Assembly (NCBI RefSeq): GCF_900104515.1
Contig: NZ_FNJL01000010.1
Location: 88,645 to 152,644, forward strand
DNA: 64,000 nucleotides
Direction: 5' to 3'
Source: Paracidovorax cattleyae
GTDB lineage: Bacteria > Pseudomonadota > Gammaproteobacteria > Burkholderiales > Burkholderiaceae_C
A program made the position numbers and the translations under genes. The notes under the pieces were generated by a model. That model saw nothing but the letters and a program-made list of their open reading frames with translations. It had not been told where the DNA came from and ran no database searches. Shown here piece after piece: positions 1-64,000 of this stretch (positions are counted from its first letter, which is position 1; each line of letters opens with the position of its first letter).

Positions 1-2
1 GG

Positions 3-137
3 CCGCTGATGGCCTGGCTGCTGTTGGCGGAGCGGAACGCGCGGGCCGCAGGCGATGGTCTGCGGGCAGACGACCTGCAGCAGAGACTGGATGTGCTCGA
101 TCAGGCGGGCCCGGGGGGAGCGGGAGGATCGCGCTGA
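3..137 (+). CDS. C-terminal fragment of an unidentified protein (5' partial)
   Basis: An open frame enters from the left edge and ends at TGA 135-137, giving about 44 residues with a hydrophobic PLMAWLLLAE start and an arginine/glycine-rich tail. Codon choice is GC-rich like the neighbours. I do not recognise the family. The frame is open to the window edge, so it may be the end of a real gene or chance in GC-rich DNA; the upstream sequence would decide. Confidence 0.3.
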   Translation, partial: PLMAWLLLAERNARAAGDGLRADDLQQRLDVLDQAGPGGAGGSR

Positions 138-208
138 TCCGCTGTGCGGCAGGTCCCGGTCAGCCAGGACGTCGGGGGCGGCGGGCCCGTGAGGCGCCCG
201 GCAGGTGC

Positions 209-394
209 TCAGGGCGAGGAAATCGGGTCGCCGGGCAGGAACTGCTCCAGATCCTGCGGAATGCGCACCAGGGAGTCCGCCGCCTGAACGGCTTCGTCAG
301 GTACGAGGTTCATCGCCGTCGCCGCCACCGCCAACAGGACCGTGGCAGTGAACGCGATGAACGCGCGGGGGCCGGTATAGCGGTTGCGTTGCAT
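209..394 (-). CDS. small secreted or membrane-anchored hypothetical protein
   Basis: A 61-residue product. I chose the second ATG of the open frame because a perfect AAGGAG (complement of 401-406) lies 6 nt upstream; the longer frame beginning at 454 has no comparable site. The N-terminus has basic residues (MQRNRYTGPR) followed by a hydrophobic stretch (FIAFTATVLLAVAATAM), which fits a signal peptide or single membrane anchor. The remaining ~35 residues are acidic and proline-containing, with no cysteine or recognisable motif. It sits alone between the left-edge fragment and the NAD(P)HX repair gene, which is on the same strand. Function unknown. Confidence 0.55.
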   Translation of the reverse strand: MQRNRYTGPRAFIAFTATVLLAVAATAMNLVPDEAVQAADSLVRIPQDLEQFLPGDPISSP

Positions 395-563
395 GGCAGT
401 CTCCTTGGCAGCGGATCGGTGGACAGGCGGGTAATGCGTGGTGTTGGATGCCATTACATGCCGGCCGCGCCTCCGCGTCTGTCGGACACGCCCTCACGGA
501 CGTGTGCTGCAACGGGAGTTACCCTTGGTTTCGCAGCGCGGGATACCTTGTAGGACGGCAGGG

Positions 564-2108
564 TTATGCGCGCTCTGAGGCCGTCAGCCGGCGGGCCAGG
601 CCGGACGCCGTCAGCGTGCTGCCTGGCGGCCACTGGTCGGCTGCACGCCCATGGGCGTGGCAGGCCGCAGTGGCTGCCTCGAACGCTGCGTCCGGGCCTT
701 CGGGCCGGCCCGCCCACAGCGCACCCAGGAAACCCGCCAGCACATCCCCGGTGCCGCCGGTGGCCAGGCGCCCATTGCCTGTGGGATTGACGTGCACCGG
801 CCGGTCCGGCGCGGCCACCACGCTGCCGGAACCCTTGAGCACGACGGCGCAGTGGAAGCGCTCGGCCAGCGCCCGGGCCGCACCCAGCCGGTCGGCCTGT
901 ACCGCGGCCGTATCGCTGCCGAGCAGCCGCGCGGCTTCCAGCGGGTGGGGCGTGAGCACGGTGGGCAGGGGGCCATGGCGCTGGTCGCGCCCGCGCAATG
1001 GCGCCGCCAGCGAGGCGTCGCGGGCGATGGCGTTCAGCCCGTCCGCGTCCAGCACCAGCCGGGGCGCCTCGGCCAGCACGCGCGGCAGTACGTCCCGCAC
1101 GGCTTCGCCGCCGCCGCAGCCGCAGACCACGGTAGCCCGGTCCAGTTCAAGGACGTCGAAGCGGCGCAGCATGCATTCCGGCTGCATCAGGTCCACCGGC
1201 AGGGTGTCCGTCCCGCTGGCGTCCAGCAGCGCCACGGCCACCCGCCCTGCGCCGCCGTACAGCGCGGCGGAGGCCGCCAGCAACGCGGCCCCCGTCATGC
1301 CCTGGCCCCGTGCACCGATGGCCTCGCCGCCCACCACCGCCACGTCGCCGTAGCTGCCTTTGTGGGAAGCGTGGGCCCGCCACGCGGGTGTGCCGGGGCC
1401 GGACAGCCAGGCCGACGGGGGCTCGGCCGACGCATCCACACCCAGGTCGTCCCACCATACGGTGCCGGCGGCATCCCGGCCCTGGCCGGTGAACCATCCG
1501 GGCTTGAGGGTCAGCAGCCCCAGGGTGTGCCGCGTGCCGGGGCGCGCGTGCCCTTGCAGCGCGAAGCCGGAAAGGTACTGGCCCGTATCGGCCTGCAGGC
1601 CCGAGGGGCCGTCCACGCAGAGCAGGGGGGCGCCGCTGACCTGCAGGGCTTGCCACAGCGCGGCCATTTCCGGCGATGGGGCGCCGCTCCGTGCGGCCGC
1701 CCCGATGCCCAGCAGCGCATCGATGCACAAATCTTCCGGCCCCAGGTCCGCGGGCAGACCGTCGAGGAAGGGCACCTGCGCCGCCCGCGCGCGTTCCCGG
1801 GCCCGGTGCGCATCGCCGGGCACTGCGCCCGGTCGGCCGAGCCAGGTCACCTGCACCCGCACGCCGCGGCGTGCCAGCTGCGCTGCCGCCTCGAGTCCGT
1901 CGCCGCCATTGTTGCCGCCGCCGCAGGCGATCCACACGTTCCGCGCGTGCGGCGCCACCGCCTGGGCCAGGCGCGCCACCGCCAGCCCCGCGCGCTCCAT
2001 CAGCGTGCCGGCCGGCAGCGATCGCAGCGCGGCCTGCTCGATGCGGCGGGTCGCCGGGACGTCGAAGAGCGGATGGGGGTGGTCGGGTTCGATGCGGATC
2101 ATGGGCAT
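564..2108 (-). CDS. nnr: bifunctional NAD(P)H-hydrate epimerase / ADP-dependent NAD(P)H-hydrate dehydratase
   Basis: This is a YjeF/Nnr-type enzyme that repairs hydrated NADH and NADPH (NADHX, NADPHX) in the cytoplasm. The N-terminal domain epimerises the R and S forms and the C-terminal domain, a ribokinase-like fold, dehydrates the S form using ADP. The product is 514 residues, the usual length for the fused enzyme. The epimerase glycine loop GGNNGGDG lies near residues 64-71. The dehydratase half shows LVLDADGLNAIA, VLTPHPLEAARLLG and the GTGDVLAG loop near the C-terminus. The open frame extends to 2357, but that part overlaps the preceding gene's coding end, so I start at MPMIRIEP; M3 (2102) is also possible. 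It lies just downstream of the D-amino-acid dehydrogenase gene, 55 nt apart. Confidence 0.9.
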   Translation of the reverse strand: MPMIRIEPDHPHPLFDVPATRRIEQAALRSLPAGTLMERAGLAVARLAQAVAPHARNVWIACGGGNNGGDGLEAAAQLARRGVRVQVTWLGRPGAVPGDAHRARERARAAQVPFLDGLPADLGPEDLCIDALLGIGAAARSGAPSPEMAALWQALQVSGAPLLCVDGPSGLQADTGQYLSGFALQGHARPGTRHTLGLLTLKPGWFTGQGRDAAGTVWWDDLGVDASAEPPSAWLSGPGTPAWRAHASHKGSYGDVAVVGGEAIGARGQGMTGAALLAASAALYGGAGRVAVALLDASGTDTLPVDLMQPECMLRRFDVLELDRATVVCGCGGGEAVRDVLPRVLAEAPRLVLDADGLNAIARDASLAAPLRGRDQRHGPLPTVLTPHPLEAARLLGSDTAAVQADRLGAARALAERFHCAVVLKGSGSVVAAPDRPVHVNPTGNGRLATGGTGDVLAGFLGALWAGRPEGPDAAFEAATAACHAHGRAADQWPPGSTLTASGLARRLTASERA

Positions 2109-2163
2109 GCGGCAGGTCTTCGGGAGGGCATTGTGGACCGCATCGCGCCCTGCGCCGCGCCGC

Positions 2164-3411
2164 TCAGAACCTGCGCAGTCCGAAGGGCTGCAGGTCCGTC
2201 TCCGGCACCCGCCGGGCGACGAGGTCGGCCACGGCGCGGGCGCTGCCGCAGGCCAGGGCCCAGCCGCATGCACCATGCCCGGCATTGATCCACACGCCCG
2301 GCACGCCGGCGGCGCCCACCACCGGCAGCCCGTCCGGAAGCATGGGCCGTGCCCCACGCCAGGTCTGCACCTGCGGCGAGGACCACAGCGCGCCGCCGGG
2401 AAACCAGCCCGAGGCCGCGTTGTAGAGCGTCTGCAGGGTGGAGGCGTGCGGCGCGGCGCCGCCCGGGCCCAGTTCCGCGCCGCCGGCCACCCGCACCCGC
2501 TGCCCCTGCCGGGTGACGGTGATGCGGTGCAGCGGGTCGATCACCGTGCCCTGCGGGGCGTGGGTGTCTTCGCGCACGGGCGCGCTCAGGGTGTAGCCGT
2601 GCAGCGCCGCCAGCGGCATCGCGGTGCCGGTGCCCCGCAGCAGGGCGGCGGCCGACACGCCTGCGCACACCACCACCGCGTCGAAGCGGCGCGCGTCGCG
2701 TTCGCCGGCCAGCCGCACGCCGACCGGCCCGCCCTGCAGCGCCTCCACGCGCGACTGGAACAGGAACTGCACGCCACGCTCCTGGGCCGCGTAGCGCAGC
2801 ATCTGGGCGAACAGGCGGCAATTGCCGGATTCGCCGTCCGGCAGGTGCAGTGCGCCTGCCAGTTCGTTGTCCGACGCCAGCCCGGGCTCGATAAGGCGGG
2901 CGGTGTCCGCATCCACGTCGAGCACGTTCAGCCCGGTCTCGCGCAGGATGCGCGCGGCCGGTTGCACGCGGTCCATGTCGGTGGGCGCACGCAGCAGCAC
3001 CAGCACGCCGCGGCTGGTTTCCGGGTCCAATTCAAGGGCCTGCGCCACCTGCCGCATGCGCAGGTGGCTGTAGTGCCCGAACCGTGCCAGGGCGGCGACC
3101 GAGGGTTCGGCCATGCCGCCGCGCGCCGCCCGGCGGCGGCGCCACAGCCAGCGCAGGTCGGCGAGGCCGGCCCCCTGGGCCAGGCGGATGGCGGCATGGC
3201 GGCCCAGCAGCCTCTGCCGCGCGGGGCCGCCGACGCCCGGGGACGCCCAGGGAATCAGGGGGGCGGGAGCGAGCAGGCCGGCATTGGCGAAGCTGGCCTC
3301 TTCGGCGGCGGCGCCGCGCTGTTCGAAGACGGTGACGGCATGTCCGTCGCAGGCCAGTTCATAAGCGGTGGCGGTGCCGACGATTCCGGCACCGACGATG
3401 GCAATGTGCAT
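2164..3411 (-). CDS. dadA: D-amino-acid dehydrogenase-type FAD oxidoreductase
   Basis: An FAD-dependent DAO-family oxidoreductase of 415 residues. It is expected to deaminate D-amino acids to 2-oxo acids and pass electrons to the respiratory chain at the inner membrane. The N-terminus is a Rossmann dinucleotide-binding fold ([18 protein letters not shown], then VFEQR), and the C-terminus has the conserved [21 protein letters not shown] region that closes the FAD site. Length matches DadA (about 415-435). Members of this family also include glycine and other amine oxidases, so the substrate is inferred. The gene is oriented away from rpsB; the 311-bp gap between them must hold both promoters. 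Confidence 0.85.
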
Positions 3412-3722
3412 GGTGGGTGGGGTCCGCCCCCGTTGGGCCGGGGCGGACCCGCTTCTGGGGTTCGGGGAGGGCCGCGGGCCGCCGCCCGCCCCGCCGCGGG
3501 GAGCGGCGGCGCAAGGGGTATGCGGCCCGGTATGCTAGAATCTCGGGGTTTTGCTGTGAGGGGCGCCTCTTTTATCAGGTGGCGTCAGCAGCGGCGGAAC
3601 ATTCAAGCCAACGCAAATGCGAACCGGCCCTATCAAGGTGCCGCCCCGGGCAAGTCGGTCTTTCGATCGTTGCCGGGCGGTTAGCGGGGCCGGATTTTAG
3701 ACCCAACCTTTGGAGAATACCC
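3412..3722. other. intergenic region between divergent dadA and rpsB, with rpsB leader
   Basis: This 311-bp gap has a GC-rich left half, including a self-complementary stretch around 3417-3450 (ccgcccc / ggggcgg), and a distinctly less GC-rich right half (3540-3720). The right half would be an untranslated leader of about 170 nt before rpsB. Leaders that bind S2 are known upstream of rpsB in gammaproteobacteria; I cannot show that this sequence folds that way. No protein-coding signal is visible. Confidence 0.5.
3531..3541 (+). promoter_or_regulatory. candidate rpsB promoter -10 region
   Basis: TATGCTAGAAT offers two overlapping -10-like hexamers (TATGCT, TAGAAT) at the boundary where the GC content falls. 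No convincing -35 lies 16-18 bp upstream, so the call rests mainly on position before the rpsB leader. Confidence 0.35.
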
Positions 3723-4475
3723 ATGTCCGTCACCATGCGCGAAATGCTGGAAGCCGGTGTCCACTTCGGCCACCAGACCCGCTTCTGGAACCCCAAGATG
3801 GCCCCGTTCATCTTCGGCCATCGCAACAAGATCCACATCATCAACCTGGAAAAGTCGCTGCCGATGTTCCAGGAGGCGCAGAAGTTCGCCAAGCAGCTCA
3901 CCGCCAACCGCGGCACCATCCTGATGGTCGGCACGAAGCGCCAGGCCCGCGAGATCCTGGCTGCCGAGGCGCAGCGCGCCGGCGTGCCCTACGTCGACCA
4001 GCGCTGGCTGGGCGGCATGCTCACCAACTTCAAGACCGTCAAGACCTCCATCAAGCGCCTGAAGGACATGAAGGCCCAGCAGGAAGCCGGCCTGGAGTCC
4101 ATGAGCAAGAAGGAGCAGTTGACGTTCACCCGCGAGATCGAGAAGCTCGAGAAGGACATCGGCGGCATCCAGGACATGAACGCCCTGCCGGACGCCATCT
4201 TCATCATCGACGTGGGCTTCCACAAGATCGCCGTCGCCGAAGCCAAGAAGCTGGGCATCCCGCTGATCGGCGTGGTGGATTCCAACCACTCTCCTGAAGG
4301 CATCGACTACGTGATCCCCGGCAATGACGACTCGGCCAAGGCCGTGGCGCTGTACGCCCGCGGCATCGCCGACGCGATCATCGAAGGCCGTGCCAACGCC
4401 GTGAACGATGTGGTCAAGGCTGCCGCTCCCGAAGGCTCGGACGAATTCGTGGAAGTGGAAGAATCCGCTGCCTGA
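3723..4475 (+). CDS. rpsB: 30S ribosomal protein S2
   Basis: A 250-residue S2 protein of the small ribosomal subunit, needed to bring S1 onto the 30S particle. The family signature is clear from the start ([20 protein letters not shown]) through [25 protein letters not shown] and [19 protein letters not shown] to the [25 protein letters not shown] block. The start is the ATG at 3723, 7 nt after GGAG; the open frame runs further upstream only through non-coding leader. First gene of the translation/envelope block; followed by a hairpin terminator or attenuator and then tsf, the usual partner. Confidence 0.98.
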
Positions 4476-4507
4476 AGACCCGGCCGCGCGACCTGTCGCG
4501 AATGAAA

Positions 4508-4538
4508 GAGGGGCTCCTGGTTAGCCCCCTTTTTTTTA
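4508..4538 (+). terminator. hairpin between rpsB and tsf (attenuator-like)
   Basis: GGGGCT (4510-4515) pairs with AGCCCC (4523-4528) across a 7-nt loop and is followed by a run of eight T. This is a standard rho-independent signal. Placed between rpsB and tsf, it probably reduces rather than stops read-through, since tsf has no obvious promoter of its own. Confidence 0.8.
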
Positions 4539-4579
4539 GCCTTGAATCCTGTAACGAACTGAAATCTGGAGAATTACCG

Positions 4580-5476
4580 ATGGCTGCAATTACCGCTAGC
4601 ATGGTTGCCGAACTGCGCGCGAAGACCGACGCTCCCATGATGGAGTGCAAGAAGGCCTTGACGGAAGCCGACGGCGATCTGGCCAAGGCCGAGGAACTGC
4701 TGCGCGTCAAGCTGGGCACCAAGGCTGGCAAGGCTGCCGCCCGCATCACCGCTGAAGGCGTGGTCGCCAGCTTCATCGACGGCACGACCGGTGCCCTGAT
4801 CGAAGTGAACAGCGAAACCGACTTCGTGAGCAAGAACGACAGCTTCATCGCCCTGGCCAAGGCCGCGGCCGAGCTGGTCGCCAAGCACAACCCCACCGAC
4901 GTGGAAGCCCTGGGCGCGCTGGCCTACAGCCAGGAAAGCTTCGGCCCCACGCTGGAAGAAGTGCGCAAGGGCCTGATCGGCAAGATCGGCGAGAACATGT
5001 CGTTCCGCCGCTTCAAGCGCTTCTCGGGCTCCAAGCTGGCCTCCTACCTGCACGGCACCCGCATCGGCGTGGTGGTGGAGTTCGACGGCGACGAAACCGC
5101 CGCCAAGGACGTCGCCATGCACATCGCCGCCATGAAGCCCGTGGCCCTGACCAGCGCCGACGTGCCTGCCGAGCTGATCGAGAAGGAGCGCACCGTCGCC
5201 GCCGCCAAGGCTGCCGAATCCGGCAAGCCCGCCGACATCGCCGCCAAGATGGTGGAAGGCTCGGTTCAGAAGTACCTCAAGGAAGTCTCGCTGTTCGACC
5301 AGGTCTTCGTGAAGGCCGCCGACGGCAAGCAGACCGTGGGCCAGATGCTCAAGGCCGCCAACACCACCGTGAAGGGCTTCACGCTCTACGTAGTGGGCGA
5401 AGGCATCGAGAAGAAGGTGGACGACTTCGCGGCCGAAGTGGCTGCGCAAGTGGCCGCCGCCAAGGCCGCTGCCTGA
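4580..5476 (+). CDS. tsf: translation elongation factor Ts
   Basis: A 298-residue guanine-nucleotide exchange factor that regenerates EF-Tu-GTP. The N-terminal UBA-like domain ([20 protein letters not shown]) is followed by the conserved EF-Tu contact TDFVS in a [11 protein letters not shown] context, and then the two-part dimerisation core with FRRFKRFSG. The start at 4580 is set by GGAG at 4568-4571 and by the family N-terminus; the longer frame from 4502 runs through the terminator hairpin. It lies downstream of rpsB and 49 nt before pyrH. Confidence 0.98.
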
Positions 5477-5525
5477 TCCCTGGTTCCGTACATTCCCCGA
5501 TCCCGCCACCCGAAGAGAAACGCCC

Positions 5526-6248
5526 ATGACCCTCGCCGCTCCAGCCCACAAGCGCATTCTGCTCAAGTTGTCTGGAGAGGCTCTCATGGGTGACGACTCC
5601 TTCGGCATCAACCGCGCCACCATCGTCCGGATGGTCGAGGAGATCGCCGAGGTCACGCGCATGGGCGTGCAGGTCGCGGTGGTGATCGGGGGCGGGAACA
5701 TCTTCCGCGGCGTCGCCGGAGGCTCCGTCGGCATGGACCGCGCCACCGCCGACTACATGGGCATGCTGGCGACGGTCATGAACGCGCTCGCGCTGGCCGA
5801 CGCCATGGACAAGCAGGGCCTCATCGCCCGCGTGATGTCGGCCATCGGCATCGAGCAGGTGGTGGAGCCCTACGTGCGGCCCAAGGCGCTGCAGTACCTG
5901 GAAGAGGGCAAGGTCGTGGTGTTCGCCGCGGGAACCGGCAATCCCTTCTTCACGACGGACACTGCCGCAGCGCTGCGCGGCGCCGAGATCGGTGCCGAGG
6001 TGGTGCTCAAGGCGACCAAGGTGGACGGCGTATACACCGCCGATCCCAAGAAGGACCCGACGGCGACGCGCTACGCGCAGCTCACCTTCGACGAGGCCAT
6101 GTCGCGCAACCTCGGCATCCTGGATGCCACCGCGTTCGCGCTCTGCCGCGACCAGAAATTGCCCATCCGGGTCTTCTCGATCGTGAAGCACGGTGCACTC
6201 AAGCGCGTGGTGATGGGCGAGGACGAAGGAACGCTGGTGTACGCTTGA
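5526..6248 (+). CDS. pyrH: uridylate kinase (UMP kinase)
   Basis: A 240-residue cytoplasmic enzyme that phosphorylates UMP to UDP in pyrimidine nucleotide synthesis. It belongs to the amino-acid-kinase fold, as shown by [13 protein letters not shown] at the N-terminus, the glycine-rich [11 protein letters not shown] loop, and the C-terminal [15 protein letters not shown] segment. Family enzymes are hexameric and controlled by GTP and UTP. Its place between tsf and frr is conserved across proteobacteria. Confidence 0.98.
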
Positions 6249-6318
6249 CGCCCGACTGCACCGCGCCCCGGGCGGCTTGGCGCCGCCCGGGGTGACGGAT
6301 GCGCGCACAGGAGAACAC

Positions 6319-6879
6319 ATGACGATTGCCGACATCAAGAAAAACACCGAAGCCAAGATGGACCAGTCCATCGTGGCGTTCAAGAACAACCTGGCCAAGA
6401 TCCGCACCGGCCGTGCGAATCCGGCCCTGCTCGATTCCGTCCAGGTCGAGTACTACGGCTCGATGGTGCCGCTCTCGCAGGTCGCCAACGTGTCGCTGAT
6501 CGACGCGCGCACCATCAGCGTCCAGCCGTGGGAAAAAGGCATGGGGGCCAAGATCGAGAAGGCCATCCGCGAAAGCGACCTGGGCCTGAACCCCGCGTCC
6601 CTGGGCGACCTCATCCGCGTGCCGATGCCGCCGATGAGCGAGGAGCGCCGCAAGGAGATGACCAAGCTCGCGCGCAACGAGGGCGAGGGCGCCAAGGTGG
6701 CCGTGCGCAACCTGCGCCGCGACGCCAACGAATCGGTCAAGAAGCTCGTGAAGGACAAGCTGGCCTCCGAGGACGAGCAGAAGCGCGCCGAAGCCGACAT
6801 CCAGAAGGTGACCGACAAGCACATCGCCGAAGTCGATGCGCTCGTGGCCGCCAAGGAACAGGAAATCATGGCGGTCTGA
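6319..6879 (+). CDS. frr: ribosome recycling factor
   Basis: A 186-residue factor that, with EF-G, splits post-termination ribosomes. The family pattern is present: an N-terminal helix with [19 protein letters not shown], then [16 protein letters not shown], and the C-terminal helices with [21 protein letters not shown]. The start at 6319 follows AGGAG at 6308-6312; the frame upstream lacks family similarity. Usual length is 185 residues. Confidence 0.98.
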
Positions 6880-6904
6880 TCGGCCCGTTGCACGGGTTCG
6901 ATCG

Positions 6905-7648
6905 ATGCCTTCCATGTCCACTGCCTCGCCAGCCATTCCCCACCACATCGCCATCGTCATGGATGGCAATGGCCGGTGGGCCACGCGCCGGTTCCTGCCG
7001 CGGCTGGCCGGCCACAAGCAGGGGGTGGAGTCGCTCAAGCGCTGCGCCCGCGACTGCGTGGAGCGCGGCGTGTCCGTGCTGACCGTGTTTGCCTTTTCCT
7101 CCGAGAACTGGAACCGTCCCGCCGAGGAGGTGTCCGGTCTCATGGACCTGCTGGCCAAGGCCCTCGCGCGCGAGGTGCCGCAGCTGCAGAAGGATGGCGT
7201 GCGCCTGCACTTCGTGGGCGAGAAATCCACGCTGTCCGAGAAGGTCCGCGCCGGCCTGGCGCAGGCCGAGGCTTCCACGGCCCACAACGAACGCCTCGTG
7301 CTGAACGTGTGCTTCAACTACGGTGGGCGCTGGGACATCGCCCAGGCGGCTTCCGCGCTTGCGGCGCGCGGCGAGCCCATCACCGAGGCCAGTCTCCACA
7401 CCGCCATGGGTCTGGCCCACGTGCCGGATCCCGACCTGGTGATCCGCACGGGCGGCGAGATGCGCATCAGCAATTTCCTGCTGTGGCAGTGCGCGTATTC
7501 CGAGCTGTACTTCAGCGACCGCCTCTGGCCCGATTTCGACGGCGCGGCCCTGGACCAGGCCATCGCAGCCTATGGGGCGCGCGAGCGCCGCTTCGGCAAG
7601 ACATCCGAGCAACTGGTGGCCTCCCCGACCTCGTCGGCGTGCGCCTGA
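6905..7648 (+). CDS. uppS: isoprenyl transferase (undecaprenyl diphosphate synthase type)
   Basis: A cis-prenyltransferase of 247 residues that extends farnesyl diphosphate to undecaprenyl diphosphate, the carrier lipid for peptidoglycan and O-antigen. Key motifs are IVMDGNGRWA (catalytic Asp), FAFSSENWNRP, and the C-terminal DLVIRTGGEMRISNFLLWQ. ATGs at 6905 and 6914 are both possible and neither has a strong ribosome site. It follows frr by 25 nt and precedes cdsA by 11 nt, so the three are probably co-transcribed and translationally linked. Confidence 0.95.
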   Translation: MPSMSTASPAIPHHIAIVMDGNGRWATRRFLPRLAGHKQGVESLKRCARDCVERGVSVLTVFAFSSENWNRPAEEVSGLMDLLAKALAREVPQLQKDGVRLHFVGEKSTLSEKVRAGLAQAEASTAHNERLVLNVCFNYGGRWDIAQAASALAARGEPITEASLHTAMGLAHVPDPDLVIRTGGEMRISNFLLWQCAYSELYFSDRLWPDFDGAALDQAIAAYGARERRFGKTSEQLVASPTSSACA

Positions 7649-7659
7649 AGGAATTTCCC

Positions 7660-8514
7660 ATGCTGGTGACGCGCATCCTCACGGCCATTGTCCTGCTGGC
7701 CATCCTGCTGCCAGCGCTTTTCGCCGGCTCGGCGGTGCCCTTCGCCGCCGTGGTGCTGGTGATCATGGCCGCCGCCGGCTGGGAGTGGGGCCGGCTGCAG
7801 GGGCTGGGCCAGCCGGCGTCCCTCGCGGCAGGCGCCGCCTGCGTGCTGCTCTGCGCCGCCAGCTGGGCGGGCGGCTGGACCGAGCGTCCGCTGCCCTGGC
7901 TCTGGGCTGCCGCCGGGGCGGGTTGGGTGCTCTGCGGCGCCTGGCTGCTGCGCCACGGTGTGGAGGGCTGGCCGCGCATCCCGCATCCCGTGCGCCTGGC
8001 CGGTGGGGTGCTGGCCCTCTGGCTGGCCTGGCTGGCCGCCGTGCAGGCGCGCACCGTCGGCATCAATTTCCTGCTGTCCGTGCTCGTCCTGGTCTGGGTC
8101 GCGGACATCTTCGCCTACTTCGCCGGACGGGCGTTCGGCCTGCGTTTCACGCGCTCCAGGCTGGCGCCGTCCATCAGCCCCGGCAAGAGCTGGGAGGGCG
8201 TCTGGGGCGGCATGGCCGGCGTGATCGTGCTCGCACTGGCCTGGGCGGCGGCCGATGCCGCCTCGCAGGCCCTGGTGCCGAGCTTCTACACGCGGCTGGC
8301 CGCCAAGGGCTGGTGGCTGCTGGTCATCGGCGCCGTGTTCATGGCCTGCATGAGCGTGGTGGGCGATCTGGTCGAGTCCCTGGTCAAGCGCAGCGCGGGC
8401 GCCAAGGACAGCAGCCGGCTCCTGCCCGGCCACGGCGGCGTGCTCGACCGCGTGGACGCGCTGCTGCCCACGCTGCCCCTGGCCATGATGCTCACCCATT
8501 TCGCTGCCCCATGA
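7660..8514 (+). CDS. cdsA: phosphatidate cytidylyltransferase
   Basis: An integral inner-membrane enzyme of 284 residues that makes CDP-diacylglycerol from phosphatidate and CTP, the entry point to all phospholipids. Repeated hydrophobic segments run from the N-terminus (ILTAIVLLAILLPALFAG) onward. The C-terminal family signature is visible in SPGKSWEGVWGG and VGDLVESLVKRSAGAKDSS followed by GHGGVLDRVDALL, which carries the metal-binding aspartates. The start at 7660 is preceded by AAGGA. Its stop overlaps the dxr start as ATGA. Confidence 0.96.
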   Translation: MLVTRILTAIVLLAILLPALFAGSAVPFAAVVLVIMAAAGWEWGRLQGLGQPASLAAGAACVLLCAASWAGGWTERPLPWLWAAAGAGWVLCGAWLLRHGVEGWPRIPHPVRLAGGVLALWLAWLAAVQARTVGINFLLSVLVLVWVADIFAYFAGRAFGLRFTRSRLAPSISPGKSWEGVWGGMAGVIVLALAWAAADAASQALVPSFYTRLAAKGWWLLVIGAVFMACMSVVGDLVESLVKRSAGAKDSSRLLPGHGGVLDRVDALLPTLPLAMMLTHFAAP

Positions 8515-9689
8515 AACAACGCCTTACCGTCCTGGGTTCCACCGGCTCCATCGGAACCAGCACCCTGGACGTGGTCGCACGCCACCCCGGCCGCTACGAG
8601 GTCTTCGCGCTGAGCGCAGCCACGCAGGTGGACGCGATGGCTGCGCAGTGCCTGCGCTTTGGTCCGCGCTACGCAGTCATGGCGAGCCCGGAGCATGTCC
8701 GCGCGCTGCGCGAGGCGCTGGCCGCCCAGGGCTCGTCCACCGAGGTGATGGACACCCCCGATGCCCTGCAGGCGATCTCCGCCCATCCCGAGGTGGACGT
8801 GGTCATGGCGGCCATCGTCGGCGCCGCCGGGCTCGCTCCGTGCCTGGCCGCCGCGCGCGCGGGCAAGCGCCTGCTGCTGGCGAACAAGGAAGCGCTGGTC
8901 GTGGGCGGCGAGGTCTTCATGTCCGCGGTGCGCGAGGGCGGCGCCACGCTGCTGCCCATCGACAGCGAGCATTCCGCCATCTTCCAGTGCCTGCCGGAGG
9001 ATGCGTCCTCCTGGCCGCGGCGCGTGGACCACATCCTGCTCACCGCGTCCGGCGGCCCGTTCCGCACCCGCGAGCCTGCCACCCTGCGCGACGTGACGCC
9101 CGAGCAGGCCTGCGCCCACCCCAACTTCTCCATGGGACGCAAGATATCGGTGGATTCCGCGACCATGATGAACAAGGCGCTGGAAGTGATCGAGGCGCGC
9201 TGGCTGTTCAATCTGGCGCCCGAGCAGATTCAGGTGGTCATCCATCCGCAGCAGATCATCCATTCGATGGTGCAGTTCAAGGATGCCTCCGTGCTGGCGC
9301 AGCTGGGCACGCCCGACATGCGCGTGCCCATCGCCTGCGGCCTCGCCTGGCCCGAGCGCATCGAGAGCGGCACGCCCCGGCTCGATTTCCGCAGCCTGGC
9401 GGCCCTGACCTTCGAGGAGGCCGACGCGACGCGCTTTCCCGGGCTGCACCTGTCGTGGCAGGCCCTGCGTGCCGCGCCGGGTACCACCGCGGTGCTCAAT
9501 GCCGCCAACGAGGTGGCGGTGGCGTCGTTCCTGGAGCGCCGCATCCGTTTCGACCAGATCCACCGGCTGAATCTTGCAACTCTGGAGGCGGTATCGCCCT
9601 CCAACCCGGACTCGCTGGGCGCATTGCTCGACCTCGACGCCCAGGCGCGCTCGGTCGCGCGGCACCGGGCAGAGCGGCTAGCGGCCTGA
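8511..9689 (+). CDS. dxr: 1-deoxy-D-xylulose 5-phosphate reductoisomerase
   Basis: A 392-residue NADPH enzyme that turns DXP into 2-C-methyl-D-erythritol 4-phosphate, the committed step of the MEP isoprenoid pathway and the fosmidomycin target. The NADPH loop is VLGSTGSIGTSTLDVV. Metal and substrate residues lie in LLPIDSEHSAIFQCL and in FSMGRKISVDSATMMNKALE. The start ATG overlaps the cdsA stop by four bases, which implies coupled translation. Together with uppS it links precursor supply to undecaprenyl carrier synthesis. Confidence 0.98.
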   Translation: MKQRLTVLGSTGSIGTSTLDVVARHPGRYEVFALSAATQVDAMAAQCLRFGPRYAVMASPEHVRALREALAAQGSSTEVMDTPDALQAISAHPEVDVVMAAIVGAAGLAPCLAAARAGKRLLLANKEALVVGGEVFMSAVREGGATLLPIDSEHSAIFQCLPEDASSWPRRVDHILLTASGGPFRTREPATLRDVTPEQACAHPNFSMGRKISVDSATMMNKALEVIEARWLFNLAPEQIQVVIHPQQIIHSMVQFKDASVLAQLGTPDMRVPIACGLAWPERIESGTPRLDFRSLAALTFEEADATRFPGLHLSWQALRAAPGTTAVLNAANEVAVASFLERRIRFDQIHRLNLATLEAVSPSNPDSLGALLDLDAQARSVARHRAERLAA

Positions 9690-9722
9690 CCGCCGCGTTC
9701 CTCCACCGTACGGGAGTGCCAC

Positions 9723-11090
9723 ATGCTTCTCACCATCGTCGCCTTCGTCGTCGCCCTGGGCCTGCTCATCGCAGTCCATGAGTACGGCCACTACCGCGTG
9801 GCCGTGGCGTGCGGCGTCAAGGTCCTGCGTTTCTCCGTGGGCTTCGGCAAGCCGCTGCTGCGCTGGCAGCCGCGCGGGTCCTCCACCGAATTCGTGATCG
9901 GCGCCTTCCCGCTCGGGGGCTACGTGCGCATGCTCGATGAGCGCGAGGCGCCGGTGGACCCTGCCGAGCGCCATCTCGCCTTCAACAACAAGCCCTTGCG
10001 CGCGCGCGCGGCCATCGTGGCCGCGGGCCCCATCGCCAACCTGCTGCTGGCCGTCGCGCTGTATGCCGCGGTCAACTGGATCGGCGTCCAGGAGCCCCGG
10101 GCCATCCTCGCCAGCCCCGCCGCCGGCTCCGTGGCCTACGACGCCGGGCTGCGCGGCGGAGAACTGGTGGTGGGTGCCGCCATCGGCGCCGAGGAGTCGG
10201 AGCCGGTGCGCTCCTTCGAGGACCTGCGCTGGGCGCTCACGCGCGGCGCCCTCGACGGCCAGGACGTGCGGCTGCAGGTCGAATCCGATCCGGGTGCCCC
10301 GCAACGCGAGCTGGTGCTGGAGCTGCACGACTTCGATGCGCGCGAGGCCGACGCACAGCTGTTCCGCAAGATCGGCGTGCTGGGCCCGTGGACCCGTCCG
10401 GTCATCGGCGAGGTCGTTGCCGGCGGCGCCGCGCAGCGTGCCGGCCTGCGTGAAGGGGACACGGTGCTGCAGGTGGGTGCCACGCCCGTGGTGGACGGCC
10501 AGCAGTTGCGCGAACTGATCCGTGCCTCCGTGCGGGACGGCAAGGCCGCCACGCAGACCTGGCGCATCGACCGGGCAGGGCGCGCGGTCGATCTGCAGGT
10601 GACGCCCGACGTGGTGCGCCAGGACGGCGCGGCGCCCGCGGGCCGCATCGGCGCCTACGTGGGCGCCCAGCCTGCGATGGTCACCGTGCGCCACGGCCCG
10701 CTCGAAGGCCTCTGGAACGGCGTGACGCGCACCTGGGAAGTCTCCGCACTCACGCTGCGCATGATGGGCCGCATGGTGATCGGCGAAGCCTCGCTCAAGA
10801 ACCTGAGCGGCCCGCTCACCATCGCCGATTACGCGGGCCGTTCGGCCAGCCTCGGATTCACCCAGTATCTCGTGTTCCTGGCCCTCATCAGCGTGAGCCT
10901 CGGGGTGCTGAACCTGCTGCCGCTGCCGGTCCTCGATGGGGGCCACCTGATGTATTATCTTTGGGAAGGCGTGACCGGCAGGGGCGTGTCCGACGCCTGG
11001 ATGGAGCGATTGCAGAGGGGCGGCGTCGCATTGCTCCTCGTGATGATGTCCATCGCCCTCTTCAACGACGTCACCCGGCTTTTTGGCTAA
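9723..11090 (+). CDS. rseP: RIP metalloprotease RseP (site-2 protease)
   Basis: A 455-residue zinc protease of the inner membrane that cleaves anti-sigma-E factors inside the membrane. The HEYGH zinc motif lies at residues 19-23 in the first transmembrane segment. The second metal motif is LLPLPVLDGGHLMYY near the C-terminus. Between them are periplasmic PDZ domains; AAQRAGLREGDTVLQVGATPV is the clearer one. The length matches the E. coli protein. It sits directly before bamA, whose folding status feeds the same stress response. Confidence 0.96.
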   Translation: MLLTIVAFVVALGLLIAVHEYGHYRVAVACGVKVLRFSVGFGKPLLRWQPRGSSTEFVIGAFPLGGYVRMLDEREAPVDPAERHLAFNNKPLRARAAIVAAGPIANLLLAVALYAAVNWIGVQEPRAILASPAAGSVAYDAGLRGGELVVGAAIGAEESEPVRSFEDLRWALTRGALDGQDVRLQVESDPGAPQRELVLELHDFDAREADAQLFRKIGVLGPWTRPVIGEVVAGGAAQRAGLREGDTVLQVGATPVVDGQQLRELIRASVRDGKAATQTWRIDRAGRAVDLQVTPDVVRQDGAAPAGRIGAYVGAQPAMVTVRHGPLEGLWNGVTRTWEVSALTLRMMGRMVIGEASLKNLSGPLTIADYAGRSASLGFTQYLVFLALISVSLGVLNLLPLPVLDGGHLMYYLWEGVTGRGVSDAWMERLQRGGVALLLVMMSIALFNDVTRLFG

Positions 11091-11133
11091 ACCTACCGCC
11101 GCATGAATCCGCCATGTCGGCACCAGTTCACTC

Positions 11134-13431
11134 ATGAAAAAACACATCAACCGCCTGGGCGTGCGTACGGCATGCGCCGTCGCCGCCATGGTCTTCGTCG
11201 CGCAGGCTGCCTGGGCCCTTGAACCCTTCAAGGTCCAGGACATCCGAGTGGAAGGCCTTCAGCGCGTGGAGCCGGGCACGGTGTTCGCCTCCATGCCGCT
11301 GCGCGTGGGTGACGACTACAACGACGAGAAGGGCGCGGCCGCCATCCGCTCCCTCTTCGCGCTGGGCCTGTTCAAGGACGTGCGCCTGGAGGCCAGCGGC
11401 AACGTGCTCGTGGTGGTCGTGGAGGAGCGTCCGACCATCGCCGACGTCGATTTCGCCGGCACCAAGGAGTTCGACAAGGACACCCTCAAGAAGGCCATGC
11501 GGGACGTGGGCCTGACCGAAGGGCGGCCCTACGACAAGGCCCTGACCGACCGGGCCGAGCAGGAGCTCAAGCGCCAGTACATCAACAAGAGCCTGTACGG
11601 CGCCGAGGTGGTGACCACGGTGACGCCCATCGAGCGCAACCGCGTCAACCTCACCTTCACGGTGACCGAGGGCGAGCCGGCCAAGATCAAGGACATCCAC
11701 ATCAATGGCGCGCAGGCCTTCAGCGAATCCACGCTCAAGGGCCTGTTCGACCAGGACACCGGCGGCTGGCTGAGCTGGTACACCAAGTCCGACCGCTATT
11801 CCCGCACCAAGCTCAACGCCGACCTGGAAACGCTGCGCTCCTACTACCTCGCGCGCGGCTACCTCGAGTTCCGCATCGACTCCACGCAGGTCGCGGTATC
11901 GCCGGACAAGCAGGACATCAGCATCACGATCAACATCACCGAAGGCCAGCGCTACGTGGTCTCCGGCGTGAAGCTGGAGGGCAACTACCTGGACCGCGAC
12001 GACGAGTTCAAGTCCCTCATCACCATCCAGCCCGGCGAGCCCTACAACGCCGACAAGGTCACCGAGACCACCAAGGCCTTCACCGACCACTTCGGCAACT
12101 TCGGCTTCGCCTTCGCCCGCGTGGAGGCCGTGCCCGAGATCGACCGCGAGAACAACCGCGTGGCCCTCGTGCTGCGCGCCGAACCCTCGCGCCGCGCCTA
12201 CGTGCGACGCATCGTGGTGAGCGGCAACAACCGCACCCGCGACGAAGTCATCCGCCGCGAGTTCCGCCAGTACGAGGCCTCCTGGTACGACGGCGACAAG
12301 ATCAAGCTGTCGCGCGACCGGGTGGACCGCCTGGGCTACTTCACCGAGGTGAACGTCGAGACGCAGGAGGTCTCGGGCTCCCCCGACCAGGTCGATCTCG
12401 TGGTGAACGTGGCCGAGAAGCCCACCGGCTCCCTGCAGCTGGGCGCGGGCTTCTCCAGCGCCGAGAAGGTGTCGCTGTCGTTCAGCATCAAGCAGGAGAA
12501 CGTGTTCGGCTCGGGCAACTACCTGGGCGTGGACGTGAACACCAGCAAGTACCGCCGCACGCTGGTGCTCAGCACCACCAACCCGTACTTCACCCCGGAC
12601 GGCATCTCCCGCACGCTGGACTTCTACTACCGCACCGACAAGCCTTACGAGGACCAGGGCGGCAACTACCAGCTCATCACCGCCGGCACGAGCGTGCGCT
12701 TCGGCATCCCGTTCAGCGAGACCGACACCGTGTTCTTCGGCGGCGGTCTGGAGAACACGCGCATCAAGCTGGGCACGAACATCCCCGCGGCCTACCTCGC
12801 CTACGCCAACACGTACGGCACCAGCAGCACGGCCATCCCCCTGACGGTGGGCTGGTCGCGCGACGACCGCGACAGCGCCCTGGCGCCGAATTCGGGCCGC
12901 TACCAGCGCCTGAATTCCGACTGGTCGGTGGCGGGCGACGCGCGCTACGTGCGGGCGAACTACCAGTTCCAGCAGTACGTGCCGCTGAACAAGAAATTCA
13001 CCCTGGCGTTCAACTCCGAACTGGGCTGGGGCAAGGGCCTGAACGGCCGTCCGTTCCCGGTGTTCAAGAACTTCTACTCCGGCGGCCTCGGCTCGGTGCG
13101 CGGCTTCGACCAGGGCACCCTGGGCCCGCGCGATGTCACCGGCGCCTCCCTGGGCGGCCCGAAGAAGGTCACGCTCAATGCGGAATTCATCGCGCCGTTC
13201 CCCGGCGCGGGCAACGACCGTACGCTGCGCGTGTTCACGTTCGTGGACGCCGGCAACGTTTACGGCGAAGACGAGAAGGTTTCCTTCAGCGACATGCGTG
13301 TCTCTGCGGGCCTGGGCCTGAGCTGGATTTCCCCGCTCGGTCCGCTTCGCCTCGCTTTCGCGCAACCGGTGCGCAAGTTCGCCGGCGATAAAATCCAGAA
13401 ATTGCAATTCCAGATCGGAACGTCTTTCTAA
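11134..13431 (+). CDS. bamA: outer membrane protein assembly factor BamA
   Basis: A 765-residue outer-membrane protein that folds and inserts beta-barrel proteins as the core of the BAM complex. It opens with a signal peptide ending near AAWALE. Five POTRA domains follow (the first begins FKVQDIRVEGLQRV), and then the C-terminal Omp85 barrel, which contains the family loop motif VRGF in SVRGFDQG. The chain ends on phenylalanine (FQIGTSF), as expected for a barrel recognised by BAM. The stop overlaps the skp start by one base (taATG). Confidence 0.98.
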   Translation: MKKHINRLGVRTACAVAAMVFVAQAAWALEPFKVQDIRVEGLQRVEPGTVFASMPLRVGDDYNDEKGAAAIRSLFALGLFKDVRLEASGNVLVVVVEERPTIADVDFAGTKEFDKDTLKKAMRDVGLTEGRPYDKALTDRAEQELKRQYINKSLYGAEVVTTVTPIERNRVNLTFTVTEGEPAKIKDIHINGAQAFSESTLKGLFDQDTGGWLSWYTKSDRYSRTKLNADLETLRSYYLARGYLEFRIDSTQVAVSPDKQDISITINITEGQRYVVSGVKLEGNYLDRDDEFKSLITIQPGEPYNADKVTETTKAFTDHFGNFGFAFARVEAVPEIDRENNRVALVLRAEPSRRAYVRRIVVSGNNRTRDEVIRREFRQYEASWYDGDKIKLSRDRVDRLGYFTEVNVETQEVSGSPDQVDLVVNVAEKPTGSLQLGAGFSSAEKVSLSFSIKQENVFGSGNYLGVDVNTSKYRRTLVLSTTNPYFTPDGISRTLDFYYRTDKPYEDQGGNYQLITAGTSVRFGIPFSETDTVFFGGGLENTRIKLGTNIPAAYLAYANTYGTSSTAIPLTVGWSRDDRDSALAPNSGRYQRLNSDWSVAGDARYVRANYQFQQYVPLNKKFTLAFNSELGWGKGLNGRPFPVFKNFYSGGLGSVRGFDQGTLGPRDVTGASLGGPKKVTLNAEFIAPFPGAGNDRTLRVFTFVDAGNVYGEDEKVSFSDMRVSAGLGLSWISPLGPLRLAFAQPVRKFAGDKIQKLQFQIGTSF

Positions 13432-13958
13432 TGAAATCCCTTTCCCGCCATATTCCCCTGGTCCTTCTGCTCGGCGCGCTCGGCGCAGCCGTGCCTGCGC
13501 AGGCACAGGAGTTCAAGGCCGGTTTCGTGAATACCGACCGCATCTTCCGTGAAGCCAGCACGGCCAAGGCCGCACAGGCCAAGCTGGAACAGGAGTTCGC
13601 CAAGCGCGAGAAGGACCTCGTGGACCAGGGCAGTGCGCTCAAGGCCGCCACCGAGAAGTTCGAGCGCGAGGCCCCCACCATGGCCGAGAGCCAGCGCACG
13701 GCCCGCCAGCGCCAGCTGGCCGACCAGGACCGCGACTTCCAGCGCAAGCGCCGCGAGTTCCAGGACGACCTGGCCGCGCGCAAGAACGAAGAGCTGGGCC
13801 AGGTGCTGGAGCGTGCCAACAAGGCCGTCAAGCAGGTGGCCGAGGCCGAGAAGTACGACGTCATCCTGCAGGAAGCCGTCTACATCAACCCCAAGCACGA
13901 CATCACCGACAAGGTGATCAAGGCGCTCAACGCAACGGCAGGCACCGGTGCGAAGTGA
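13431..13958 (+). CDS. skp: periplasmic chaperone Skp/OmpH family
   Basis: A 175-residue periplasmic chaperone that carries unfolded outer-membrane proteins to BAM. A signal peptide (basic MKSLSRH, hydrophobic core, cleavage near VPAQAQ) is followed by the short strand FKAGFVNTDRIFRE. After that come two long, strongly charged helical arms rich in Lys, Arg, Glu, Gln and Ala that would form a coiled coil. It is translationally linked to bamA and followed by lpxD, a conserved order. Confidence 0.95.
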   Translation: MKSLSRHIPLVLLLGALGAAVPAQAQEFKAGFVNTDRIFREASTAKAAQAKLEQEFAKREKDLVDQGSALKAATEKFEREAPTMAESQRTARQRQLADQDRDFQRKRREFQDDLAARKNEELGQVLERANKAVKQVAEAEKYDVILQEAVYINPKHDITDKVIKALNATAGTGAK

Positions 13959-13997
13959 TCTCGGCCGCCGTGGCGCGGCGCTCCCGGGGCTTCCCGC

Positions 13998-14999
13998 GTG
14001 AGCGTGCGCCTCGGACAGATTGTTGAGGCGCTCGGCGGAACGATCGAAGGAGGCGACGGCAGCGTCGAGATCCTTCGCATCGCCCCGCTGGACTCGGCGG
14101 AACCGGGCGACCTGGCCTTCCTGAGCAATCCGCGCTATCGGCAACAACTGGCCGCCTCCCGGGCGGCCTGTGTCATTGTGGCTCCCGCATTGCGCGATGC
14201 CGCGCTGGCGCGTGGCGCATGCATCGTCACAGACGACCCGTACGCGTACTTCGCTCGCGCCACCCAGTTGTGGAAGCGCCTGCATGGCCGCGCACCCGCC
14301 GCCGGCGTGCATCCGTCCGCCGTGGTGGACCCGGAGGCCGCCATCGATCCGTCGGCGAGTATCGGCCCGCTGTGCGTGGTCGGGGCCGGCGTGCACATCG
14401 GCGCGGGCACGGTGCTGACCTCGCGCGTCACCGTGGCCGAAGGCTGCCGCATCGGCGAGCGCTGCCTCGTGCATCCGGGCGTGGTGATCGGGGCGGACGG
14501 CTTCGGCTTCGCCTCCGAGGGCGGGGCGTGGACCAAGATCGAGCAGCTGGGCGCGGTGCGCATCGGCAACGACGTGGAGATCGGCGCCAACACCTGCATC
14601 GACCGCGGCGCGCTCGACGACACCGTCATCGAGGATGGCGTCAAGCTCGACAACCTCGTGCAGATCGGCCACAACGTGCACATCGGGCGGCACACGGCCG
14701 TGGCCGGCTGCACGGGCGTGTCCGGCAGCACGCGCATCGGCGCGCACTGCATGATCGGCGGCGCGGCGATGATCCTGGGGCACCTGGAGATCGCCGACGG
14801 CGTGCAGGTGTCTCCCGGCACGGCCATCACGCGGTCCGTCCTGCGGCCCGGGCTCTACTCCGGCATGTTTCCCTTCGACGAAAATTCGAAGTGGGAAAAG
14901 AACGCGGCCACGCTGCGCCAGCTCCACGGGCTGCGCGCGCGCATCATGGCCCTCGAAGAACAGATACGAAAAGACGGTCCCACCGCACACATCCAATGA
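13998..14999 (+). CDS. lpxD: UDP-3-O-(3-hydroxyacyl)glucosamine N-acyltransferase
   Basis: A 333-residue acyltransferase that adds the N-linked hydroxyacyl chain in lipid A synthesis. The N-terminal uridine-binding domain ([17 protein letters not shown]) leads into a left-handed beta helix of hexapeptide repeats (for example [20 protein letters not shown]), with the catalytic His region [11 protein letters not shown]. The start is GTG at 13998; no in-frame ATG gives the family N-terminus. Its stop overlaps the fabZ start. Confidence 0.96.
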
Positions 15000-15436
15000 T
15001 GGACATCCACCAAATCCTCAAGCTCCTGCCGCACCGCTATCCCTTCCTGCTGGTGGACCGCGTCGTCGAACTCGAAAGGGGCCAGCGCATCCAGGCGATC
15101 AAGAACGTCACGATCAACGAGCCGTTCTTCACCGGGCATTTCCCCAGCCGTCCGGTGATGCCGGGCGTGCTGATGCTCGAGGCGCTCGCGCAGGCGGCGG
15201 GCCTGCTGTCCTTCGACATGATGGGCGAGGCCCCCGGCGACGACAAGGTGTTCTACTTCGTCGGCATCGACGGCGCGCGCTTCAAGCGGCCCGTGGAGCC
15301 GGGCGACCAGCTCATCCTGGACGTGAAGCTCGACCGCATCAAGGGCGGCATCTACAAGTTCGGCGGCGTGGCGCGCGTGGGCGACAGCATCGCCTGCGAA
15401 GCCGAGATCATGTGCACCATGCGGACCGTCGCCTGA
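14996..15436 (+). CDS. fabZ: 3-hydroxyacyl-[acyl-carrier-protein] dehydratase FabZ
   Basis: A 146-residue hot-dog-fold dehydratase of fatty acid elongation that acts on 3-hydroxyacyl-ACP. It competes with LpxA and LpxD for the same substrate pool. The motif [15 protein letters not shown] and the active-site helix [19 protein letters not shown] (catalytic His and Glu) are intact. Two adjacent ATG codons (14996 and 14999) overlap the lpxD stop; either may be used. Confidence 0.96.
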
Positions 15437-15454
15437 CGGGCCGGGGCACGGGAC

Positions 15455-16243
15455 ATGAGCAGCATCCATCCCACGGCCATCGTCGATCCGGGCGCCGAGC
15501 TGGACAGCTCGGTCACCGTCGGCCCCTATGCGGTCATCGGGCCCAAGGTGTGCATCGGGGCCGGGACGAGTGTCGGGCCGCACTGCGTCATCGAGGGCCG
15601 CACGACGATCGGGCGTGACAACCGGATCTTCCAGTTCGCCTCGCTCGGCGCGGTTCCCCAGGACAAGAAGTACGCCGGGGAAGACACCTGCCTGGAGATC
15701 GGCGACCGCAACACGATCCGCGAATTCTGCACGTTCAACCTCGGCGTGCCGGGCGCGGGCGGCGTCACGCGCGTGGGCGACGACAACTGGATCATGGCGT
15801 ACTGCCACATCGCCCACGACTGCCTGGTGGGCAACCACACCACGCTCTCGAACAACACCACGCTGGCCGGCCACGTGGAGCTGGGCGACTGGGTGACCAT
15901 CGGGGGACTGGTGGGCATCCACCAGTTCGTGAAGATCGGCGCGCATGCCATGGTGGGTTTCGCGTCGGCGGTATCGCAGGACGTGCCCCCCTTCATGCTG
16001 GTCGATGGCAATCCGATGGGCGTGCGCGGCTTCAACATCGTCGGCCTGAGGCGCCGCGGCTTCTCCGCGGACCGCCTCGCCGCGGTCAAGCAGATGCATC
16101 GCCTGCTGTACCGCCAGGGGCTGACCCTGGAGGCGGCCGTGAAGGCGCTCGAGGCGCTTGCGGCCGAGCACCCCGAGGCCGCGGTCGACATCGCCCTGCT
16201 GCGCGATTTCATCGCCTCCTCGACGCGCGGTATTGCACGCTGA
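15455..16243 (+). CDS. lpxA: acyl-ACP--UDP-N-acetylglucosamine O-acyltransferase
   Basis: A 262-residue enzyme that catalyses the first acylation step of lipid A synthesis. It begins [20 protein letters not shown] and continues with hexapeptide repeats. The conserved catalytic segment is [18 protein letters not shown], and a helical C-terminal domain follows. It lies 18 nt after fabZ and 16 nt before lpxB, completing the lpxD-fabZ-lpxA-lpxB operon. Confidence 0.97.
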
Positions 16244-16259
16244 AGGGAAGTGCGCAGCC

Positions 16260-17411
16260 ATGCAAGACGCCCCGCGCATCGCGATGGTGGCCGGCGAGAC
16301 GTCCGGCGACCTGCTCGCCGGCCTGCTCCTGGATGGCCTGCAGGCGCAGTGGCCGGCGGTGTCCGCGCAGGGCATCGGCGGGCCGCAGATGGAACGCCGG
16401 GGCTTCCGGTCCCTGTGGCCGAGCGAGCGCCTCGCGGTGCACGGCTACAGCGTCGAACTGGTGCGCCGCCTGTGGGGCATCGTGCGCATCCGACAGCAAC
16501 TGCGCCGGCACCTGCTGGCGGAGCGGCCCGGCCTGTTCATCGGCGTCGATGCCCCGGATTTCAACCTGGGCCTGGAGGCCGACCTGCGCGCCGCGGGCAT
16601 CAGGACCGTGCATTTCGTCTGCCCCTCCATCTGGGCCTGGCGTGCGGAGCGCGTCCACAAGATCCGCCGCAGCGCGGACCATGTGCTGTGCATCTTCCCC
16701 TTCGAGCCTGAACTGCTGGCCCGCCACGGCATCGATGCCACCTACGTGGGCCATCCGCTGGCGCAGGTCATTCCGATGGAGCCCGACCGCCTCGCGGCCC
16801 GCGCACAGCTGGGCCTGGGCGCGGACGACGAGGTGCTGGCCATCCTGCCCGGCAGCCGCTCCGCGGAAGTCGCCTACATTGCCCGGCCGTTCTTCCAGGC
16901 GGCGGCGCTGCTGCGGCAGGCACGGCCCGGCCTGAAGATGGTGGTGCCCGCGGTGCCGGCGCTGCGCGCGCGCATCGAGCAGATCGCCGCCGAGTGCGGC
17001 ATGCGCGATGCGCTGCAGATCACGGCCGGCCAGTCCCACACGGTGCTGGCCGCCTGCGACTGCACGCTGATCGCCAGCGGAACCGCGACGCTCGAGGCCG
17101 CATTGTTCAAGCGGCCAATGGTCGTCGCATACCACATGCACCCCGTCAGCTGGCGCCTGATGCGCCGCAAGCAGTTGCAGCCCTGGGTGGGACTGCCCAA
17201 CATCCTGTGCGGCGACTTCGTGGTGCCTGAACTGCTGCAGGACGCGGCCACGCCTCAGGCCCTGGCTGCCGCCGTGCGGCAATGGCTGGATGCGCCAGCC
17301 GCCCGGCGCGACGCGCTGGCGCGGCGCTTCACCGCGCTGCACGAGGAACTGCGCCGCGATACCCCGAGATTGGCCGCCGATGCGATCCAGAAAATCCTTG
17401 CCGCGCGTTGA
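16260..17411 (+). CDS. lpxB: lipid-A-disaccharide synthase
   Basis: A 383-residue GT-B glycosyltransferase (GT19) at the inner membrane. It joins UDP-diacylglucosamine and lipid X into the tetra-acyl disaccharide. Motifs include [12 protein letters not shown] near the N-terminus, [48 protein letters not shown], and the C-terminal [28 protein letters not shown] precedes the ATG at 16260. The last 32 bases are shared with the rnhB start. Confidence 0.97.
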
Positions 17412-18105
17412 GCAGGCCCATCTGCCATGGCACCCGCCAGGACTCGTCGCGGGCGTGGACGAGGCGGGCCGCGGGCCGCTGGCCGGGCCCGTGGTGGCCG
17501 CGGCCGTGATCCTGGACGAACTGCAGCCCATCGAAGGCCTGGCGGACTCCAAGACCCTCACCGCCGCGCGCCGCGAGGCGCTGTTCGACGAGATCCGCGC
17601 CAAGGCGCTGTGCTGCAGCGTCGCCGAGGCCACGGTGGAGGAGATCGATACGCTGAACATCCTGCAGGCCACCATGCTGGCGATGCGCCGCGCCGTGGCC
17701 GGGCTGCGGCTCAAGCCGGTGCGCGTTCTCGTGGATGGCAACCGCCTGCCGCCGCTGGATGTACCCGCCGAGGCCATCGTCAAGGGCGATGCGCTGGTGC
17801 AGGCCATCTCCGCCGCGTCCATCCTGGCCAAGGTCACGCGCGACCGCTGGTGCGCGCAGCTGCACGAGGCCTATCCGCACTATGGCTTCGCCTCGCACAA
17901 GGGCTACGGCACTGCGGAGCACATGGCGGCCCTGCAGGCCCACGGCGCATGCCCGGAACACCGCCGGTCCTTCGCGCCGGTGGCGGCGGCGGTGCAGCGC
18001 ACCGTGATCTTGAAGGCCACGGCGGGTGCCACCCTGGCCACCGTGGAAACCGCCGTGTCCGTGCGCCCCTTGGCGCCCCGGTCCGCGGAAGGACTGCACG
18101 CATGA
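17380..18105 (+). CDS. rnhB: ribonuclease HII
   Basis: A 241-residue type 2 RNase H that nicks at ribonucleotides incorporated in DNA. The catalytic Asp-Glu pair is in [20 protein letters not shown], with further conserved residues in LADSKTL and in [14 protein letters not shown] chose ATG 17380, which overlaps the end of lpxB. The C-terminal ~35 residues after the RRSFAP region are a poorly conserved extension. The stop overlaps the next start as ATGA. Confidence 0.94.
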
Positions 18106-18890
18106 CCGGCGGGCCGACCTTCATCCAGTCGCGCGACAACGCGTTCGTGAAGGACCTGCGCCGGCTGGCGCAGGACAGCGGCGCCTACCGCCGGCAGGGC
18201 CGTGTCTGGCTCGAGGGCGACCATCTCTGCCGTGCCGCGCTGGAGCGCGGCGTGCAGCCGGCGATCGGCGTCTATGCCGAATCCGCCTGGCCGGCGTGGG
18301 AGCACGAGTGGGGAAGCGTCGCAGCGCGCAACGTGGTGCTGGCCGATGCGCTCTGGGCCGACGTGAGCGGCCTGGAGTCGCCTGCGCGCATGGGCTTCGT
18401 GGTGCCTGCGCCCGAGGCGCCGGTGCTGCAATCCGGCCTGCCGACGGTGGTGCTGGACCGGCTGCAGGACGCCGGAAACGTGGGATCCATCCTGCGCAGC
18501 GCCTCGGCGTTCGGTTTCCGGCAGGTCGCGGCGCTGAAAGGCACGGCCGGCCTCTGGAGCCCCAAGGTACTGCGGGCGGGCATGGGCGCGCATTTCGCCC
18601 TGCACCTGGTGGAGGGGCTGGCGGTGGATGACATCGACGCGCTGGCCCTGCCGCTGCTGGCCACGAGCTCGCACAGCGGCGACTTGCTGCACCGCGCGCG
18701 CCTGCCCTGGCCCTGCGGCTGGATCCTGGGCCACGAAGGGCAGGGCGTGTCCGAGGCGCTGCAGCAGCGTGCCACGCACCTGATCCGGATCGCGCAGCCG
18801 GGCGGCGAGGAATCGCTCAACGTGGGGGCGGCGGCGGCCATCTGCCTGCACGCCAGCGCGGCGCACGCGGATTCCGCGGGGCACGGTTGA
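18102..18890 (+). CDS. TrmH/SpoU-family RNA 2'-O-methyltransferase
   Basis: A 262-residue SPOUT-class methyltransferase that should add a methyl to a ribose 2'-OH of rRNA or tRNA. An N-terminal substrate-binding domain ([17 protein letters not shown], with [13 protein letters not shown]) precedes the catalytic domain. There the three SpoU motifs are intact: [26 protein letters not shown], and [15 protein letters not shown]. The exact target nucleotide cannot be read from the sequence. It is the last gene of the long plus-strand block and faces the CoA-transferase operon tail to tail. Confidence 0.9.
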
Positions 18891-18911
18891 TCGGCTGCCT
18901 GCCGTCATGCA

Positions 18912-20042
18912 TCAAGGGGGAAGGAAAGTTTCTCCTGCCGTGAGCGGTGGATGCCGGTAGGTCGCCGGCGTGCGGCTCAGCGCCACCGGGCTTCCCAGGC
19001 CCCGGTAACCGGACTCCATCTCGACCACCATCTTCCGGTGCACGGTGTGCGGATGCTCCAGCGCCGCGTCTACTTGGAGCACCGGCGCCGCCGGCACGCC
19101 GGCGGCCATCAGCCGTTCGACCAGCGTGGCGGCCTGCCATGTCTGCGTCGCGTCCTCCAGCAGAGGTTTCAGTTCCGACCGATGGCGCGATCGGTCACCC
19201 GCCCGTGCAAAACGCGGATCGTCCGCCAGCCCCGGAAGGCCTATGCAGCGGCAGAAGGCTGCGAACTGGCGGTCATTGCCCACCGTGACGAAGACCGGCT
19301 CGCTGGCGGTGCGCAGCGTATCGTACGGATAGATGTTGGAATGGGCATTGCCGGTACGGCCCGGTACGCGTCCATCCATGAACCAGTTCGCCGCATGCGG
19401 ATGCAGCAGTGAGATGCCGCTGTCGTAGAGCGCCACCTCGACGAGCTGGCCCCGGCCGCTGCGCTGGCGCTCCTGCAGGGCGAGCAGTACGCCGATGACG
19501 GCATGCAGCCCCGTCACCATGTCCACCACGGGCAGGCCGACGCGCAGTGCGTCGCCGCCCCGCTCGCCGTTGACGCTCATGATGCCGGCCATGGCCTGAA
19601 CCGCCGCGTCGTAGCCCGGCAGGCCGCCCAGCGGGCCATCGCTGCCGAAGCCGCTCACGCGGCACCACACCAGCCGCGGAAAACGCCGCGACAACTCGCC
19701 ATAGCCGATGCCCCAGCGCTCCATGGTGCCGGACTTGAAGTTCTCCACGAGCACGTCGGCCTGCGCCGCCAGTTCCAGCAGGCGGGCCCGGCCCTCCTCG
19801 CTGGACAGGTCGAGGTGCTGCACCCGTTTGTTGCGGTTCAGCCCCATGTAGTACGACGCCACGCCATCGCGGAACGGCGGGCCCCAGGTGCGCGTGTCGT
19901 CGCCCTCTGGCGGCTCCACCTTGAGCACGTCGGCACCGTGGTCGCCCAGAATCTGGCCGCAGTACGGCCCGCCAAGTATGCGCGAGAGATCGAGCACCCG
20001 GATGCCGGCCAGTGCGCCAGTGCCTGCCGTCGTATCAGTCAA
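18912..20042 (-). CDS. CaiB/BaiF-family CoA transferase (family III)
   Basis: A 376-residue CoA transferase that moves CoA between carboxylic acids. The N-terminal LAGIRVLDLSRILGGPYCGQILGDHGADVLKVE is typical, followed by the VLVENFKSGTMERWGIGY segment. The conserved catalytic Asp is expected in this family near residue 170. The start appears to be TTG at 20042, inside the ancestral 3' end of the Bug receptor gene. It is the last gene of an operon (acyl-CoA dehydrogenase, Bug receptor, CoA transferase) probably for uptake and activation of an organic acid. It looks intact, unlike its two upstream partners. Confidence 0.9.
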   Translation of the reverse strand: MTDTTAGTGALAGIRVLDLSRILGGPYCGQILGDHGADVLKVEPPEGDDTRTWGPPFRDGVASYYMGLNRNKRVQHLDLSSEEGRARLLELAAQADVLVENFKSGTMERWGIGYGELSRRFPRLVWCRVSGFGSDGPLGGLPGYDAAVQAMAGIMSVNGERGGDALRVGLPVVDMVTGLHAVIGVLLALQERQRSGRGQLVEVALYDSGISLLHPHAANWFMDGRVPGRTGNAHSNIYPYDTLRTASEPVFVTVGNDRQFAAFCRCIGLPGLADDPRFARAGDRSRHRSELKPLLEDATQTWQAATLVERLMAAGVPAAPVLQVDAALEHPHTVHRKMVVEMESGYRGLGSPVALSRTPATYRHPPLTAGETFLPP

Positions 20043-21015
20043 GGCGGACTCCCGATTGCTGGATCACCTGCGCCCACTTGGCCGTCTCGTCGGCGATGAA
20101 GCGCCCCAGCGCCTAGGGGCGGGTATCGGCAGCGGCTTCCAGCCCCTGCGAGGCGAACAGCGTCCTGACCTTGGCGGTGGAGAGCGCTTCGGCGAATGCC
20201 TTGTTGAGGATGGCGATGCGGTCGGCCGGCGTACCCGCGGGGGCCACCACGCCGAAGAACACGCTGACGTCGTAGCCCGGATAGCCCTGCTCGGCCACCG
20301 TGGGCACATCGGGCAGGGCCTGGGAGCGCCTGGAGGTCGTCACCCCGAGCGCGCGCAGCCTGCCGGCCTTGACGTAGGGCTGGGCGGTCAGCACGTCGGT
20401 GAAGCTCATGGCGACCTGCCCCCCCAGCAGGTCATTGAGCGCGGGGCCGGTGCCCTTGTAGGGGATGTGCAGGAAGTCGGTCCCCGCCACGGAGTTGAAC
20501 AGCACCCCCGCCAGGTGCGACGATGCACCACTGCCCGAGGAGGCGTACGCCAGCTTGCCCGGATGGGCCCGGCCGTACGCAACGAGCTCCTGCACGCTCT
20601 GCGCCGGCACGCCGGGATGCACCACCAGCACGTTGGGCAGGTAGCCCACCCGGATCACCGGCGCATAGCTCTTGACCGGGTCGTAACCTATCCTGGCGTA
20701 GAGGCTCGCATTGATGGCAAGGGGGCCGGAGGTGCCGAACATGAGCGTGTAGCCGTCGGCATCCGCCCGCGCCACGTGCTCTGCGCCGATGTTGCCGTTG
20801 GCCCCCGCGCGGTTCTCCACGATCATCGGCTGCCCGATACGGTCCTTGATCTCCGCGGCCAGGGTGCGCGCCATGGCATCGGTCGGTCCGCCCGGCGGGT
20901 AGGGGATCACCAGGGTGACCGGCTTGGCCGGGAAGGCGTCCGCAGCCCCCGCGGACGCCAGGAGGGGAGCCGCCAGCAGGGCGCAGGCGGCGGACATCAG
21001 GGTACGTTTCTTCAT
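20035..21015 (-). pseudogene. Bug-family (TctC-like) tripartite tricarboxylate receptor, interrupted by an in-frame amber codon
   Basis: This encodes a periplasmic solute-binding protein of the Bug family, found in large numbers in Burkholderiales. A signal peptide (MKKRTLMSAACALLAAPLLASAGAADA) precedes FPAKPVTLVIPYPPGG, the family ligand-loop VIPYPPGGPTDAMAR, and MIVENRAGANGNIGAE. At 20113-20115 the frame meets TAG after LEAAADTRP. The same frame then continues for 25 family-like residues (ALGRFIADETAKWAQVIQQS and onward) to TGA at 20035-20037. So a one-base change has probably removed the last 26 of about 326 residues. The 300-residue product may or may not fold. Upstream is the frameshifted acyl-CoA dehydrogenase. 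Confidence 0.85.
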
Positions 21016-21053
21016 CTTGCTTTGTCTCCGTTGTGTCTGTAGTGGCGGGCGGC

Positions 21054-22770
21054 TCAGGCCGTGGCGGCGGCCTCCCGTGTCGCGCCGCGGCGGTCCTGCC
21101 ATTCGGCTGGCGGCACGTCGGGCCGCAGCGGATCGCGCGGCAGCACGCGATGCCACAGCGCCATCCGTGCCCAGTGCATCCGCGCAGCCGAACCGGTCCT
21201 GCCGGCCTCCCAGGCCATGGCGATGGCGCTGGTGCAGTGGTAGAGCGCGGACGCGGCCTGGCGGGCCAGCACCTCGCCGCCGCCCTCCTGCAGCGCGGTC
21301 TCGGCCAGCGCGCAGGCCCGGTCGAAGCTGTGGCGCAGTGCGGTGGCGAAGGCCGGGGGGCAGGGCGGCGTCCTCCAGCAGCGCGGCGTTGTGGGCGGAC
21401 AGCACGGGCAGCGAGCCTTCGCGGCGGATGGCGCGCAGCACATCCAGCGCGACGATGTTGCTCGTGCCTTCCCAGATCGAGCCCAGGTGCGCGTCGCGCA
21501 CCAGGCGCGCGTCGCTGAACTCCTCGATGTAGCCGCAGCCGCCGCGCACTTCCATCGCGTCGCCGGTCACCTTGCGTGCGTCGCGGCAGGCGCGGAACTT
21601 GATGAGCGGCGTGAGGATGCGCAGCAATGCATAGGCATCCTTCTCTCCGGCGTCCGAGCGCGCGAGCGCCCGTGCAGTCTGGAACACCATGGTCCGGGCC
21701 TGCTCCGCCGGCACGCGAAGCTTGTCGAGCTGGCGTCGCATGAGCGGCATGTCCTGCAGCGCACGGCCGAACGCACGGCGCCCGGAGGCGACGAATTCCG
21801 CCTCGGACACCGCCCGCCGCATCAGCCCGGCGGCTCGCACGCCGTTGGACAGTCGCGAGTTGTTCACCATGTCGGCCATCTGCACGAAGCCGCGGCCTTC
21901 CTCGCCCACGAGGTAGGCCACCGCGCCTGCGAGCTGGATCTCGCCGCTGGCCATGGAGCGCGTGCCCAGCTTGTCTTTCAACCGCACGATGCGGTAGTGG
22001 TTGAGGCTGCCGTCGTCCAGCCGGCGCGGCAGCAGGAAGAGCGACACCCCCTTCAACCCGTCGGGTGCGCCGTCGATGCGGGCCAGCACCATCGCGAACC
22101 CGGCGTCGGGGTTGGAGCAGAACCACTTGTCGCCGCTCAGGCGCCAGCTGCCGTCGCCGGCCGGCGTGGCGCGCGCGGCGGTGGCGGCGATGTCGGAGCC
22201 GGCGGCCTGTTCGGTCATGAACATGGCACCCTGGGCCAGTTCGCCGAAATCCAGCGACGTGAGGGTGGGCAGATAGCGGGCGACCAGATCCGGGCTGCCG
22301 AACTTGCGCAGTGTGCGCGTCAGCGAATCGGTCATCGAGACAGGGCAGCACAGGCCGAACTCGGCCTGCACGAAGAGATAGGTCAGGGTGTATTTGACCA
22401 GCGCCGGCATGGGGCCCCGCCAGCCCAGTGTTTCCTCGCGGTGGGACATGGCGCCCAGGCCGAATTCGCTGAGCGCCAGCCGTTCCATCTCGACGTAGGC
22501 CGGGTGCTTGACGATGCGCTGCACGTCGAGGCCGGTGCGCGTGCGGTGCTCGAGCACCGGCGGGCTCCGGTCGGCCGTGCCGGCCAGGTCGTCCAGCAGG
22601 CCCCCCGCAAGACTGCCCAGCCGCTCGAAGTGCGGCCGCATGTGCGCGTAGAGCGCGTCCGGCAGATAGAGCGCCAGCAGGGACTGCAGCTCGGTGTCGG
22701 TGTCGAACAGATTGCGGCCGTGGCCATCCGGAACCGGATGGGAATGGGCCGCCGGGAAGGGCTGCGGCAT
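21054..22770 (-). pseudogene. AidB-like acyl-CoA dehydrogenase, frameshifted near the C-terminus
   Basis: An acyl-CoA dehydrogenase-fold flavoprotein of the AidB-like branch. It starts at ATG 22770 (AAGGAG 8 nt upstream) and reads NLFDTDTELQSLLALYLPDA, then TEQAAGSDIAATAARATP and GCGYIEEFSDARLVRDAHLG and IWEGTSNIVALDVLRAI. After about 470 residues, a run of six G (21355-21360; six C in the coding strand) shifts the frame. In the shifted frame the expected C-terminal helix continues (FATALRHSFDRACALAETAL) to the stop at 21054. Five bases instead of six would restore a protein of about 571 residues. Unless read-through occurs, the translated frame runs on into the Bug gene. Confidence 0.85.
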
Positions 22771-22812
22771 CGTGATGTCTCCTTGTCGATTCACTATTCT
22801 TGGGCGACTGGC

Positions 22813-22827
22813 TATTCGTGTCTAATA
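22813..22827. promoter_or_regulatory. candidate LysR-type operator (T-N11-A) in divergent promoter
   Basis: TATTCGTGTCTAATA is a 15-bp dyad (TATT-N7-AATA) with the T-N11-A form of LysR-family boxes. It lies between the acyl-CoA dehydrogenase and the divergent LysR gene, 55 bp before the LysR start, as expected for autoregulation plus control of the operon. Binding is inferred. Confidence 0.4.
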
Positions 22828-22881
22828 TCGATTGGGTCTTGCACCATTCGAAACTCCTATCGCTACCGTCATGGAACCGCC

Positions 22882-23796
22882 ATGGAACTGAGGCACCTGC
22901 GCTATTTCGTGGTCCTCGCGGACGAACTGCATTTCGGGCGCGCCGCGGTCCGCCTGAACATGTCCCAGCCGCCCCTTTCGGTGGCCATCCGGCAACTGGA
23001 GGAGCACGTCGGGGCGCAACTCTTCGAACGGACCCCCAAGGAGGTGCGCCTGACTCCCGCCGGCCGGGCCCTCAAGGCATCTGCGCGGCGGGTGCTGGCG
23101 CAAGCGGAGGAGGCGTTATCCGAGGCGCGCGACGTGGCGGGCGGGCTCGCAGGCCGGCTGCGCATCGGCTTCGTGGGTGCCATGCTGTACCGTGGACTGC
23201 CGCAGGCGCTGGGCGTTTTCCAGCAGCGCCATCCGGGGGTGCGCGTTTCGCTGCAGGAATTGAACTCCGGTGAACAGATCGGCGAGTTGCTGCACGACCG
23301 GCTGGACCTGGGGTTCGTCCATACGAGCCGCATGCCGGCGACGCTGCAGCACCGTCTGCTCGTGACGGAGCCCTTCCTGTGCTGCCTGCCGGCGGGGCAC
23401 CGCCTGGCGCGCAGAAAGGCCATCGATCTGCGCGATCTCGCTGGCGAGCCTTTCGTGCTGTTCGCGCGGGCGGTCTCGCCCGACTACCATGCCCGCATCC
23501 TGTCGATCTGCGCGAGCGCCGGTTTCCAGCCGGAAATCGGGCACGAGGTGCGGCACTGGCTGGCGGTGGTCTCGCTGGTCTCGCAAGGCCTCGGCGTCGC
23601 CCTGGTGCCGCAGGCCATGGAGCATTCGCGCCTGCCGGGGGCGGTGTTCCGGCCGGTGGGCCCGGCCGTGGCGCAATCCGAGGCCTACGCCGTATGGCCC
23701 GCGGCGCCGGAAAATCCGTTGGTCGGCGATCTGATGGCGATCCTCGTGGCCGCAGGTTCCGGTGGGCGCCGGGAGCGCCGAGGGCGCACCCCATGA
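22882..23796 (+). CDS. LysR-family transcriptional regulator
   Basis: A 304-residue LysR regulator. The N-terminal winged helix-turn-helix is MELRHLRYFVVLADELHFGRAAVRLNMSQ (typical of the BenM/CatR-like MELRHLRYF group), followed by a linker helix and a two-lobed effector-binding domain (GRLRIGFVGAMLYRG onward). It is divergent from the acyl-CoA dehydrogenase/Bug/CoA transferase operon and most likely regulates it in response to an organic acid or CoA-pathway intermediate. ATG 22882 gives the family N-terminus. A strong terminator follows its stop directly. Confidence 0.9.
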   Translation: MELRHLRYFVVLADELHFGRAAVRLNMSQPPLSVAIRQLEEHVGAQLFERTPKEVRLTPAGRALKASARRVLAQAEEALSEARDVAGGLAGRLRIGFVGAMLYRGLPQALGVFQQRHPGVRVSLQELNSGEQIGELLHDRLDLGFVHTSRMPATLQHRLLVTEPFLCCLPAGHRLARRKAIDLRDLAGEPFVLFARAVSPDYHARILSICASAGFQPEIGHEVRHWLAVVSLVSQGLGVALVPQAMEHSRLPGAVFRPVGPAVAQSEAYAVWPAAPENPLVGDLMAILVAAGSGGRRERRGRTP

Positions 23797-23834
23797 AAAA
23801 ACCCCTGACTCTTGCGAATCAGGGGTTTTTTGTT
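23796..23834. terminator. bidirectional rho-independent terminator
   Basis: AACCCCTGA (23800-23808) pairs with TCAGGGGTT (23819-23827), flanked by A-run on the left and T-run on the right. It can therefore end LysR transcription on the plus strand and tRNA-Thr transcription on the minus strand. Confidence 0.85.
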
Positions 23835-23910
23835 TGGTGCCGGAGAGATGAATCGAACACCCGACCTTCTCATTACGAATGAGCTGCTCTACCGACTGAG
23901 CTACACCGGC
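23835..23910 (-). tRNA. tRNA-Thr (CGT anticodon)
   Basis: A 76-nt cloverleaf with encoded CCA. The acceptor begins GCCGGTG and pairs with CTCCGGC, with one T-T mismatch at the sixth pair. The D arm is GCTC/GAGC, the anticodon arm is GCTCA-TTCGTAA-TGAGA with anticodon CGT (reads ACG), and the T loop is TTCGATT. It lies just after fbp on the same strand. Confidence 0.95.
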
Positions 23911-23920
23911 GAAGAATTGA

Positions 23921-23948
23921 ATTATATACCGGAATGGTAGCGCGTCAC
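23921..23948 (-). promoter_or_regulatory. sigma-70 promoter for tRNA-Thr inside the 3' end of fbp
   Basis: On the minus strand GTGACG (complement of 23943-23948) and TATAAT (complement of 23921-23926) are 16 bp apart, and the -10 ends 10 bp before the tRNA. The perfect -10 overlaps the fbp stop codon (23922-23924). Confidence 0.65.
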
Positions 23949-24929
23949 GCGTTCCACTTCATTTTTTGATCCGAGGATCACGCTGACGCGTTCGTGCAGC
24001 TGCTTCGGCGCGATGTCGAGGATGCGCTCCCTGCCATTGGTCGCGGCGCCGCCGGCCTGCTCGATCAGCCAGGACATCGGGTTGGCCTCGTACAACAGGC
24101 GCAGCTTGCCCGGCTTGTTCGGTTCGCGCTTGTCCCAGGGATACAGGAAGATGCCGCCGCGCGTGAGGATGCGGTGCACGTCCGCCACCATGCTGGCGAT
24201 CCAGCGCATGTTGAAGTCCTTCTCGCGCGGGCCTTCCGTCCCGGCCAGGCATTCGTCGATGTAGCGCTTCACCGGGGCGTCCCAGTGGCGCATGTTGCTC
24301 ATGTTGATCGCGAATTCCCTGGTATCGGCGGGAATCTTCACGTTCTCTTCCACCAGCACGAACGAACCCTGCTCGCGGTCGAGCGTGAACATCGCCACGC
24401 CGTCGCCCACGGTGAGCACCAGCGTGGTCTGCGGGCCGTAGATGCAGTAGCCGGCGGCCACCTGGCTGGAGCCGGCCTGCAGGAAGTCCTCGGTGGTGAC
24501 GCCGGGATGGCCCTCGGGCTTCTTCAGCACGCTGAAGATGGTGCCGATGCTCACGTTCACGTCGATGTTGGAGGAGCCGTCCAGCGGATCGAACAGCAGC
24601 AGGTACTCGCCCTGCGGGTAGCGGTTGGGCACCACGTAGATGCTGTCCATCTCTTCCGACGCCATGGCGGCCAGGTGGCCGCCCCATTCGTTGGCCTCGA
24701 TGAGCACTTCGTTGGCGATGATGTCCAGCTTCTTCTGGATTTCGCCCTGCACGTTCTCGCTGGATGCCGAGCCCAGCACGCCGCCGAGGGCGCCCTTGTT
24801 CACGGCGTGGCTGATGTGCTTGCAGGCGCGGGCCACCACCTCCAGCAGCAGGCGCAGCTGCGAGGGGATGAGGCCATCGACGCGCTGCTGCTCGACGAGG
24901 TAGCGGGTGAGGCTGATGCGTTGTGCCAT
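23922..24929 (-). CDS. fbp: class 1 fructose-1,6-bisphosphatase
   Basis: A 335-residue gluconeogenic phosphatase that converts fructose 1,6-bisphosphate to fructose 6-phosphate in the cytoplasm. The metal-binding motif [17 protein letters not shown] is intact, as is the active-site region [28 protein letters not shown] further on. The start is ATG 24929 ([15 protein letters not shown]). The gene follows pepN by 53 nt on the same strand. Its last codons carry the promoter of tRNA-Thr. Confidence 0.97.
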
Positions 24930-24982
24930 GTTCGGTGGGTCTCTCGGTTGTTTTTTTCGAAAGGAGCGTCCGGCCTGCCGGA

Positions 24983-27694
24983 TCAGTCGGCGAGCGCGCG
25001 GCCGACCACCTCGCGCACGTCGTTGGACAGGTCGGGCTTCGCCGCCACGCGGGCGATGGCGTCGCGCGCGGCCGTCCGGTAGGGCTCGGCGAGCTTGCTC
25101 CAGCGGTCGAGGGCGCGCGCGAGGTGGGCGGCCACCTGCGGGTTCAGCGTGTCGAGCTCGATCACGCGGTCCGCCCAGAAGGCGTAGCCCGCGGCATCCT
25201 GGCGGTGGAAGGCCCCCGGGTTGGCGTTGCAGTAGCTGAAGATCAGGCTGCGTGCGCGGTTCGGGTTCTTGAGGCTGAAGTCCGGGTGCTTCATCAGCTC
25301 CTTCACGGCGGGCAGCACGTCGCCGCCGCGGTCCGGCGCGCCGGCCTGCAGCGCGAACCACTTGTCCAGCACCAGCGCCTCGTCCTTGAACATCGCATGG
25401 AAGCGCGCCAGGGCCTGCACAGCGAGCGGCTGGCCGCTGGCCACCAGGGCGGCCAGCGCGTTGAAGCGATCGGTCATGTTGCCCGCGTCCTTGAAGCGCT
25501 GGTAGGCCCGGCCAGGCCAGACGGTGTCGCCCGTGCGGCGCGCTGCGAGGCACATCATCGACAGCGCCATGCCGGCCAGCGCGCGGCGGCCGGAAGACGT
25601 GGCATCCGGCTGGTAGCCGCCGGTGTCGTGGTGCTGCTCCCAGGTCCATTCCCAGTCGGGCTGCAGGGCCGCGGCGAGCTGCTGGCGCATGGCCTCGCGC
25701 ACGGCGTGCACGCGCTGCGGATCGACCACGTCGAGCTGCTCGGCGATGTAGCCTTCGGAGGGCAGGGCGAGCACCAGTTCCTTGAAGGCGGCGTCCAGCG
25801 CGGGATGGCGCAGCACGTCGCGCATCGCAGCGACGAAGCTCGCCGGCAGCAGTTCACGCTGCAGCACGCCATCGGCGGGTACATCCAGCGACGTGTCGCC
25901 GATGGCCTGGATGGCGATGCGCAGCGCCAGGCGCTGGCCGGCCTCCCAGCGGTTGAACGGATCGGTGTCGTGGGCGAGCAGCGCGAGCAGCTGCGCGTCG
26001 GTGGCCTCGATGTCCAGTAGCACCGGGGCGCTGAAGCCGCGCAGCAGCGACGGCACCGGCTCCGACGGCACGTTCACGAACGTGTAGGTATGGGCCGGCT
26101 CGGTGAGCACCACGGTGCGGTCCGGGGCGCCTGCATAGGCCTCGCCTTCGAGCTGCAGGGGCAGGGCGCCACCGTCGGCGCCCAGCAGTCCCAGCGCCAC
26201 GGGGATCACCATCGGTTCCTTCACCGGCTGGCCGGGCGTGGGCGCGATGCTCTGCTCCAGCGTGAGCGTGTAGGTGCGTGCGCCGGCGTCGTAGGCGGCG
26301 CGGGCACGCACGCGCGGCGTGCCGGCCTGTGCGTACCAGCGCTTGAACTGCGGCAGCAGGCGGGCCAGCTCGCTGTCCGGGTTGGCGTCGGCGATGGCCT
26401 GCGCGAAATCGTCGCAGGTCACGGCCTGGCCGTCGTGGCGCTCGAAGTAGAGCTTCATGCCCGCGGCGAAACCGTCGCGGCCGACCAGCGTGTGCATCAT
26501 GCGCACGACCTCGGCACCCTTCTCGTAGATGGTGACGGTGTAGAAGTTGTTGATCTCGACGTAGCTGTCCGGGCGCACGGGGTGTGCCATCGGGCCGGCA
26601 TCCTCGGGGAACTGCACGGTGCGCAGCACGCGCACGTCCTCGATGCGCTTGACGGCGCGCGCCGAGAGGCTGCCCGAGAGGTCCTGGCTGAATTCCTGGT
26701 CGCGGAAGACCGTGAGGCCTTCCTTGAGCGACAGCTGGAACCAGTCGCGGCAGGTGACGCGGTTGCCGGTCCAGTTGTGGAAATACTCGTGGCCCACCAC
26801 CGATTCGATGTTCGCGAAATCGGCGTCGGTGGCCGTGGCCTGGCTCGCCAGCACGTACTTCGTGTTGAAGATGTTCAGGCCCTTGTTCTCCATCGCGCCC
26901 ATGTTGAAGTCGCTGGTGGCGACGATCATGAAGCGCTCGAGGTCGAGCGACAGGCCGAAGCGCGCCTCGTCCCAGGCGATGCTGGCCATGAGCGAATTCA
27001 TCGCGTGCTCGGTCTTCTCCAGGTCGCCCGGGCGCACGAAGATCTGCAGCAGGTGGTCATTGCCGGAGCGTGCGCGGATGCGCTGCTCGCGTGCCACCAG
27101 CTTGCCCGCCACCAGCGCGAACAGGTAGCAGGGCTTCTTGTGCGGATCGACCCACTTGGCGAAGTGCCGGCCATCGTCCAGCCCGCCCTGGTCCACCAGG
27201 TTGCCGTTGGACAGCAGCACCGGGTACTCGGCCTTGTCGGCCCGCAGCGTGACGGTGTAGCTCGCCATCACGTCGGGGCGGTCGAGGAAGTAGGTGATGC
27301 GGCGGAAGCCCTCGGCCTCGCACTGCGTGAAGAACGTGCCCTGGCTCACGTAGAGGCCCGAGAGCTGGGTGTTCTTCACGGGCGCGCAGGTGGTGAAGAT
27401 CTCCAGGTCGAACGGCTCGTGGCCTTCAGGGAGGTTCTCCAGCACGAGCTGGCCGCCTTCGAGCTTGAAGGACGTGCCCGCCCCGTTGACCAGCACCCGC
27501 GCGAGGTTCAGCTCCTGGCCGTCCAGGCGCAGGGGGGCCGGCGGCACGTCGGCATTGCGGCGCACGCGCAGGCGGCTGAGCACGCGGGTCTTGGCGGGGT
27601 CCAGGTCGAACGTGAGGTCCACGCTGTCGATCCAGAACGCGGGGGCGGTGTAGTCGGCACGGTGGATGGCCGTGGCGGGTTGTCCTTCACGCAT
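24983..27694 (-). CDS. pepN: aminopeptidase N (M1 family)
   Basis: A 903-residue zinc aminopeptidase that removes N-terminal residues from peptides in the cytoplasm. The exopeptidase motif GAMEN and the zinc site [17 protein letters not shown], with a distal Glu in [18 protein letters not shown], are all present. C-terminal helical domains continue to the end, so the protein is full length for the PepN subfamily (about 870-900). It is followed by fbp and preceded by the Toprim-like gene at 60 nt, on the same strand. Confidence 0.97.
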
Positions 27695-27754
27695 GGGGCG
27701 TAATCTCCAGGTTGGGCACGAGCCGTCTCACGGCGGGCATGGGGGAAATGGGGG

Positions 27755-28348
27755 TCATTGGACGAGGTTCAGGACTGCGCGGTCGAGGCGCTGGAAGCTC
27801 GGCGAATGTTGCGCGAGGTGCGTCAGGTTCAACTGTGACGCAATTTTTGCCTGATGCGTTGTGGGTTTGTAGGCCATGCCCTTGGGCTGGGCGGCGGACA
27901 GCCAGCCTTTGGCGTCTCTTACACCCTCCGGGTCGGTCGGGAAGGAGGCCTCAGACGAGATGGCTGGCAGGGCCAAGCGTGTGGTCGCCTCATCGCAGAG
28001 GAACAGCGATTCGAATTCTTTTACGATAAAACAGGCCTCGAAAGGATGATCAGCTCGGATGCTATGCGCCATGGTCTTTAGGCTCCGCTCTTCATGCTCG
28101 ACATCGATGCACCACTCGCAATCGAAATCCAGAACGCACAGCACGGCCGCATCTTCCAGAATGGCTGCTTCAAAAAAACGATCGAAGTTCGCCTTGACCT
28201 TGGGCAGTTCACCGCGGCGCTGGGGCTTCAGTACCTGGACGTCATAGCGTCCATGGTGTTCGAGGATACGTCGCAGCAATACGGGCACCGCGCGCTCGTC
28301 GCCTTCCCCTTCCACGATGGCCAGCAGCCTCTGGCGGGTCGTGGTCAT
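27755..28348 (-). CDS. DUF4276-like Toprim-fold protein, partner of the adjacent ATPase
   Basis: A 197-residue protein. The N-terminus LLAIVEGEGDERAVPVLLRRI resembles a Toprim motif (Glu13 with following acidic residues), and VLCVLDFDCEW supplies the Asp-x-Asp pair at 74 and 76. KEFESLFLCD and the DAKGWLS segment resemble DUF4276 proteins as I recall them. A Toprim catalytic site suggests metal-dependent nuclease activity. The start overlaps the ATPase stop as ATGA, so the two are translated together. By analogy with OLD-family nucleases, where ATPase and Toprim domains work together, this may be the nuclease half of a split system. Function in phage defence is inference, not shown. Confidence 0.75.
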   Translation of the reverse strand: MTTTRQRLLAIVEGEGDERAVPVLLRRILEHHGRYDVQVLKPQRRGELPKVKANFDRFFEAAILEDAAVLCVLDFDCEWCIDVEHEERSLKTMAHSIRADHPFEACFIVKEFESLFLCDEATTRLALPAISSEASFPTDPEGVRDAKGWLSAAQPKGMAYKPTTHQAKIASQLNLTHLAQHSPSFQRLDRAVLNLVQ

Positions 28349-29574
28349 GGGGCCTCTTCCGGTTGAAGGCCTTCGGCCGCCATGAATTCGCCCAGCGTCA
28401 TGAGGCCGCGCTGCACGGCCTCGCGCTGCGACGCCTTGATGGGGGCGATGTGCGTGACACCGTCCTGCATGGTGACGATGCGGATATCAGCCGGCTCGAA
28501 ATGCTCGATGAGTTGAGGGCTGTGTGTGGTGACGATGACCTGCGTCACCTCCGCCACTTCCTTGAAGGCTTCGGCCAGCATCGAAAGAACTGCGGGGTGG
28601 ACGGTCTGCTCGGGCTCTTCGATCACGATGAGCGACGGCGTCGGGGTCTGATAGAGCGTGAGCAGGATGCCCAGGATGCGTAGCGTGCCGTCGGAAAGCT
28701 GGGCGGGGTCGAACTGCCTCTGCGCCTGCCCTTCCTGGCCGAAGCGGAAAAAGGGGATGAGGTAGCTGCCCACGGGCGTGACCGCCACGTCCATGAAGTC
28801 GGGCAGCACGACGCGCATCATCTCGTAGATGCGCTCCAGCATCTGGCGGCCTTCTTCCGTGCGTTGCGCGGAGCGAATGACGGACACCCAGTTGCTGCCG
28901 TCTTCGCGCAGGCTCGTGTCTGCGTGTAGGGTAGTGACTTGCCGCAGGATGTTGGGATAGAGCGAGGAAAATCTCCAGCGCAGGATGTGACGCTCCAGCG
29001 GCTTTCCTAATTCATCGAATCCGAACATCCTGGTCTCTCCCAGCAGGGCGCCTAGCGCCAGGCGCTGCGGATCTTCGATAGTGAAGGGTGTGTTGGGGGA
29101 GATGTTCTTCCTCAGGATCTGCCCTGTTCCGTCCCGAGTGAAACCGAATTCGAACACTTCCCAGGCCCATCCTTGCTGCCGCCCGTCCCGCGGAACGAGT
29201 TCTTCGTGGTGGTAGTTTGCATCCTCGCTGGCCACGCGGTAGTTGCCATCGGCGGCGCTGTCGATTTTCAGCACATAGTGAGCAGGCTGATTCGCATACT
29301 TCCTGAAAGACTGCGTGGCATGGATACCGATTTCCACCAAACCGGGTATGTCCGCTTCTCCGCTGTGCTGTCGCAGGCGACCAATGCCGCCGCGCGCTGC
29401 GACAGCATGGTCCAATCCGTCGCGCACGGCATCGCGCAGGAACTCCAGCGTGCGCACGAAGTTGGTCTTGCCCGTCGCGTTGGGGCCCACGAGCACCGTC
29501 ACGCCAGGAGACAGGTCTAAGTCCACGTCTTCCAGACTGAAACAATGGCGTGCGTCCACGCGCGTCAACTTCAT
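28345..29574 (-). CDS. OLD-like AAA/ABC-type ATPase
   Basis: A 409-residue SMC/ABC-like ATPase. Walker A is GPNATGKT at residues 30-37. The signature region is QLSDGTLRILGILLTLY, Walker B is SLIVIEEPEQTVHP, and the His switch follows in VIVTTHSPQLIEH. This arrangement matches the AAA_21/RecF-like ATPases found in OLD nucleases and related defence proteins, but there is no C-terminal Toprim domain: that appears as the next gene. The start at 29574 is 7 nt after the prfB stop, so it is probably expressed from the prfB transcript. The open frame upstream is prfB in another frame. Confidence 0.85.
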   Translation of the reverse strand: MKLTRVDARHCFSLEDVDLDLSPGVTVLVGPNATGKTNFVRTLEFLRDAVRDGLDHAVAARGGIGRLRQHSGEADIPGLVEIGIHATQSFRKYANQPAHYVLKIDSAADGNYRVASEDANYHHEELVPRDGRQQGWAWEVFEFGFTRDGTGQILRKNISPNTPFTIEDPQRLALGALLGETRMFGFDELGKPLERHILRWRFSSLYPNILRQVTTLHADTSLREDGSNWVSVIRSAQRTEEGRQMLERIYEMMRVVLPDFMDVAVTPVGSYLIPFFRFGQEGQAQRQFDPAQLSDGTLRILGILLTLYQTPTPSLIVIEEPEQTVHPAVLSMLAEAFKEVAEVTQVIVTTHSPQLIEHFEPADIRIVTMQDGVTHIAPIKASQREAVQRGLMTLGEFMAAEGLQPEEAP

Positions 29575-29581
29575 GGTGCCC

Positions 29582-30686
29582 TCACACGCCCTGCTTGAGG
29601 GAGGCTTCGATGAACACGTCGAGGTCGCCATCCAGCACCTTCTGGGTGGCGGAGACTTCGATATTGGTGCGCAGGTCCTTGATGCGGCTGTTGTCGAGCA
29701 CGTAGCTGCGGATCTGGTGGCCCCAGCCCACGTCGGTTTTCGTGTCTTCCAGCTTCTGCTGCTCTTCCATGCGCTTGCGCATCTCGAAGTCGTACAGCCG
29801 CGATCGCAAGCGCTGCCAGGCGACATCACGGTTGCTGTGCTGGCTGCGGCCATCCTGGCACTGCACGACGATGCCGGTCGGGATGTGCGTGAGGCGCACG
29901 GCCGAATCGGTCTTGTTGATGTGCTGGCCGCCCGCGCCTGATGCGCGGAAGGTGTCGGTGCGCACGTCGGCCGGGTTGATGTTGATCTCGATCGAGTCGT
30001 CGATCTCGGGATAGACGAACAGCGAGGCGAAGCTCGTGTGGCGGCCGCCGGACGAATCGAACGGGCTCTTGCGCACGAGGCGGTGCACGCCGGTCTCGGT
30101 GCGCAGCAGGCCGTAGGCGTACTCGCCCTCGATCTTGATGGTGGCGCTCTTGATGCCGGCCACGTCGCCCGGGGTCTCGTCTTCCACCGTGGCCTTGAAG
30201 CCCTTGCGCTCGGCGTACTTGAGGTACTGGCGCAGCAGCATGCCCGCCCAGTCGCAGGCCTCGGTGCCGCCGGCGCCGGCCTGGATGTCGACGAAGCAGT
30301 TCAGCGGATCGGCCTCGTTGCTGAACATGCGGCGGAACTCCAGCTCCTCGATGAGCGGACGCAGCTTGCCGGTCTCGGCCTCGATGGTGATCAGGCCGGC
30401 CTCGTCGCCTTCTTCCTTGCTCATCTCATAGAGCTCGGCGTTGTCTGCCAGCTCGCGCGTGAGCTTGTCGAGCGTGACGACCACGGCGGAGAGGGACTTC
30501 TGTTCCTTGCCCAGCTCCTGGGCCTTCTTCGGATCGTTCCAGACAGAAGGGTCTTCGAGCGATGCGTTGACGGTTCTCAGGCGTTCGAACTTGGCATCGA
30601 AGTCAAAGATACCTCCGTAACTCTTGCGTGCGCTGCGAGAGGTCTTCGAGGGTGGTGCCGATGAGGTTGATGCGTTCTGCGTCCAT
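29582..30686 (-). CDS. prfB: peptide chain release factor 2 (programmed +1 frameshift)
   Basis: RF2 releases peptides at UGA and UAA stop codons. Translation starts at ATG 30686 ([17 protein letters not shown]) and reaches CTT TGA at codons 27-28 (TGA at 30605-30603). The remainder, beginning [10 protein letters not shown], lies in the +1 frame; with the shift the product is 367 residues. The shift site is complete: GGAGG lies 3 nt before CTT, then CTTTGAC. Later motifs are the stop-codon-reading SPF in [15 protein letters not shown] and the catalytic GGQ in [17 protein letters not shown]. Free RF2 competes with the shift, so the gene regulates itself. Confidence 0.96.
30602..30616 (-). promoter_or_regulatory. 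prfB programmed frameshift signal
   Basis: On the coding strand GGAGG-TAT-CTT-TGA-C: an internal Shine-Dalgarno-like element 3 nt before the slippery CTT, then the in-frame TGA followed by C. This is the known autoregulatory RF2 recoding site. Confidence 0.93.
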
Positions 30687-30804
30687 GGTGCTGTCCTGTC
30701 TTGCGGTGCGTTGGTGTAACCGGCGATTTTCTCATGGGCGCGGGGCCGGGCCTCCAATGTCCCTTCGGACCCCCGCGCCTCGCCCCGCGGGGCAGGGCAG
30801 GGCA

Positions 30805-31731
30805 TCAGGCCTGCAGGAAGTCCTCGATCAGCCGCGCCACCATGGCCGGCTGGTCGTGGTGCAGCATGTGGCCGGCGTCCTGCACCACCGCGGTGCGGCA
30901 CTCGCGCACGTGCGCCAGCCGCTGGTGGTACTCCTCGAGCGAATAGCGGCCCTTCCACCACTGGCCCATGCTGTCTCCGCTGGCTTCCACCGCCAGCACG
31001 GGGGCGGAGATGCCGGCGTACAGGGCCAGCGCTTCCTCCACGCGGTAGAGCAGGGGGTTGACGACCTTGTGGGCGGCATCGCCCAGGATGCGCCACCCTC
31101 CCGCACCGTCCGGCTCCGCCCACTCGCGCGCCAGCCATTCGGCCTGGTCGCGGCCGAGACGCGGGTTGGTTTTCATGAGGCGGCCCGCGACGGCTTCCGC
31201 GCTCTCATAGCGTTTGAGCTCCATGCCTCCGGCCTCCAGCGTGCGCAACTCGTCCAGCCACTGGGCGTAGCGCGCGGGCGCCTGCGCGGGCCCGGTGGCG
31301 GGCAGGCCGAAGCCCTCCAGGTTGACCAGGCGCCGGATGCGCCCGGGCCGCACGCCGGCATAGGCCATCGCCACGTTGCCGCCCATGCTGTGGCCGACGA
31401 GGTCCACCGGGCCGTCGGGCGCGTAGTGGTCCAGCAGCCGGTCCAGGTCGGCGAGGTAGTCGGCGAAGGCGTAGTGGTCGCAGCGTCCGGGCGGCATGCT
31501 GTGCCCGAAGCCGCGCCAGTCGGGAGCGATGATGCGCCGCGCGCCCGCGAATTCCGCGCCGAAGGCATCGACCACGAACTGGTAGGACGCGCCCACGTCC
31601 ATCCAGCCGTGCACCATCACCAGCGGAGGCGCCGTCGCGGCGGTATCGGCGACCTCCCACAGCCGGACGTGGTACTGGAGGGTGCGGATGGGCAACCGTT
31701 CGCTGCGCGAGGTTCGGAGGGGCTGGTACAT
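30805..31731 (-). CDS. alpha/beta-fold hydrolase
   Basis: A 308-residue serine hydrolase. The oxyanion segment [12 protein letters not shown], the nucleophile elbow GHSMGGN (Ser115), and the C-terminal catalytic His in [14 protein letters not shown] follow the family order; an Asp between them completes the triad. Length and motifs fit the lipase/esterase or haloalkane-dehalogenase-like group. The substrate cannot be told. No signal peptide is seen. It is on the same strand as prfB, 118 nt upstream of it. Confidence 0.85.
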
Positions 31732-31792
31732 GCGCGGATTATTGGCATGCCGGGCGGGCGCGGCAGTCAAGGCTGGGACAAGGCGCGGCGGC

Positions 31793-32269
31793 TTACCCCG
31801 GGCCGAAAAGTTCCTGGCAGCGTTCGCAGTAGCAGGCAATGCGCGCTGTGCGCCCCAACTCGAACGCATATTTCCGCGCCTGTGCCACGAGTTCGCGCAG
31901 GCGCGCGGCGGGCAGGGCGCCCACAGGCGAGAGCGGATGCACGCGGATGCGGAAGAGCACCTCGTTCTTGATGATGTTGCCCACGCCCGCGAACACGTCC
32001 TGGTCGAGCAGCGCGTCGCAGGCGAGAAGGTCGGGACGGGCCCGCAGGCGCCTGCGGGCGAGCGCCGGGAAATGCACCCGCACCGTGCAGCCGCCGTCGA
32101 GCTCCAGCGGGAAATGCTTGCCCCAGGTGCGCACGGAGACGACGCGGCGCCCGGGCAGGGCCGCGGTGCCGATGGCGGTGGCGGTGCCCAACGCCTGCTC
32201 GATCCTGCGGCCCTCGGCCAGCGGGCGCGCGGCTTCCTTGAGCAGGACGAGGGAGGGGCCTTCGGGCAT
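31793..32269 (-). pseudogene. Fpg/Nei-type DNA glycosylase with two internal deletions
   Basis: The frame encodes 158 residues, against roughly 255-270 in this family. The N-terminus is intact (MPEGPSLVLLKEAARPL, catalytic Pro-Glu; then WGKHFPLELDGG). After TVRVHF the expected central strands are missing and the sequence jumps to PALARRRLRARPDLLACD. The helix-two-turn-helix LLDQDVFAGVGNIIKNEVLF is kept. A second gap follows KYAFEL, where the linker and first half of the C-terminal zinc finger should be; only the second CxxC (YCERC) remains. Both losses are in frame. Missing residues are judged from memory of homologues. Loss of base-excision activity is likely. Divergent from the aldo-keto reductase. 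Confidence 0.75.
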
Positions 32270-32347
32270 GGGGCGGTCTGGGTCTGCGGCGTTCGTGAAA
32301 ATCCATTATTCTCCCCAGCCACTTTCGCAGCTTGTAGGCCTTATTCC

Positions 32348-33409
32348 ATGCAAAAAGTCACGTTGGGCGCGAGCGCGCTCCAGGTTTCCCCCATCTGCCT
32401 CGGAACCATGACATTCGGCGAGCAGGTGGGCGAAGCCGACGCCCATGCCATCCTCGATCGCTCGCTGGCGGCCGGCATCGACTTCATCGACACGGCCGAG
32501 ATGTACGCCGTGCCGGCGCGCGCCGAAACCTACGGCGCGACCGAATCCATCATCGGCCGCTGGTTCGCCAAGAACCCGGGCGCCCGCGGCAAGGTCGTGC
32601 TCGCCACCAAGGTGGCCGGCCCCTCGCGCGGCATGCCCTGGGTGCGCGAAGGCAAGGGGATGACGGCGGCCGACATCCAGGCCTCCTGCGAGGGCAGCCT
32701 GCGCCGCCTGCAGACCGACGTGATCGACCTCTACCAGATCCACTGGCCCGAGCGCCACGTGCCCGCCTTCGGCACCCTGTACTACGACCCGCAGAAGGAA
32801 ACCTCGGCGACACCCATTCGCGAGCAGCTCGAAGCCGTCGCGAAGCTGGTGCAGGCCGGCAAGGTGCGCTACGTGGGCCTGTCCAACGAGACGCCCTACG
32901 GCGTGCACGAATTCGTCCGGCTGGCCGAGGCGCACGGCCTGCCGCGCGTGGCGACGGTGCAGAACCCGTACTGCCTGATCAACCGCACCTGGGACAACGC
33001 GATGGACGAAACCTGCCATCGCCTGGGCGTATCGCTGCTGGCCTATTCGCCGCTGGCCTTCGGCCTGCTGACCGGCAAGTACGACCGGCATGCGCCCACC
33101 GACCCGGGCGCGCCGCAGGGCGCGCGCATCGCCCGCTACGAGTCGGTGCGCAAGCAGCGCTGGGGCCGGCCCGAGGCGCTGGCCGCCGCGCGCTGCTACA
33201 ACCAGCTCGCCCGCGACAACGGCCTGACGCCCACGCAGATGGCGCTGGCCTTCTGCTACCGCAACTGGCGGGTGGCCAGCACCATCATCGGCGTGACCTC
33301 CCTGGCCCAGCTGGAGGATGACATTGCCGCGTGGAACACGCAGCTTTCGCCCGACCTGCTGGCGGCCATCGACGCGATCCGCTGGGACATCCGGGACCCC
33401 GCCCTGTGA
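32348..33409 (+). CDS. aldo/keto reductase, Tas-like
   Basis: A 353-residue NADPH-dependent reductase of the AKR superfamily, closest to E. coli Tas by length and by the opening MQKVTLGASALQVSPICLGTMTFG. The tetrad residues are in FIDTAEMYA (Asp, Tyr), VVLATKVAG (Lys) and LYQIHWPER (His). The C-terminal cofactor loop is STIIGVTSLAQLEDD. The physiological substrate is unknown. ATG 32348 gives the family N-terminus; the open frame further left is antisense to the glycosylase. Its stop overlaps the next gene's GTG start. Confidence 0.92.
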   Translation: MQKVTLGASALQVSPICLGTMTFGEQVGEADAHAILDRSLAAGIDFIDTAEMYAVPARAETYGATESIIGRWFAKNPGARGKVVLATKVAGPSRGMPWVREGKGMTAADIQASCEGSLRRLQTDVIDLYQIHWPERHVPAFGTLYYDPQKETSATPIREQLEAVAKLVQAGKVRYVGLSNETPYGVHEFVRLAEAHGLPRVATVQNPYCLINRTWDNAMDETCHRLGVSLLAYSPLAFGLLTGKYDRHAPTDPGAPQGARIARYESVRKQRWGRPEALAAARCYNQLARDNGLTPTQMALAFCYRNWRVASTIIGVTSLAQLEDDIAAWNTQLSPDLLAAIDAIRWDIRDPAL

Positions 33410-33909
33410 GTCGCCGGGACCGGGCCGGCGCCCACGTCAGCGAAACGCCGGCCACGCAGTTCCTGCGCCGCCACGGCGTGGCGTTCACCGAGCATCCCTA
33501 CGAGTACGTGGAGCACGGCGGCACGGCCGAGTCGGCGCGGCAACTGGGGCTGGACGAGCACATCGTCGTGAAGACGCTGGTGATGCAGGACCAGGACGCC
33601 CGGCCGCTGATCGTGCTCATGCACGGCGACCGCAAGGTGTCCACCAAGAACCTGGCCCGGCAGATCGGTGCCAGGTCGGTGGAGCCCTGCAAGCCCGAGG
33701 TGGCGAACCGCCACAGCGGCTACCTCGTCGGCGGCACCTCTCCCTTCGGAACGCGGCGCGAGATGCCGGTGTACGTGGAGGAGACCATCCTGGCGCTCCC
33801 TCGCATCGCCATCAACGGCGGGCGCCGGGGCTTCCTGGTGCAGCTCGATCCCGCGGTCTGCGTGCAGGCCCTGGGCGCGCGGCCCGTGCAGTGCGCGCTG
33901 GCAGAATAG
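33406..33909 (+). CDS. ybaK: Cys-tRNA(Pro)/Cys-tRNA(Cys) deacylase, YbaK family
   Basis: A 167-residue trans-editing enzyme that hydrolyses cysteine mischarged onto tRNA-Pro. Family features are [22 protein letters not shown], the catalytic-Lys region [14 protein letters not shown], and [23 protein letters not shown]. The start is GTG 33406, overlapping the aldo-keto reductase stop (GTGA), since no ATG fits. The tail [14 protein letters not shown] completes a normal length. Confidence 0.92.
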
Positions 33910-33964
33910 CCGGCCCGTGCGCGGCGGCCGACGCCGCGCCCCGCTCCACCACAAGGACACGATC

Positions 33965-34597
33965 TTGACCGCCGTCTATTCCCTCCTGGCCACGCTCGCC
34001 GCCTACCTGCTGGGCTCGCTCTCCTTCGCCGTCATCGTGAGCCGCGCGATGGGGCTCAGCGATCCCCGCACCTACGGAAGCAAGAACCCGGGCGCCACCA
34101 ACGTGCTGCGTTCGGGCAGCAAGGCGGCCGCAGTGGTGACGCTGCTGTTCGACGCGCTCAAGGGCTGGCTGCCGGTGGTGCTGGCCCAGGCGTTCGGTCC
34201 GCGCTACGGGCTGGGGGAGGGCACGGTCGCGCTCGTGGGGCTGGCCGCCTTCCTGGGCCATCTCTGGCCGGTGTTCTTCCGCTTCGAGGGGGGCAAGGGC
34301 GTGGCCACGGCCCTGGGCGTGCTGATGGGCGTGAGCGTCTGGCTGGGTCTCGCCACGCTGCTCACCTGGGTCATCATCGCGTTCTTCTTCCGCTATTCAT
34401 CCCTGGCCTCGCTGGTCGCGGCAGCCTTCGCGCCGCTGTACTACGTGCTCGGCGGCGGCGTGGCCTGGTATGCCGAGCCGCCGGTGGGCGTGGCCATCAC
34501 CGCCATGTCGGCGCTGCTCGTCTGGCGCCACCGCGAGAACATCCGCCGCCTCGTCGCCGGCACCGAATCGCGCCTGGGCAGCAAGGGCAAATCCTGA
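33965..34597 (+). CDS. plsY: glycerol-3-phosphate acyltransferase PlsY
   Basis: A 210-residue integral membrane enzyme that transfers the acyl group from acyl phosphate to glycerol 3-phosphate, the first step of phosphatidate synthesis. The conserved loops are [11 protein letters not shown] and [16 protein letters not shown], between several hydrophobic segments. The start is TTG 33965, with AAGGA at about 33952-33956. It is 55 nt after ybaK and faces the HD-type gene tail to tail, with no spacer. Confidence 0.94.
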
Positions 34598-35647
34598 TCA
34601 GCGGGGGGCGCCGGGCGCGCCCACCAGGCCGGCGATGCCGCGGTACTGGCGGGCGGCATAGAGTCCCAGGCGCACCAGCAGGCGGTGGTCCAGCTCCACC
34701 TGCACGGCCGAGCGCGCCAGCGCCGACTGGATGCGCGGGCGCCCGGTGGCCGTCTGGTGCAGCGCGGGCTGGCGCCTCTGCTCTCCCTCGCGGTCGATCA
34801 CGCTGGCCACCAGTGGTGAATTGATCTTCTCGCTGCGGCGCAGCACCAGCGCAGTCTCGCCATTGTCCAGCCGCACGAATGTGCCCGGCGGGCACAGCCC
34901 CACGGAGCGCACGAGCGCATAAGTGACCTCGTCGCGGCGCTCGTCGTCGTGGCCCACGATGGCGCGCACCGAATCGGTGGCGCTGCGCCCCGCCCGGGAC
35001 TTGCGGGGGCTGATCATGGCCGCGTAACGGTCGATCGTGCCGATGATGCGGGTGAGCCGCCGCGCCGCCGGCAGGGTGGCGACCGCGCGCGCATCGCCCT
35101 CGGCAAGCGGGGCATGGTGGTGGCCCACCACTTCGAGCCACAGCGTGTCGCCGATGCCCAACTGCTCCAGCAGGATCCGGCTGCGCCGGGGGTGTTCGTC
35201 GATGGCTTTCTGCTGGGTGGATGAAGGGCGCTCCCGCTGGTTGGCCAGTTCGTCCTGCAGGGCCGTCATGCCGATGTTCATCGTCATCGCCGCGCGCACC
35301 AGGCTGTCGCGTTCGGCGGGCGGCAACTGCAGCTCGTGCGCGAGGATGTGGCAGAGCGTGCCGCAGACCAGCGCGTGCGAGGCGCTGTAGCCCACGCTGG
35401 AGGTGGCGGCGAGCTGGAACATCAGGTAGAGCGCCGCATCCGTGTCGTGCGCGACGAGATCCTGCAGCCAGGCGTCGCACTGGCGCATCTTGGCGGCGAA
35501 GTCCACCACGCTGCCGGGCCGCGAAAGCAGGACGGACAGGGCCGATTCCAGGTCGGACCACAGGCCGAGCAGGTCTTCGTATTCGCTGTCGGGGGCCTCT
35601 GCATGCAGGGCCGCAGGGCGGGATGACGAGGGCGGCGGGAAGGGCAT
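34598..35647 (-). CDS. HD-GYP-related protein with degenerate metal site
   Basis: A 349-residue protein whose middle has the layout of an HD-GYP phosphodiesterase: SASHALVCGTLCHILAHEL, then a helix, DEHPRRSRILLEQL, GHHHAP, and TIDRYAAMISPRKSR. However the HD dyad expected in LLHDIGK reads MTMNIGM, and the GYP segment after HHE is replaced by HHHAPLAEGDA. Catalysis on cyclic di-GMP is therefore doubtful; a binding or regulatory role is possible. No membrane segment or receiver domain is visible. The start at 35647 gives MPFPPPSSSR; the downstream side abuts plsY. The retropepsin-like gene is 14 nt upstream on the same strand. Confidence 0.75.
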   Translation of the reverse strand: MPFPPPSSSRPAALHAEAPDSEYEDLLGLWSDLESALSVLLSRPGSVVDFAAKMRQCDAWLQDLVAHDTDAALYLMFQLAATSSVGYSASHALVCGTLCHILAHELQLPPAERDSLVRAAMTMNIGMTALQDELANQRERPSSTQQKAIDEHPRRSRILLEQLGIGDTLWLEVVGHHHAPLAEGDARAVATLPAARRLTRIIGTIDRYAAMISPRKSRAGRSATDSVRAIVGHDDERRDEVTYALVRSVGLCPPGTFVRLDNGETALVLRRSEKINSPLVASVIDREGEQRRQPALHQTATGRPRIQSALARSAVQVELDHRLLVRLGLYAARQYRGIAGLVGAPGAPR

Positions 35648-35661
35648 GGCGTTGACAGGCC

Positions 35662-36351
35662 CTAGTGCCGCTTTTCCAGCACCAGCCGGTCGCCCGACCG
35701 GTTCATCTGGAATTCGTTGAGGGCGCTGTTGCCCAGCAGCACGTAGGGCATGCCCTGCGGCGTGACGATGGCGTCCACGCCGAACAGCTCCACGTCGCCC
35801 AGCCGGAGGGAGTCGAGCCGCAGGCGCCAGCCGCGGGCCGTGCCGTTGGCGGTGCCTATCGCCACGGGCTGGCCGCCACGGTAGTCCAGGCCCATGCGCT
35901 CGGCATCGGGCTGGCCGATGGCCACCATGCTCGCGCCCGTGTCCACGAGGTACTGCATGCTGCGGCCGTTGACCGTGCCGGTGCCCGAGAAATGCCCGCG
36001 GCCGTCGGCGATGAGCACCACGGTGCGCCCCGTGCCCGCGCCCCGGCTGCCGACGCTCACCGGCGCCTCGCCCAGCCGGACCGTGCGGCGTCCAGCGGCC
36101 GTTTCCAGCACGGCATCGTCGCGGCCGACGGAGACCACCGTCACGCCGCCGAGCGACTCGCCCGCGGCCAGCGCGCGGGGCGCGCCGCCATCGACCACCA
36201 GCAGCGCCTTGGTGCCCAGGATGCCCGTGAGCGCGATCGCCTGGGAGGCCGCCGGCAGCGGCGCGAGCCATGCCAGCGCGCAGGCGACGGCGCACGCCCG
36301 AGCCAGGCGCGGCGCCTGGGCCAGGGCAGGGGCGTCGGGCAGCGGGAGCAT
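35662..36351 (-). CDS. retropepsin-like aspartic protease (TIGR02281-type, clan AA)
   Basis: A 229-residue exported protein. Hydrophobic residues 18-40 (ACAVACALAWLAPLPAASQA) look like a signal peptide or membrane anchor. The C-terminal half has the aspartic protease motif QYLVDTGAS, followed by VAIGQPDAERMGL and VLLGNSALNEFQM, as in single-domain proteobacterial retropepsins that act as dimers. The N-terminal half (VTVVSVGRDDAVLE) is a small beta domain often present in this group. Substrate unknown. Confidence 0.8.
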   Translation of the reverse strand: MLPLPDAPALAQAPRLARACAVACALAWLAPLPAASQAIALTGILGTKALLVVDGGAPRALAAGESLGGVTVVSVGRDDAVLETAAGRRTVRLGEAPVSVGSRGAGTGRTVVLIADGRGHFSGTGTVNGRSMQYLVDTGASMVAIGQPDAERMGLDYRGGQPVAIGTANGTARGWRLRLDSLRLGDVELFGVDAIVTPQGMPYVLLGNSALNEFQMNRSGDRLVLEKRH

Positions 36352-36385
36352 GGCGGGGTGGGCAGGCAGCGGGCGGCCCGTCAGG

Positions 36386-36871
36386 TCAGTCGCGGAAATT
36401 ATCGAAGGACAGCGGCACGTCGGTGATGTCCTTGCGGATCAGCGCCATCACGGCCTGCAGGTCGTCGCGCTTGGCGCCGGTCACGCGCACCTTCTCTTCC
36501 TGGATCGCGGCCTGCACCTTGATCTTGCTCTCCTTGACGAGCTTCTGGATCTTCTTGGCCAGCTCGCTCTCGATGCCGTTGCGCACCTTGATGACCTGCT
36601 TGACCTTGTCGCCGCCGATCTTCTGCACATCGCCCCTGTCCAGGAAACGGATGTCCACGTTGCGCTTGGTCAGCTTGTTGCGCAGGATGTCCTCGACCTG
36701 CTGCAGCTGGAACTCGGCATCGCCGAAGAGGGTGATCTCCCTGTCCTTGATCTCGATGGCGGCGGAGGTGCCCTTGAAATCGAAGCGGGTGCCGATTTCC
36801 TTGGCCGAGTTCTCCACGGCGTTCTTCACTTCCACGAGGTTGGCTTCACAGACGGTATCAAAAGAAGGCAT
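36386..36871 (-). CDS. YajQ-family cyclic-di-GMP/nucleotide-binding protein
   Basis: A 161-residue UPF0234/YajQ protein. Conserved blocks are [32 protein letters not shown], and [17 protein letters not shown]. Members of this family bind cyclic di-GMP and some act with transcription regulators to control virulence genes; its role here is not shown. It lies head to head with murB across 66 bp. Confidence 0.92.
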
Positions 36872-36937
36872 GGATTCGCTCTCGGTATCTCGGGTGGGGG
36901 GCCTCGCCAGCGAGGCCCGAATGCGACAATCCGGTGG

Positions 36938-38011
36938 ATGTTAGTCGAGAAAAACGTCCCCCTGCAGGCCTGCAACACCTTCGGCATCGTGGCGCGCGCC
37001 CATACGCTGGTGCGCGCGTGCTCGGCCGACGACGTGCGTGCGCTGCTCGCCGATCCGCAGCTCGGCGCCGGCCCGCTGTTCGTGCTGGGCGGGGGCAGCA
37101 ACATCGTGCTCACGGGCGACGTCAAGCCCGTCGTGCTCAAGATAGAGATCCCGGGCATCCGCCTGGTCGAGGAAACCCCGCGCGCCTGGATCGTGGAGGC
37201 CGGCGCGGGCGTGCGCTGGCACGACGCGGTCGCCTGGACGCTCGAGCACGGCCTCCCGGGGCTGGAGAACCTGGCCCTCATCCCCGGCACCGTGGGGGCC
37301 GCCCCGGTGCAGAACATCGGCGCGTACGGCGTCGAGCTGCAGGACCGTTTCGACTCGCTGGACGCCATCGACCTCGCCACCGGCCGCTCGTTCTCGCTGG
37401 AATCGGCACAGTGCGCCTTCGGCTACCGCGACTCCGTCTTCAAGCACGCGCCTGCCGGCAATGGGGCCGACACCGGCCTGCCCCGGGGAATGGGCCTGGC
37501 GGGCCGCGCGGTCATCACGCATGTCCGCTTTCGCCTGCCCAAGCCCTGGAAGCCCGAGCTCGGCTACCTGGACCTGGAGCGCAAGCGCCAGGAGGCGGGC
37601 GTGGAGCAGCCCACGGCCCGCCAGATCTTCGACTGGGTGTGCGAGGTGCGCCGCGCCAAGCTGCCCGACCCGGCCGTGCTCGGCAATGCGGGCAGCTTTT
37701 TCAAGAACCCTACCGTGACGCCGGAGCAGTGTTCGGACATCATCGCGCGCGACCCGAAGATCGTGCACTACCCGATGCCGGACGGCACCATCAAGCTCGC
37801 GGCAGGCTGGCTCATCGATGCCTGCGGCTGGAAGGGCAAGACCGTCGGCAAGGCCGGCGTGTACGAAAAGCAGGCCCTGGTGCTGGTCAACCGCGGCCGC
37901 GGCGCCGACAGCGTCACGGGCGGCGAGGTGATGACGCTGGCCAGGGCCATCCAGACCAGCGTGTACGAGCGCTTCGGCATCCGGCTCGAGCCGGAGCCGG
38001 TGGTGGTCTGA
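36938..38011 (+). CDS. murB: UDP-N-acetylmuramate dehydrogenase
   Basis: A 357-residue FAD enzyme that reduces UDP-GlcNAc-enolpyruvate with NADPH to make UDP-MurNAc for peptidoglycan. Family motifs are [47 protein letters not shown] and [11 protein letters not shown]. The YRDSVF segment and length match the E. coli-like type I enzyme. The start is ATG 36938 ([10 protein letters not shown]). Confidence 0.96.
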
Positions 38012-38042
38012 ACGGCCGCGCTGCCCGAACCCGCCGGGACGC

Positions 38043-38936
38043 TTACCAGGCCATCTCGCCCTTGAGCACCTTGGCGCCCAGTTCGAGCGATGTGCTCTCG
38101 CCGAGCTGGGGATAGGCTTCGCTCATCGCGCGCACCACGCCCGCGCTGTCCTTGGACTGCTGCAGCGCGGATTCGAACTTCACCAGGTAGCTGCGCGTGA
38201 AATCGATCGTGCCGGCATCCAGCGGCGTGCCGGGTGCCATGTGGCCGGGCACGACGGTGCGCGGCTGCAGCGCCCTCATCTCGTCGAGCTGTGCGATCCA
38301 GGCCTGTCGCTCGGCGGGCTTCTGCGTATCGGCGGTCCACACGTGCATGTTGCCGAACACGGCCACGTTGCCGAGGATGGCGTGCAGCGAAGGCACCCAT
38401 ACATACGGACGGTGTGCCAGCGGGCCGGTCGTGCCGCGAATCTCGATCGCCTCGCCGTCCACCGTGAGCCGGTCCACCGCGAGGGCCTCGGGCACGATCG
38501 GCTGCGCGGGCGCGTTGGCGCCCATCTTCGGGCCCCAGAACGCCACCTTGGCGGGTAGTTTGGCGACGATCTTCTCGCGCACCGCCGGCGTGGCGACCAC
38601 CTTCGCCTGCGGGAAGAGGGCCTTCAGCACTTCCGCGCCGAAGTAGTAATCCGGATCGGCGTTGCTCACGAGGATCGTGGTCAGCGTCCTGCCGCTGTCG
38701 AGCACGTTGGCGGCGATGCGGTATGCGTCGGCCCGCGTGAAGCCTGCGTCGATCACGACGGCTTCCTTCGGCCCCGTGACCAGGGCCGAGTTCACGTGGA
38801 AGCTCGTGGCCGGCGCGTTGACCACCTGGAGCGCCAGCGGCTGCGCGGCCGACGATGCGGAGGAGAAAACGGCCAGCGTGGCGGCGATCACGGTGGCGCG
38901 AAGGGAAGATGCAGGGGCGGGTGCGTTCGAGGTCAT
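38043..38936 (-). CDS. secreted metallo-beta-lactamase-fold protein with altered metal motif
   Basis: A 297-residue protein with a signal peptide (SLRATVIAATLAVFSSASSAAQ), so it is probably periplasmic. The MBL fold is visible in AVVIDAGFTRADAYRIAANVL and the later VVPGHMAPG. The zinc motif HxHxDH is replaced by SNADPDYYFG, which keeps one Asp but lacks the histidines. Related proteins share this pattern as I recall, so it may be a real subfamily rather than decay. Activity is uncertain. It is divergent from a LysR gene, which probably regulates it. Confidence 0.8.
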   Translation of the reverse strand: MTSNAPAPASSLRATVIAATLAVFSSASSAAQPLALQVVNAPATSFHVNSALVTGPKEAVVIDAGFTRADAYRIAANVLDSGRTLTTILVSNADPDYYFGAEVLKALFPQAKVVATPAVREKIVAKLPAKVAFWGPKMGANAPAQPIVPEALAVDRLTVDGEAIEIRGTTGPLAHRPYVWVPSLHAILGNVAVFGNMHVWTADTQKPAERQAWIAQLDEMRALQPRTVVPGHMAPGTPLDAGTIDFTRSYLVKFESALQQSKDSAGVVRAMSEAYPQLGESTSLELGAKVLKGEMAW

Positions 38937-38982
38937 GCTGTCGGTATGGAAGGAGTCGCTGAGGCTGTCCACTGTATGTTCT

Positions 38983-39039
38983 TGGATCGATCGAATAAAC
39001 GCTTCAAAATGCCCATATTTGTTGCCTGGATCGATCAAA
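38983..39039. promoter_or_regulatory. repeated operator candidate between MBL and LysR genes
   Basis: TGGATCGATCGAA (38983-38995) and TGGATCGATCAAA (39027-39039) are near-identical direct repeats 44 bp apart, close to four helical turns. Each contains the palindrome GATCGATC. They fill the divergent promoter region, which suggests LysR recognition and activation sites. Confidence 0.55.
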
Positions 39040-39042
39040 TCG

Positions 39043-39933
39043 ATGGACCGACTCACCGCCATGCAGGTGTTCGCCGACGTGGCCTCCACCGGCAGCTTCA
39101 CCGCCACCGCCAACCGGCTCGACATGTCGCGCGCCATGGTCACGCGCTACGTCGCAGCGATGGAGCGCTGGCTCGGTGCGCGCCTTCTGCAGCGCACCAC
39201 CCGCCGGGTCACGCTCACGGATGCGGGCGAGCAGTGCCTGCGCCGCAGCCTGCAGATGCTAGACATCGCCGCCGAGGTGGTGGACGAGACCGCGCCGTCC
39301 GACGGCACGCTGCGCGGCCAATTGCGCCTGGCCTGCAGCGTCTCATTTGGAGCCGCGCAACTGGCCGCGGCACTGGGTGACTTCCTGGCGATTCATCCCC
39401 ACCTCAAGGTCGACCTGGACGCGGGCGAAGGCACGGTGAACCTCGTCGCGTCGCGCATCGATCTGGCGATCCGCATCAGCAGCGATCCGGACCCGGCCCT
39501 GATCGCGCGGCCCCTCGCCGCGTGCGAATCGGTGCTGGTGGCGGCGCCCGAATACCTGCGGTGCGCCGGCCGTCCCGCGCATCCGGCCGAACTGGCGGGC
39601 CATGCCTGCCTCGGGCACGCCACCTACGGCCGCAGCCGGTGGCGCTTCTCGTCGGGCGGCGAGTCGGTGGAAGTGCCCGTGACGACACGCCTGACCGCGA
39701 ACGACGCCGTGGTGCTGCTGGCGGCTGCCGAGGCCGGCGCAGGCATCGCGCTGCAGCCCGCCTATCTCGCACGCCCGCGCATCGCCGCCGGTGCGCTGGA
39801 AGCGCTGCTGCCGCAGTGGCAGCCGCCCGTGCTCACGGTCTATGCGCTGTACCCCTCGCGCCGGCACCTGCCGGCGGCCGTGCGGGCGCTGCTGGATTTC
39901 CTGGCCGAGCGCTTCGCGGTCGCGCGCTGGTAG
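39043..39933 (+). CDS. LysR-family transcriptional regulator
   Basis: A 296-residue regulator of the CrgA/AaeR-like LysR group. The helix-turn-helix is MDRLTAMQVFADVASTGSFT with ANRLDMSRAMVTRYVAAME, and the substrate-binding domain begins GQLRLACSVSFGAAQLAAAL. It lies divergent from the MBL-fold gene; paired repeats between them suggest it controls that gene and itself. The gene is plainly intact, ending just before the convergent AhpD-like gene. Confidence 0.92.
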   Translation: MDRLTAMQVFADVASTGSFTATANRLDMSRAMVTRYVAAMERWLGARLLQRTTRRVTLTDAGEQCLRRSLQMLDIAAEVVDETAPSDGTLRGQLRLACSVSFGAAQLAAALGDFLAIHPHLKVDLDAGEGTVNLVASRIDLAIRISSDPDPALIARPLAACESVLVAAPEYLRCAGRPAHPAELAGHACLGHATYGRSRWRFSSGGESVEVPVTTRLTANDAVVLLAAAEAGAGIALQPAYLARPRIAAGALEALLPQWQPPVLTVYALYPSRRHLPAAVRALLDFLAERFAVARW

Positions 39934-39958
39934 GCGCTGCGGCCGCACCAGAAAAGGC

Positions 39959-40429
39959 TCAAGACACCGCGTGCCCTGCAGGCGGCGCGCGAAACGCGAC
40001 CATGAGACGGTTCCAGCCATTGATGGCAACGATGGCCATCGACAGCTCCACGATCTCCGCCTCGGTGAACCGGGCACGCACTTCGTCGTAGACACTGTCG
40101 GGCACCTGCGAAGAGGCCACCAGAGTGAGCGCCTCCGTCCATGCGAGGGCGGCGCACTCGCGGGCATCGAACACGCCGGACTCCCGCCAGGCGGCCAGCA
40201 GGTGCAGCCGGCGGTCGCTCTCTCCGTGCTCGCGCGCCACGCGGGCGTGCATGTCGATGCAGAAGGCGCAACCGTTGATCTGAGAGGCACGCATCTTCAC
40301 CAGTTCGTGCAACTGCACGGGCAGCGTGCCGGCGTTCACGTGCTTCTGCAGCGCGAACATCGCCTGGTAGCTGGCGGGGTGCCGGCGCGGCAGGTCGATG
40401 CGTGGGGCGTGGGCGGTGGTCGTGGTCAT
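39959..40429 (-). CDS. carboxymuconolactone decarboxylase / AhpD-like protein (ECF41 partner)
   Basis: A 156-residue AhpD-fold protein with the redox motif CAFC in ASQINGCAFCIDMHARVAR, typical of the alkylhydroperoxidase-like branch. It would act as a small thiol peroxidase or related oxidoreductase. It lies 121 nt downstream of an ECF41 sigma factor gene on the same strand. ECF41 factors are known to control carboxymuconolactone decarboxylase, oxidoreductase or epimerase genes (the COE set), so this is the expected target. No second ECF41-type promoter is seen in front of it, so co-transcription with the sigma gene is likely. Confidence 0.9.
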   Translation of the reverse strand: MTTTTAHAPRIDLPRRHPASYQAMFALQKHVNAGTLPVQLHELVKMRASQINGCAFCIDMHARVAREHGESDRRLHLLAAWRESGVFDARECAALAWTEALTLVASSQVPDSVYDEVRARFTEAEIVELSMAIVAINGWNRLMVAFRAPPAGHAVS

Positions 40430-40550
40430 GGATGGCCTTTCGTCGAGAGGAACAGTTAAAGAAAAGGGAAGCGAACGAACGGAGCAGGGCGCGGGGCAGG
40501 GGCGCGTGCGCTGCATGGCCCCCCGCCCCGGCACTCGGCCCGTGGCGCGG

Positions 40551-41471
40551 TCAGAGGCCGCGTAACTTGTCCGGATTGAGGATCGAATAGATCGCACGGA
40601 TGCGCACGCCGTCGGTCTCGAAAGCCATGACCGACCGCACGGCGCCGCCGTCTGCGTCGCGCACGATCAGGCCGGGCGCGCCGTTGACCTCGGCGGCTTC
40701 GAAGTGCTTGTCCGCGAGGTAGCGGCGCCAGATGCCCGCGGCCAGCCGGGCGAGCGCGCGCGGGCCGTGCAGCACCCGGCTGGCCGCGCGCACGCGGCCG
40801 CCGCCGTCGGAGGTCCACTGCGCTTCTTCCGAAAACAGCGATAGCAGTTCGGCATGGCTCTGCGTGCGCATGCCTTCCAGAAAGCGTGCCACCAGGGCAC
40901 GGGCCGCTTCCGGCGTGGCGGAAAAACGGGTCCTGCGGGCGCGCACCTGCGTGCGGGCGCGGTGCACCAACTGACGGCAGGCGGCTTCGGTGCGGCCCAG
41001 CACGTGCGCCACATCGCCGTAGTCGCTATCGAACACGTCATGCAGCAGGAAGGCGGCGCGCTCGTCGGGGGTCAATTGCTCCAGCACCACGAGCAGGGCG
41101 ATGGACAGGTCGCCTGCCAGTTCCGCGCGCGCATCGGCCGGTGGCGCGGCCTCTGCGCCCAGCCAGGGCTCCGGCAGCCAGGGCCCGCGGTAAGCCTCGC
41201 GTTCGGCGCGCGCCGAACGCAGCCGGTCCACGCACAGGCGCGTGGTGGTCGCGACGAGCCAGGCCTCCGCCGTCTGGACGCGGTCAGCCGGTGTCGCCTG
41301 CCAGCGCAGCCAGACGTCCTGCACGGCGTCTTCGGCGTCCGCGCGCGAGCCCAGCATCCGGTAGGCGATTGCGCCCAGCCGCGCGCGGTGGCGCTGGAAC
41401 ATGGCGGCATGGTCATCCTGGGCGGGGCCGGGGACAGGCATCGGCATCGACGGATAAAAATCGGTGTTCAT
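40551..41471 (-). CDS. ECF41-family RNA polymerase sigma factor
   Basis: A 306-residue extracytoplasmic-function sigma factor of the SigJ/ECF41 type. Region 2 is FQRHRARLGAIAYRMLGSRADAEDAVQDVWLRW and region 4 is LTPDERAAFLLHDVFD with YGDVAHVLGRTEAACRQLVHRA. A C-terminal SnoaL-like domain follows, with the DGGG motif (WTSDGGGRV) and the terminal NPDKL box that define ECF41. In this group the fused domain replaces a separate anti-sigma factor. The frame is open to 41507, but that part covers the gene's own promoter, so I place the start at ATG 41471 (MNTDFYPSMP); ATGs at 41447 and 41441 are alternatives. Confidence 0.93.
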   Translation of the reverse strand: MNTDFYPSMPMPVPGPAQDDHAAMFQRHRARLGAIAYRMLGSRADAEDAVQDVWLRWQATPADRVQTAEAWLVATTTRLCVDRLRSARAEREAYRGPWLPEPWLGAEAAPPADARAELAGDLSIALLVVLEQLTPDERAAFLLHDVFDSDYGDVAHVLGRTEAACRQLVHRARTQVRARRTRFSATPEAARALVARFLEGMRTQSHAELLSLFSEEAQWTSDGGGRVRAASRVLHGPRALARLAAGIWRRYLADKHFEAAEVNGAPGLIVRDADGGAVRSVMAFETDGVRIRAIYSILNPDKLRGL

Positions 41472-41479
41472 ACCCTCAA

Positions 41480-41506
41480 GACGGATCGCGACCCCATTTT
41501 GTGACA
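41480..41506 (-). promoter_or_regulatory. ECF41-type autoregulatory promoter
   Basis: On the minus strand TGTCACA (complement of 41500-41506) is followed after exactly 16 bp by CGTC (complement of 41480-41483). This is the consensus I recall for ECF41 promoters. It sits right in front of the ECF41 gene. The -10 element ends only 8 bp before ATG 41471, so a transcript from it would be nearly leaderless if that start is used. Confidence 0.85.
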
Positions 41507-41537
41507 CGCCGCCCTGCCGGCCCCTGTGCGCAGGCGC

Positions 41538-41574
41538 GAAAAAGCCGCCCGGCCTGTCGGCGGGGCGGCTTGGC
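41538..41574 (-). terminator. argG rho-independent terminator
   Basis: AAGCCGCC (41542-41549) pairs with GGCGGCTT (41565-41572) with further GC pairs inside. On the minus strand the stem is followed by a T-rich run (complement of 41538-41543). It lies 50 bp past the argG stop. Confidence 0.75.
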
Positions 41575-41624
41575 GCGGGCGGGCATGTGCCACCGCAGGG
41601 ATGGCGCGGTGTGGCCTTTTCCGC

Positions 41625-43347
<1,723 letters not shown>

Positions 43348-43792
43348 GGATGCGCTGTTCTCTGAAAGGGGAAAGAGGAGGGCGGAAGCCGAAGATTCTA
43401 GAGTGTGTCCGGCCGCGTCCTGCACGGGATGCCCCGGCAGGGCCCCGGAGGCCGCCCGCGGCCCGGGCATGAAAAATGTCCGCTGCCAAGCGCGTTGTGA
43501 ACTGGGCGCGCGCAACAAAACCCGAGTGGAGCAACAGTTTAGGCCCGTATCCGGGCGTTGAGGCTCGCGCCGACCTCGCCGACCTTTTAGCTAGGAGCTA
43601 CATAGGGGCGGCGCGACTGCAAGGCTGGGAGTGCTCAAGCGAGTGACGGGTTGCGACCAAAAGGCCTTATCACCCGGTTGACGTACCACTGCTCATGCTC
43701 GGTACGAGAGGCGTGCCACCCACCGACGCCCGAATAGACCACTTGCCGCTGATCGACCGCCAGCCCTGCTGCGTGTCGATCAACGATGTGCC
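43348..43792. other. 445-bp intergenic region without a recognisable gene
   Basis: The left part (43350-43550) holds the ppnP upstream region. From about 43560 the composition is less GC-rich than the neighbourhood, and short frames are interrupted by stops. On the minus strand a stretch (43615-43795) reads open for about 50 codons (QVVYSGVGGWHASRTEHEQW within it), but I recognise no family. It marks the left edge of the nitroreductase/SDR/LysR island and may be gene debris. Confidence 0.4.
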
Positions 43793-44410
43793 TTACACGA
43801 GTTCCATCACCTCGTGGATCGGCCGCCGGGGCTTGCGTGGCCAGTTCTCAGGCAAAGCGCGCCCGACAGACAGCAGCAACACCGGGATTTCCCCCTCGCG
43901 AAGGCCGAATTCGCTGGCCACCGCTTCCGCATCGAAGCCGATCATGGGCGCGGTGCCCCAGCCCTTGGCGTGGGCCGCGTGGATCAGCGTCATGGCGCCG
44001 AAGGTGGCGGTCCGGACGGCTTCGTCGCGAGCGCGTTGCGGCTGCTCGTGGTACAGGCTTTTGGCCGCGCCTTGCCAGCCAGGAATCATCGCGGCCGGAA
44101 AGAACCCAGCCGTGACCGCAGGCGTCAGTCGGTCTGCGAGTGCGACGAAGTCGGGCGCGTGTCCGGTGACGATGAAGGTCACGGCTGCATCCGTGATCTT
44201 GGCTTGATCCCAGGAAATCTTGCGCAGCCGTGCCTGCGCCTCGGGCGTGCGGACGGCGATGAAGCGCCAGTTCTGAAAATTGAACGAGGTGGGTGCCAGC
44301 GTGGCCAGGCGTACCAGCTCTGCGATCTCCGAGTCGGGCAAGCGGAACGTGGGATCGAACAGGTTGGTGGTGCGCTGCTCTTCGATAGTGCGAATGACGG
44401 CTTCGGACAT
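43793..44410 (-). CDS. nitroreductase-family FMN oxidoreductase
   Basis: A 205-residue FMN enzyme of the nitroreductase superfamily that probably reduces nitro, quinone or enone groups with NAD(P)H. Conserved features are the phosphate-binding RTIEEQRTTNLFD opening, LATLAPTSFNFQNWRFIAV, and the C-terminal IGFDAEAVASEFGLREGEIP. Start ATG 44410. It lies 79 nt downstream of the SDR gene on the same strand, so the two likely form an operon controlled by the divergent LysR. Confidence 0.9.
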   Translation of the reverse strand: MSEAVIRTIEEQRTTNLFDPTFRLPDSEIAELVRLATLAPTSFNFQNWRFIAVRTPEAQARLRKISWDQAKITDAAVTFIVTGHAPDFVALADRLTPAVTAGFFPAAMIPGWQGAAKSLYHEQPQRARDEAVRTATFGAMTLIHAAHAKGWGTAPMIGFDAEAVASEFGLREGEIPVLLLSVGRALPENWPRKPRRPIHEVMELV

Positions 44411-44489
44411 GTGTATGGATTCCGGTTGGTTGTGAGAAGGCCGGTCTGCGCCCGATGCGAAAACGCGGCAGGGGCATTTGATTTGATGC

Positions 44490-45275
44490 TCAGGCGATGG
44501 TGTCGACGACACCGCCGTCCACGCGCAGCGCTGCACCGGTGGTGGCCGACGCCTGTTCGGAACTGACGTAGATGACCATGTTGGCCACTTCCTGAACACT
44601 TGCGGCACGCTGGATGATCGAGGTGCTCCGGTGGGTCTTGACGAAGTCGGCAGCGACCTGCTCGACGGGCGCACCGGTTCTATCGACCTCCCCCTGCAGC
44701 ATGTCGGCCACGCCCTCCGACAGCGTCGGGCCAGGCAGCACGGCATTGACCGTCACGCCGGTGCCCGCCAGCCGCTTGGCCAGTCCGCGGGATACCGCCA
44801 GTTGCGCCGTCTTGCTGAAACCGTAATGCACCATGTCGGCCGGAATGTTGAGCGCCGACTCGGACGAAATGAACACGATGCGGCCCCAGCCCCGCTGAAC
44901 CATGCCCGGCGCGTAGTGGCGCGACAGGCGTACGCCAGACATGACGTTGGTTTGGAAGAACCGGTCCCAGTCCGCATCGGGCGTTTCGAAGAAGTCCTGC
45001 GGACCGAAGATACCCAGGTTGTTGACGAGGATGTCGAAGTCCGGGTGTTGTTTGGCCAACGCACTGCAAGCATCCACTTGCGACAGATCGCCGGCAAACC
45101 CGGATGCGCGTGGGTTTTGTCCCAGGCGCTTCAGAGCGCGGCCGACGCTGTCTTCGCTGCGGCCGTTGATGACGACGGTTGCGCCCGCGTCGAGATAGGC
45201 CTGTGCCGCCGAGAAGCCGATGCCGCCGGTGGAGCCGGTGACCAGTACCCGCTTGTTGTCGAATCGAATCTGCAT
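44490..45275 (-). CDS. short-chain dehydrogenase/reductase
   Basis: A 261-residue classical SDR. The Rossmann motif is LVTGSTGGIGFSAAQAYLD, with a second NNLG motif in DILVNNLGIFGP. The catalytic Ser lies in VFISSESALN, and the YxxxK pair in MVHYGFSKTAQLAVSRGLAK. Substrate unknown. It is divergent from a LysR gene across 100 bp and upstream of the nitroreductase. Both look fully intact. Confidence 0.92.
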   Translation of the reverse strand: MQIRFDNKRVLVTGSTGGIGFSAAQAYLDAGATVVINGRSEDSVGRALKRLGQNPRASGFAGDLSQVDACSALAKQHPDFDILVNNLGIFGPQDFFETPDADWDRFFQTNVMSGVRLSRHYAPGMVQRGWGRIVFISSESALNIPADMVHYGFSKTAQLAVSRGLAKRLAGTGVTVNAVLPGPTLSEGVADMLQGEVDRTGAPVEQVAADFVKTHRSTSIIQRAASVQEVANMVIYVSSEQASATTGAALRVDGGVVDTIA

Positions 45276-45348
45276 GTCTGAGTTCCCTGTAAGTTGCGCT
45301 GGGTAAATGCTATTTCTCGACCTTCAAGATGGCAATCTGGCAACATCG

Positions 45349-45364
45349 CTAAACACTTTTTTAG
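45349..45364. promoter_or_regulatory. inverted repeat in SDR/LysR divergent promoter
   Basis: CTAAACACTTTTTTAG is a 16-bp dyad (CTAAA-N6-TTTAG) 11 bp before the LysR start. It is the only clear symmetrical element in this AT-rich 100-bp gap, and a candidate LysR binding site. Confidence 0.35.
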
Positions 45365-45375
45365 AAACTCGAAAT

Positions 45376-46263
45376 ATGGACCGGCTTGACGCACTGAGGC
45401 TGTACATCGCGGTTGCGGAAACCGGCAGCTTCTCGGCAGTCGCACGCCAGCAGGCCATTGCCGTCTCCACCGTGAGCCTCGCGGTCAAGCAACTCGAAGA
45501 AGAGTTCCGCACCCGCCTGCTGGCCCGCTCGACGCGGCAACTTGCACTCACGCACGAGGGCATGACGCTTTTGAGCGATGCCCGACGCATCGTGTCCGAG
45601 TGGGACGCCAGCATCGGCGGACTGGGGCAAGACAGCGTCCTGTCCGGCCCTATCCGGCTGACGGCCACCAACGACTTCGGCCGCGCGCGCATCCTGCCGC
45701 TCGTCGACGAATTCCAGGCCCTGCATCCGCAGTTATCGGTGACTTTGTTGCTCAGCGACAGCAACCTTGACCTCATCGAAGACCACATCGACGTCGCGCT
45801 GCGCTACGGGCCGCTGCCCGACTCGTCCAATCGGGCCCGGTTGCTGCTGCCGGGTCGACGACTGGTGTGCGCAGCGCCCTCCTATTGGCAGCGCATGGGT
45901 CGTCCAGAGCACCCGAATCAACTTGCAGCACACAACTGCCTCGTACTGGCCCGCCCCGGTGCAACCCTGGCATCCTGGCCGTTTCGGGACGAAACAAGCC
46001 TGTTCCACGTGAAGGTTCGCGGCGACCGCCAGACCAGTGACGGCGACGTCCTGAGGCACTGGGCCGTCAAGGGCTTCGGCGTGACGCTGAAGAACTCCTC
46101 GGACGTCAGCCGTGAATTGGGCGCCGGAACCTTGGAGGCAGTGCTGCAGGGCTTCAACGCCGGCCCTGTGGACCTTTACGCGTTGCACCACGGTGGCCAT
46201 CCCAGCCGTCGAGTGACTGCACTGCTGGACTTTCTGGCAGAAGCGTTGCGGACGACGGCCTGA
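45376..46263 (+). CDS. LysR-family transcriptional regulator
   Basis: A 295-residue LysR regulator. The helix-turn-helix is MDRLDALRLYIAVAETGSFS with ARQQAIAVSTVSLAVKQLEE, and the effector domain begins SGPIRLTATNDFGRARILP. It is divergent from the SDR and nitroreductase genes and is likely their regulator. Beyond its stop the sequence decays into remnants, so it is the last intact gene of the island. Confidence 0.92.
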   Translation: MDRLDALRLYIAVAETGSFSAVARQQAIAVSTVSLAVKQLEEEFRTRLLARSTRQLALTHEGMTLLSDARRIVSEWDASIGGLGQDSVLSGPIRLTATNDFGRARILPLVDEFQALHPQLSVTLLLSDSNLDLIEDHIDVALRYGPLPDSSNRARLLLPGRRLVCAAPSYWQRMGRPEHPNQLAAHNCLVLARPGATLASWPFRDETSLFHVKVRGDRQTSDGDVLRHWAVKGFGVTLKNSSDVSRELGAGTLEAVLQGFNAGPVDLYALHHGGHPSRRVTALLDFLAEALRTTA

Positions 46264-46453
46264 CTGCGGCCGTTTCTTGCAAGTGCAACACGAGCTTGGC
46301 CAAGTCGCTGCCCAGAATGTCAACGTCCAAGATGAGCCTGCGGTAGCAGCAAGTTGTGAAGGACTGTTGATTTCCACGCAGAACTGACCTACCGGGCGCG
46401 GGTGAAAGCCAACGACATGGCCGACCACAGCGCGGGCCGAGACGTGCGATGTC

Positions 46454-46562
46454 TCAAGCTTGGCGCTTGAAGGTGGCGATAACACTGGCCAGGATGCGTA
46501 TACCGCTGATGATCTGCTCAGTGGTCAGGCTCGCGTATCCCAAGATTAATCCCGCGCGCCGA
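46454..46562 (-). pseudogene. C-terminal remnant of a MocR/GntR-type (aminotransferase-fold) regulator
   Basis: On the minus strand the frame ending at TGA 46456-46454 reads GLILGYASLTTEQIISGIRI followed by LASVIATFKRQA. This resembles the extreme C-terminus of MocR/PdxR-family regulators, where a glycine-rich LGYA/LGFA segment is followed by a helix with GVRxLA. The same frame has no family-like sequence upstream, so only about 35 residues survive. The assignment is from memory of the family. Confidence 0.5.
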
Positions 46563-46811
46563 CGCGTTGCGCTCGGATATGCATGGAGAGGCGGCAGGGA
46601 TCAAAGCCGGTTGGCCGCGATTCGGCACGAAGCGCGGGGCGTAGCCCGCGAGCCCGCCGGCGGTACGCCGGGACGCAATGTTCTGTAAATGAAAGCTGGT
46701 TCGCGTATCACCGATACGGCCATCGCGCAAAGCGGCGCTGCGATGCCTACGGAGAAGTCGTTGGCGATCTTTGCGCGCCCTTCAGCTTGCGATGGATCAG
46801 CGACACCAGCG

Positions 46812-46979
46812 TCAAGATGTCCAACGCATCTTGTTCAGACATGGGCCCATTCGTCTTCGGTGCATGGTCAGCAGTTCGGCCTGGTTGCCGTCTTCCAGAA
46901 TGCCGTTGATGACTTCGAGCGCGAACGCCGGATCGCTGCGGTTCAGCCCGGCCACCGTCTCGTCGTGGGGTCTTCTCAT
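46812..46979 (-). pseudogene. truncated HigA-like addiction-module antidote protein
   Basis: From ATG 46979 the minus strand reads MRRPHDETVAGLNRSDPAFA followed by LEVINGILEDGNQAELLTMHRR. This matches the N-terminus of probable addiction-module antidote proteins (PHDE..., then DPAFA..Y/V-LNxxLEDGDQxELLxALRR). The helix-turn-helix half that should follow is absent; the frame runs into unrelated codons and stops at 46812. No matching toxin gene is recognisable upstream. Confidence 0.6.
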
Positions 46980-47110
46980 CGTCACCTCGAAGTCACCACG
47001 CACGCATTTTGAACAGCCGCCCCTGTTCACTCTCGTCGTGCAGAGTCACGACAATCTCGTCGGCACTAAATACAGCTTCGTCATCGTGAGGCCGCAAAGG
47101 CAGGTCTGAG

Positions 47111-47222
47111 TCAATCAGTCCGGTACCGGAGCATGAACACCTTGCGTGTCCCGGAGTTCGACGGCCCGTGCCTGAGCTGGTGCCGCATCGACAGCGGACT
47201 TGGTGAGCTTGATCTTTGCCAT
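47111..47222 (-). pseudogene. N-terminal remnant of a tyrosine recombinase (integrase)
   Basis: Starting at ATG 47222, with GAGGAG just upstream, the frame reads MAKIKLTKSAVDAAPAQARA followed by VELRDT, the arm-binding N-terminus of phage/ICE-type integrases. It then loses the expected GFxxxVxPSG stretch. In the +1 frame the next family segment appears as RKVFMLRYRTD, then TGA at 47113-47111. So about 15 residues are deleted with a frame change, and the catalytic domain is missing. No att site could be fixed. Confidence 0.7.
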
Positions 47223-47397
47223 GGTGACTCCTCGGAAAGACCCGGTTCCCAAAGGCCTCATAGGGACACCCACAGGGAAGTCGGGTCAAGTTTCGGAAAG
47301 CAACGGCATATGTTGAACTCGCCTAAGTCCTTGATCCACCTGCTGTATCGGGATGTGGAGTAATTCAGCGAAGTCCGGTGCTGGAGTCATCCTGAAA

Positions 47398-47422
47398 TGA
47401 AAAAGGAGCCCGAAGGCTCCTC
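47398..47422 (-). terminator. rho-independent terminator of the glycine-zipper gene
   Basis: GGAGCC (47405-47410) pairs with GGCTCC (47415-47420) across a short CGAA loop. On the minus strand a T-run (complement of 47401-47404) follows. It lies 44 bp beyond the stop at 47466. Confidence 0.75.
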
Positions 47423-47465
47423 GTCGCGGTGCGGCGCGCGGTGCGCACCCGCGGTGCGCACCGGC

Positions 47466-48116
47466 TCAGCGCCAGTAGGGATCGGGCGGCGGGCCGTAAG
47501 GCCGCCCGTAGGCGTCGCGGTACTCGATGACCGTGGCGGCCGGGGGCGTCATGTAAGCCGGCGGGCCGGGCTGCGTGGACACGACCACGCCGGGCTGCAC
47601 ATAGGTCGTCGTGGTGCTGCCGTACACCGGCGCGCGCTGCGGTGCGCTCGCCAGGGGCTGGACGCTCAGCGGGATCCAGGCGCCCGGATCGTGCTGCGTG
47701 CGCGTGGTGTACTGCCGGCCTGCATATTCATACAGCACGTCGTAGCCCACCACGCGGTTTTCATAGTGCGTCTGGTTGGAGCAGCGCGTGACGTTCTGGT
47801 ACTCGGGGCGGCTGCCCTCGATGTTGTTGCCCAGTATCGCGCCGCCGATCAGGCCCAGGGCGGTGGCGGCGACCCGGCCACCACCATGGCCGATGGCATT
47901 GCCGGCGGCACCGCCGGCGACCGCGCCCAGCACGGCGCCGGCCCCCGTGGGGCGGGATTCGGAATAGATCGTCTCGTTGCCGCACACCTGCTGCGGGATG
48001 GCGACCTGCTGGGTGACCGGCGTGGCGGAGAGCACCCGGCCCTGTTCCTGCGCCTGGGCGCTCGCGGCTGCGGCGGCCATGGCGGCAACGGCGGTCCAGA
48101 CAATGATCTTTTTCAT
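47466..48116 (-). CDS. exported glycine-zipper 2TM-domain protein
   Basis: A 216-residue envelope protein. A signal peptide (MKKIIVWTAVAAMAAAAASAQAQ) is preceded by AAGGAG, which fixes the start at 48116. A glycine zipper follows at about residues 60-100 (GAVLGAVAGGAAGNAIGHGG and ALGLIGGAILGN), as in the Rick_17kDa/SlyB-like proteins that insert in or near the outer membrane. The C-terminal half is rich in Tyr, Pro and Thr and ends PPPDPYWR. No lipobox cysteine is seen after the signal. Exact function unknown. Confidence 0.85.
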   Translation of the reverse strand: MKKIIVWTAVAAMAAAAASAQAQEQGRVLSATPVTQQVAIPQQVCGNETIYSESRPTGAGAVLGAVAGGAAGNAIGHGGGRVAATALGLIGGAILGNNIEGSRPEYQNVTRCSNQTHYENRVVGYDVLYEYAGRQYTTRTQHDPGAWIPLSVQPLASAPQRAPVYGSTTTTYVQPGVVVSTQPGPPAYMTPPAATVIEYRDAYGRPYGPPPDPYWR

Positions 48117-48248
48117 GGAGAAGCTCCTTTCGGTCGGCATACAACGCTCCGGCCTGCAGAAAAGTTTAGGCGCCGGCCGTGAAGGCGCCGGAGGGGTAAC
48201 GTAAAACTCCGTAAAGTTCGGTGTCTTCCTGCCGGAGCGCGTGCCGCT

Positions 48249-48635
48249 TCACCGCTTGGAGGCGGCGGCGAGCCGTTCGTTCCATCGGGCGTCCTGGAAG
48301 CCCACCGTCACCTCGCCGCCGGCGTCGCCTGTCCATTCCACCACCGGCCGCTTGATGGCGCTCGGCTGCGCCTGCAGCAGCGCGGCGGCGCTGGCCGGGT
48401 CGTGCACCGCGGCCTGGGCCTGCGGGTCCAGCTTGCGCCAGGTGGTGCCCTGGCGGTTCACCAGCGGCTCCCAACCCAGCGATGCCATCCAGGCGGAGAG
48501 GCGCTCCGCCGGAACGCCCTGTTTCTTGAAGTCGTGGAAGCGGTGCTCGACGCCGTGCTCCGCGAGCCACGCGCGGGCCTTCTTGACCGTGTCGCAGTTG
48601 GGAATGCCGTAAAGGATGGGGGTGGGGGTACTCAT
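48249..48635 (-). CDS. ArsC/Spx-family (YffB-like) thioredoxin-fold protein
   Basis: A 128-residue protein of the ArsC-like family. It begins ILYGIPNCDTVKKARAWLAE with the single active-site Cys, followed by RFHDFKKQGVPAERL and the conserved IKRPVVEW segment near the C-terminus. The pattern fits YffB/Spx-like glutathione-linked reductases rather than true arsenate reductase, but activity is not known. Start ATG 48635 (MSTPTPILYG); 47 bp separate it from the divergent folC. Confidence 0.9.
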   Translation of the reverse strand: MSTPTPILYGIPNCDTVKKARAWLAEHGVEHRFHDFKKQGVPAERLSAWMASLGWEPLVNRQGTTWRKLDPQAQAAVHDPASAAALLQAQPSAIKRPVVEWTGDAGGEVTVGFQDARWNERLAAASKR

Positions 48636-48682
48636 GCGCCCGATCATCCTGCAACGCCGCCTCGGCGACAATCGCGGGCTCT

Positions 48683-50008
48683 ATGCACACCACTTTCGAC
48701 ACCCTGGACGGCTGGCTGGCCCACTGCGAGCGGATTCACCCGAAAACCATCGACATGGGCCTGGAGCGGGTGGGCGAGGTGGCGCGCCGGCTCGGCCTGC
48801 GCTTCGCCTGCCCCGTCATCACGGTGGCCGGCACGAATGGCAAGGGTTCCACCTGCGCCATGCTGGAGGCGGTGGCGCTGCAGTCGGGCTACCGCACCGG
48901 GGTCTATACCTCCCCGCACCTCGTGAAGTTCGAGGAGCGTTGCCGCATCCGCGGCGAGAGCGTCGGGGCGGACGACCTGGTTGCGCACTTCGCGGCCGTA
49001 GAGGTGGCAAGGACGCAGGATGGCGCGGAGGTGTCGCTGTCTTACTTCGAATTCACCACGCTCGCCATCCTGCGCCTCATGAGCCAGGCGGGCCTGGACG
49101 TCGCCATCCTGGAAGTGGGGCTGGGCGGCCGGCTCGATGCCACCAACGTCGTGGACACCGATTGCGCGGTCATCACCAGCATCGACATCGACCACACGGA
49201 GTTCCTGGGGCCGGACCGCGAATCCATCGGCCGGGAGAAGGCCGGCATCATGCGGCCGGGCCGTCCCGCCATCGTCAGCGACCCCATGGCGCCGCAGAGC
49301 GTGCTGGACCACGCACGCGCCCTCGGTGCCGACCTGTGGCAGTTCGGCCAGGATTTCAATTTTTCCGGGGACAAGCAGCAATGGGCCTGGGCCGGCCGGG
49401 GCCGGCGCTATGCCGGGCTGGCCTACCCGGCCCTGCGGGGCGCCAATCAGCTCGTCAATGCCTCCGGCGTGCTGGCGGCGCTGGAGGCGCTGCGCGACCG
49501 GCTGCCGATCACGGCCCAGGCCGTGCGCACGGGGCTGGCCATGGTGGAGCTGCCGGGGCGCTTCCAGATCGTCCCGGGCCAGCCGACGCTGGTCCTGGAC
49601 GTGGCCCACAACCCGCATTCGGTGGCGGCACTCACCGCCAACCTCGACGCCATGGGCTTTTTCCCGACCACGCACGCGGTGTTCGGCGCCATGGCCGACA
49701 AGGATCTCGCTCCCATGCTGGCCCGCATCGGACCGCTGGTGGACCGCTGGTACTTCACCGATCTGCCGACGCCACGCGCCGAAACCGCCGCCGCGCTGCA
49801 GCAGAAGTGGAATGCGCTGCAGATCGTCGCGGGCGGGCGCCGCGAAGTGCGCACCAGCCTGCACCCGGACCCCTGGCAGGCACTGCAGGCGGCCGTCGCC
49901 GCTGCGGAGCCGACTGATAGAATCGTGGTCTTTGGCTCCTTCTATACGGTCGGCGGTGTGCTGCACCACGGAACACCCCGCCTGCAGGCCAGGCACCTGG
50001 GCTCCTGA
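48683..50008 (+). CDS. folC: bifunctional folylpolyglutamate synthase / dihydrofolate synthase
   Basis: A 441-residue Mur-ligase-like ATPase that adds glutamate to dihydropteroate and then to folates. The P-loop is VAGTNGKGSTCAML. Further motifs are TSPHLVKFEERCRI, ILEVGLGGRLDATNVVD, and ITSIDIDHTEFLG, with the C-terminal domain marked by VLDVAHNPHSVAAL. It begins an operon-like run (folC, dedD-like, cvpA, purF) found in many proteobacteria. Confidence 0.97.
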   Translation: MHTTFDTLDGWLAHCERIHPKTIDMGLERVGEVARRLGLRFACPVITVAGTNGKGSTCAMLEAVALQSGYRTGVYTSPHLVKFEERCRIRGESVGADDLVAHFAAVEVARTQDGAEVSLSYFEFTTLAILRLMSQAGLDVAILEVGLGGRLDATNVVDTDCAVITSIDIDHTEFLGPDRESIGREKAGIMRPGRPAIVSDPMAPQSVLDHARALGADLWQFGQDFNFSGDKQQWAWAGRGRRYAGLAYPALRGANQLVNASGVLAALEALRDRLPITAQAVRTGLAMVELPGRFQIVPGQPTLVLDVAHNPHSVAALTANLDAMGFFPTTHAVFGAMADKDLAPMLARIGPLVDRWYFTDLPTPRAETAAALQQKWNALQIVAGGRREVRTSLHPDPWQALQAAVAAAEPTDRIVVFGSFYTVGGVLHHGTPRLQARHLGS

Positions 50009-50040
50009 GCGTTCCACAGCGCACTCCCCGCACTGCATCC

Positions 50041-50940
50041 ATGGCATTTTTCAAGTTTCGTTGGCCCGGCCGCAAGGAGCAGCCGCCCGAGCAGCCCGCA
50101 AAGGCCGCCAAGCGGTCGCGCGCAGGCGCCGCCCAGGCCGCGGAAAGCATCGAGGCGATGCGGCGGCGCGCGCGCCATCGCCTGATCGGCGCGGCCGTCC
50201 TCGTGCTGGCCGGCATCGTGGGTTTCCCGATGCTGTTCGATACCCAGCCGCGGCCCATCCCCGTGGACATCCCGATCGACATTCCCGACCGCAACAAGGT
50301 GGCACCCCTGGTGGTACCCGAGGCGGCCCAGGCCGCGTCGTCCCCGGCCGCCCCTGGCACGGCCGCGAAGCCGCCGGCGGCCCCTCCGGCCACGGCGGGC
50401 CTGTCCGATGGCGAGGAGGTGATCCAGCCGTCGCGCAGCGCCGCTGCGCAGGCGCCCGTTCCAGCACCGGCTCCTGCTGCAGCGCCGCGGCAGGAAACGC
50501 ACCATGCCGACAGCCGTGCTGCGGCTTCGAAGCCTGAAGCCAAGCCGGCGAAGCCCGCCCACGAGAACAAACCCGAGACCAAACCTGCAGTGGCCGAGGC
50601 GCGCCCGGCCGCGCCGGCGCCTGCTGCCACATCCCGCGATGATGCGGCGCGCGCCCGTGCGCTTCTCGAAGGACGCGAGGGGGCTGCGGCCGCGCCCAAG
50701 GGGGATGACGGCGCACGCCTGATCGTGCAGGTCGGCGCCTTCGCCGATGGCGACAAGGCCCGCGAGGTACGCCAGTCGCTCGAGCGCGCCGGGCTCAAGA
50801 CCTATACCCAGGTGGTGGACACCAAGGACGGCAAGCGCACGCGGGTGCGGGTGGGACCGTTTGCCAGCAAGGCCGAGGCGGACAAGGCCGCGGCGCGCAT
50901 CAAGGGCCTGGGCCTCTCGGCCTCGGTGCTTGCGCTGTAG
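50041..50940 (+). CDS. SPOR-domain protein, DedD-like
   Basis: A 299-residue bitopic inner-membrane protein. A basic cytoplasmic head is followed by one transmembrane helix (LIGAAVLVLAGIVGFPMLF, near residue 56). After it comes a long periplasmic linker rich in Ala, Pro and Lys, and then a C-terminal SPOR domain (LIVQVGAFADGDKAREVRQS through AARIKGLGLSA). SPOR domains bind denuded glycan strands at the septum, so a cell-division role like DedD is likely. The linker is low complexity and poorly conserved. Confidence 0.9.
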   Translation: MAFFKFRWPGRKEQPPEQPAKAAKRSRAGAAQAAESIEAMRRRARHRLIGAAVLVLAGIVGFPMLFDTQPRPIPVDIPIDIPDRNKVAPLVVPEAAQAASSPAAPGTAAKPPAAPPATAGLSDGEEVIQPSRSAAAQAPVPAPAPAAAPRQETHHADSRAAASKPEAKPAKPAHENKPETKPAVAEARPAAPAPAATSRDDAARARALLEGREGAAAAPKGDDGARLIVQVGAFADGDKAREVRQSLERAGLKTYTQVVDTKDGKRTRVRVGPFASKAEADKAAARIKGLGLSASVLAL

Positions 50941-50955
50941 CCCGCATGGGGCGGC

Positions 50956-51444
50956 ATGGCGGCGCTGGACTGGATCTTCGTGGCGGCGTTGCTGGCCTCC
51001 CTGCTGCTGGGGGCCTGGCGCGGGCTGGTGTACGAGGTGCTTTCGCTGGCCGGCTGGGTGGTCGCCTTTTTCGTGGCCCAGTGGTGGGCTGCCGACGCAG
51101 CGGCACTGCTGCCGATCTCGGAGTCGGCCGGCTCCATCCGCCATGCGGCGGGGTTCCTGCTGGTCTTCGTGGGCACGGTGTTCGCTTGCGGATTCGTCGC
51201 CTGGCTGGCCAAGAAGCTGATCGAGGCGGTGGGCCTGCGGCCGGCGGACCGGACGCTCGGCGCGGCGTTCGGACTGCTGCGCGGCCTGGTGCTGCTGCTG
51301 GCTGCCACGCTCGTGGCCCTGTGGACGCCGATCCACGAGGCGGCGTGGTGGAAAGAGTCCTCGACGGTCCCCATATGGACCGGGATGCTGGCGGTGCTGA
51401 AACCGGCGTTGCCGGAAACGCTCGGGCGGCACCTGCCCGGGTGA
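50956..51444 (+). CDS. cvpA: CvpA family inner-membrane protein
   Basis: A 162-residue membrane protein with four hydrophobic segments. The opening WIFVAALLASLLLGAWRGLVYEVLSLAGWV and RTLGAAFGLLRGLVLLLAATLV are family hallmarks (the latter is the GxxxGxxRG region). CvpA was named for colicin V production and its direct activity is unclear. It lies directly upstream of purF, as in E. coli, and 15 nt after the SPOR gene. Confidence 0.93.
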   Translation: MAALDWIFVAALLASLLLGAWRGLVYEVLSLAGWVVAFFVAQWWAADAAALLPISESAGSIRHAAGFLLVFVGTVFACGFVAWLAKKLIEAVGLRPADRTLGAAFGLLRGLVLLLAATLVALWTPIHEAAWWKESSTVPIWTGMLAVLKPALPETLGRHLPG

Positions 51445-51544
51445 CGGTGTTTGTTTCGTGCGCGGCGGCCATCCCTCGACAAGGGCGCCGCGGCGGGTTT
51501 TGGGGTATCGCGGGCAAGGCCCGCATCTGGATGGAACGCTAACT

Positions 51545-53050
51545 ATGTGTGGAATCGTCGGTGTGGTCAGCACGGCTCCCGTCAACCAGCTGATCTATGA
51601 CGCCTTGCTGCTGCTGCAGCACCGGGGGCAGGATGCCGCGGGCATCGTCACGCAGCAGGAACGCAAGTTCTTCATGCACAAGGCCAAGGGCATGGTCCGC
51701 GACGTGTTCCGCACCCGCAACATGCGCGCGCTGCCCGGCACGGTGGGCCTGGGGCAGGTGCGCTATCCCACGGCCGGCAACGCGTACAGCGAGGAAGAGG
51801 CCCAGCCCTTCTACGTGAACGCCCCGTTCGGCATCGTGCTGGTGCACAACGGCAACCTCACGAACGCGCAGTCGCTGCGTTCCGAGCTGTTCTCCACCGA
51901 CCACCGCCACACCAACACGGAGAGCGATTCCGAGGTGCTGCTCAACGTGTTCGCGCACGAGCTCGAGCGCGCCACGCGCGGAGTGCCGCTGCAGGTCGAG
52001 GACGTCTTCAACGCAGTGGCCGCCGTGCACCGTCGCGTGAAGGGCTCCTATGCCGTCATCGCGCTGATCGCGGGCCACGGCCTGCTGGCGTTCCGCGATC
52101 CGCACGGCATCCGCCCGATGTGCCTCGGCCGCAGCTCCGACGGCACCGTGATGGTGGGCAGCGAATCCGTGGCGCTGGAAGGCACCAACCATATGTTCGA
52201 GCGCGACGTGCAGCCCGGCGAGGCCGTGTTCATCACGCCCGACGGCACCGTGCATGCCCGCCAGTGCGCGCAGGCGCCGCAGCTCAATCCCTGCATCTTC
52301 GAGTTCGTCTATCTCGCCCGTCCCGATTCCGTGCTGGACGGCATTTCCGTGTACCAGGCGCGCCTGAATCTGGGCGAGGCGCTGGCCAAGCGCGTGGTGT
52401 CCACGGTGCCGCCCAACGAGATCGACGTGATCATCCCGATCCCCGAATCCAGCCGCCCGAGCGCCACGCAGCTCGCGCACCTGCTCGGCATCCCGTACCG
52501 CGAGGGCTTCGTCAAGAACCGCTACGTGGGCCGCACCTTCATCATGCCGGGGCAGGGCGTGCGCAAGAAGTCGGTGCGCCAGAAGCTCAACGTGATCGCC
52601 AGCGAATTCAAGGGCCGCAACGTGCTGCTGGTGGACGATTCCATCGTGCGCGGCACGACCTCGCGCGAGATCGTGCAGATGGCCCGTGACGCGGGCGCGC
52701 GCAAGGTGTACCTCGCCAGCGCGGCGCCGCCGGTGCGCTACCCCAACGTGTACGGCATCGACATGCCCACCAGCAACGAGCTGGTCGCTCATGGCCGCAC
52801 GGTGGAGGAGATCCGCCAGGCCATCGGCTGCGATGCGCTGATCTACCAGGACGTGAACGCCATGAAGAAGGCCGTGGGCTCGCTCAACGGCGGCATCGAG
52901 GGCTTCGACGCCTCGTGCTTCGACGGCGTGTACGTCACGGGCGACATCACCGCCCAGGACATCGCACGCCTGAACGAAGGCCGTGTCGGCAAGGAGGAGC
53001 AGGAAGAGGACACCTCCCGCCTGGCCCTGCCGAACGCCCAGGACGCCTGA
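51545..53050 (+). CDS. purF: amidophosphoribosyltransferase
   Basis: A 501-residue enzyme that makes phosphoribosylamine from PRPP and glutamine, the first committed step of purine synthesis. The N-terminal Cys2 nucleophile is exposed after Met removal (MCGIVGVVSTAPVNQ), and a class II glutamine amidotransferase domain follows. The C-terminal PRTase motif is NVLLVDDSIVRGTTSREIV. The start at 51545 is fixed by the Cys2 requirement. The length matches the E. coli enzyme (505). metZ follows after 10 nt. Confidence 0.98.
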   Translation: MCGIVGVVSTAPVNQLIYDALLLLQHRGQDAAGIVTQQERKFFMHKAKGMVRDVFRTRNMRALPGTVGLGQVRYPTAGNAYSEEEAQPFYVNAPFGIVLVHNGNLTNAQSLRSELFSTDHRHTNTESDSEVLLNVFAHELERATRGVPLQVEDVFNAVAAVHRRVKGSYAVIALIAGHGLLAFRDPHGIRPMCLGRSSDGTVMVGSESVALEGTNHMFERDVQPGEAVFITPDGTVHARQCAQAPQLNPCIFEFVYLARPDSVLDGISVYQARLNLGEALAKRVVSTVPPNEIDVIIPIPESSRPSATQLAHLLGIPYREGFVKNRYVGRTFIMPGQGVRKKSVRQKLNVIASEFKGRNVLLVDDSIVRGTTSREIVQMARDAGARKVYLASAAPPVRYPNVYGIDMPTSNELVAHGRTVEEIRQAIGCDALIYQDVNAMKKAVGSLNGGIEGFDASCFDGVYVTGDITAQDIARLNEGRVGKEEQEEDTSRLALPNAQDA

Positions 53051-53060
53051 GGGAGACGCC

Positions 53061-54296
53061 ATGTCCCATGACCGAACGAACGGCGCCGGAGGACTCCCCG
53101 ACGGCCTGCATCCCGACACGCTGGCCGTGCGGGAATCCATCCCCCGCAGCCCGTACGGCGAGCACTCCGAAGCGCTCTACCTGAGCAGCAGCTTCGTGCA
53201 GCCCGACGCGCAGACCGCGGCGCTGCGCTTCGCGGGCGAGGAGGACGGCTACACCTACACCCGCACCGCCAATCCCACGGTGACGGCTTTCGAGCGGCGG
53301 CTGGCCGCCATGGAAGGCACCGAGACCGCCATCGGCACGGCGACCGGCATGTCCGCCATCCTGCTGATGTGCCTGGCGCTGCTGAAGGCGGGCGACCACG
53401 TGGTGTGCTCGCAGTCCATGTTCGGCTCCACCATCAAGCTGATCGGCGGCGAGCTCTCGCGCTTCGGCGTCGAGACCACCTTCGTGCCGCAGACGGATGC
53501 GGCCGCCTGGAAGGCGGCCCTGCGGCCAGCCACCCGCCTGATGTTCGCCGAGACGCCCACCAATCCGCTCACCGACCTGTGCGACATCGCCGCGCTGTCG
53601 GCGATCGCGCGCGAGGCCGGCGTGCTGCTGGCCGTGGACAACTGCTTCGCATCGCCCGCCCTGCAGCAGCCCGCGAAGTGGGGCGCCGACCTCGTCATCC
53701 ATTCCGGCACCAAGTTCCTCGATGGGCAGGGCCGCGTCATGGCCGGTGCCGTGTGCGGCCCACGCTCGCTCATCGACGACAAGCTCGGGCCCATGATCCG
53801 CAGCGCGGGCATGAACCTCTCGCCGTTCAATGCCTGGGTGGTGCTCAAGGGCCTGGAGACGCTCTCGATCCGCGTGCGGGCGCAGGCCGAGAACGCGCTG
53901 CGCCTGGCCACCTGGCTGGAGTCGCACCCCGGCGTGGCGCGCGTCCATTACCCGGGCCTCGCCTCGCATCCGCAGCATGCGCTGGCGATGCGCCAGCAGT
54001 CCGGCCTGGGCGGAGCGGTGCTCTCCTTCGCCGTGAAGTCGCAGGGCGATGCCGATGCGGCGCGCCGCAGCGCCTTCCATGTCATCGACAGCACGCGCGT
54101 GTGCAGCATCACCGCCAACCTCGGCGACGTGAAGACCACCGTCACCCATCCCGCCAGCACCTCGCACGGGCGCCTGACCGAGGCGCAGCGCCAGGCCGCC
54201 GGCATCGGCCAGGGGCTGATCCGCGTGGCCGTCGGCCTGGAACACATCGAAGACCTGAAGGCCGACCTCGCGCGCGGCCTGGATACCCTGCAATGA
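53061..54296 (+). CDS. metZ: O-succinylhomoserine sulfhydrylase
   Basis: A 411-residue PLP enzyme of the Cys/Met metabolism family that makes homocysteine from O-succinylhomoserine and sulfide. The PLP-Lys is in [18 protein letters not shown]. Other family segments are [20 protein letters not shown] and [20 protein letters not shown]. The sequence after Lys (FLDGQGRV) and its place next to purF favour MetZ over cystathionine enzymes, as in Pseudomonas. It overlaps gltX by four bases. Confidence 0.94.
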
Positions 54297-55741
54297 GCCA
54301 AAGCCTTTCCCCTGCTTCTTCTTCCTCTTCTTCGAGCGGCGCGCAGCAGCGCGTGCGCACCCGTTTCGCGCCGTCCCCCACGGGCTTCATCCACCTGGGC
54401 AACATCCGCTCGGCGCTGTATCCGTGGGCGTTCGCGCGTGCCACGGGCGGCGACTTCATCCTGCGCATCGAGGACACCGACGTGGAGCGCTCGAGCCAGG
54501 CCGCCGTCGATGTCATCCTGGAAGGCATGCAGTGGCTGGGCATGGAGCCGGACGAAGGCCCGTTCTACCAGATGCAGCGCATGGCCCGCTACAAGGAAGT
54601 GCTGGCGCAGATGCAGGCGCAGGGGCTGGTCTATCCGTGCTACATGAGCGTGGCGGAACTCGACGCGCTGCGCGATCGCCAGATGCAGGCCAGGCAGAAG
54701 CCGCGCTACGACGGTACGTGGCGCCCGGAAGAGGGCAAGACCCTGCCGCCGGTGCCCGAGGGCGTGCAGCCGGTGCTGCGCTTCCGCAATCCCGTGGGCG
54801 GCTCGGTGGTCTGGGAGGACAAGGTCAAGGGCCGCATCGAGATCCAGAACGACGAGCTCGACGACCTCGTCATCGCGCGCCCCGACGGCACGCCCACGTA
54901 CAACTTCTGCGTGGTCGTGGACGACATCGACATGGCCATCACCCATGTGATCCGCGGCGACGACCACGTGAACAACACGCCGCGCCAGATCAACATCTTC
55001 CGCGCGCTCGGCAAGGAGCCGCCGGTGTATGCCCATCTGCCCACCGTGCTCAACGAGCAGGGCGAGAAGATGAGCAAGCGCAACGGGGCCAAGCCCGTCA
55101 CGCAGTACCGCGACGAAGGCTACCTGCCCGAGGCGATGGTGAACTATCTCGCGCGCCTGGGCTGGAGCCACGGCGACGACGAGATCTTCTCGCGCGAGCA
55201 GTTCCTGGAATGGTTCGACCTCGATCACCTGGGCCGCAGCGCCGCGCAGTTCGACGAAGCCAAGCTGCGCTGGGTGAACGCCCAGCACCTGAAGGCCACG
55301 GCCGACGAGCGGCTCGCGCAACTCGTGGCACCGCGCCTCGCGGCCCGCGGCATCGCGCAGGCCGATCTGGAAGATGGACGCCTGCCGCGCATCTGCGCGC
55401 TCTTCAAGGACCGCTGCGACACGCTGGTGGCGCTGGCCGACTGGGCACAGGTGTTCTACGGCGATGTGACGCCCAATGAAGAAGAGCGCGCCAGGCACGT
55501 GGTCGATGCCGTGAAGCCCGCGATCGCGGCGCTCTCGGATGCGCTCGCGCAGTGCGCCTGGGACAAGGCCAGCATCGCCGCCGCCTTCAAGGAAGTGCTC
55601 GCCGCGCAGGGCCTCAAGATGCCCCAGCTGGCGATGCCGGTGCGCGTGCTCACCGTGGGCACGGCGCACACGCCGTCGGTCGATGCCGTGCTCGAACTGC
55701 TTGGACGCGAAAAAATTGCAGCGAGATTGCGAACGGCCTGA
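54293..55741 (+). CDS. gltX: glutamyl-tRNA synthetase
   Basis: A 482-residue class I synthetase. The HIGH-type motif is [19 protein letters not shown], and the KMSKS motif is [13 protein letters not shown]. The C-terminal anticodon-binding helical domain is complete. An N-terminal extension of about 18 residues before [10 protein letters not shown] is serine-rich ([10 protein letters not shown]) and encoded by a TCT/TCC-type tract. The start overlaps the metZ stop. The 3' end contains the promoter of the tRNA-Ala/Glu/Asp operon, which includes tRNA-Glu, the substrate of this enzyme. Confidence 0.97.
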
Positions 55742-55756
55742 AAACCTGTCTATAAT
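55727..55756 (+). promoter_or_regulatory. sigma-70 promoter of the tRNA-Ala/Glu/Asp operon
   Basis: TTGCGA (55727-55732) and a perfect TATAAT (55751-55756) are 18 bp apart. The -35 lies within the last codons of gltX. The first tRNA starts 51 bp after the -10. Confidence 0.85.
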
Positions 55757-55806
55757 TCAAGGCTCAGGTGGTGACGAAGATAAGTGATTATCAACGGCAT
55801 CGCAGT

Positions 55807-55882
<76 letters not shown>

Positions 55883-55914
55883 CTGAAGTCAGAGAACGGA
55901 AGTTCCCAGGTTTT

Positions 55915-55990
55915 GACCCTATCGTCTAGAGGCCTAGGACATCACCCTTTCACGGTGAGTACCGGGGTTCGAATCCCCGTAGGGTCGCCA
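55915..55990 (+). tRNA. tRNA-Glu (TTC anticodon)
   Basis: A 76-nt cloverleaf with encoded CCA. The acceptor GACCCTA pairs with TAGGGTC, and the anticodon arm is TCACC-CTTTCAC-GGTGA with anticodon TTC. The T arm is CCGGGGTTCGAATCCCCG. Second gene of the tRNA operon, 32 nt after tRNA-Ala. Confidence 0.97.
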
Positions 55991-56041
55991 AGTTCACGGC
56001 ACTTGGCCTGCATGAAAATGCAGGCAGAACGCTGTCTGCCA

Positions 56042-56118
56042 GGAGTGGTAGTTCAGTTGGTTAGAATACCGGCCTGTCACGCCGGGGGTCGCGGGTTCGA
56101 GTCCCGTCCACTCCGCCA
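56042..56118 (+). tRNA. tRNA-Asp (GTC anticodon)
   Basis: A 77-nt cloverleaf with encoded CCA. The acceptor GGAGTGG pairs with CCACTCC, the anticodon arm is CCGGC-CTGTCAC-GCCGG with anticodon GTC, and the T arm is GCGGGTTCGAGTCCCGT. Last gene of the tRNA operon. Confidence 0.97.
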
Positions 56119-56155
56119 GTTTTCCAGGTCGACCATGCCGTACCCGGGCTCCTCG

Positions 56156-56193
56156 AAGCCGCAACGATCGCTCGTTGCGGCTTTTGTTTTTTC
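56156..56193 (+). terminator. terminator of the tRNA operon
   Basis: A 12-bp stem AAGCCGCAACGA (56156-56167) with TCGTTGCGGCTT (56172-56183) and a 4-nt loop, followed by a long T-rich run. It lies 38 bp past tRNA-Asp. Confidence 0.92.
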
Positions 56194-56369
56194 GGCCGGT
56201 GATGAGCAAGGGAAATGGTTGAGCCGGCAGAGCGGGGCCGGCACAATCGCGCCTTCGCACAGGGCGTCCCGCCTGCCGGGACGTGCTTCCTCCCTTCGCC
56301 GCTCCCGCCGCCTTCGCCGGAAGTGTCTCCCCCCCATGGGGCAGATTCCGGCACCACCGCGTGCCTTCG

Positions 56370-57557
56370 ATGCCATCCTTCTCGCCGACCGCTCCTCCGC
56401 CATCTGCTTCGTCCGCACCCTCACGCCGGGTCTCCATCGACGCACTGCGGGGCCTGGTGATCGTCTTCATGCTGCTCGACCACGTGCGCGAGACGTTCTT
56501 CATGCACCACCAGGTGGCGGATCCGATGGCCGTGGCCGACACACCGCCGGCCCTGTTCTTCAGTCGTCTGCTCGCGCATCTTTGCGCCCCGGTCTTCATC
56601 TTCCTCGCAGGGCTTTCCGCATTCCTCTACGGCTCCCGCCAGCCTTGCGGCCGCAGGGCCGCGACGGCATTCCTCGTGCAGCGCGGCGTGTTCCTGGTGG
56701 TGCTGGAACTCACCGTGGTCAACTTCGCGTGGACTTTTCAATGGCCTCCGCAGGTGGTCTACCTGCAGGTGATCTGGGCGATCGGCCTCAGCATGCTGGC
56801 GCTGGCCGCGCTGCTTTGGTTGCCGCGGGGCCTGCTCCTGGTGGTGGGCCTGCTGCTGGTGGCGGGCCATAACCTGCTGGACGGCTGGCACGTTCCCGCG
56901 GGGCATGCACTGCACGTTCCGTGGGCCATCCTCCACGACCGTGGGTGGCTCGTGGTGAACGACAGCCTGCGGCTGCGCACGTCCTACCCGGTGCTGCCCT
57001 GGATCGGCGTGATTGCGCTGGGATACGCCGCGGGCCCGTGGTTCACGGCGAATGCGGACGGGGCGCAGCGCCGGCGAAACCTGGCTGCCTGGGCGGTCGC
57101 GGCGCTCGTGCTGTTCGTGGCCGTGCGCTGGCTGAATGGCTACGGCGACAGGCCCTGGGCCGCGGGCGCCACATGGCTGGACACCGCGATGGGTTTCTTC
57201 AACGTGACGAAATATCCGCCATCGCTGCTGTTCGTGGCGCTGACGCTGGGCATCGGCCTCGCGCTGCTCGCGGCCTTCGACCGCGTGCCCGCGCAGGCAC
57301 GGTGGATGCGCGTGCTGGTCGCCTTCGGCGCAGCGCCCATGTTCTTCTATGTGCTGCACCTGTTCGTGCTGAAACTGCTCTACCTGGGCGCGGAGGGCCT
57401 GTGGGGGCGCAATCAGGGCCGCTATTTCGGCTTCGACGCGATGTGGCAGGTATGGCTCTGCACGGCCGTACTGGCTGCGCTGCTCTACCGTCCGGTACAC
57501 GCTTTCGGCGCGTTCAAGGCCCGCCGGAAAGATCTGGCCTGGCTGCGGTTCCTGTAG
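56370..57557 (+). CDS. DUF1624-type membrane protein (heparan-alpha-glucosaminide acetyltransferase-like)
   Basis: A 395-residue inner-membrane protein with about ten hydrophobic segments. The opening RRVSIDALRGLVIVFMLLDHVRETFF is the acyltransferase-3/DUF1624 signature (SxDxLRGxxIxxMxxxHxR). Further segments are APVFIFLAGLSAFLYG and the late FGAAPMFFYVLHLFVLKLLY. Members are thought to move acyl groups across the membrane to sugars; the substrate is unknown. I chose ATG 56370; earlier in-frame ATGs at 56283 lack the signature context. No strong ribosome site is seen. Confidence 0.85.
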   Translation: MPSFSPTAPPPSASSAPSRRVSIDALRGLVIVFMLLDHVRETFFMHHQVADPMAVADTPPALFFSRLLAHLCAPVFIFLAGLSAFLYGSRQPCGRRAATAFLVQRGVFLVVLELTVVNFAWTFQWPPQVVYLQVIWAIGLSMLALAALLWLPRGLLLVVGLLLVAGHNLLDGWHVPAGHALHVPWAILHDRGWLVVNDSLRLRTSYPVLPWIGVIALGYAAGPWFTANADGAQRRRNLAAWAVAALVLFVAVRWLNGYGDRPWAAGATWLDTAMGFFNVTKYPPSLLFVALTLGIGLALLAAFDRVPAQARWMRVLVAFGAAPMFFYVLHLFVLKLLYLGAEGLWGRNQGRYFGFDAMWQVWLCTAVLAALLYRPVHAFGAFKARRKDLAWLRFL

Positions 57558-57650
57558 CGCCCGGCCCCGTTCAGCGTTCCGCACAGAGGCATCCGCTGGT
57601 GCGCCCGGGCAGGCCCGGCGCGGGGCTTCGATCCTGGCGACAATGCCGGG

Positions 57651-58871
57651 ATGCCTTCTTCGCTTTTCCTGCGCATGGCCCTGGTACTGGGCCTGCTTTC
57701 CGCCATCGGCCCTTTCGCGATCGACATGTACCTGCCCGCCCTGCCCGAGATCGGGCACGGCCTGGGCGCGCCGGTGGGTGCAGTGCAGTGGAGCCTGACG
57801 GCCTTCTTCCTCTCGCTCGGCGTGGGCCAGTTGCTCTACGGCCCGCTGTCGGACATGGCCGGGCGCAAGCCGCCGCTCTATTTCGGGCTGGTGCTGTTCA
57901 CCGCGGCGAGCGTCGGCTGCGCGCTGGCGACCAGCATCGAAACCCTGCTCCTGCTGCGCTTCCTGCAGGGACTGGGCGCGGCCGCGGGCATGGTGGTGCC
58001 GCGCGCCGTGGTGCGCGACCTGCACACGGGCCACGAGGCCGCGCGATTGATGTCGCTGCTGATGCTGGTGTTCAGCGTGTCGCCGCTGCTGGCGCCGCTG
58101 GCGGGCAGCGGCGTCATCGCCCTCGCGGGCTGGCGTGGCGTGTTCTGGGCGGTGGCGATCGCCGCGCTGGCCGGGCTGCTGCTGGTGCGCTATGCACTCG
58201 CCGAGACCCGGCCTGCCGCGGAGCGGACGCAAAGCACCCTGGGCAGCGCGCTGCGGGGCTACGGCCTGCTGCTGCGCGACGCGCATTACCTGGGCCTGGT
58301 GTTCATCGGCGGGTGCGCGATGGCGGGCTTTTTCGTGTACCTGGCAGGCTCGCCCTTCGTGCTCATCAACCATTACGGGCTCACCCCCACGCAGTACAGC
58401 CTGGCGTTCTCGTTCAATGCCGCGGCATTTTTCGCCATGGCGCAGTTCAACGGCATGCTGGCCGCCCGCTTCGGGCTGGTGCCGATCGTGAAGGTGGCGG
58501 CCACCGCATCGTCGGCGGTGATGGCGGTGATGCTCGGCTACTACCTGCTGGGCGGCGACCGGCTCGCGGTGCTGATCGGCCTGTATTTCATGGCCAGCGC
58601 GCTCATGGGGCTGGTGATCCCCACCACCTCGGTGCTGGCGCTGGAGGAGCACGGCGCGATCGCCGGCACGGCCTCTGCGCTGATGGGCACGCTGCAGATG
58701 CTCACGGGTGCCGTGGCGATGGGGCTGGTGGGGCTGTTCGCCGATGGCCGGCCGTTGCCGATGGTCGCGAGCATGGCGGCGGGGGCGTTTCTCGGCACGG
58801 CGCTGTGCTGGACCACGCTGGGCCGCGCCCGCGTGGCGCCCGGCCGGAGCCGCCGGGGAGCCCGGGCATGA
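57651..58871 (+). CDS. Bcr/CflA-family MFS drug efflux transporter
   Basis: A 406-residue, 12-segment major facilitator of the DHA1 Bcr/CflA group. The start FLRMALVLGLLSAIGPFAIDMYLPALPEIGHGLG is diagnostic. Motif A is seen in GQLLYGPLSDMAGRKPPLYFG, and motif B-like residues in LLLLRFLQGLGAAAGMVVPRAVVRD. Likely proton-driven export of small drugs such as bicyclomycin or chloramphenicol, but the substrate is unknown. It overlaps the next MFS gene by four bases. Confidence 0.93.
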   Translation: MPSSLFLRMALVLGLLSAIGPFAIDMYLPALPEIGHGLGAPVGAVQWSLTAFFLSLGVGQLLYGPLSDMAGRKPPLYFGLVLFTAASVGCALATSIETLLLLRFLQGLGAAAGMVVPRAVVRDLHTGHEAARLMSLLMLVFSVSPLLAPLAGSGVIALAGWRGVFWAVAIAALAGLLLVRYALAETRPAAERTQSTLGSALRGYGLLLRDAHYLGLVFIGGCAMAGFFVYLAGSPFVLINHYGLTPTQYSLAFSFNAAAFFAMAQFNGMLAARFGLVPIVKVAATASSAVMAVMLGYYLLGGDRLAVLIGLYFMASALMGLVIPTTSVLALEEHGAIAGTASALMGTLQMLTGAVAMGLVGLFADGRPLPMVASMAAGAFLGTALCWTTLGRARVAPGRSRRGARA

Positions 58872-60370
58872 GCGGCGCGGCACCTGGCACGGCTCCCGGC
58901 GCGGGGAAGGACAGCATTGCGGCAGCCGCAGCGTCGCGGCCTGCGGGCGTGGCGGACGGGCTGGAACCGCCGGAGCGCGGCCGGGCGATGCTGGTGATCA
59001 TCCTCGGCATCGCCGTCGCGGTGCTGGATGGCAGCATCATGAACCTTGCGCTGCCCACCATCGCCCGGGAACTGCAGGCCGGCGCGCCGCAGGCCATCTG
59101 GGTGGTGAACGCCTACCAGATCGCCACGCTCGGCATGCTGCTGCCGCTGGCCGCGCTCGGAGAGCGCATCGGCTACCGCCGGGTGTACCTGCTGGGCATG
59201 GGCCTGTTCGCCGTCTCGTCGCTCGGCGCCATGCTGGCGTCGTCGCTGGAGGTGCTGATCGCGGCGCGCGCCGTGCAGGGCCTGGGCGCGGCGGGCATCA
59301 TGAGCGTGAACGCGGCACTGGTGCGGATGATCTATCCGCGCGCCCGGCTGGGGCAGGGGCTGGCGCTCAATTCGCTGGTCGTGGCCGCCTCGTCGGTGGC
59401 AGGGCCCTCGGTGGCGGCCGCCATCCTCTCGGTGTCGTCCTGGCCGATGCTGTTCGCGATCAATCTGCCGCTGGGCGTGGCGACGCTCTGGCTCGGCCGG
59501 CGCGCGCTGCCTTTCAATCCGCCGCCGGCGCAGGGAGCGAAGGCCGGTGCGCGGTTTTCCGTGCTCGACGTCGGGCTCAACATGCTGATGTTCGCGCTCG
59601 TGTTCATCGGCGGCGACCAGCTGGGCGTGCACGGCGGGTCGGGCGGCCTGCCGGCAGGGGCGGCACTGATGCTGGTGGCGGGCCTCGCTGTGGGGGCGGT
59701 GTACCTGCGCAGGCAGGTGCGGGCGGAGCGCCGCGGCGAAACGCCGCTCTTCCCGGTGGATCTGCTGCGCATTCCCGTGTTCGCGCTGTCCATGGGCGCA
59801 TCGGTGGCGGCTTTCTGCGCGCAGATGCTGGCGTTCCTCGCGCTGCCGTTCCTGCTGCTGGAGGCGCATGGCCGCTCCCATGCGGAAGCCGGTCTGCTGA
59901 TCACTCCGTGGCCGCTGGCGATCGTCGCCGTCGCGCCGCTCGCGGGGCGCCTGATCGGGCGCGTGGCGGACGGCCTGCTGGGCGGCATCGGCATGGCCAT
60001 GCTGGCGCTGGGCCTGGTGGCGCTGGCGCTGCTGCCTCAGGATGCGGGTGCTTTCGGCGTGGTGTGGCGCATGGCGCTGTGCGGCGTGGGCTTCGCGCTG
60101 TTCCAGTCGCCCAACAACCACACCATCGTCACGTCGGCGCCGCTGCACCGCTCGGGGGCGGCGGGTGGCATGCTGAGCACGGCCCGGCTCACGGGCCAGA
60201 CGCTGGGCGCCGTGCTGCTCGCCGTGATCTTCGCGGTCCAGGGCACGCACGGCGGCCATGCCGAGGCCGTGGCGTTCTGGCTCGCCGCGGGCAGCGCGGC
60301 GGTGGCGGGCGTGTGCAGCGTGCTGCGGCTGGGGCCGGCAAGGGCTGCCGGGGCGGGCTCGGGGCACTGA
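58868..60370 (+). CDS. MFS transporter, DHA2 (EmrB/QacA-like) family
   Basis: A 500-residue major facilitator with about 14 predicted segments. The first helix is MLVIILGIAVAVLDGSIMNLALPTIARELQ, where the D-x-x-I/T-x-N motif is typical of DHA2 drug/proton antiporters. Motif A is LPLAALGERIGYRRVYLLGM, and motif C-like sequence is AASSVAGPSVAAAI. It starts within the Bcr-type gene's stop (ATGA), so the two efflux proteins are co-translated. A 40-residue soluble N-terminus precedes the first helix. Substrate unknown. Confidence 0.92.
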   Translation: MSGAAPGTAPGAGKDSIAAAAASRPAGVADGLEPPERGRAMLVIILGIAVAVLDGSIMNLALPTIARELQAGAPQAIWVVNAYQIATLGMLLPLAALGERIGYRRVYLLGMGLFAVSSLGAMLASSLEVLIAARAVQGLGAAGIMSVNAALVRMIYPRARLGQGLALNSLVVAASSVAGPSVAAAILSVSSWPMLFAINLPLGVATLWLGRRALPFNPPPAQGAKAGARFSVLDVGLNMLMFALVFIGGDQLGVHGGSGGLPAGAALMLVAGLAVGAVYLRRQVRAERRGETPLFPVDLLRIPVFALSMGASVAAFCAQMLAFLALPFLLLEAHGRSHAEAGLLITPWPLAIVAVAPLAGRLIGRVADGLLGGIGMAMLALGLVALALLPQDAGAFGVVWRMALCGVGFALFQSPNNHTIVTSAPLHRSGAAGGMLSTARLTGQTLGAVLLAVIFAVQGTHGGHAEAVAFWLAAGSAAVAGVCSVLRLGPARAAGAGSGH

Positions 60371-60432
60371 CATCGCGCTGGCGCAACGGTCGGCGCGGGC
60401 GCTTGCTGCCGCCGTTGCCGCCCACCTTGTGG

Positions 60433-61614
60433 TCAGGCGTTGGAGCCGTCGTCGGATTCCGGTTCTGCGTCTGCGTTCGGTGCCGGGGGGCCACCTGTCG
60501 CGGCACTGGCGGGCGGGCGATGGCCCTGCAGCGCTGCCACCTCGCCCGCCAGGGTGCGAATGGTGATCGGCGCGCAGCCTTCCGCGTGGTTGCTGATCGC
60601 GACGAATGCGTTCTGTCCCTTGCCGGTGATGCCCGCCAGCGTGCGCGCCAGCAGCGCATGCACCTCCGGCGCGGGATGGACGATGCGGTCGAACGGGCTG
60701 TAGAGCGTTTCTGCCTCTTCGTAGCCGTAGGCTCCGTGCACGGGGTTGAGGTTCCAGCGGCATACCAGCGGGCCTGGCCAGAGCCTGCGCAGCAACCGCA
60801 GTTGCTCTTCGAGCGGCGGCATCTTGGCATGCAGCCCCAGGCAATAGGTGGCACCGGCCGACAGCAGGGCTTCGGCGAACAGCGGCTCGTATTCCGGCGA
60901 CAACCACTCCGGATCGCGCACCTCCACGGCCATCACGCCGTCCGGCGCGGTGGGCGCGAGCGGCGGCATCGCGCGCAGCAGGGCGCCCAGGCGGGCGATG
61001 GTGCCTTCGAGGCGGTGGAGCTGCGGGATGGGCAGGGGGCTCAGCTGGAAGACCAGGGCCCCGATCTTGGCCCCCAGGCCTTCGAGCGCAGGCGCCACGA
61101 ATTCCTGCAGCGCCAGCGCTGCGTCGAGAAACGCCGGGTTCGGCGCGCGTCCCCGGCCGTCTTCGGCACGCACCAGCGCATCGGTGACGAGGCTCGGCGC
61201 CTTCACGATGAAGCGGAAGTCGTCGGGCACCTGCGAGGCGTAGCCCGCGTACTGGCTCACGGTGAGGGGCTTGTAGAACCCCCGGTCGATGCTCACGGTG
61301 CGCATCAGCGGATGCCGCGCATAGGCGGCCAGGCCCTGGCGCGCCAGCGTGGATTCGGAGTGCTCGCCTTCCCAGACCAGGCCTTTCCAGCCGGGGTAGC
61401 TCCAGGAGGATCCGCCGAGCCGCAGGTGGGGGGGCAGGGCGGCGGCCAGGGCCAGCAGGTCGGGGTCGGGCTCGATGGGGTGGACGCCGCCGGCCGTCCT
61501 GGGCGGGCGGCGGGGACTGGCGGGTGCTTCCTCTGTTGCTGCGGACGGGGCCGCTGCCGGCGCAGGTGCCGGCGGGGGAGGAAGCTCGTCGTCGCCGAAG
61601 AGGGACTCTTGCAT
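60433..61614 (-). CDS. DUF72 domain protein
   Basis: A 393-residue protein with a TIM-barrel-like DUF72 domain. The domain begins near residue 68 (LRLGGSSWSYPGWKGLVWEG) and includes YARHPLMRTVSIDRGFYKPL, DFRFIVKAPSLVTDAL, and the late FVAISNHAEGCAPITIRTLA, followed by an Ala/Pro-rich tail. The ~60-residue Ala/Pro-rich N-terminal extension (MQESLFGDDELPPPP) makes it longer than the usual 240-300 residues. The biochemical function of the family is not established. Confidence 0.88.
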   Translation of the reverse strand: MQESLFGDDELPPPPAPAPAAAPSAATEEAPASPRRPPRTAGGVHPIEPDPDLLALAAALPPHLRLGGSSWSYPGWKGLVWEGEHSESTLARQGLAAYARHPLMRTVSIDRGFYKPLTVSQYAGYASQVPDDFRFIVKAPSLVTDALVRAEDGRGRAPNPAFLDAALALQEFVAPALEGLGAKIGALVFQLSPLPIPQLHRLEGTIARLGALLRAMPPLAPTAPDGVMAVEVRDPEWLSPEYEPLFAEALLSAGATYCLGLHAKMPPLEEQLRLLRRLWPGPLVCRWNLNPVHGAYGYEEAETLYSPFDRIVHPAPEVHALLARTLAGITGKGQNAFVAISNHAEGCAPITIRTLAGEVAALQGHRPPASAATGGPPAPNADAEPESDDGSNA

Positions 61615-61662
61615 GGGTGGAGTCTGCCGGAAGCACCGGCGGTTCGAAACGGGGATCGGTGG

Positions 61663-62337
61663 CTATAGGGACGGCGCGGCTGCATCGCGGTCCGCCATGG
61701 CGGGACCGCTGGCGCCGATGGTGCCATCCTTCACGGAGTCGATGACGAAGCGGTCGCGCGACCAGCGATAGGTGATGGTTCTGCGGATCTGCGGCGCGCC
61801 GCCTTCAGCGCCCTCTCCGTACCGGACGAACCAGCGGGTGAGCCGTCCGCGCCGCACTTCGAGCCGCGGGGTGCGGCGCTGGCCTTCGTAGAGATCACCG
61901 CCCTGGTAGCCCGTGTCGTCGATCGGCAGCGAGGCCAGCCTGCCGTCGGGCAGCCTGCGGAACACCTCGGTGATGTCCGCACCGCCGGTGCCCATCGCGC
62001 AGGTGGTGGCCTCCACGACGGCCTGCTCGTCGCCTTGTCCGAGCAGGTCCGCATAGCGCACCGCGATGTGCCGTATCGGATCCCGGTCGCAGAACTCTTC
62101 GATGAGCTGCACCCCCAGCCCGTCGCGCGCGAGCAGGTAGGTGCTGAAGTCCACCTTGCGGATCGCGTCCGCATGCGGGAGGGAATGGCCACGGGCCCGT
62201 GCGGATGCCAGCGGCTGGGCATATGCCATGGTGGCGGTAAGGAGCAGGACAGCCGTTGCTGCGGCATGCCGTCTGCACGGTTGTACGGGGCGGGGCGCAG
62301 TGCAGGTTTTGCTTGGCGGCAGAGTGGGCAGGGGCAT
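61663..62337 (-). CDS. exported hypothetical protein
   Basis: A 224-residue protein with a hydrophobic segment near residues 23-41 (RRHAAATAVLLLTATMAYAQ) that fits a signal peptide ending AYAQ. The mature part begins with RARGHSLPHADAIRKVDF and contains a cysteine pair (FCDRDP, TTCAMGTG) that could form a disulfide. I recognise no named family. It is a single gene, 173 bp from the divergent tex and 48 bp downstream of it is the DUF72 gene on the same strand. Confidence 0.7.
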   Translation of the reverse strand: MPLPTLPPSKTCTAPRPVQPCRRHAAATAVLLLTATMAYAQPLASARARGHSLPHADAIRKVDFSTYLLARDGLGVQLIEEFCDRDPIRHIAVRYADLLGQGDEQAVVEATTCAMGTGGADITEVFRRLPDGRLASLPIDDTGYQGGDLYEGQRRTPRLEVRRGRLTRWFVRYGEGAEGGAPQIRRTITYRWSRDRFVIDSVKDGTIGASGPAMADRDAAAPSL

Positions 62338-62510
62338 GCAGGCAGCGGCGATGGAGACGCGCCTATTTTCCTGGCAGGTCCGATGGGGGAATCTTTGAAG
62401 TTGTCAGGAAGTGTGGAGGTGCCGACGGCACCGGGGCCGCGCGCCGGGTGTCCGCGGCCGCTATGGCACACTCGCCCGCTTCGAGTTTTCATCGTTCGTT
62501 CGCAAGGGAT

Positions 62511-64000
62511 ATGCAGCAGATCATCCGGCAACTGGCCACGGAAATCAGGGTGGGGGAACAGCAGGTCCGTGCGGCCGTGGATCTGCTGGACGGCGGGGCC
62601 ACGGTGCCCTTCATCGCGCGCTACCGCAAGGAGGCCACCGGCGGCCTCGACGACGTGCAGCTGCGCGAACTGGAGGCGCGGCTCGGCTACCTGCGCGAGC
62701 TGGAGGACCGCCGCGCCGCGGTGCTCAAGGCCATCGACGAGCAGGGCAAGCTGACCGACGCATTGCGGGCCGCCATCGCCGCTGCGCCCACCAAGCAGGA
62801 GCTGGAGGACATCTACCTGCCCTACAAGCAGAAGCGCCGTACCAAGGGGCAGATCGCGAAGGAGTTCGGCATCGAGCCGCTGGCCGACCGGCTGTTCGCG
62901 GATCCGACCCTCGACCCGGCCGTGGAGGCACAGGCCTTCCTGCGCCCGCCCGAGGTGCTGGACGACGGCAAGCCGGGCGCCGATTTCTCCACCGTGGGCG
63001 CGGTGCTGGACGGTGTGCGCGACATTCTTTCCGAGCGCTGGGCCGAGGACGCCGCGCTGGTGCAGTCCATGCGCGAATGGCTCTGGACCGAGGGCCTGCT
63101 GCGCAGCAAGAAGGTGGAGTCGAAGAACGAGGCCGACCCCGAGGTGGCGAAGTTCCGCGACTATTTCGATTACGACGAACCCATCGGCCGCGTGCCGTCG
63201 CACCGCGCGCTGGCCGTGTTCCGCGGGCGCGCGCTGGAGATCCTGGAGGCCAGGCTCGTGCTGCCCGTGGAGCCCGAGCCCGGCAAGCCCAGCATCGCCG
63301 AGGGCCGCATTGCGCTGCACCTGGGATGGAGCCATGCGGGCCGGCCGGCCGACGACCTGATCCGCAAGTGCGTGGCCTGGACGTGGCGCGTGAAGCTCAG
63401 CCTGTCCACGGAGCGTGACCTGTTCTCGCGCCTGCGCGAGGAGGCCGAGAAGGTGGCGATCAAGGTTTTTTCGGACAACCTGCGCGACCTGCTGCTGGCC
63501 GCGCCCGCGGGCCCGCGTGCGGTGATGGGCCTGGACCCCGGCATCCGCACCGGCGTGAAGGTGGCGGTGGTGGATGCCACCGGCAAGCTGGTGGAGACGG
63601 CCACGGTCTATCCGCACGAGCCGCGGCGCGACTGGGAAGGCTCGCTGCACACGCTGGCGCGCCTCGTGCAGAAGCATGGTGTGCAACTGGTGGCCATCGG
63701 CAACGGCACCGCGAGCCGCGAGACCGACAAGCTGGCGGCCGACCTGCTCAAGCGGGTGGCCAAGGCCGAGCTCAGTTTCGAGAAGGTGGTGGTGAGCGAG
63801 GCGGGTGCTTCGGTCTATTCCGCCAGCGAGTACGCCAGCCAGGAGATGCCGGACGTAGACGTGAGCCTGCGCGGCGCGGCGAGCATCGCCCGCCGGCTGC
63901 AGGACCCTCTGGCCGAGCTCGTGAAGATCGACCCCAAGAGCATCGGCGTGGGCCAGTACCAGCACGATGTGAACCAGAGCGAACTGGCGCGCACGCTGGA
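62511..64000 (+). CDS. tex: Tex family RNA-binding transcription accessory protein (3' partial)
   Basis: The first ~496 residues of Tex, which is usually about 770-790; the frame is open to the window edge. The N-terminus IIRQLATEIRVGEQQVRAAV and the GGATVPFIARYRKEATGGLD segment are characteristic. After the helical region the YqgF-like domain begins with VMGLDPGIRTGVKVAVVDATG. The sequence then continues through ASVYSASEYASQEMPDVDVSLRGAASIARRLQDPLAELVKIDPKSIGVGQYQHDV, the helix-hairpin-helix lead-in. The S1 domain lies beyond the window. Tex acts in transcription and RNA handling. ATG 62511 follows CAAGGGAT. Confidence 0.96.
   Translation, partial: MQQIIRQLATEIRVGEQQVRAAVDLLDGGATVPFIARYRKEATGGLDDVQLRELEARLGYLRELEDRRAAVLKAIDEQGKLTDALRAAIAAAPTKQELEDIYLPYKQKRRTKGQIAKEFGIEPLADRLFADPTLDPAVEAQAFLRPPEVLDDGKPGADFSTVGAVLDGVRDILSERWAEDAALVQSMREWLWTEGLLRSKKVESKNEADPEVAKFRDYFDYDEPIGRVPSHRALAVFRGRALEILEARLVLPVEPEPGKPSIAEGRIALHLGWSHAGRPADDLIRKCVAWTWRVKLSLSTERDLFSRLREEAEKVAIKVFSDNLRDLLLAAPAGPRAVMGLDPGIRTGVKVAVVDATGKLVETATVYPHEPRRDWEGSLHTLARLVQKHGVQLVAIGNGTASRETDKLAADLLKRVAKAELSFEKVVVSEAGASVYSASEYASQEMPDVDVSLRGAASIARRLQDPLAELVKIDPKSIGVGQYQHDVNQSELARTL

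Follow-up and report, generated by a model that had tools for sequence, protein, structure and literature searches.

The promoter of the widespread ECF41 sigma factors, TGTCACA-N16-CGTC, lies before sigma factor genes, COE genes or both, and transcription starts downstream of it have been mapped at a G (Wecke 2012, PMC3426412). Of 53 loci with the order >ECF>COE>, 14 have the motif in front of the sigma factor gene (Table 4, PMC3426412). Self-regulation of ECF41 genes as such is therefore already known. No inducing condition was known in 2012 (PMC3426412). The C-terminal SnoaL-like domain of these proteins restrains the sigma factor through a linker (PMC8999054, PMC7730460), and the linker motif YVGPWLPEP and the motif NPDKL are regarded as ECF41 signatures (PMC7730460).

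The locus described here, part of a 64-kb window (the whole stretch of DNA that was analysed, 64,000 nt), resembles the ECF41 systems of Bacillus licheniformis and Rhodobacter sphaeroides in its promoter, its carboxymuconolactone decarboxylase (CMD) neighbour and its fused C-terminal domain. The transcripts of these two species have a leader of 22 or 23 nt and a ribosome-binding site (PMC3426412), whereas the leader predicted in the window is nil. The RpoE9 system of S. meliloti (SMb20029-rpoE9; PMC3616915, PMC6180224) has the same promoter, with the start mapped 9 nt after it, but there the leading gene is that for CMD, located 32 nt past CGTC and preceded by AAAGGAG. M. tuberculosis SigJ (PDB 5xe7) is like the sigma factor of the window by sequence over residues 23-305 of 306 (E 3.4e-46).

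Leaderless mRNAs, those with a leader shorter than 5 nt, exist in related bacteria, since they have been mapped in Cupriavidus metallidurans, where they make up 4.67% of primary starts and are enriched in transcription genes (PMC7563307). In that species the leaderless transcripts were mapped, whereas here the layout is predicted, for 53 of 74 genes of one sigma factor group. No description of a leaderless ECF41 gene was found in the literature searched, chiefly the text of openly available papers. The leaderless, self-started sigma factor gene that we predict from sequence would be a conserved and apparently undescribed variant of a known mode of self-control.

The sigma factor and its gene start

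The sigma factor gene (40551..41471, minus strand, as for all features of this gene) encodes 306 aa and passes the cut-off of NF007214 with 308 bits (cut-off 271), while its TIGR02957 score of 310.1 bits is slightly under the cut-off of 323.25. Sigma region 2 is located at 41208..41402 (PF04542, E 1.4e-14) and region 4 at 40947..41099 (PF08281, E 6.8e-15). Motif searches located a linker of the YxGxWLPEP form, YRGPWLPEP (residues 94-102; 41166..41192), together with DGGG (residues 222-225; 40797..40808) and NPDKL (residues 299-303; 40563..40577). DGGG, which the initial annotation had named as a mark of ECF41, is found in 98 of 106 family proteins and NPDKL in 85. The SnoaL_2-like domain at 40596..40892 matches PF12680 weakly (E 5e-4, 21 bits; the gathering score of 27 bits is not reached), and the C-terminal extension is nevertheless accepted because 5xe7 covers the length of the protein and NF007214 passes its cut-off. 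Together these lines support the ECF41 identity first proposed, and the locus contains sigma regions 2 and 4, the C-terminal extension, the linker, the CMD neighbour and the promoter by which ECF41 loci are recognized. The nearest named relative found is Paracidovorax oryzae (92% protein identity), in a search that may omit the species of the window itself; the window therefore probably belongs to this genus.

The mechanical open reading frame opens at GTG 41507 and overlaps the -35 box, so that it begins within the promoter. The conserved start is instead the ATG at 41471, which amounts to a correction of the gene start.

Promoter element and upstream hairpin

On the minus strand, the -35 element TGTCACA (41500..41506) and the -10 element CGTC (41480..41483) are separated by exactly 16 nt, an arrangement that occurs once in the window and was assigned by motif search and conservation. 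The 8-nt stretch TTGAGGGT (41472..41479, minus strand) leads from the -10 element to the start codon. The relatives first examined numbered 16 (L004-L010 and L060-L068, several being one species twice); in 16/16 of them [TC]GTCACA-N16-CGT[CG] is kept at the same place and an ATG follows 8 nt past the motif, the length of this stretch being identical throughout.

The motif string by itself is weak evidence, because 17 of 100 shuffled windows held at least one TGTCACA/CGTC match (gaps 14-18); it is taken as real because of its position and conservation. A chance match, with transcription of the gene coming from another source such as read-through out of argG, is very improbable: the shuffles speak for it, but against it stand the constant position in all relatives first examined and a search of 399 family genomes, in which TGTCACA-N16-CGTC-N7-9-ATG gave 74 matches in 61 genomes and its reversed control 5. 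A terminator-like hairpin between argG and the promoter also argues against reading through from argG. This hairpin (41543..41570, minus strand) resembles an intrinsic terminator, with an 8-bp stem, a 12-nt loop and a TTTT tail, and stops 36 nt before the -35 box. The region 41530-41580 has a folding energy of -31.6 kcal/mol (z -3.2). The consensus terminator scan, whose loop limit is 8, did not report it. By one and the same rule, such hairpins were found in 10/10 genus members, 14/53 loci with leaderless geometry, 0/21 leadered loci and 0/265 shuffles; they are therefore a mark of the genus rather than of the leaderless class.

The promoter that the initial annotation placed directly before the sigma factor gene was thus recovered, with a spacing of 16 nt in 74/74 motif-bearing genes of the family, and its sequence is consistent with the published ECF41 type. 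A scan of 39900-41700 for sigma-70-type promoters found none. That the sigma factor would activate its own promoter is well supported by comparison. The wider regulon for which a genome scan had been suggested did not emerge: with up to 1 mismatch, 21 copies were found against 29 in the reversed control. One further exact motif is present in the whole genome (C80), between two minus-strand open reading frames; on the strand of this motif, the frame that opens directly behind it is 13 codons long, and the site was treated as chance. The full pattern including the ATG occurs in this genome once, at the window site. The earlier interpretation is thus supported in its sigma factor class, its promoter type and its AhpD-like neighbour but not in a wider regulon. 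It had missed the leaderless geometry; its expected start range of 5-10 bp past CGTC coincides with the ATG at 41471.

Predicted leaderless geometry across the family

ECF41 genes (E up to 1e-40) were found in 95 of the 399 family genomes searched. Together with a genus search and fetched stretches, this gave 108 genes, for which a motif was called if it lay no more than 360 nt upstream and scored 10 or more out of 11 (a change of the first T to C counting half and of the first C of CGTC to T counting 0.7). The motif was present in 74 genes and missing in 34. In 53 of the 74, an in-frame ATG lies 7-9 nt past CGTC, at 8 nt (35 genes), 9 nt (17) or 7 nt (1). Since all three distances are represented, translation of the motif in a single constant frame does not account for it. 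In the remaining 21, referred to as leadered, the first in-frame ATG from 10 nt onwards is located at 11 nt (2 genes) or 19-80 nt (19 genes). The 53 genes span 26 of the 34 motif-bearing genera; that all of them start with AUG follows from their selection. Exceptions within the class are L078, which has an ATG at 2 nt ahead of the one at 8, and L087 and L107, in which a later ATG is equally likely as the start.

Several features were compared between the two layouts. The N-terminal peptides following the close ATG are alike or conserved (MDDATR.F.., MNTDF.., MNADH..), and a plasmid of Ideonella dechloratans is annotated with the sigma factor start at this ATG. In 17/53, an in-frame stop occurs no more than about 38 nt ahead of the last base of CGTC. 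No later ATG, GTG or TTG is available more than 10 codons ahead of the conserved YRMLG in 42/53; the window is among the other 11. The longest Shine-Dalgarno match does not exceed 3 nt in 52/53, and among the leadered ECF41 genes a match of at least 4 nt is found in just 8/21. The base before the ATG is C or T in 50/53 leaderless genes but also in 17/21 leadered ones, and so does not discriminate. Leaderless and leadered genes did not differ in folding over the first 40 nt of the RNA (-3.8 and -4.0 kcal/mol, P = 0.88).

The later start codons of the window bear on a more ordinary explanation, namely that this is a self-regulated ECF41 gene whose leader is short. Two more in-frame ATGs are found 32 and 38 nt past CGTC, at 41447 and 41441, either of which could be the true start; leaders of 22 and 23 nt have been mapped in two species (PMC3426412), and L060 and L062 keep the ATG at 38 nt. 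Neither codon is directly preceded by a visible Shine-Dalgarno-like stretch, however, and L061 (90% identity) and L063-L067 do not have an ATG at these positions, yet keep the one at 8 nt. Conserved residues also follow directly after ATG 41471. A short leader is thus quite unlikely at this locus.

The 74 pattern matches in the family genomes comprise 42 in-frame ECF41 starts (including L220 and L227), 22 sites before CMD genes, 2 out-of-frame sites ahead of ECF41 genes, and 8 elsewhere, 3 of which are nearly identical. In a tree built from 106 family proteins, 12 changes are needed to explain the leaderless label (35.8 on average after shuffling), and one separate group, of 23 rows, contains no leaderless gene. 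The layout may be old and repeatedly lost, or it may have been gained more than once.

Position of the predicted transcription start

The ECF41 starts published so far are those of Alphaproteobacteria and Bacillus. A mapped start in S. meliloti falls 9 nt downstream of the motif (PMC3616915), and the sequence printed in Table 1 of PMC6180224 ends at the 9th base past CGTC; the last printed base is taken as the start, which is our own reading of the table. For B. licheniformis and R. sphaeroides, the leaders of 22 and 23 nt in the text stand against 31 and 32 in Table 5 (PMC3426412), a difference of 9, again by our own reading of the table. Given the 8-nt gap in the window and published starts at 9 nt, transcription is predicted to begin at the A of the ATG (41469..41471, minus strand), which is the 9th base past CGTC, plus or minus a base. 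The sigma factor mRNA is accordingly predicted to be leaderless.

CMD genes with a motif of their own served as a ruler. Of 60 such genes, 50 have the ATG at least 15 nt away, which leaves a leader, and a Shine-Dalgarno match of at least 4 nt is found in 40 of the 50. A pyrimidine-purine step is found at base 9 in 31 and at base 10 in 15 of the 50 leadered CMD promoters (46/50 together); the counts at bases 7, 8 and 12 are 8, 2 and 8, but the step is also frequent at base 11 (25). The sigma factor ATGs, split 35:17 between 8 and 9 nt, show a ratio similar to the 31:15 of the step at bases 9 and 10.

In 30 of the 50 leadered CMD promoters, an ATG (11) or GTG (19) at 7-9 nt is not used as the CMD start, which counts against a purely translational reading of the conserved codon. 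The ATG at the start site may instead be an element of the promoter or early transcript, its use as a start codon being secondary, which we consider unlikely. CMD promoters do share TTGARGGTRTG-like starts, and GGC or GGT precedes the ATG in 14/14 genes of the window clade. Outside this clade, however, GGC or GGT is found in only 8/39 leaderless sigma factor genes, and the 42 genes with no later start to use also argue for translation from the close ATG.

An out-of-frame ATG or GTG at the predicted start was observed for many CMD transcripts, for example in L086, L106, L113, L135, L145 and L225; these codons may be a promoter feature or may open tiny leaderless upstream reading frames. Leaderless CMD genes were considered but are not proposed: 6 of the 22 pattern matches before CMD genes are in the CMD frame, but most CMD starts are 36-76 nt off and have a Shine-Dalgarno match.

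The CMD gene and the neighbourhood

The AhpD-like gene that had been placed downstream of the sigma factor gene (39959..40429, minus strand) is supported by PF02627 (E 3.6e-22), TIGR00778 and the residues EX11CX2CX3H, which we take to be the AhpD motif. It is preceded by a Shine-Dalgarno-like GAAAGG (40436..40441, minus strand). A terminator-like hairpin at its end (39960..39978, minus strand) came from the consensus scan and is weak, with 1 hit against a shuffle mean of 0.7. The sigma factor promoter likely also drives the CMD gene, because the two genes are on the same strand with a gap of 121 nt and the best motif score in the gap is low (6.7 of 11).

Within the window clade, which comprises 14 genes from 5 genera, the motif is found before the sigma factor gene only, save in L062, whose gap contains a 10-of-11 match with a changed -35 box (TGCCACA) and a 15-nt spacing; the gap scores are at most 8.5 in 13/14 members. 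The CMD gene is preceded by GAAAGG in 9 members, GAAAG in 1 and AGGAG in 4. This suggests a single promoter and a single transcript in the window, with a leaderless sigma factor gene and an enzyme gene led by a Shine-Dalgarno site.

No anti-sigma factor gene was found among the scanned neighbours (argG, the CMD gene, the MBL-fold protein, the LysR regulator and Ppnp). Two genes lie past the CMD gene, a LysR-type regulator gene in convergent orientation to it and a Vmh-like MBL-fold gene head to head with the regulator gene; this region covers 38046-39071 on the minus strand and 39019-39930 on the plus strand, the gene starts being approximate.

Proposed feedback loop

We infer from this anatomy and its conservation a positive-feedback ECF41 locus, with a self-started leaderless mRNA for the sigma factor and then the CMD enzyme, and give this reading a probability of about 0.78. 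RNA polymerase containing the sigma factor would bind TGTCACA-N16-CGTC and start RNA at the A of ATG 41471. The resulting leaderless mRNA would encode the sigma factor followed by the AhpD-like enzyme, the former translated from a 5'-terminal AUG without a Shine-Dalgarno site and the latter from a Shine-Dalgarno-like site of its own. Until a signal arrives, the sigma factor may be kept in check by its C-terminal SnoaL-like domain. A self-dependent promoter combined with such restraint would form a positive-feedback switch.

A tentative extension, somewhat unlikely in our judgement, is that translation is gated by the transcription start, so that the sigma factor is made only from transcripts begun by itself. 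Read-through transcripts would be poorly translated because the sigma factor gene has no Shine-Dalgarno site, while self-begun transcripts would carry a 5'-terminal AUG and be translated, filtering the loop against read-through noise. Such a layout might be favoured where conditions favour leaderless translation.

If the positive-feedback reading is correct, promoter, translation and feedback merge in one element, the start codon being the gene's own transcription start. Noise filtering, bistability and translation without Shine-Dalgarno recognition would then be predicted, and the element could be a compact part for synthetic switches.

The motif outside the family and before other genes

Class and phylum searches beyond the family gave 59 loci, with the motif in 15 and none in 44; a CMD gene is located upstream in 23 of these 44. 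Among the motif-bearing outside loci, family f14 has the leaderless geometry in 5/5 (2 genera) and the other 10 are leadered. On plasmids, the distance from motif to ATG is 36 and 37 nt for the sigma factor genes of Labrenzia and Nitratireductor and 19-32 nt for the CMD genes of Sphingobium, Paracoccus, Sinorhizobium and S. meliloti. A Burkholderia multivorans locus and a Paraburkholderia locus had no match of at least 10 before the sigma factor gene.

Genes of other kinds also follow the motif. Alpha/beta hydrolases were found in L230 (577-1650) and L155 (455-1609) and NmrA/epimerase-like proteins in L222 (1523-2326) and L137 (2530-3282), with an ATG 8 nt past CGTC in L230 and L222. Among the proteins scanned from such motif-associated genes, 4/9 had no Pfam match. 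On the plus strand of L131 (3368) and L148 (3342), a gene opposite ECF41 and about 0.9 kb away has TGTCACA-N16-TGTT with an ATG 8 nt later; in L131 this gene encodes a LysR regulator. In Actinobacteria and Acidobacteria, TGTCACA-N16-TGTC is often followed directly by TTAGCTGG or the close variants ATAGCTGG, TGAGCTGG and CTAGCTGG, an extension observed in L012, L014, L015, L024, L030, L031, L036, L049, L050 and L051.
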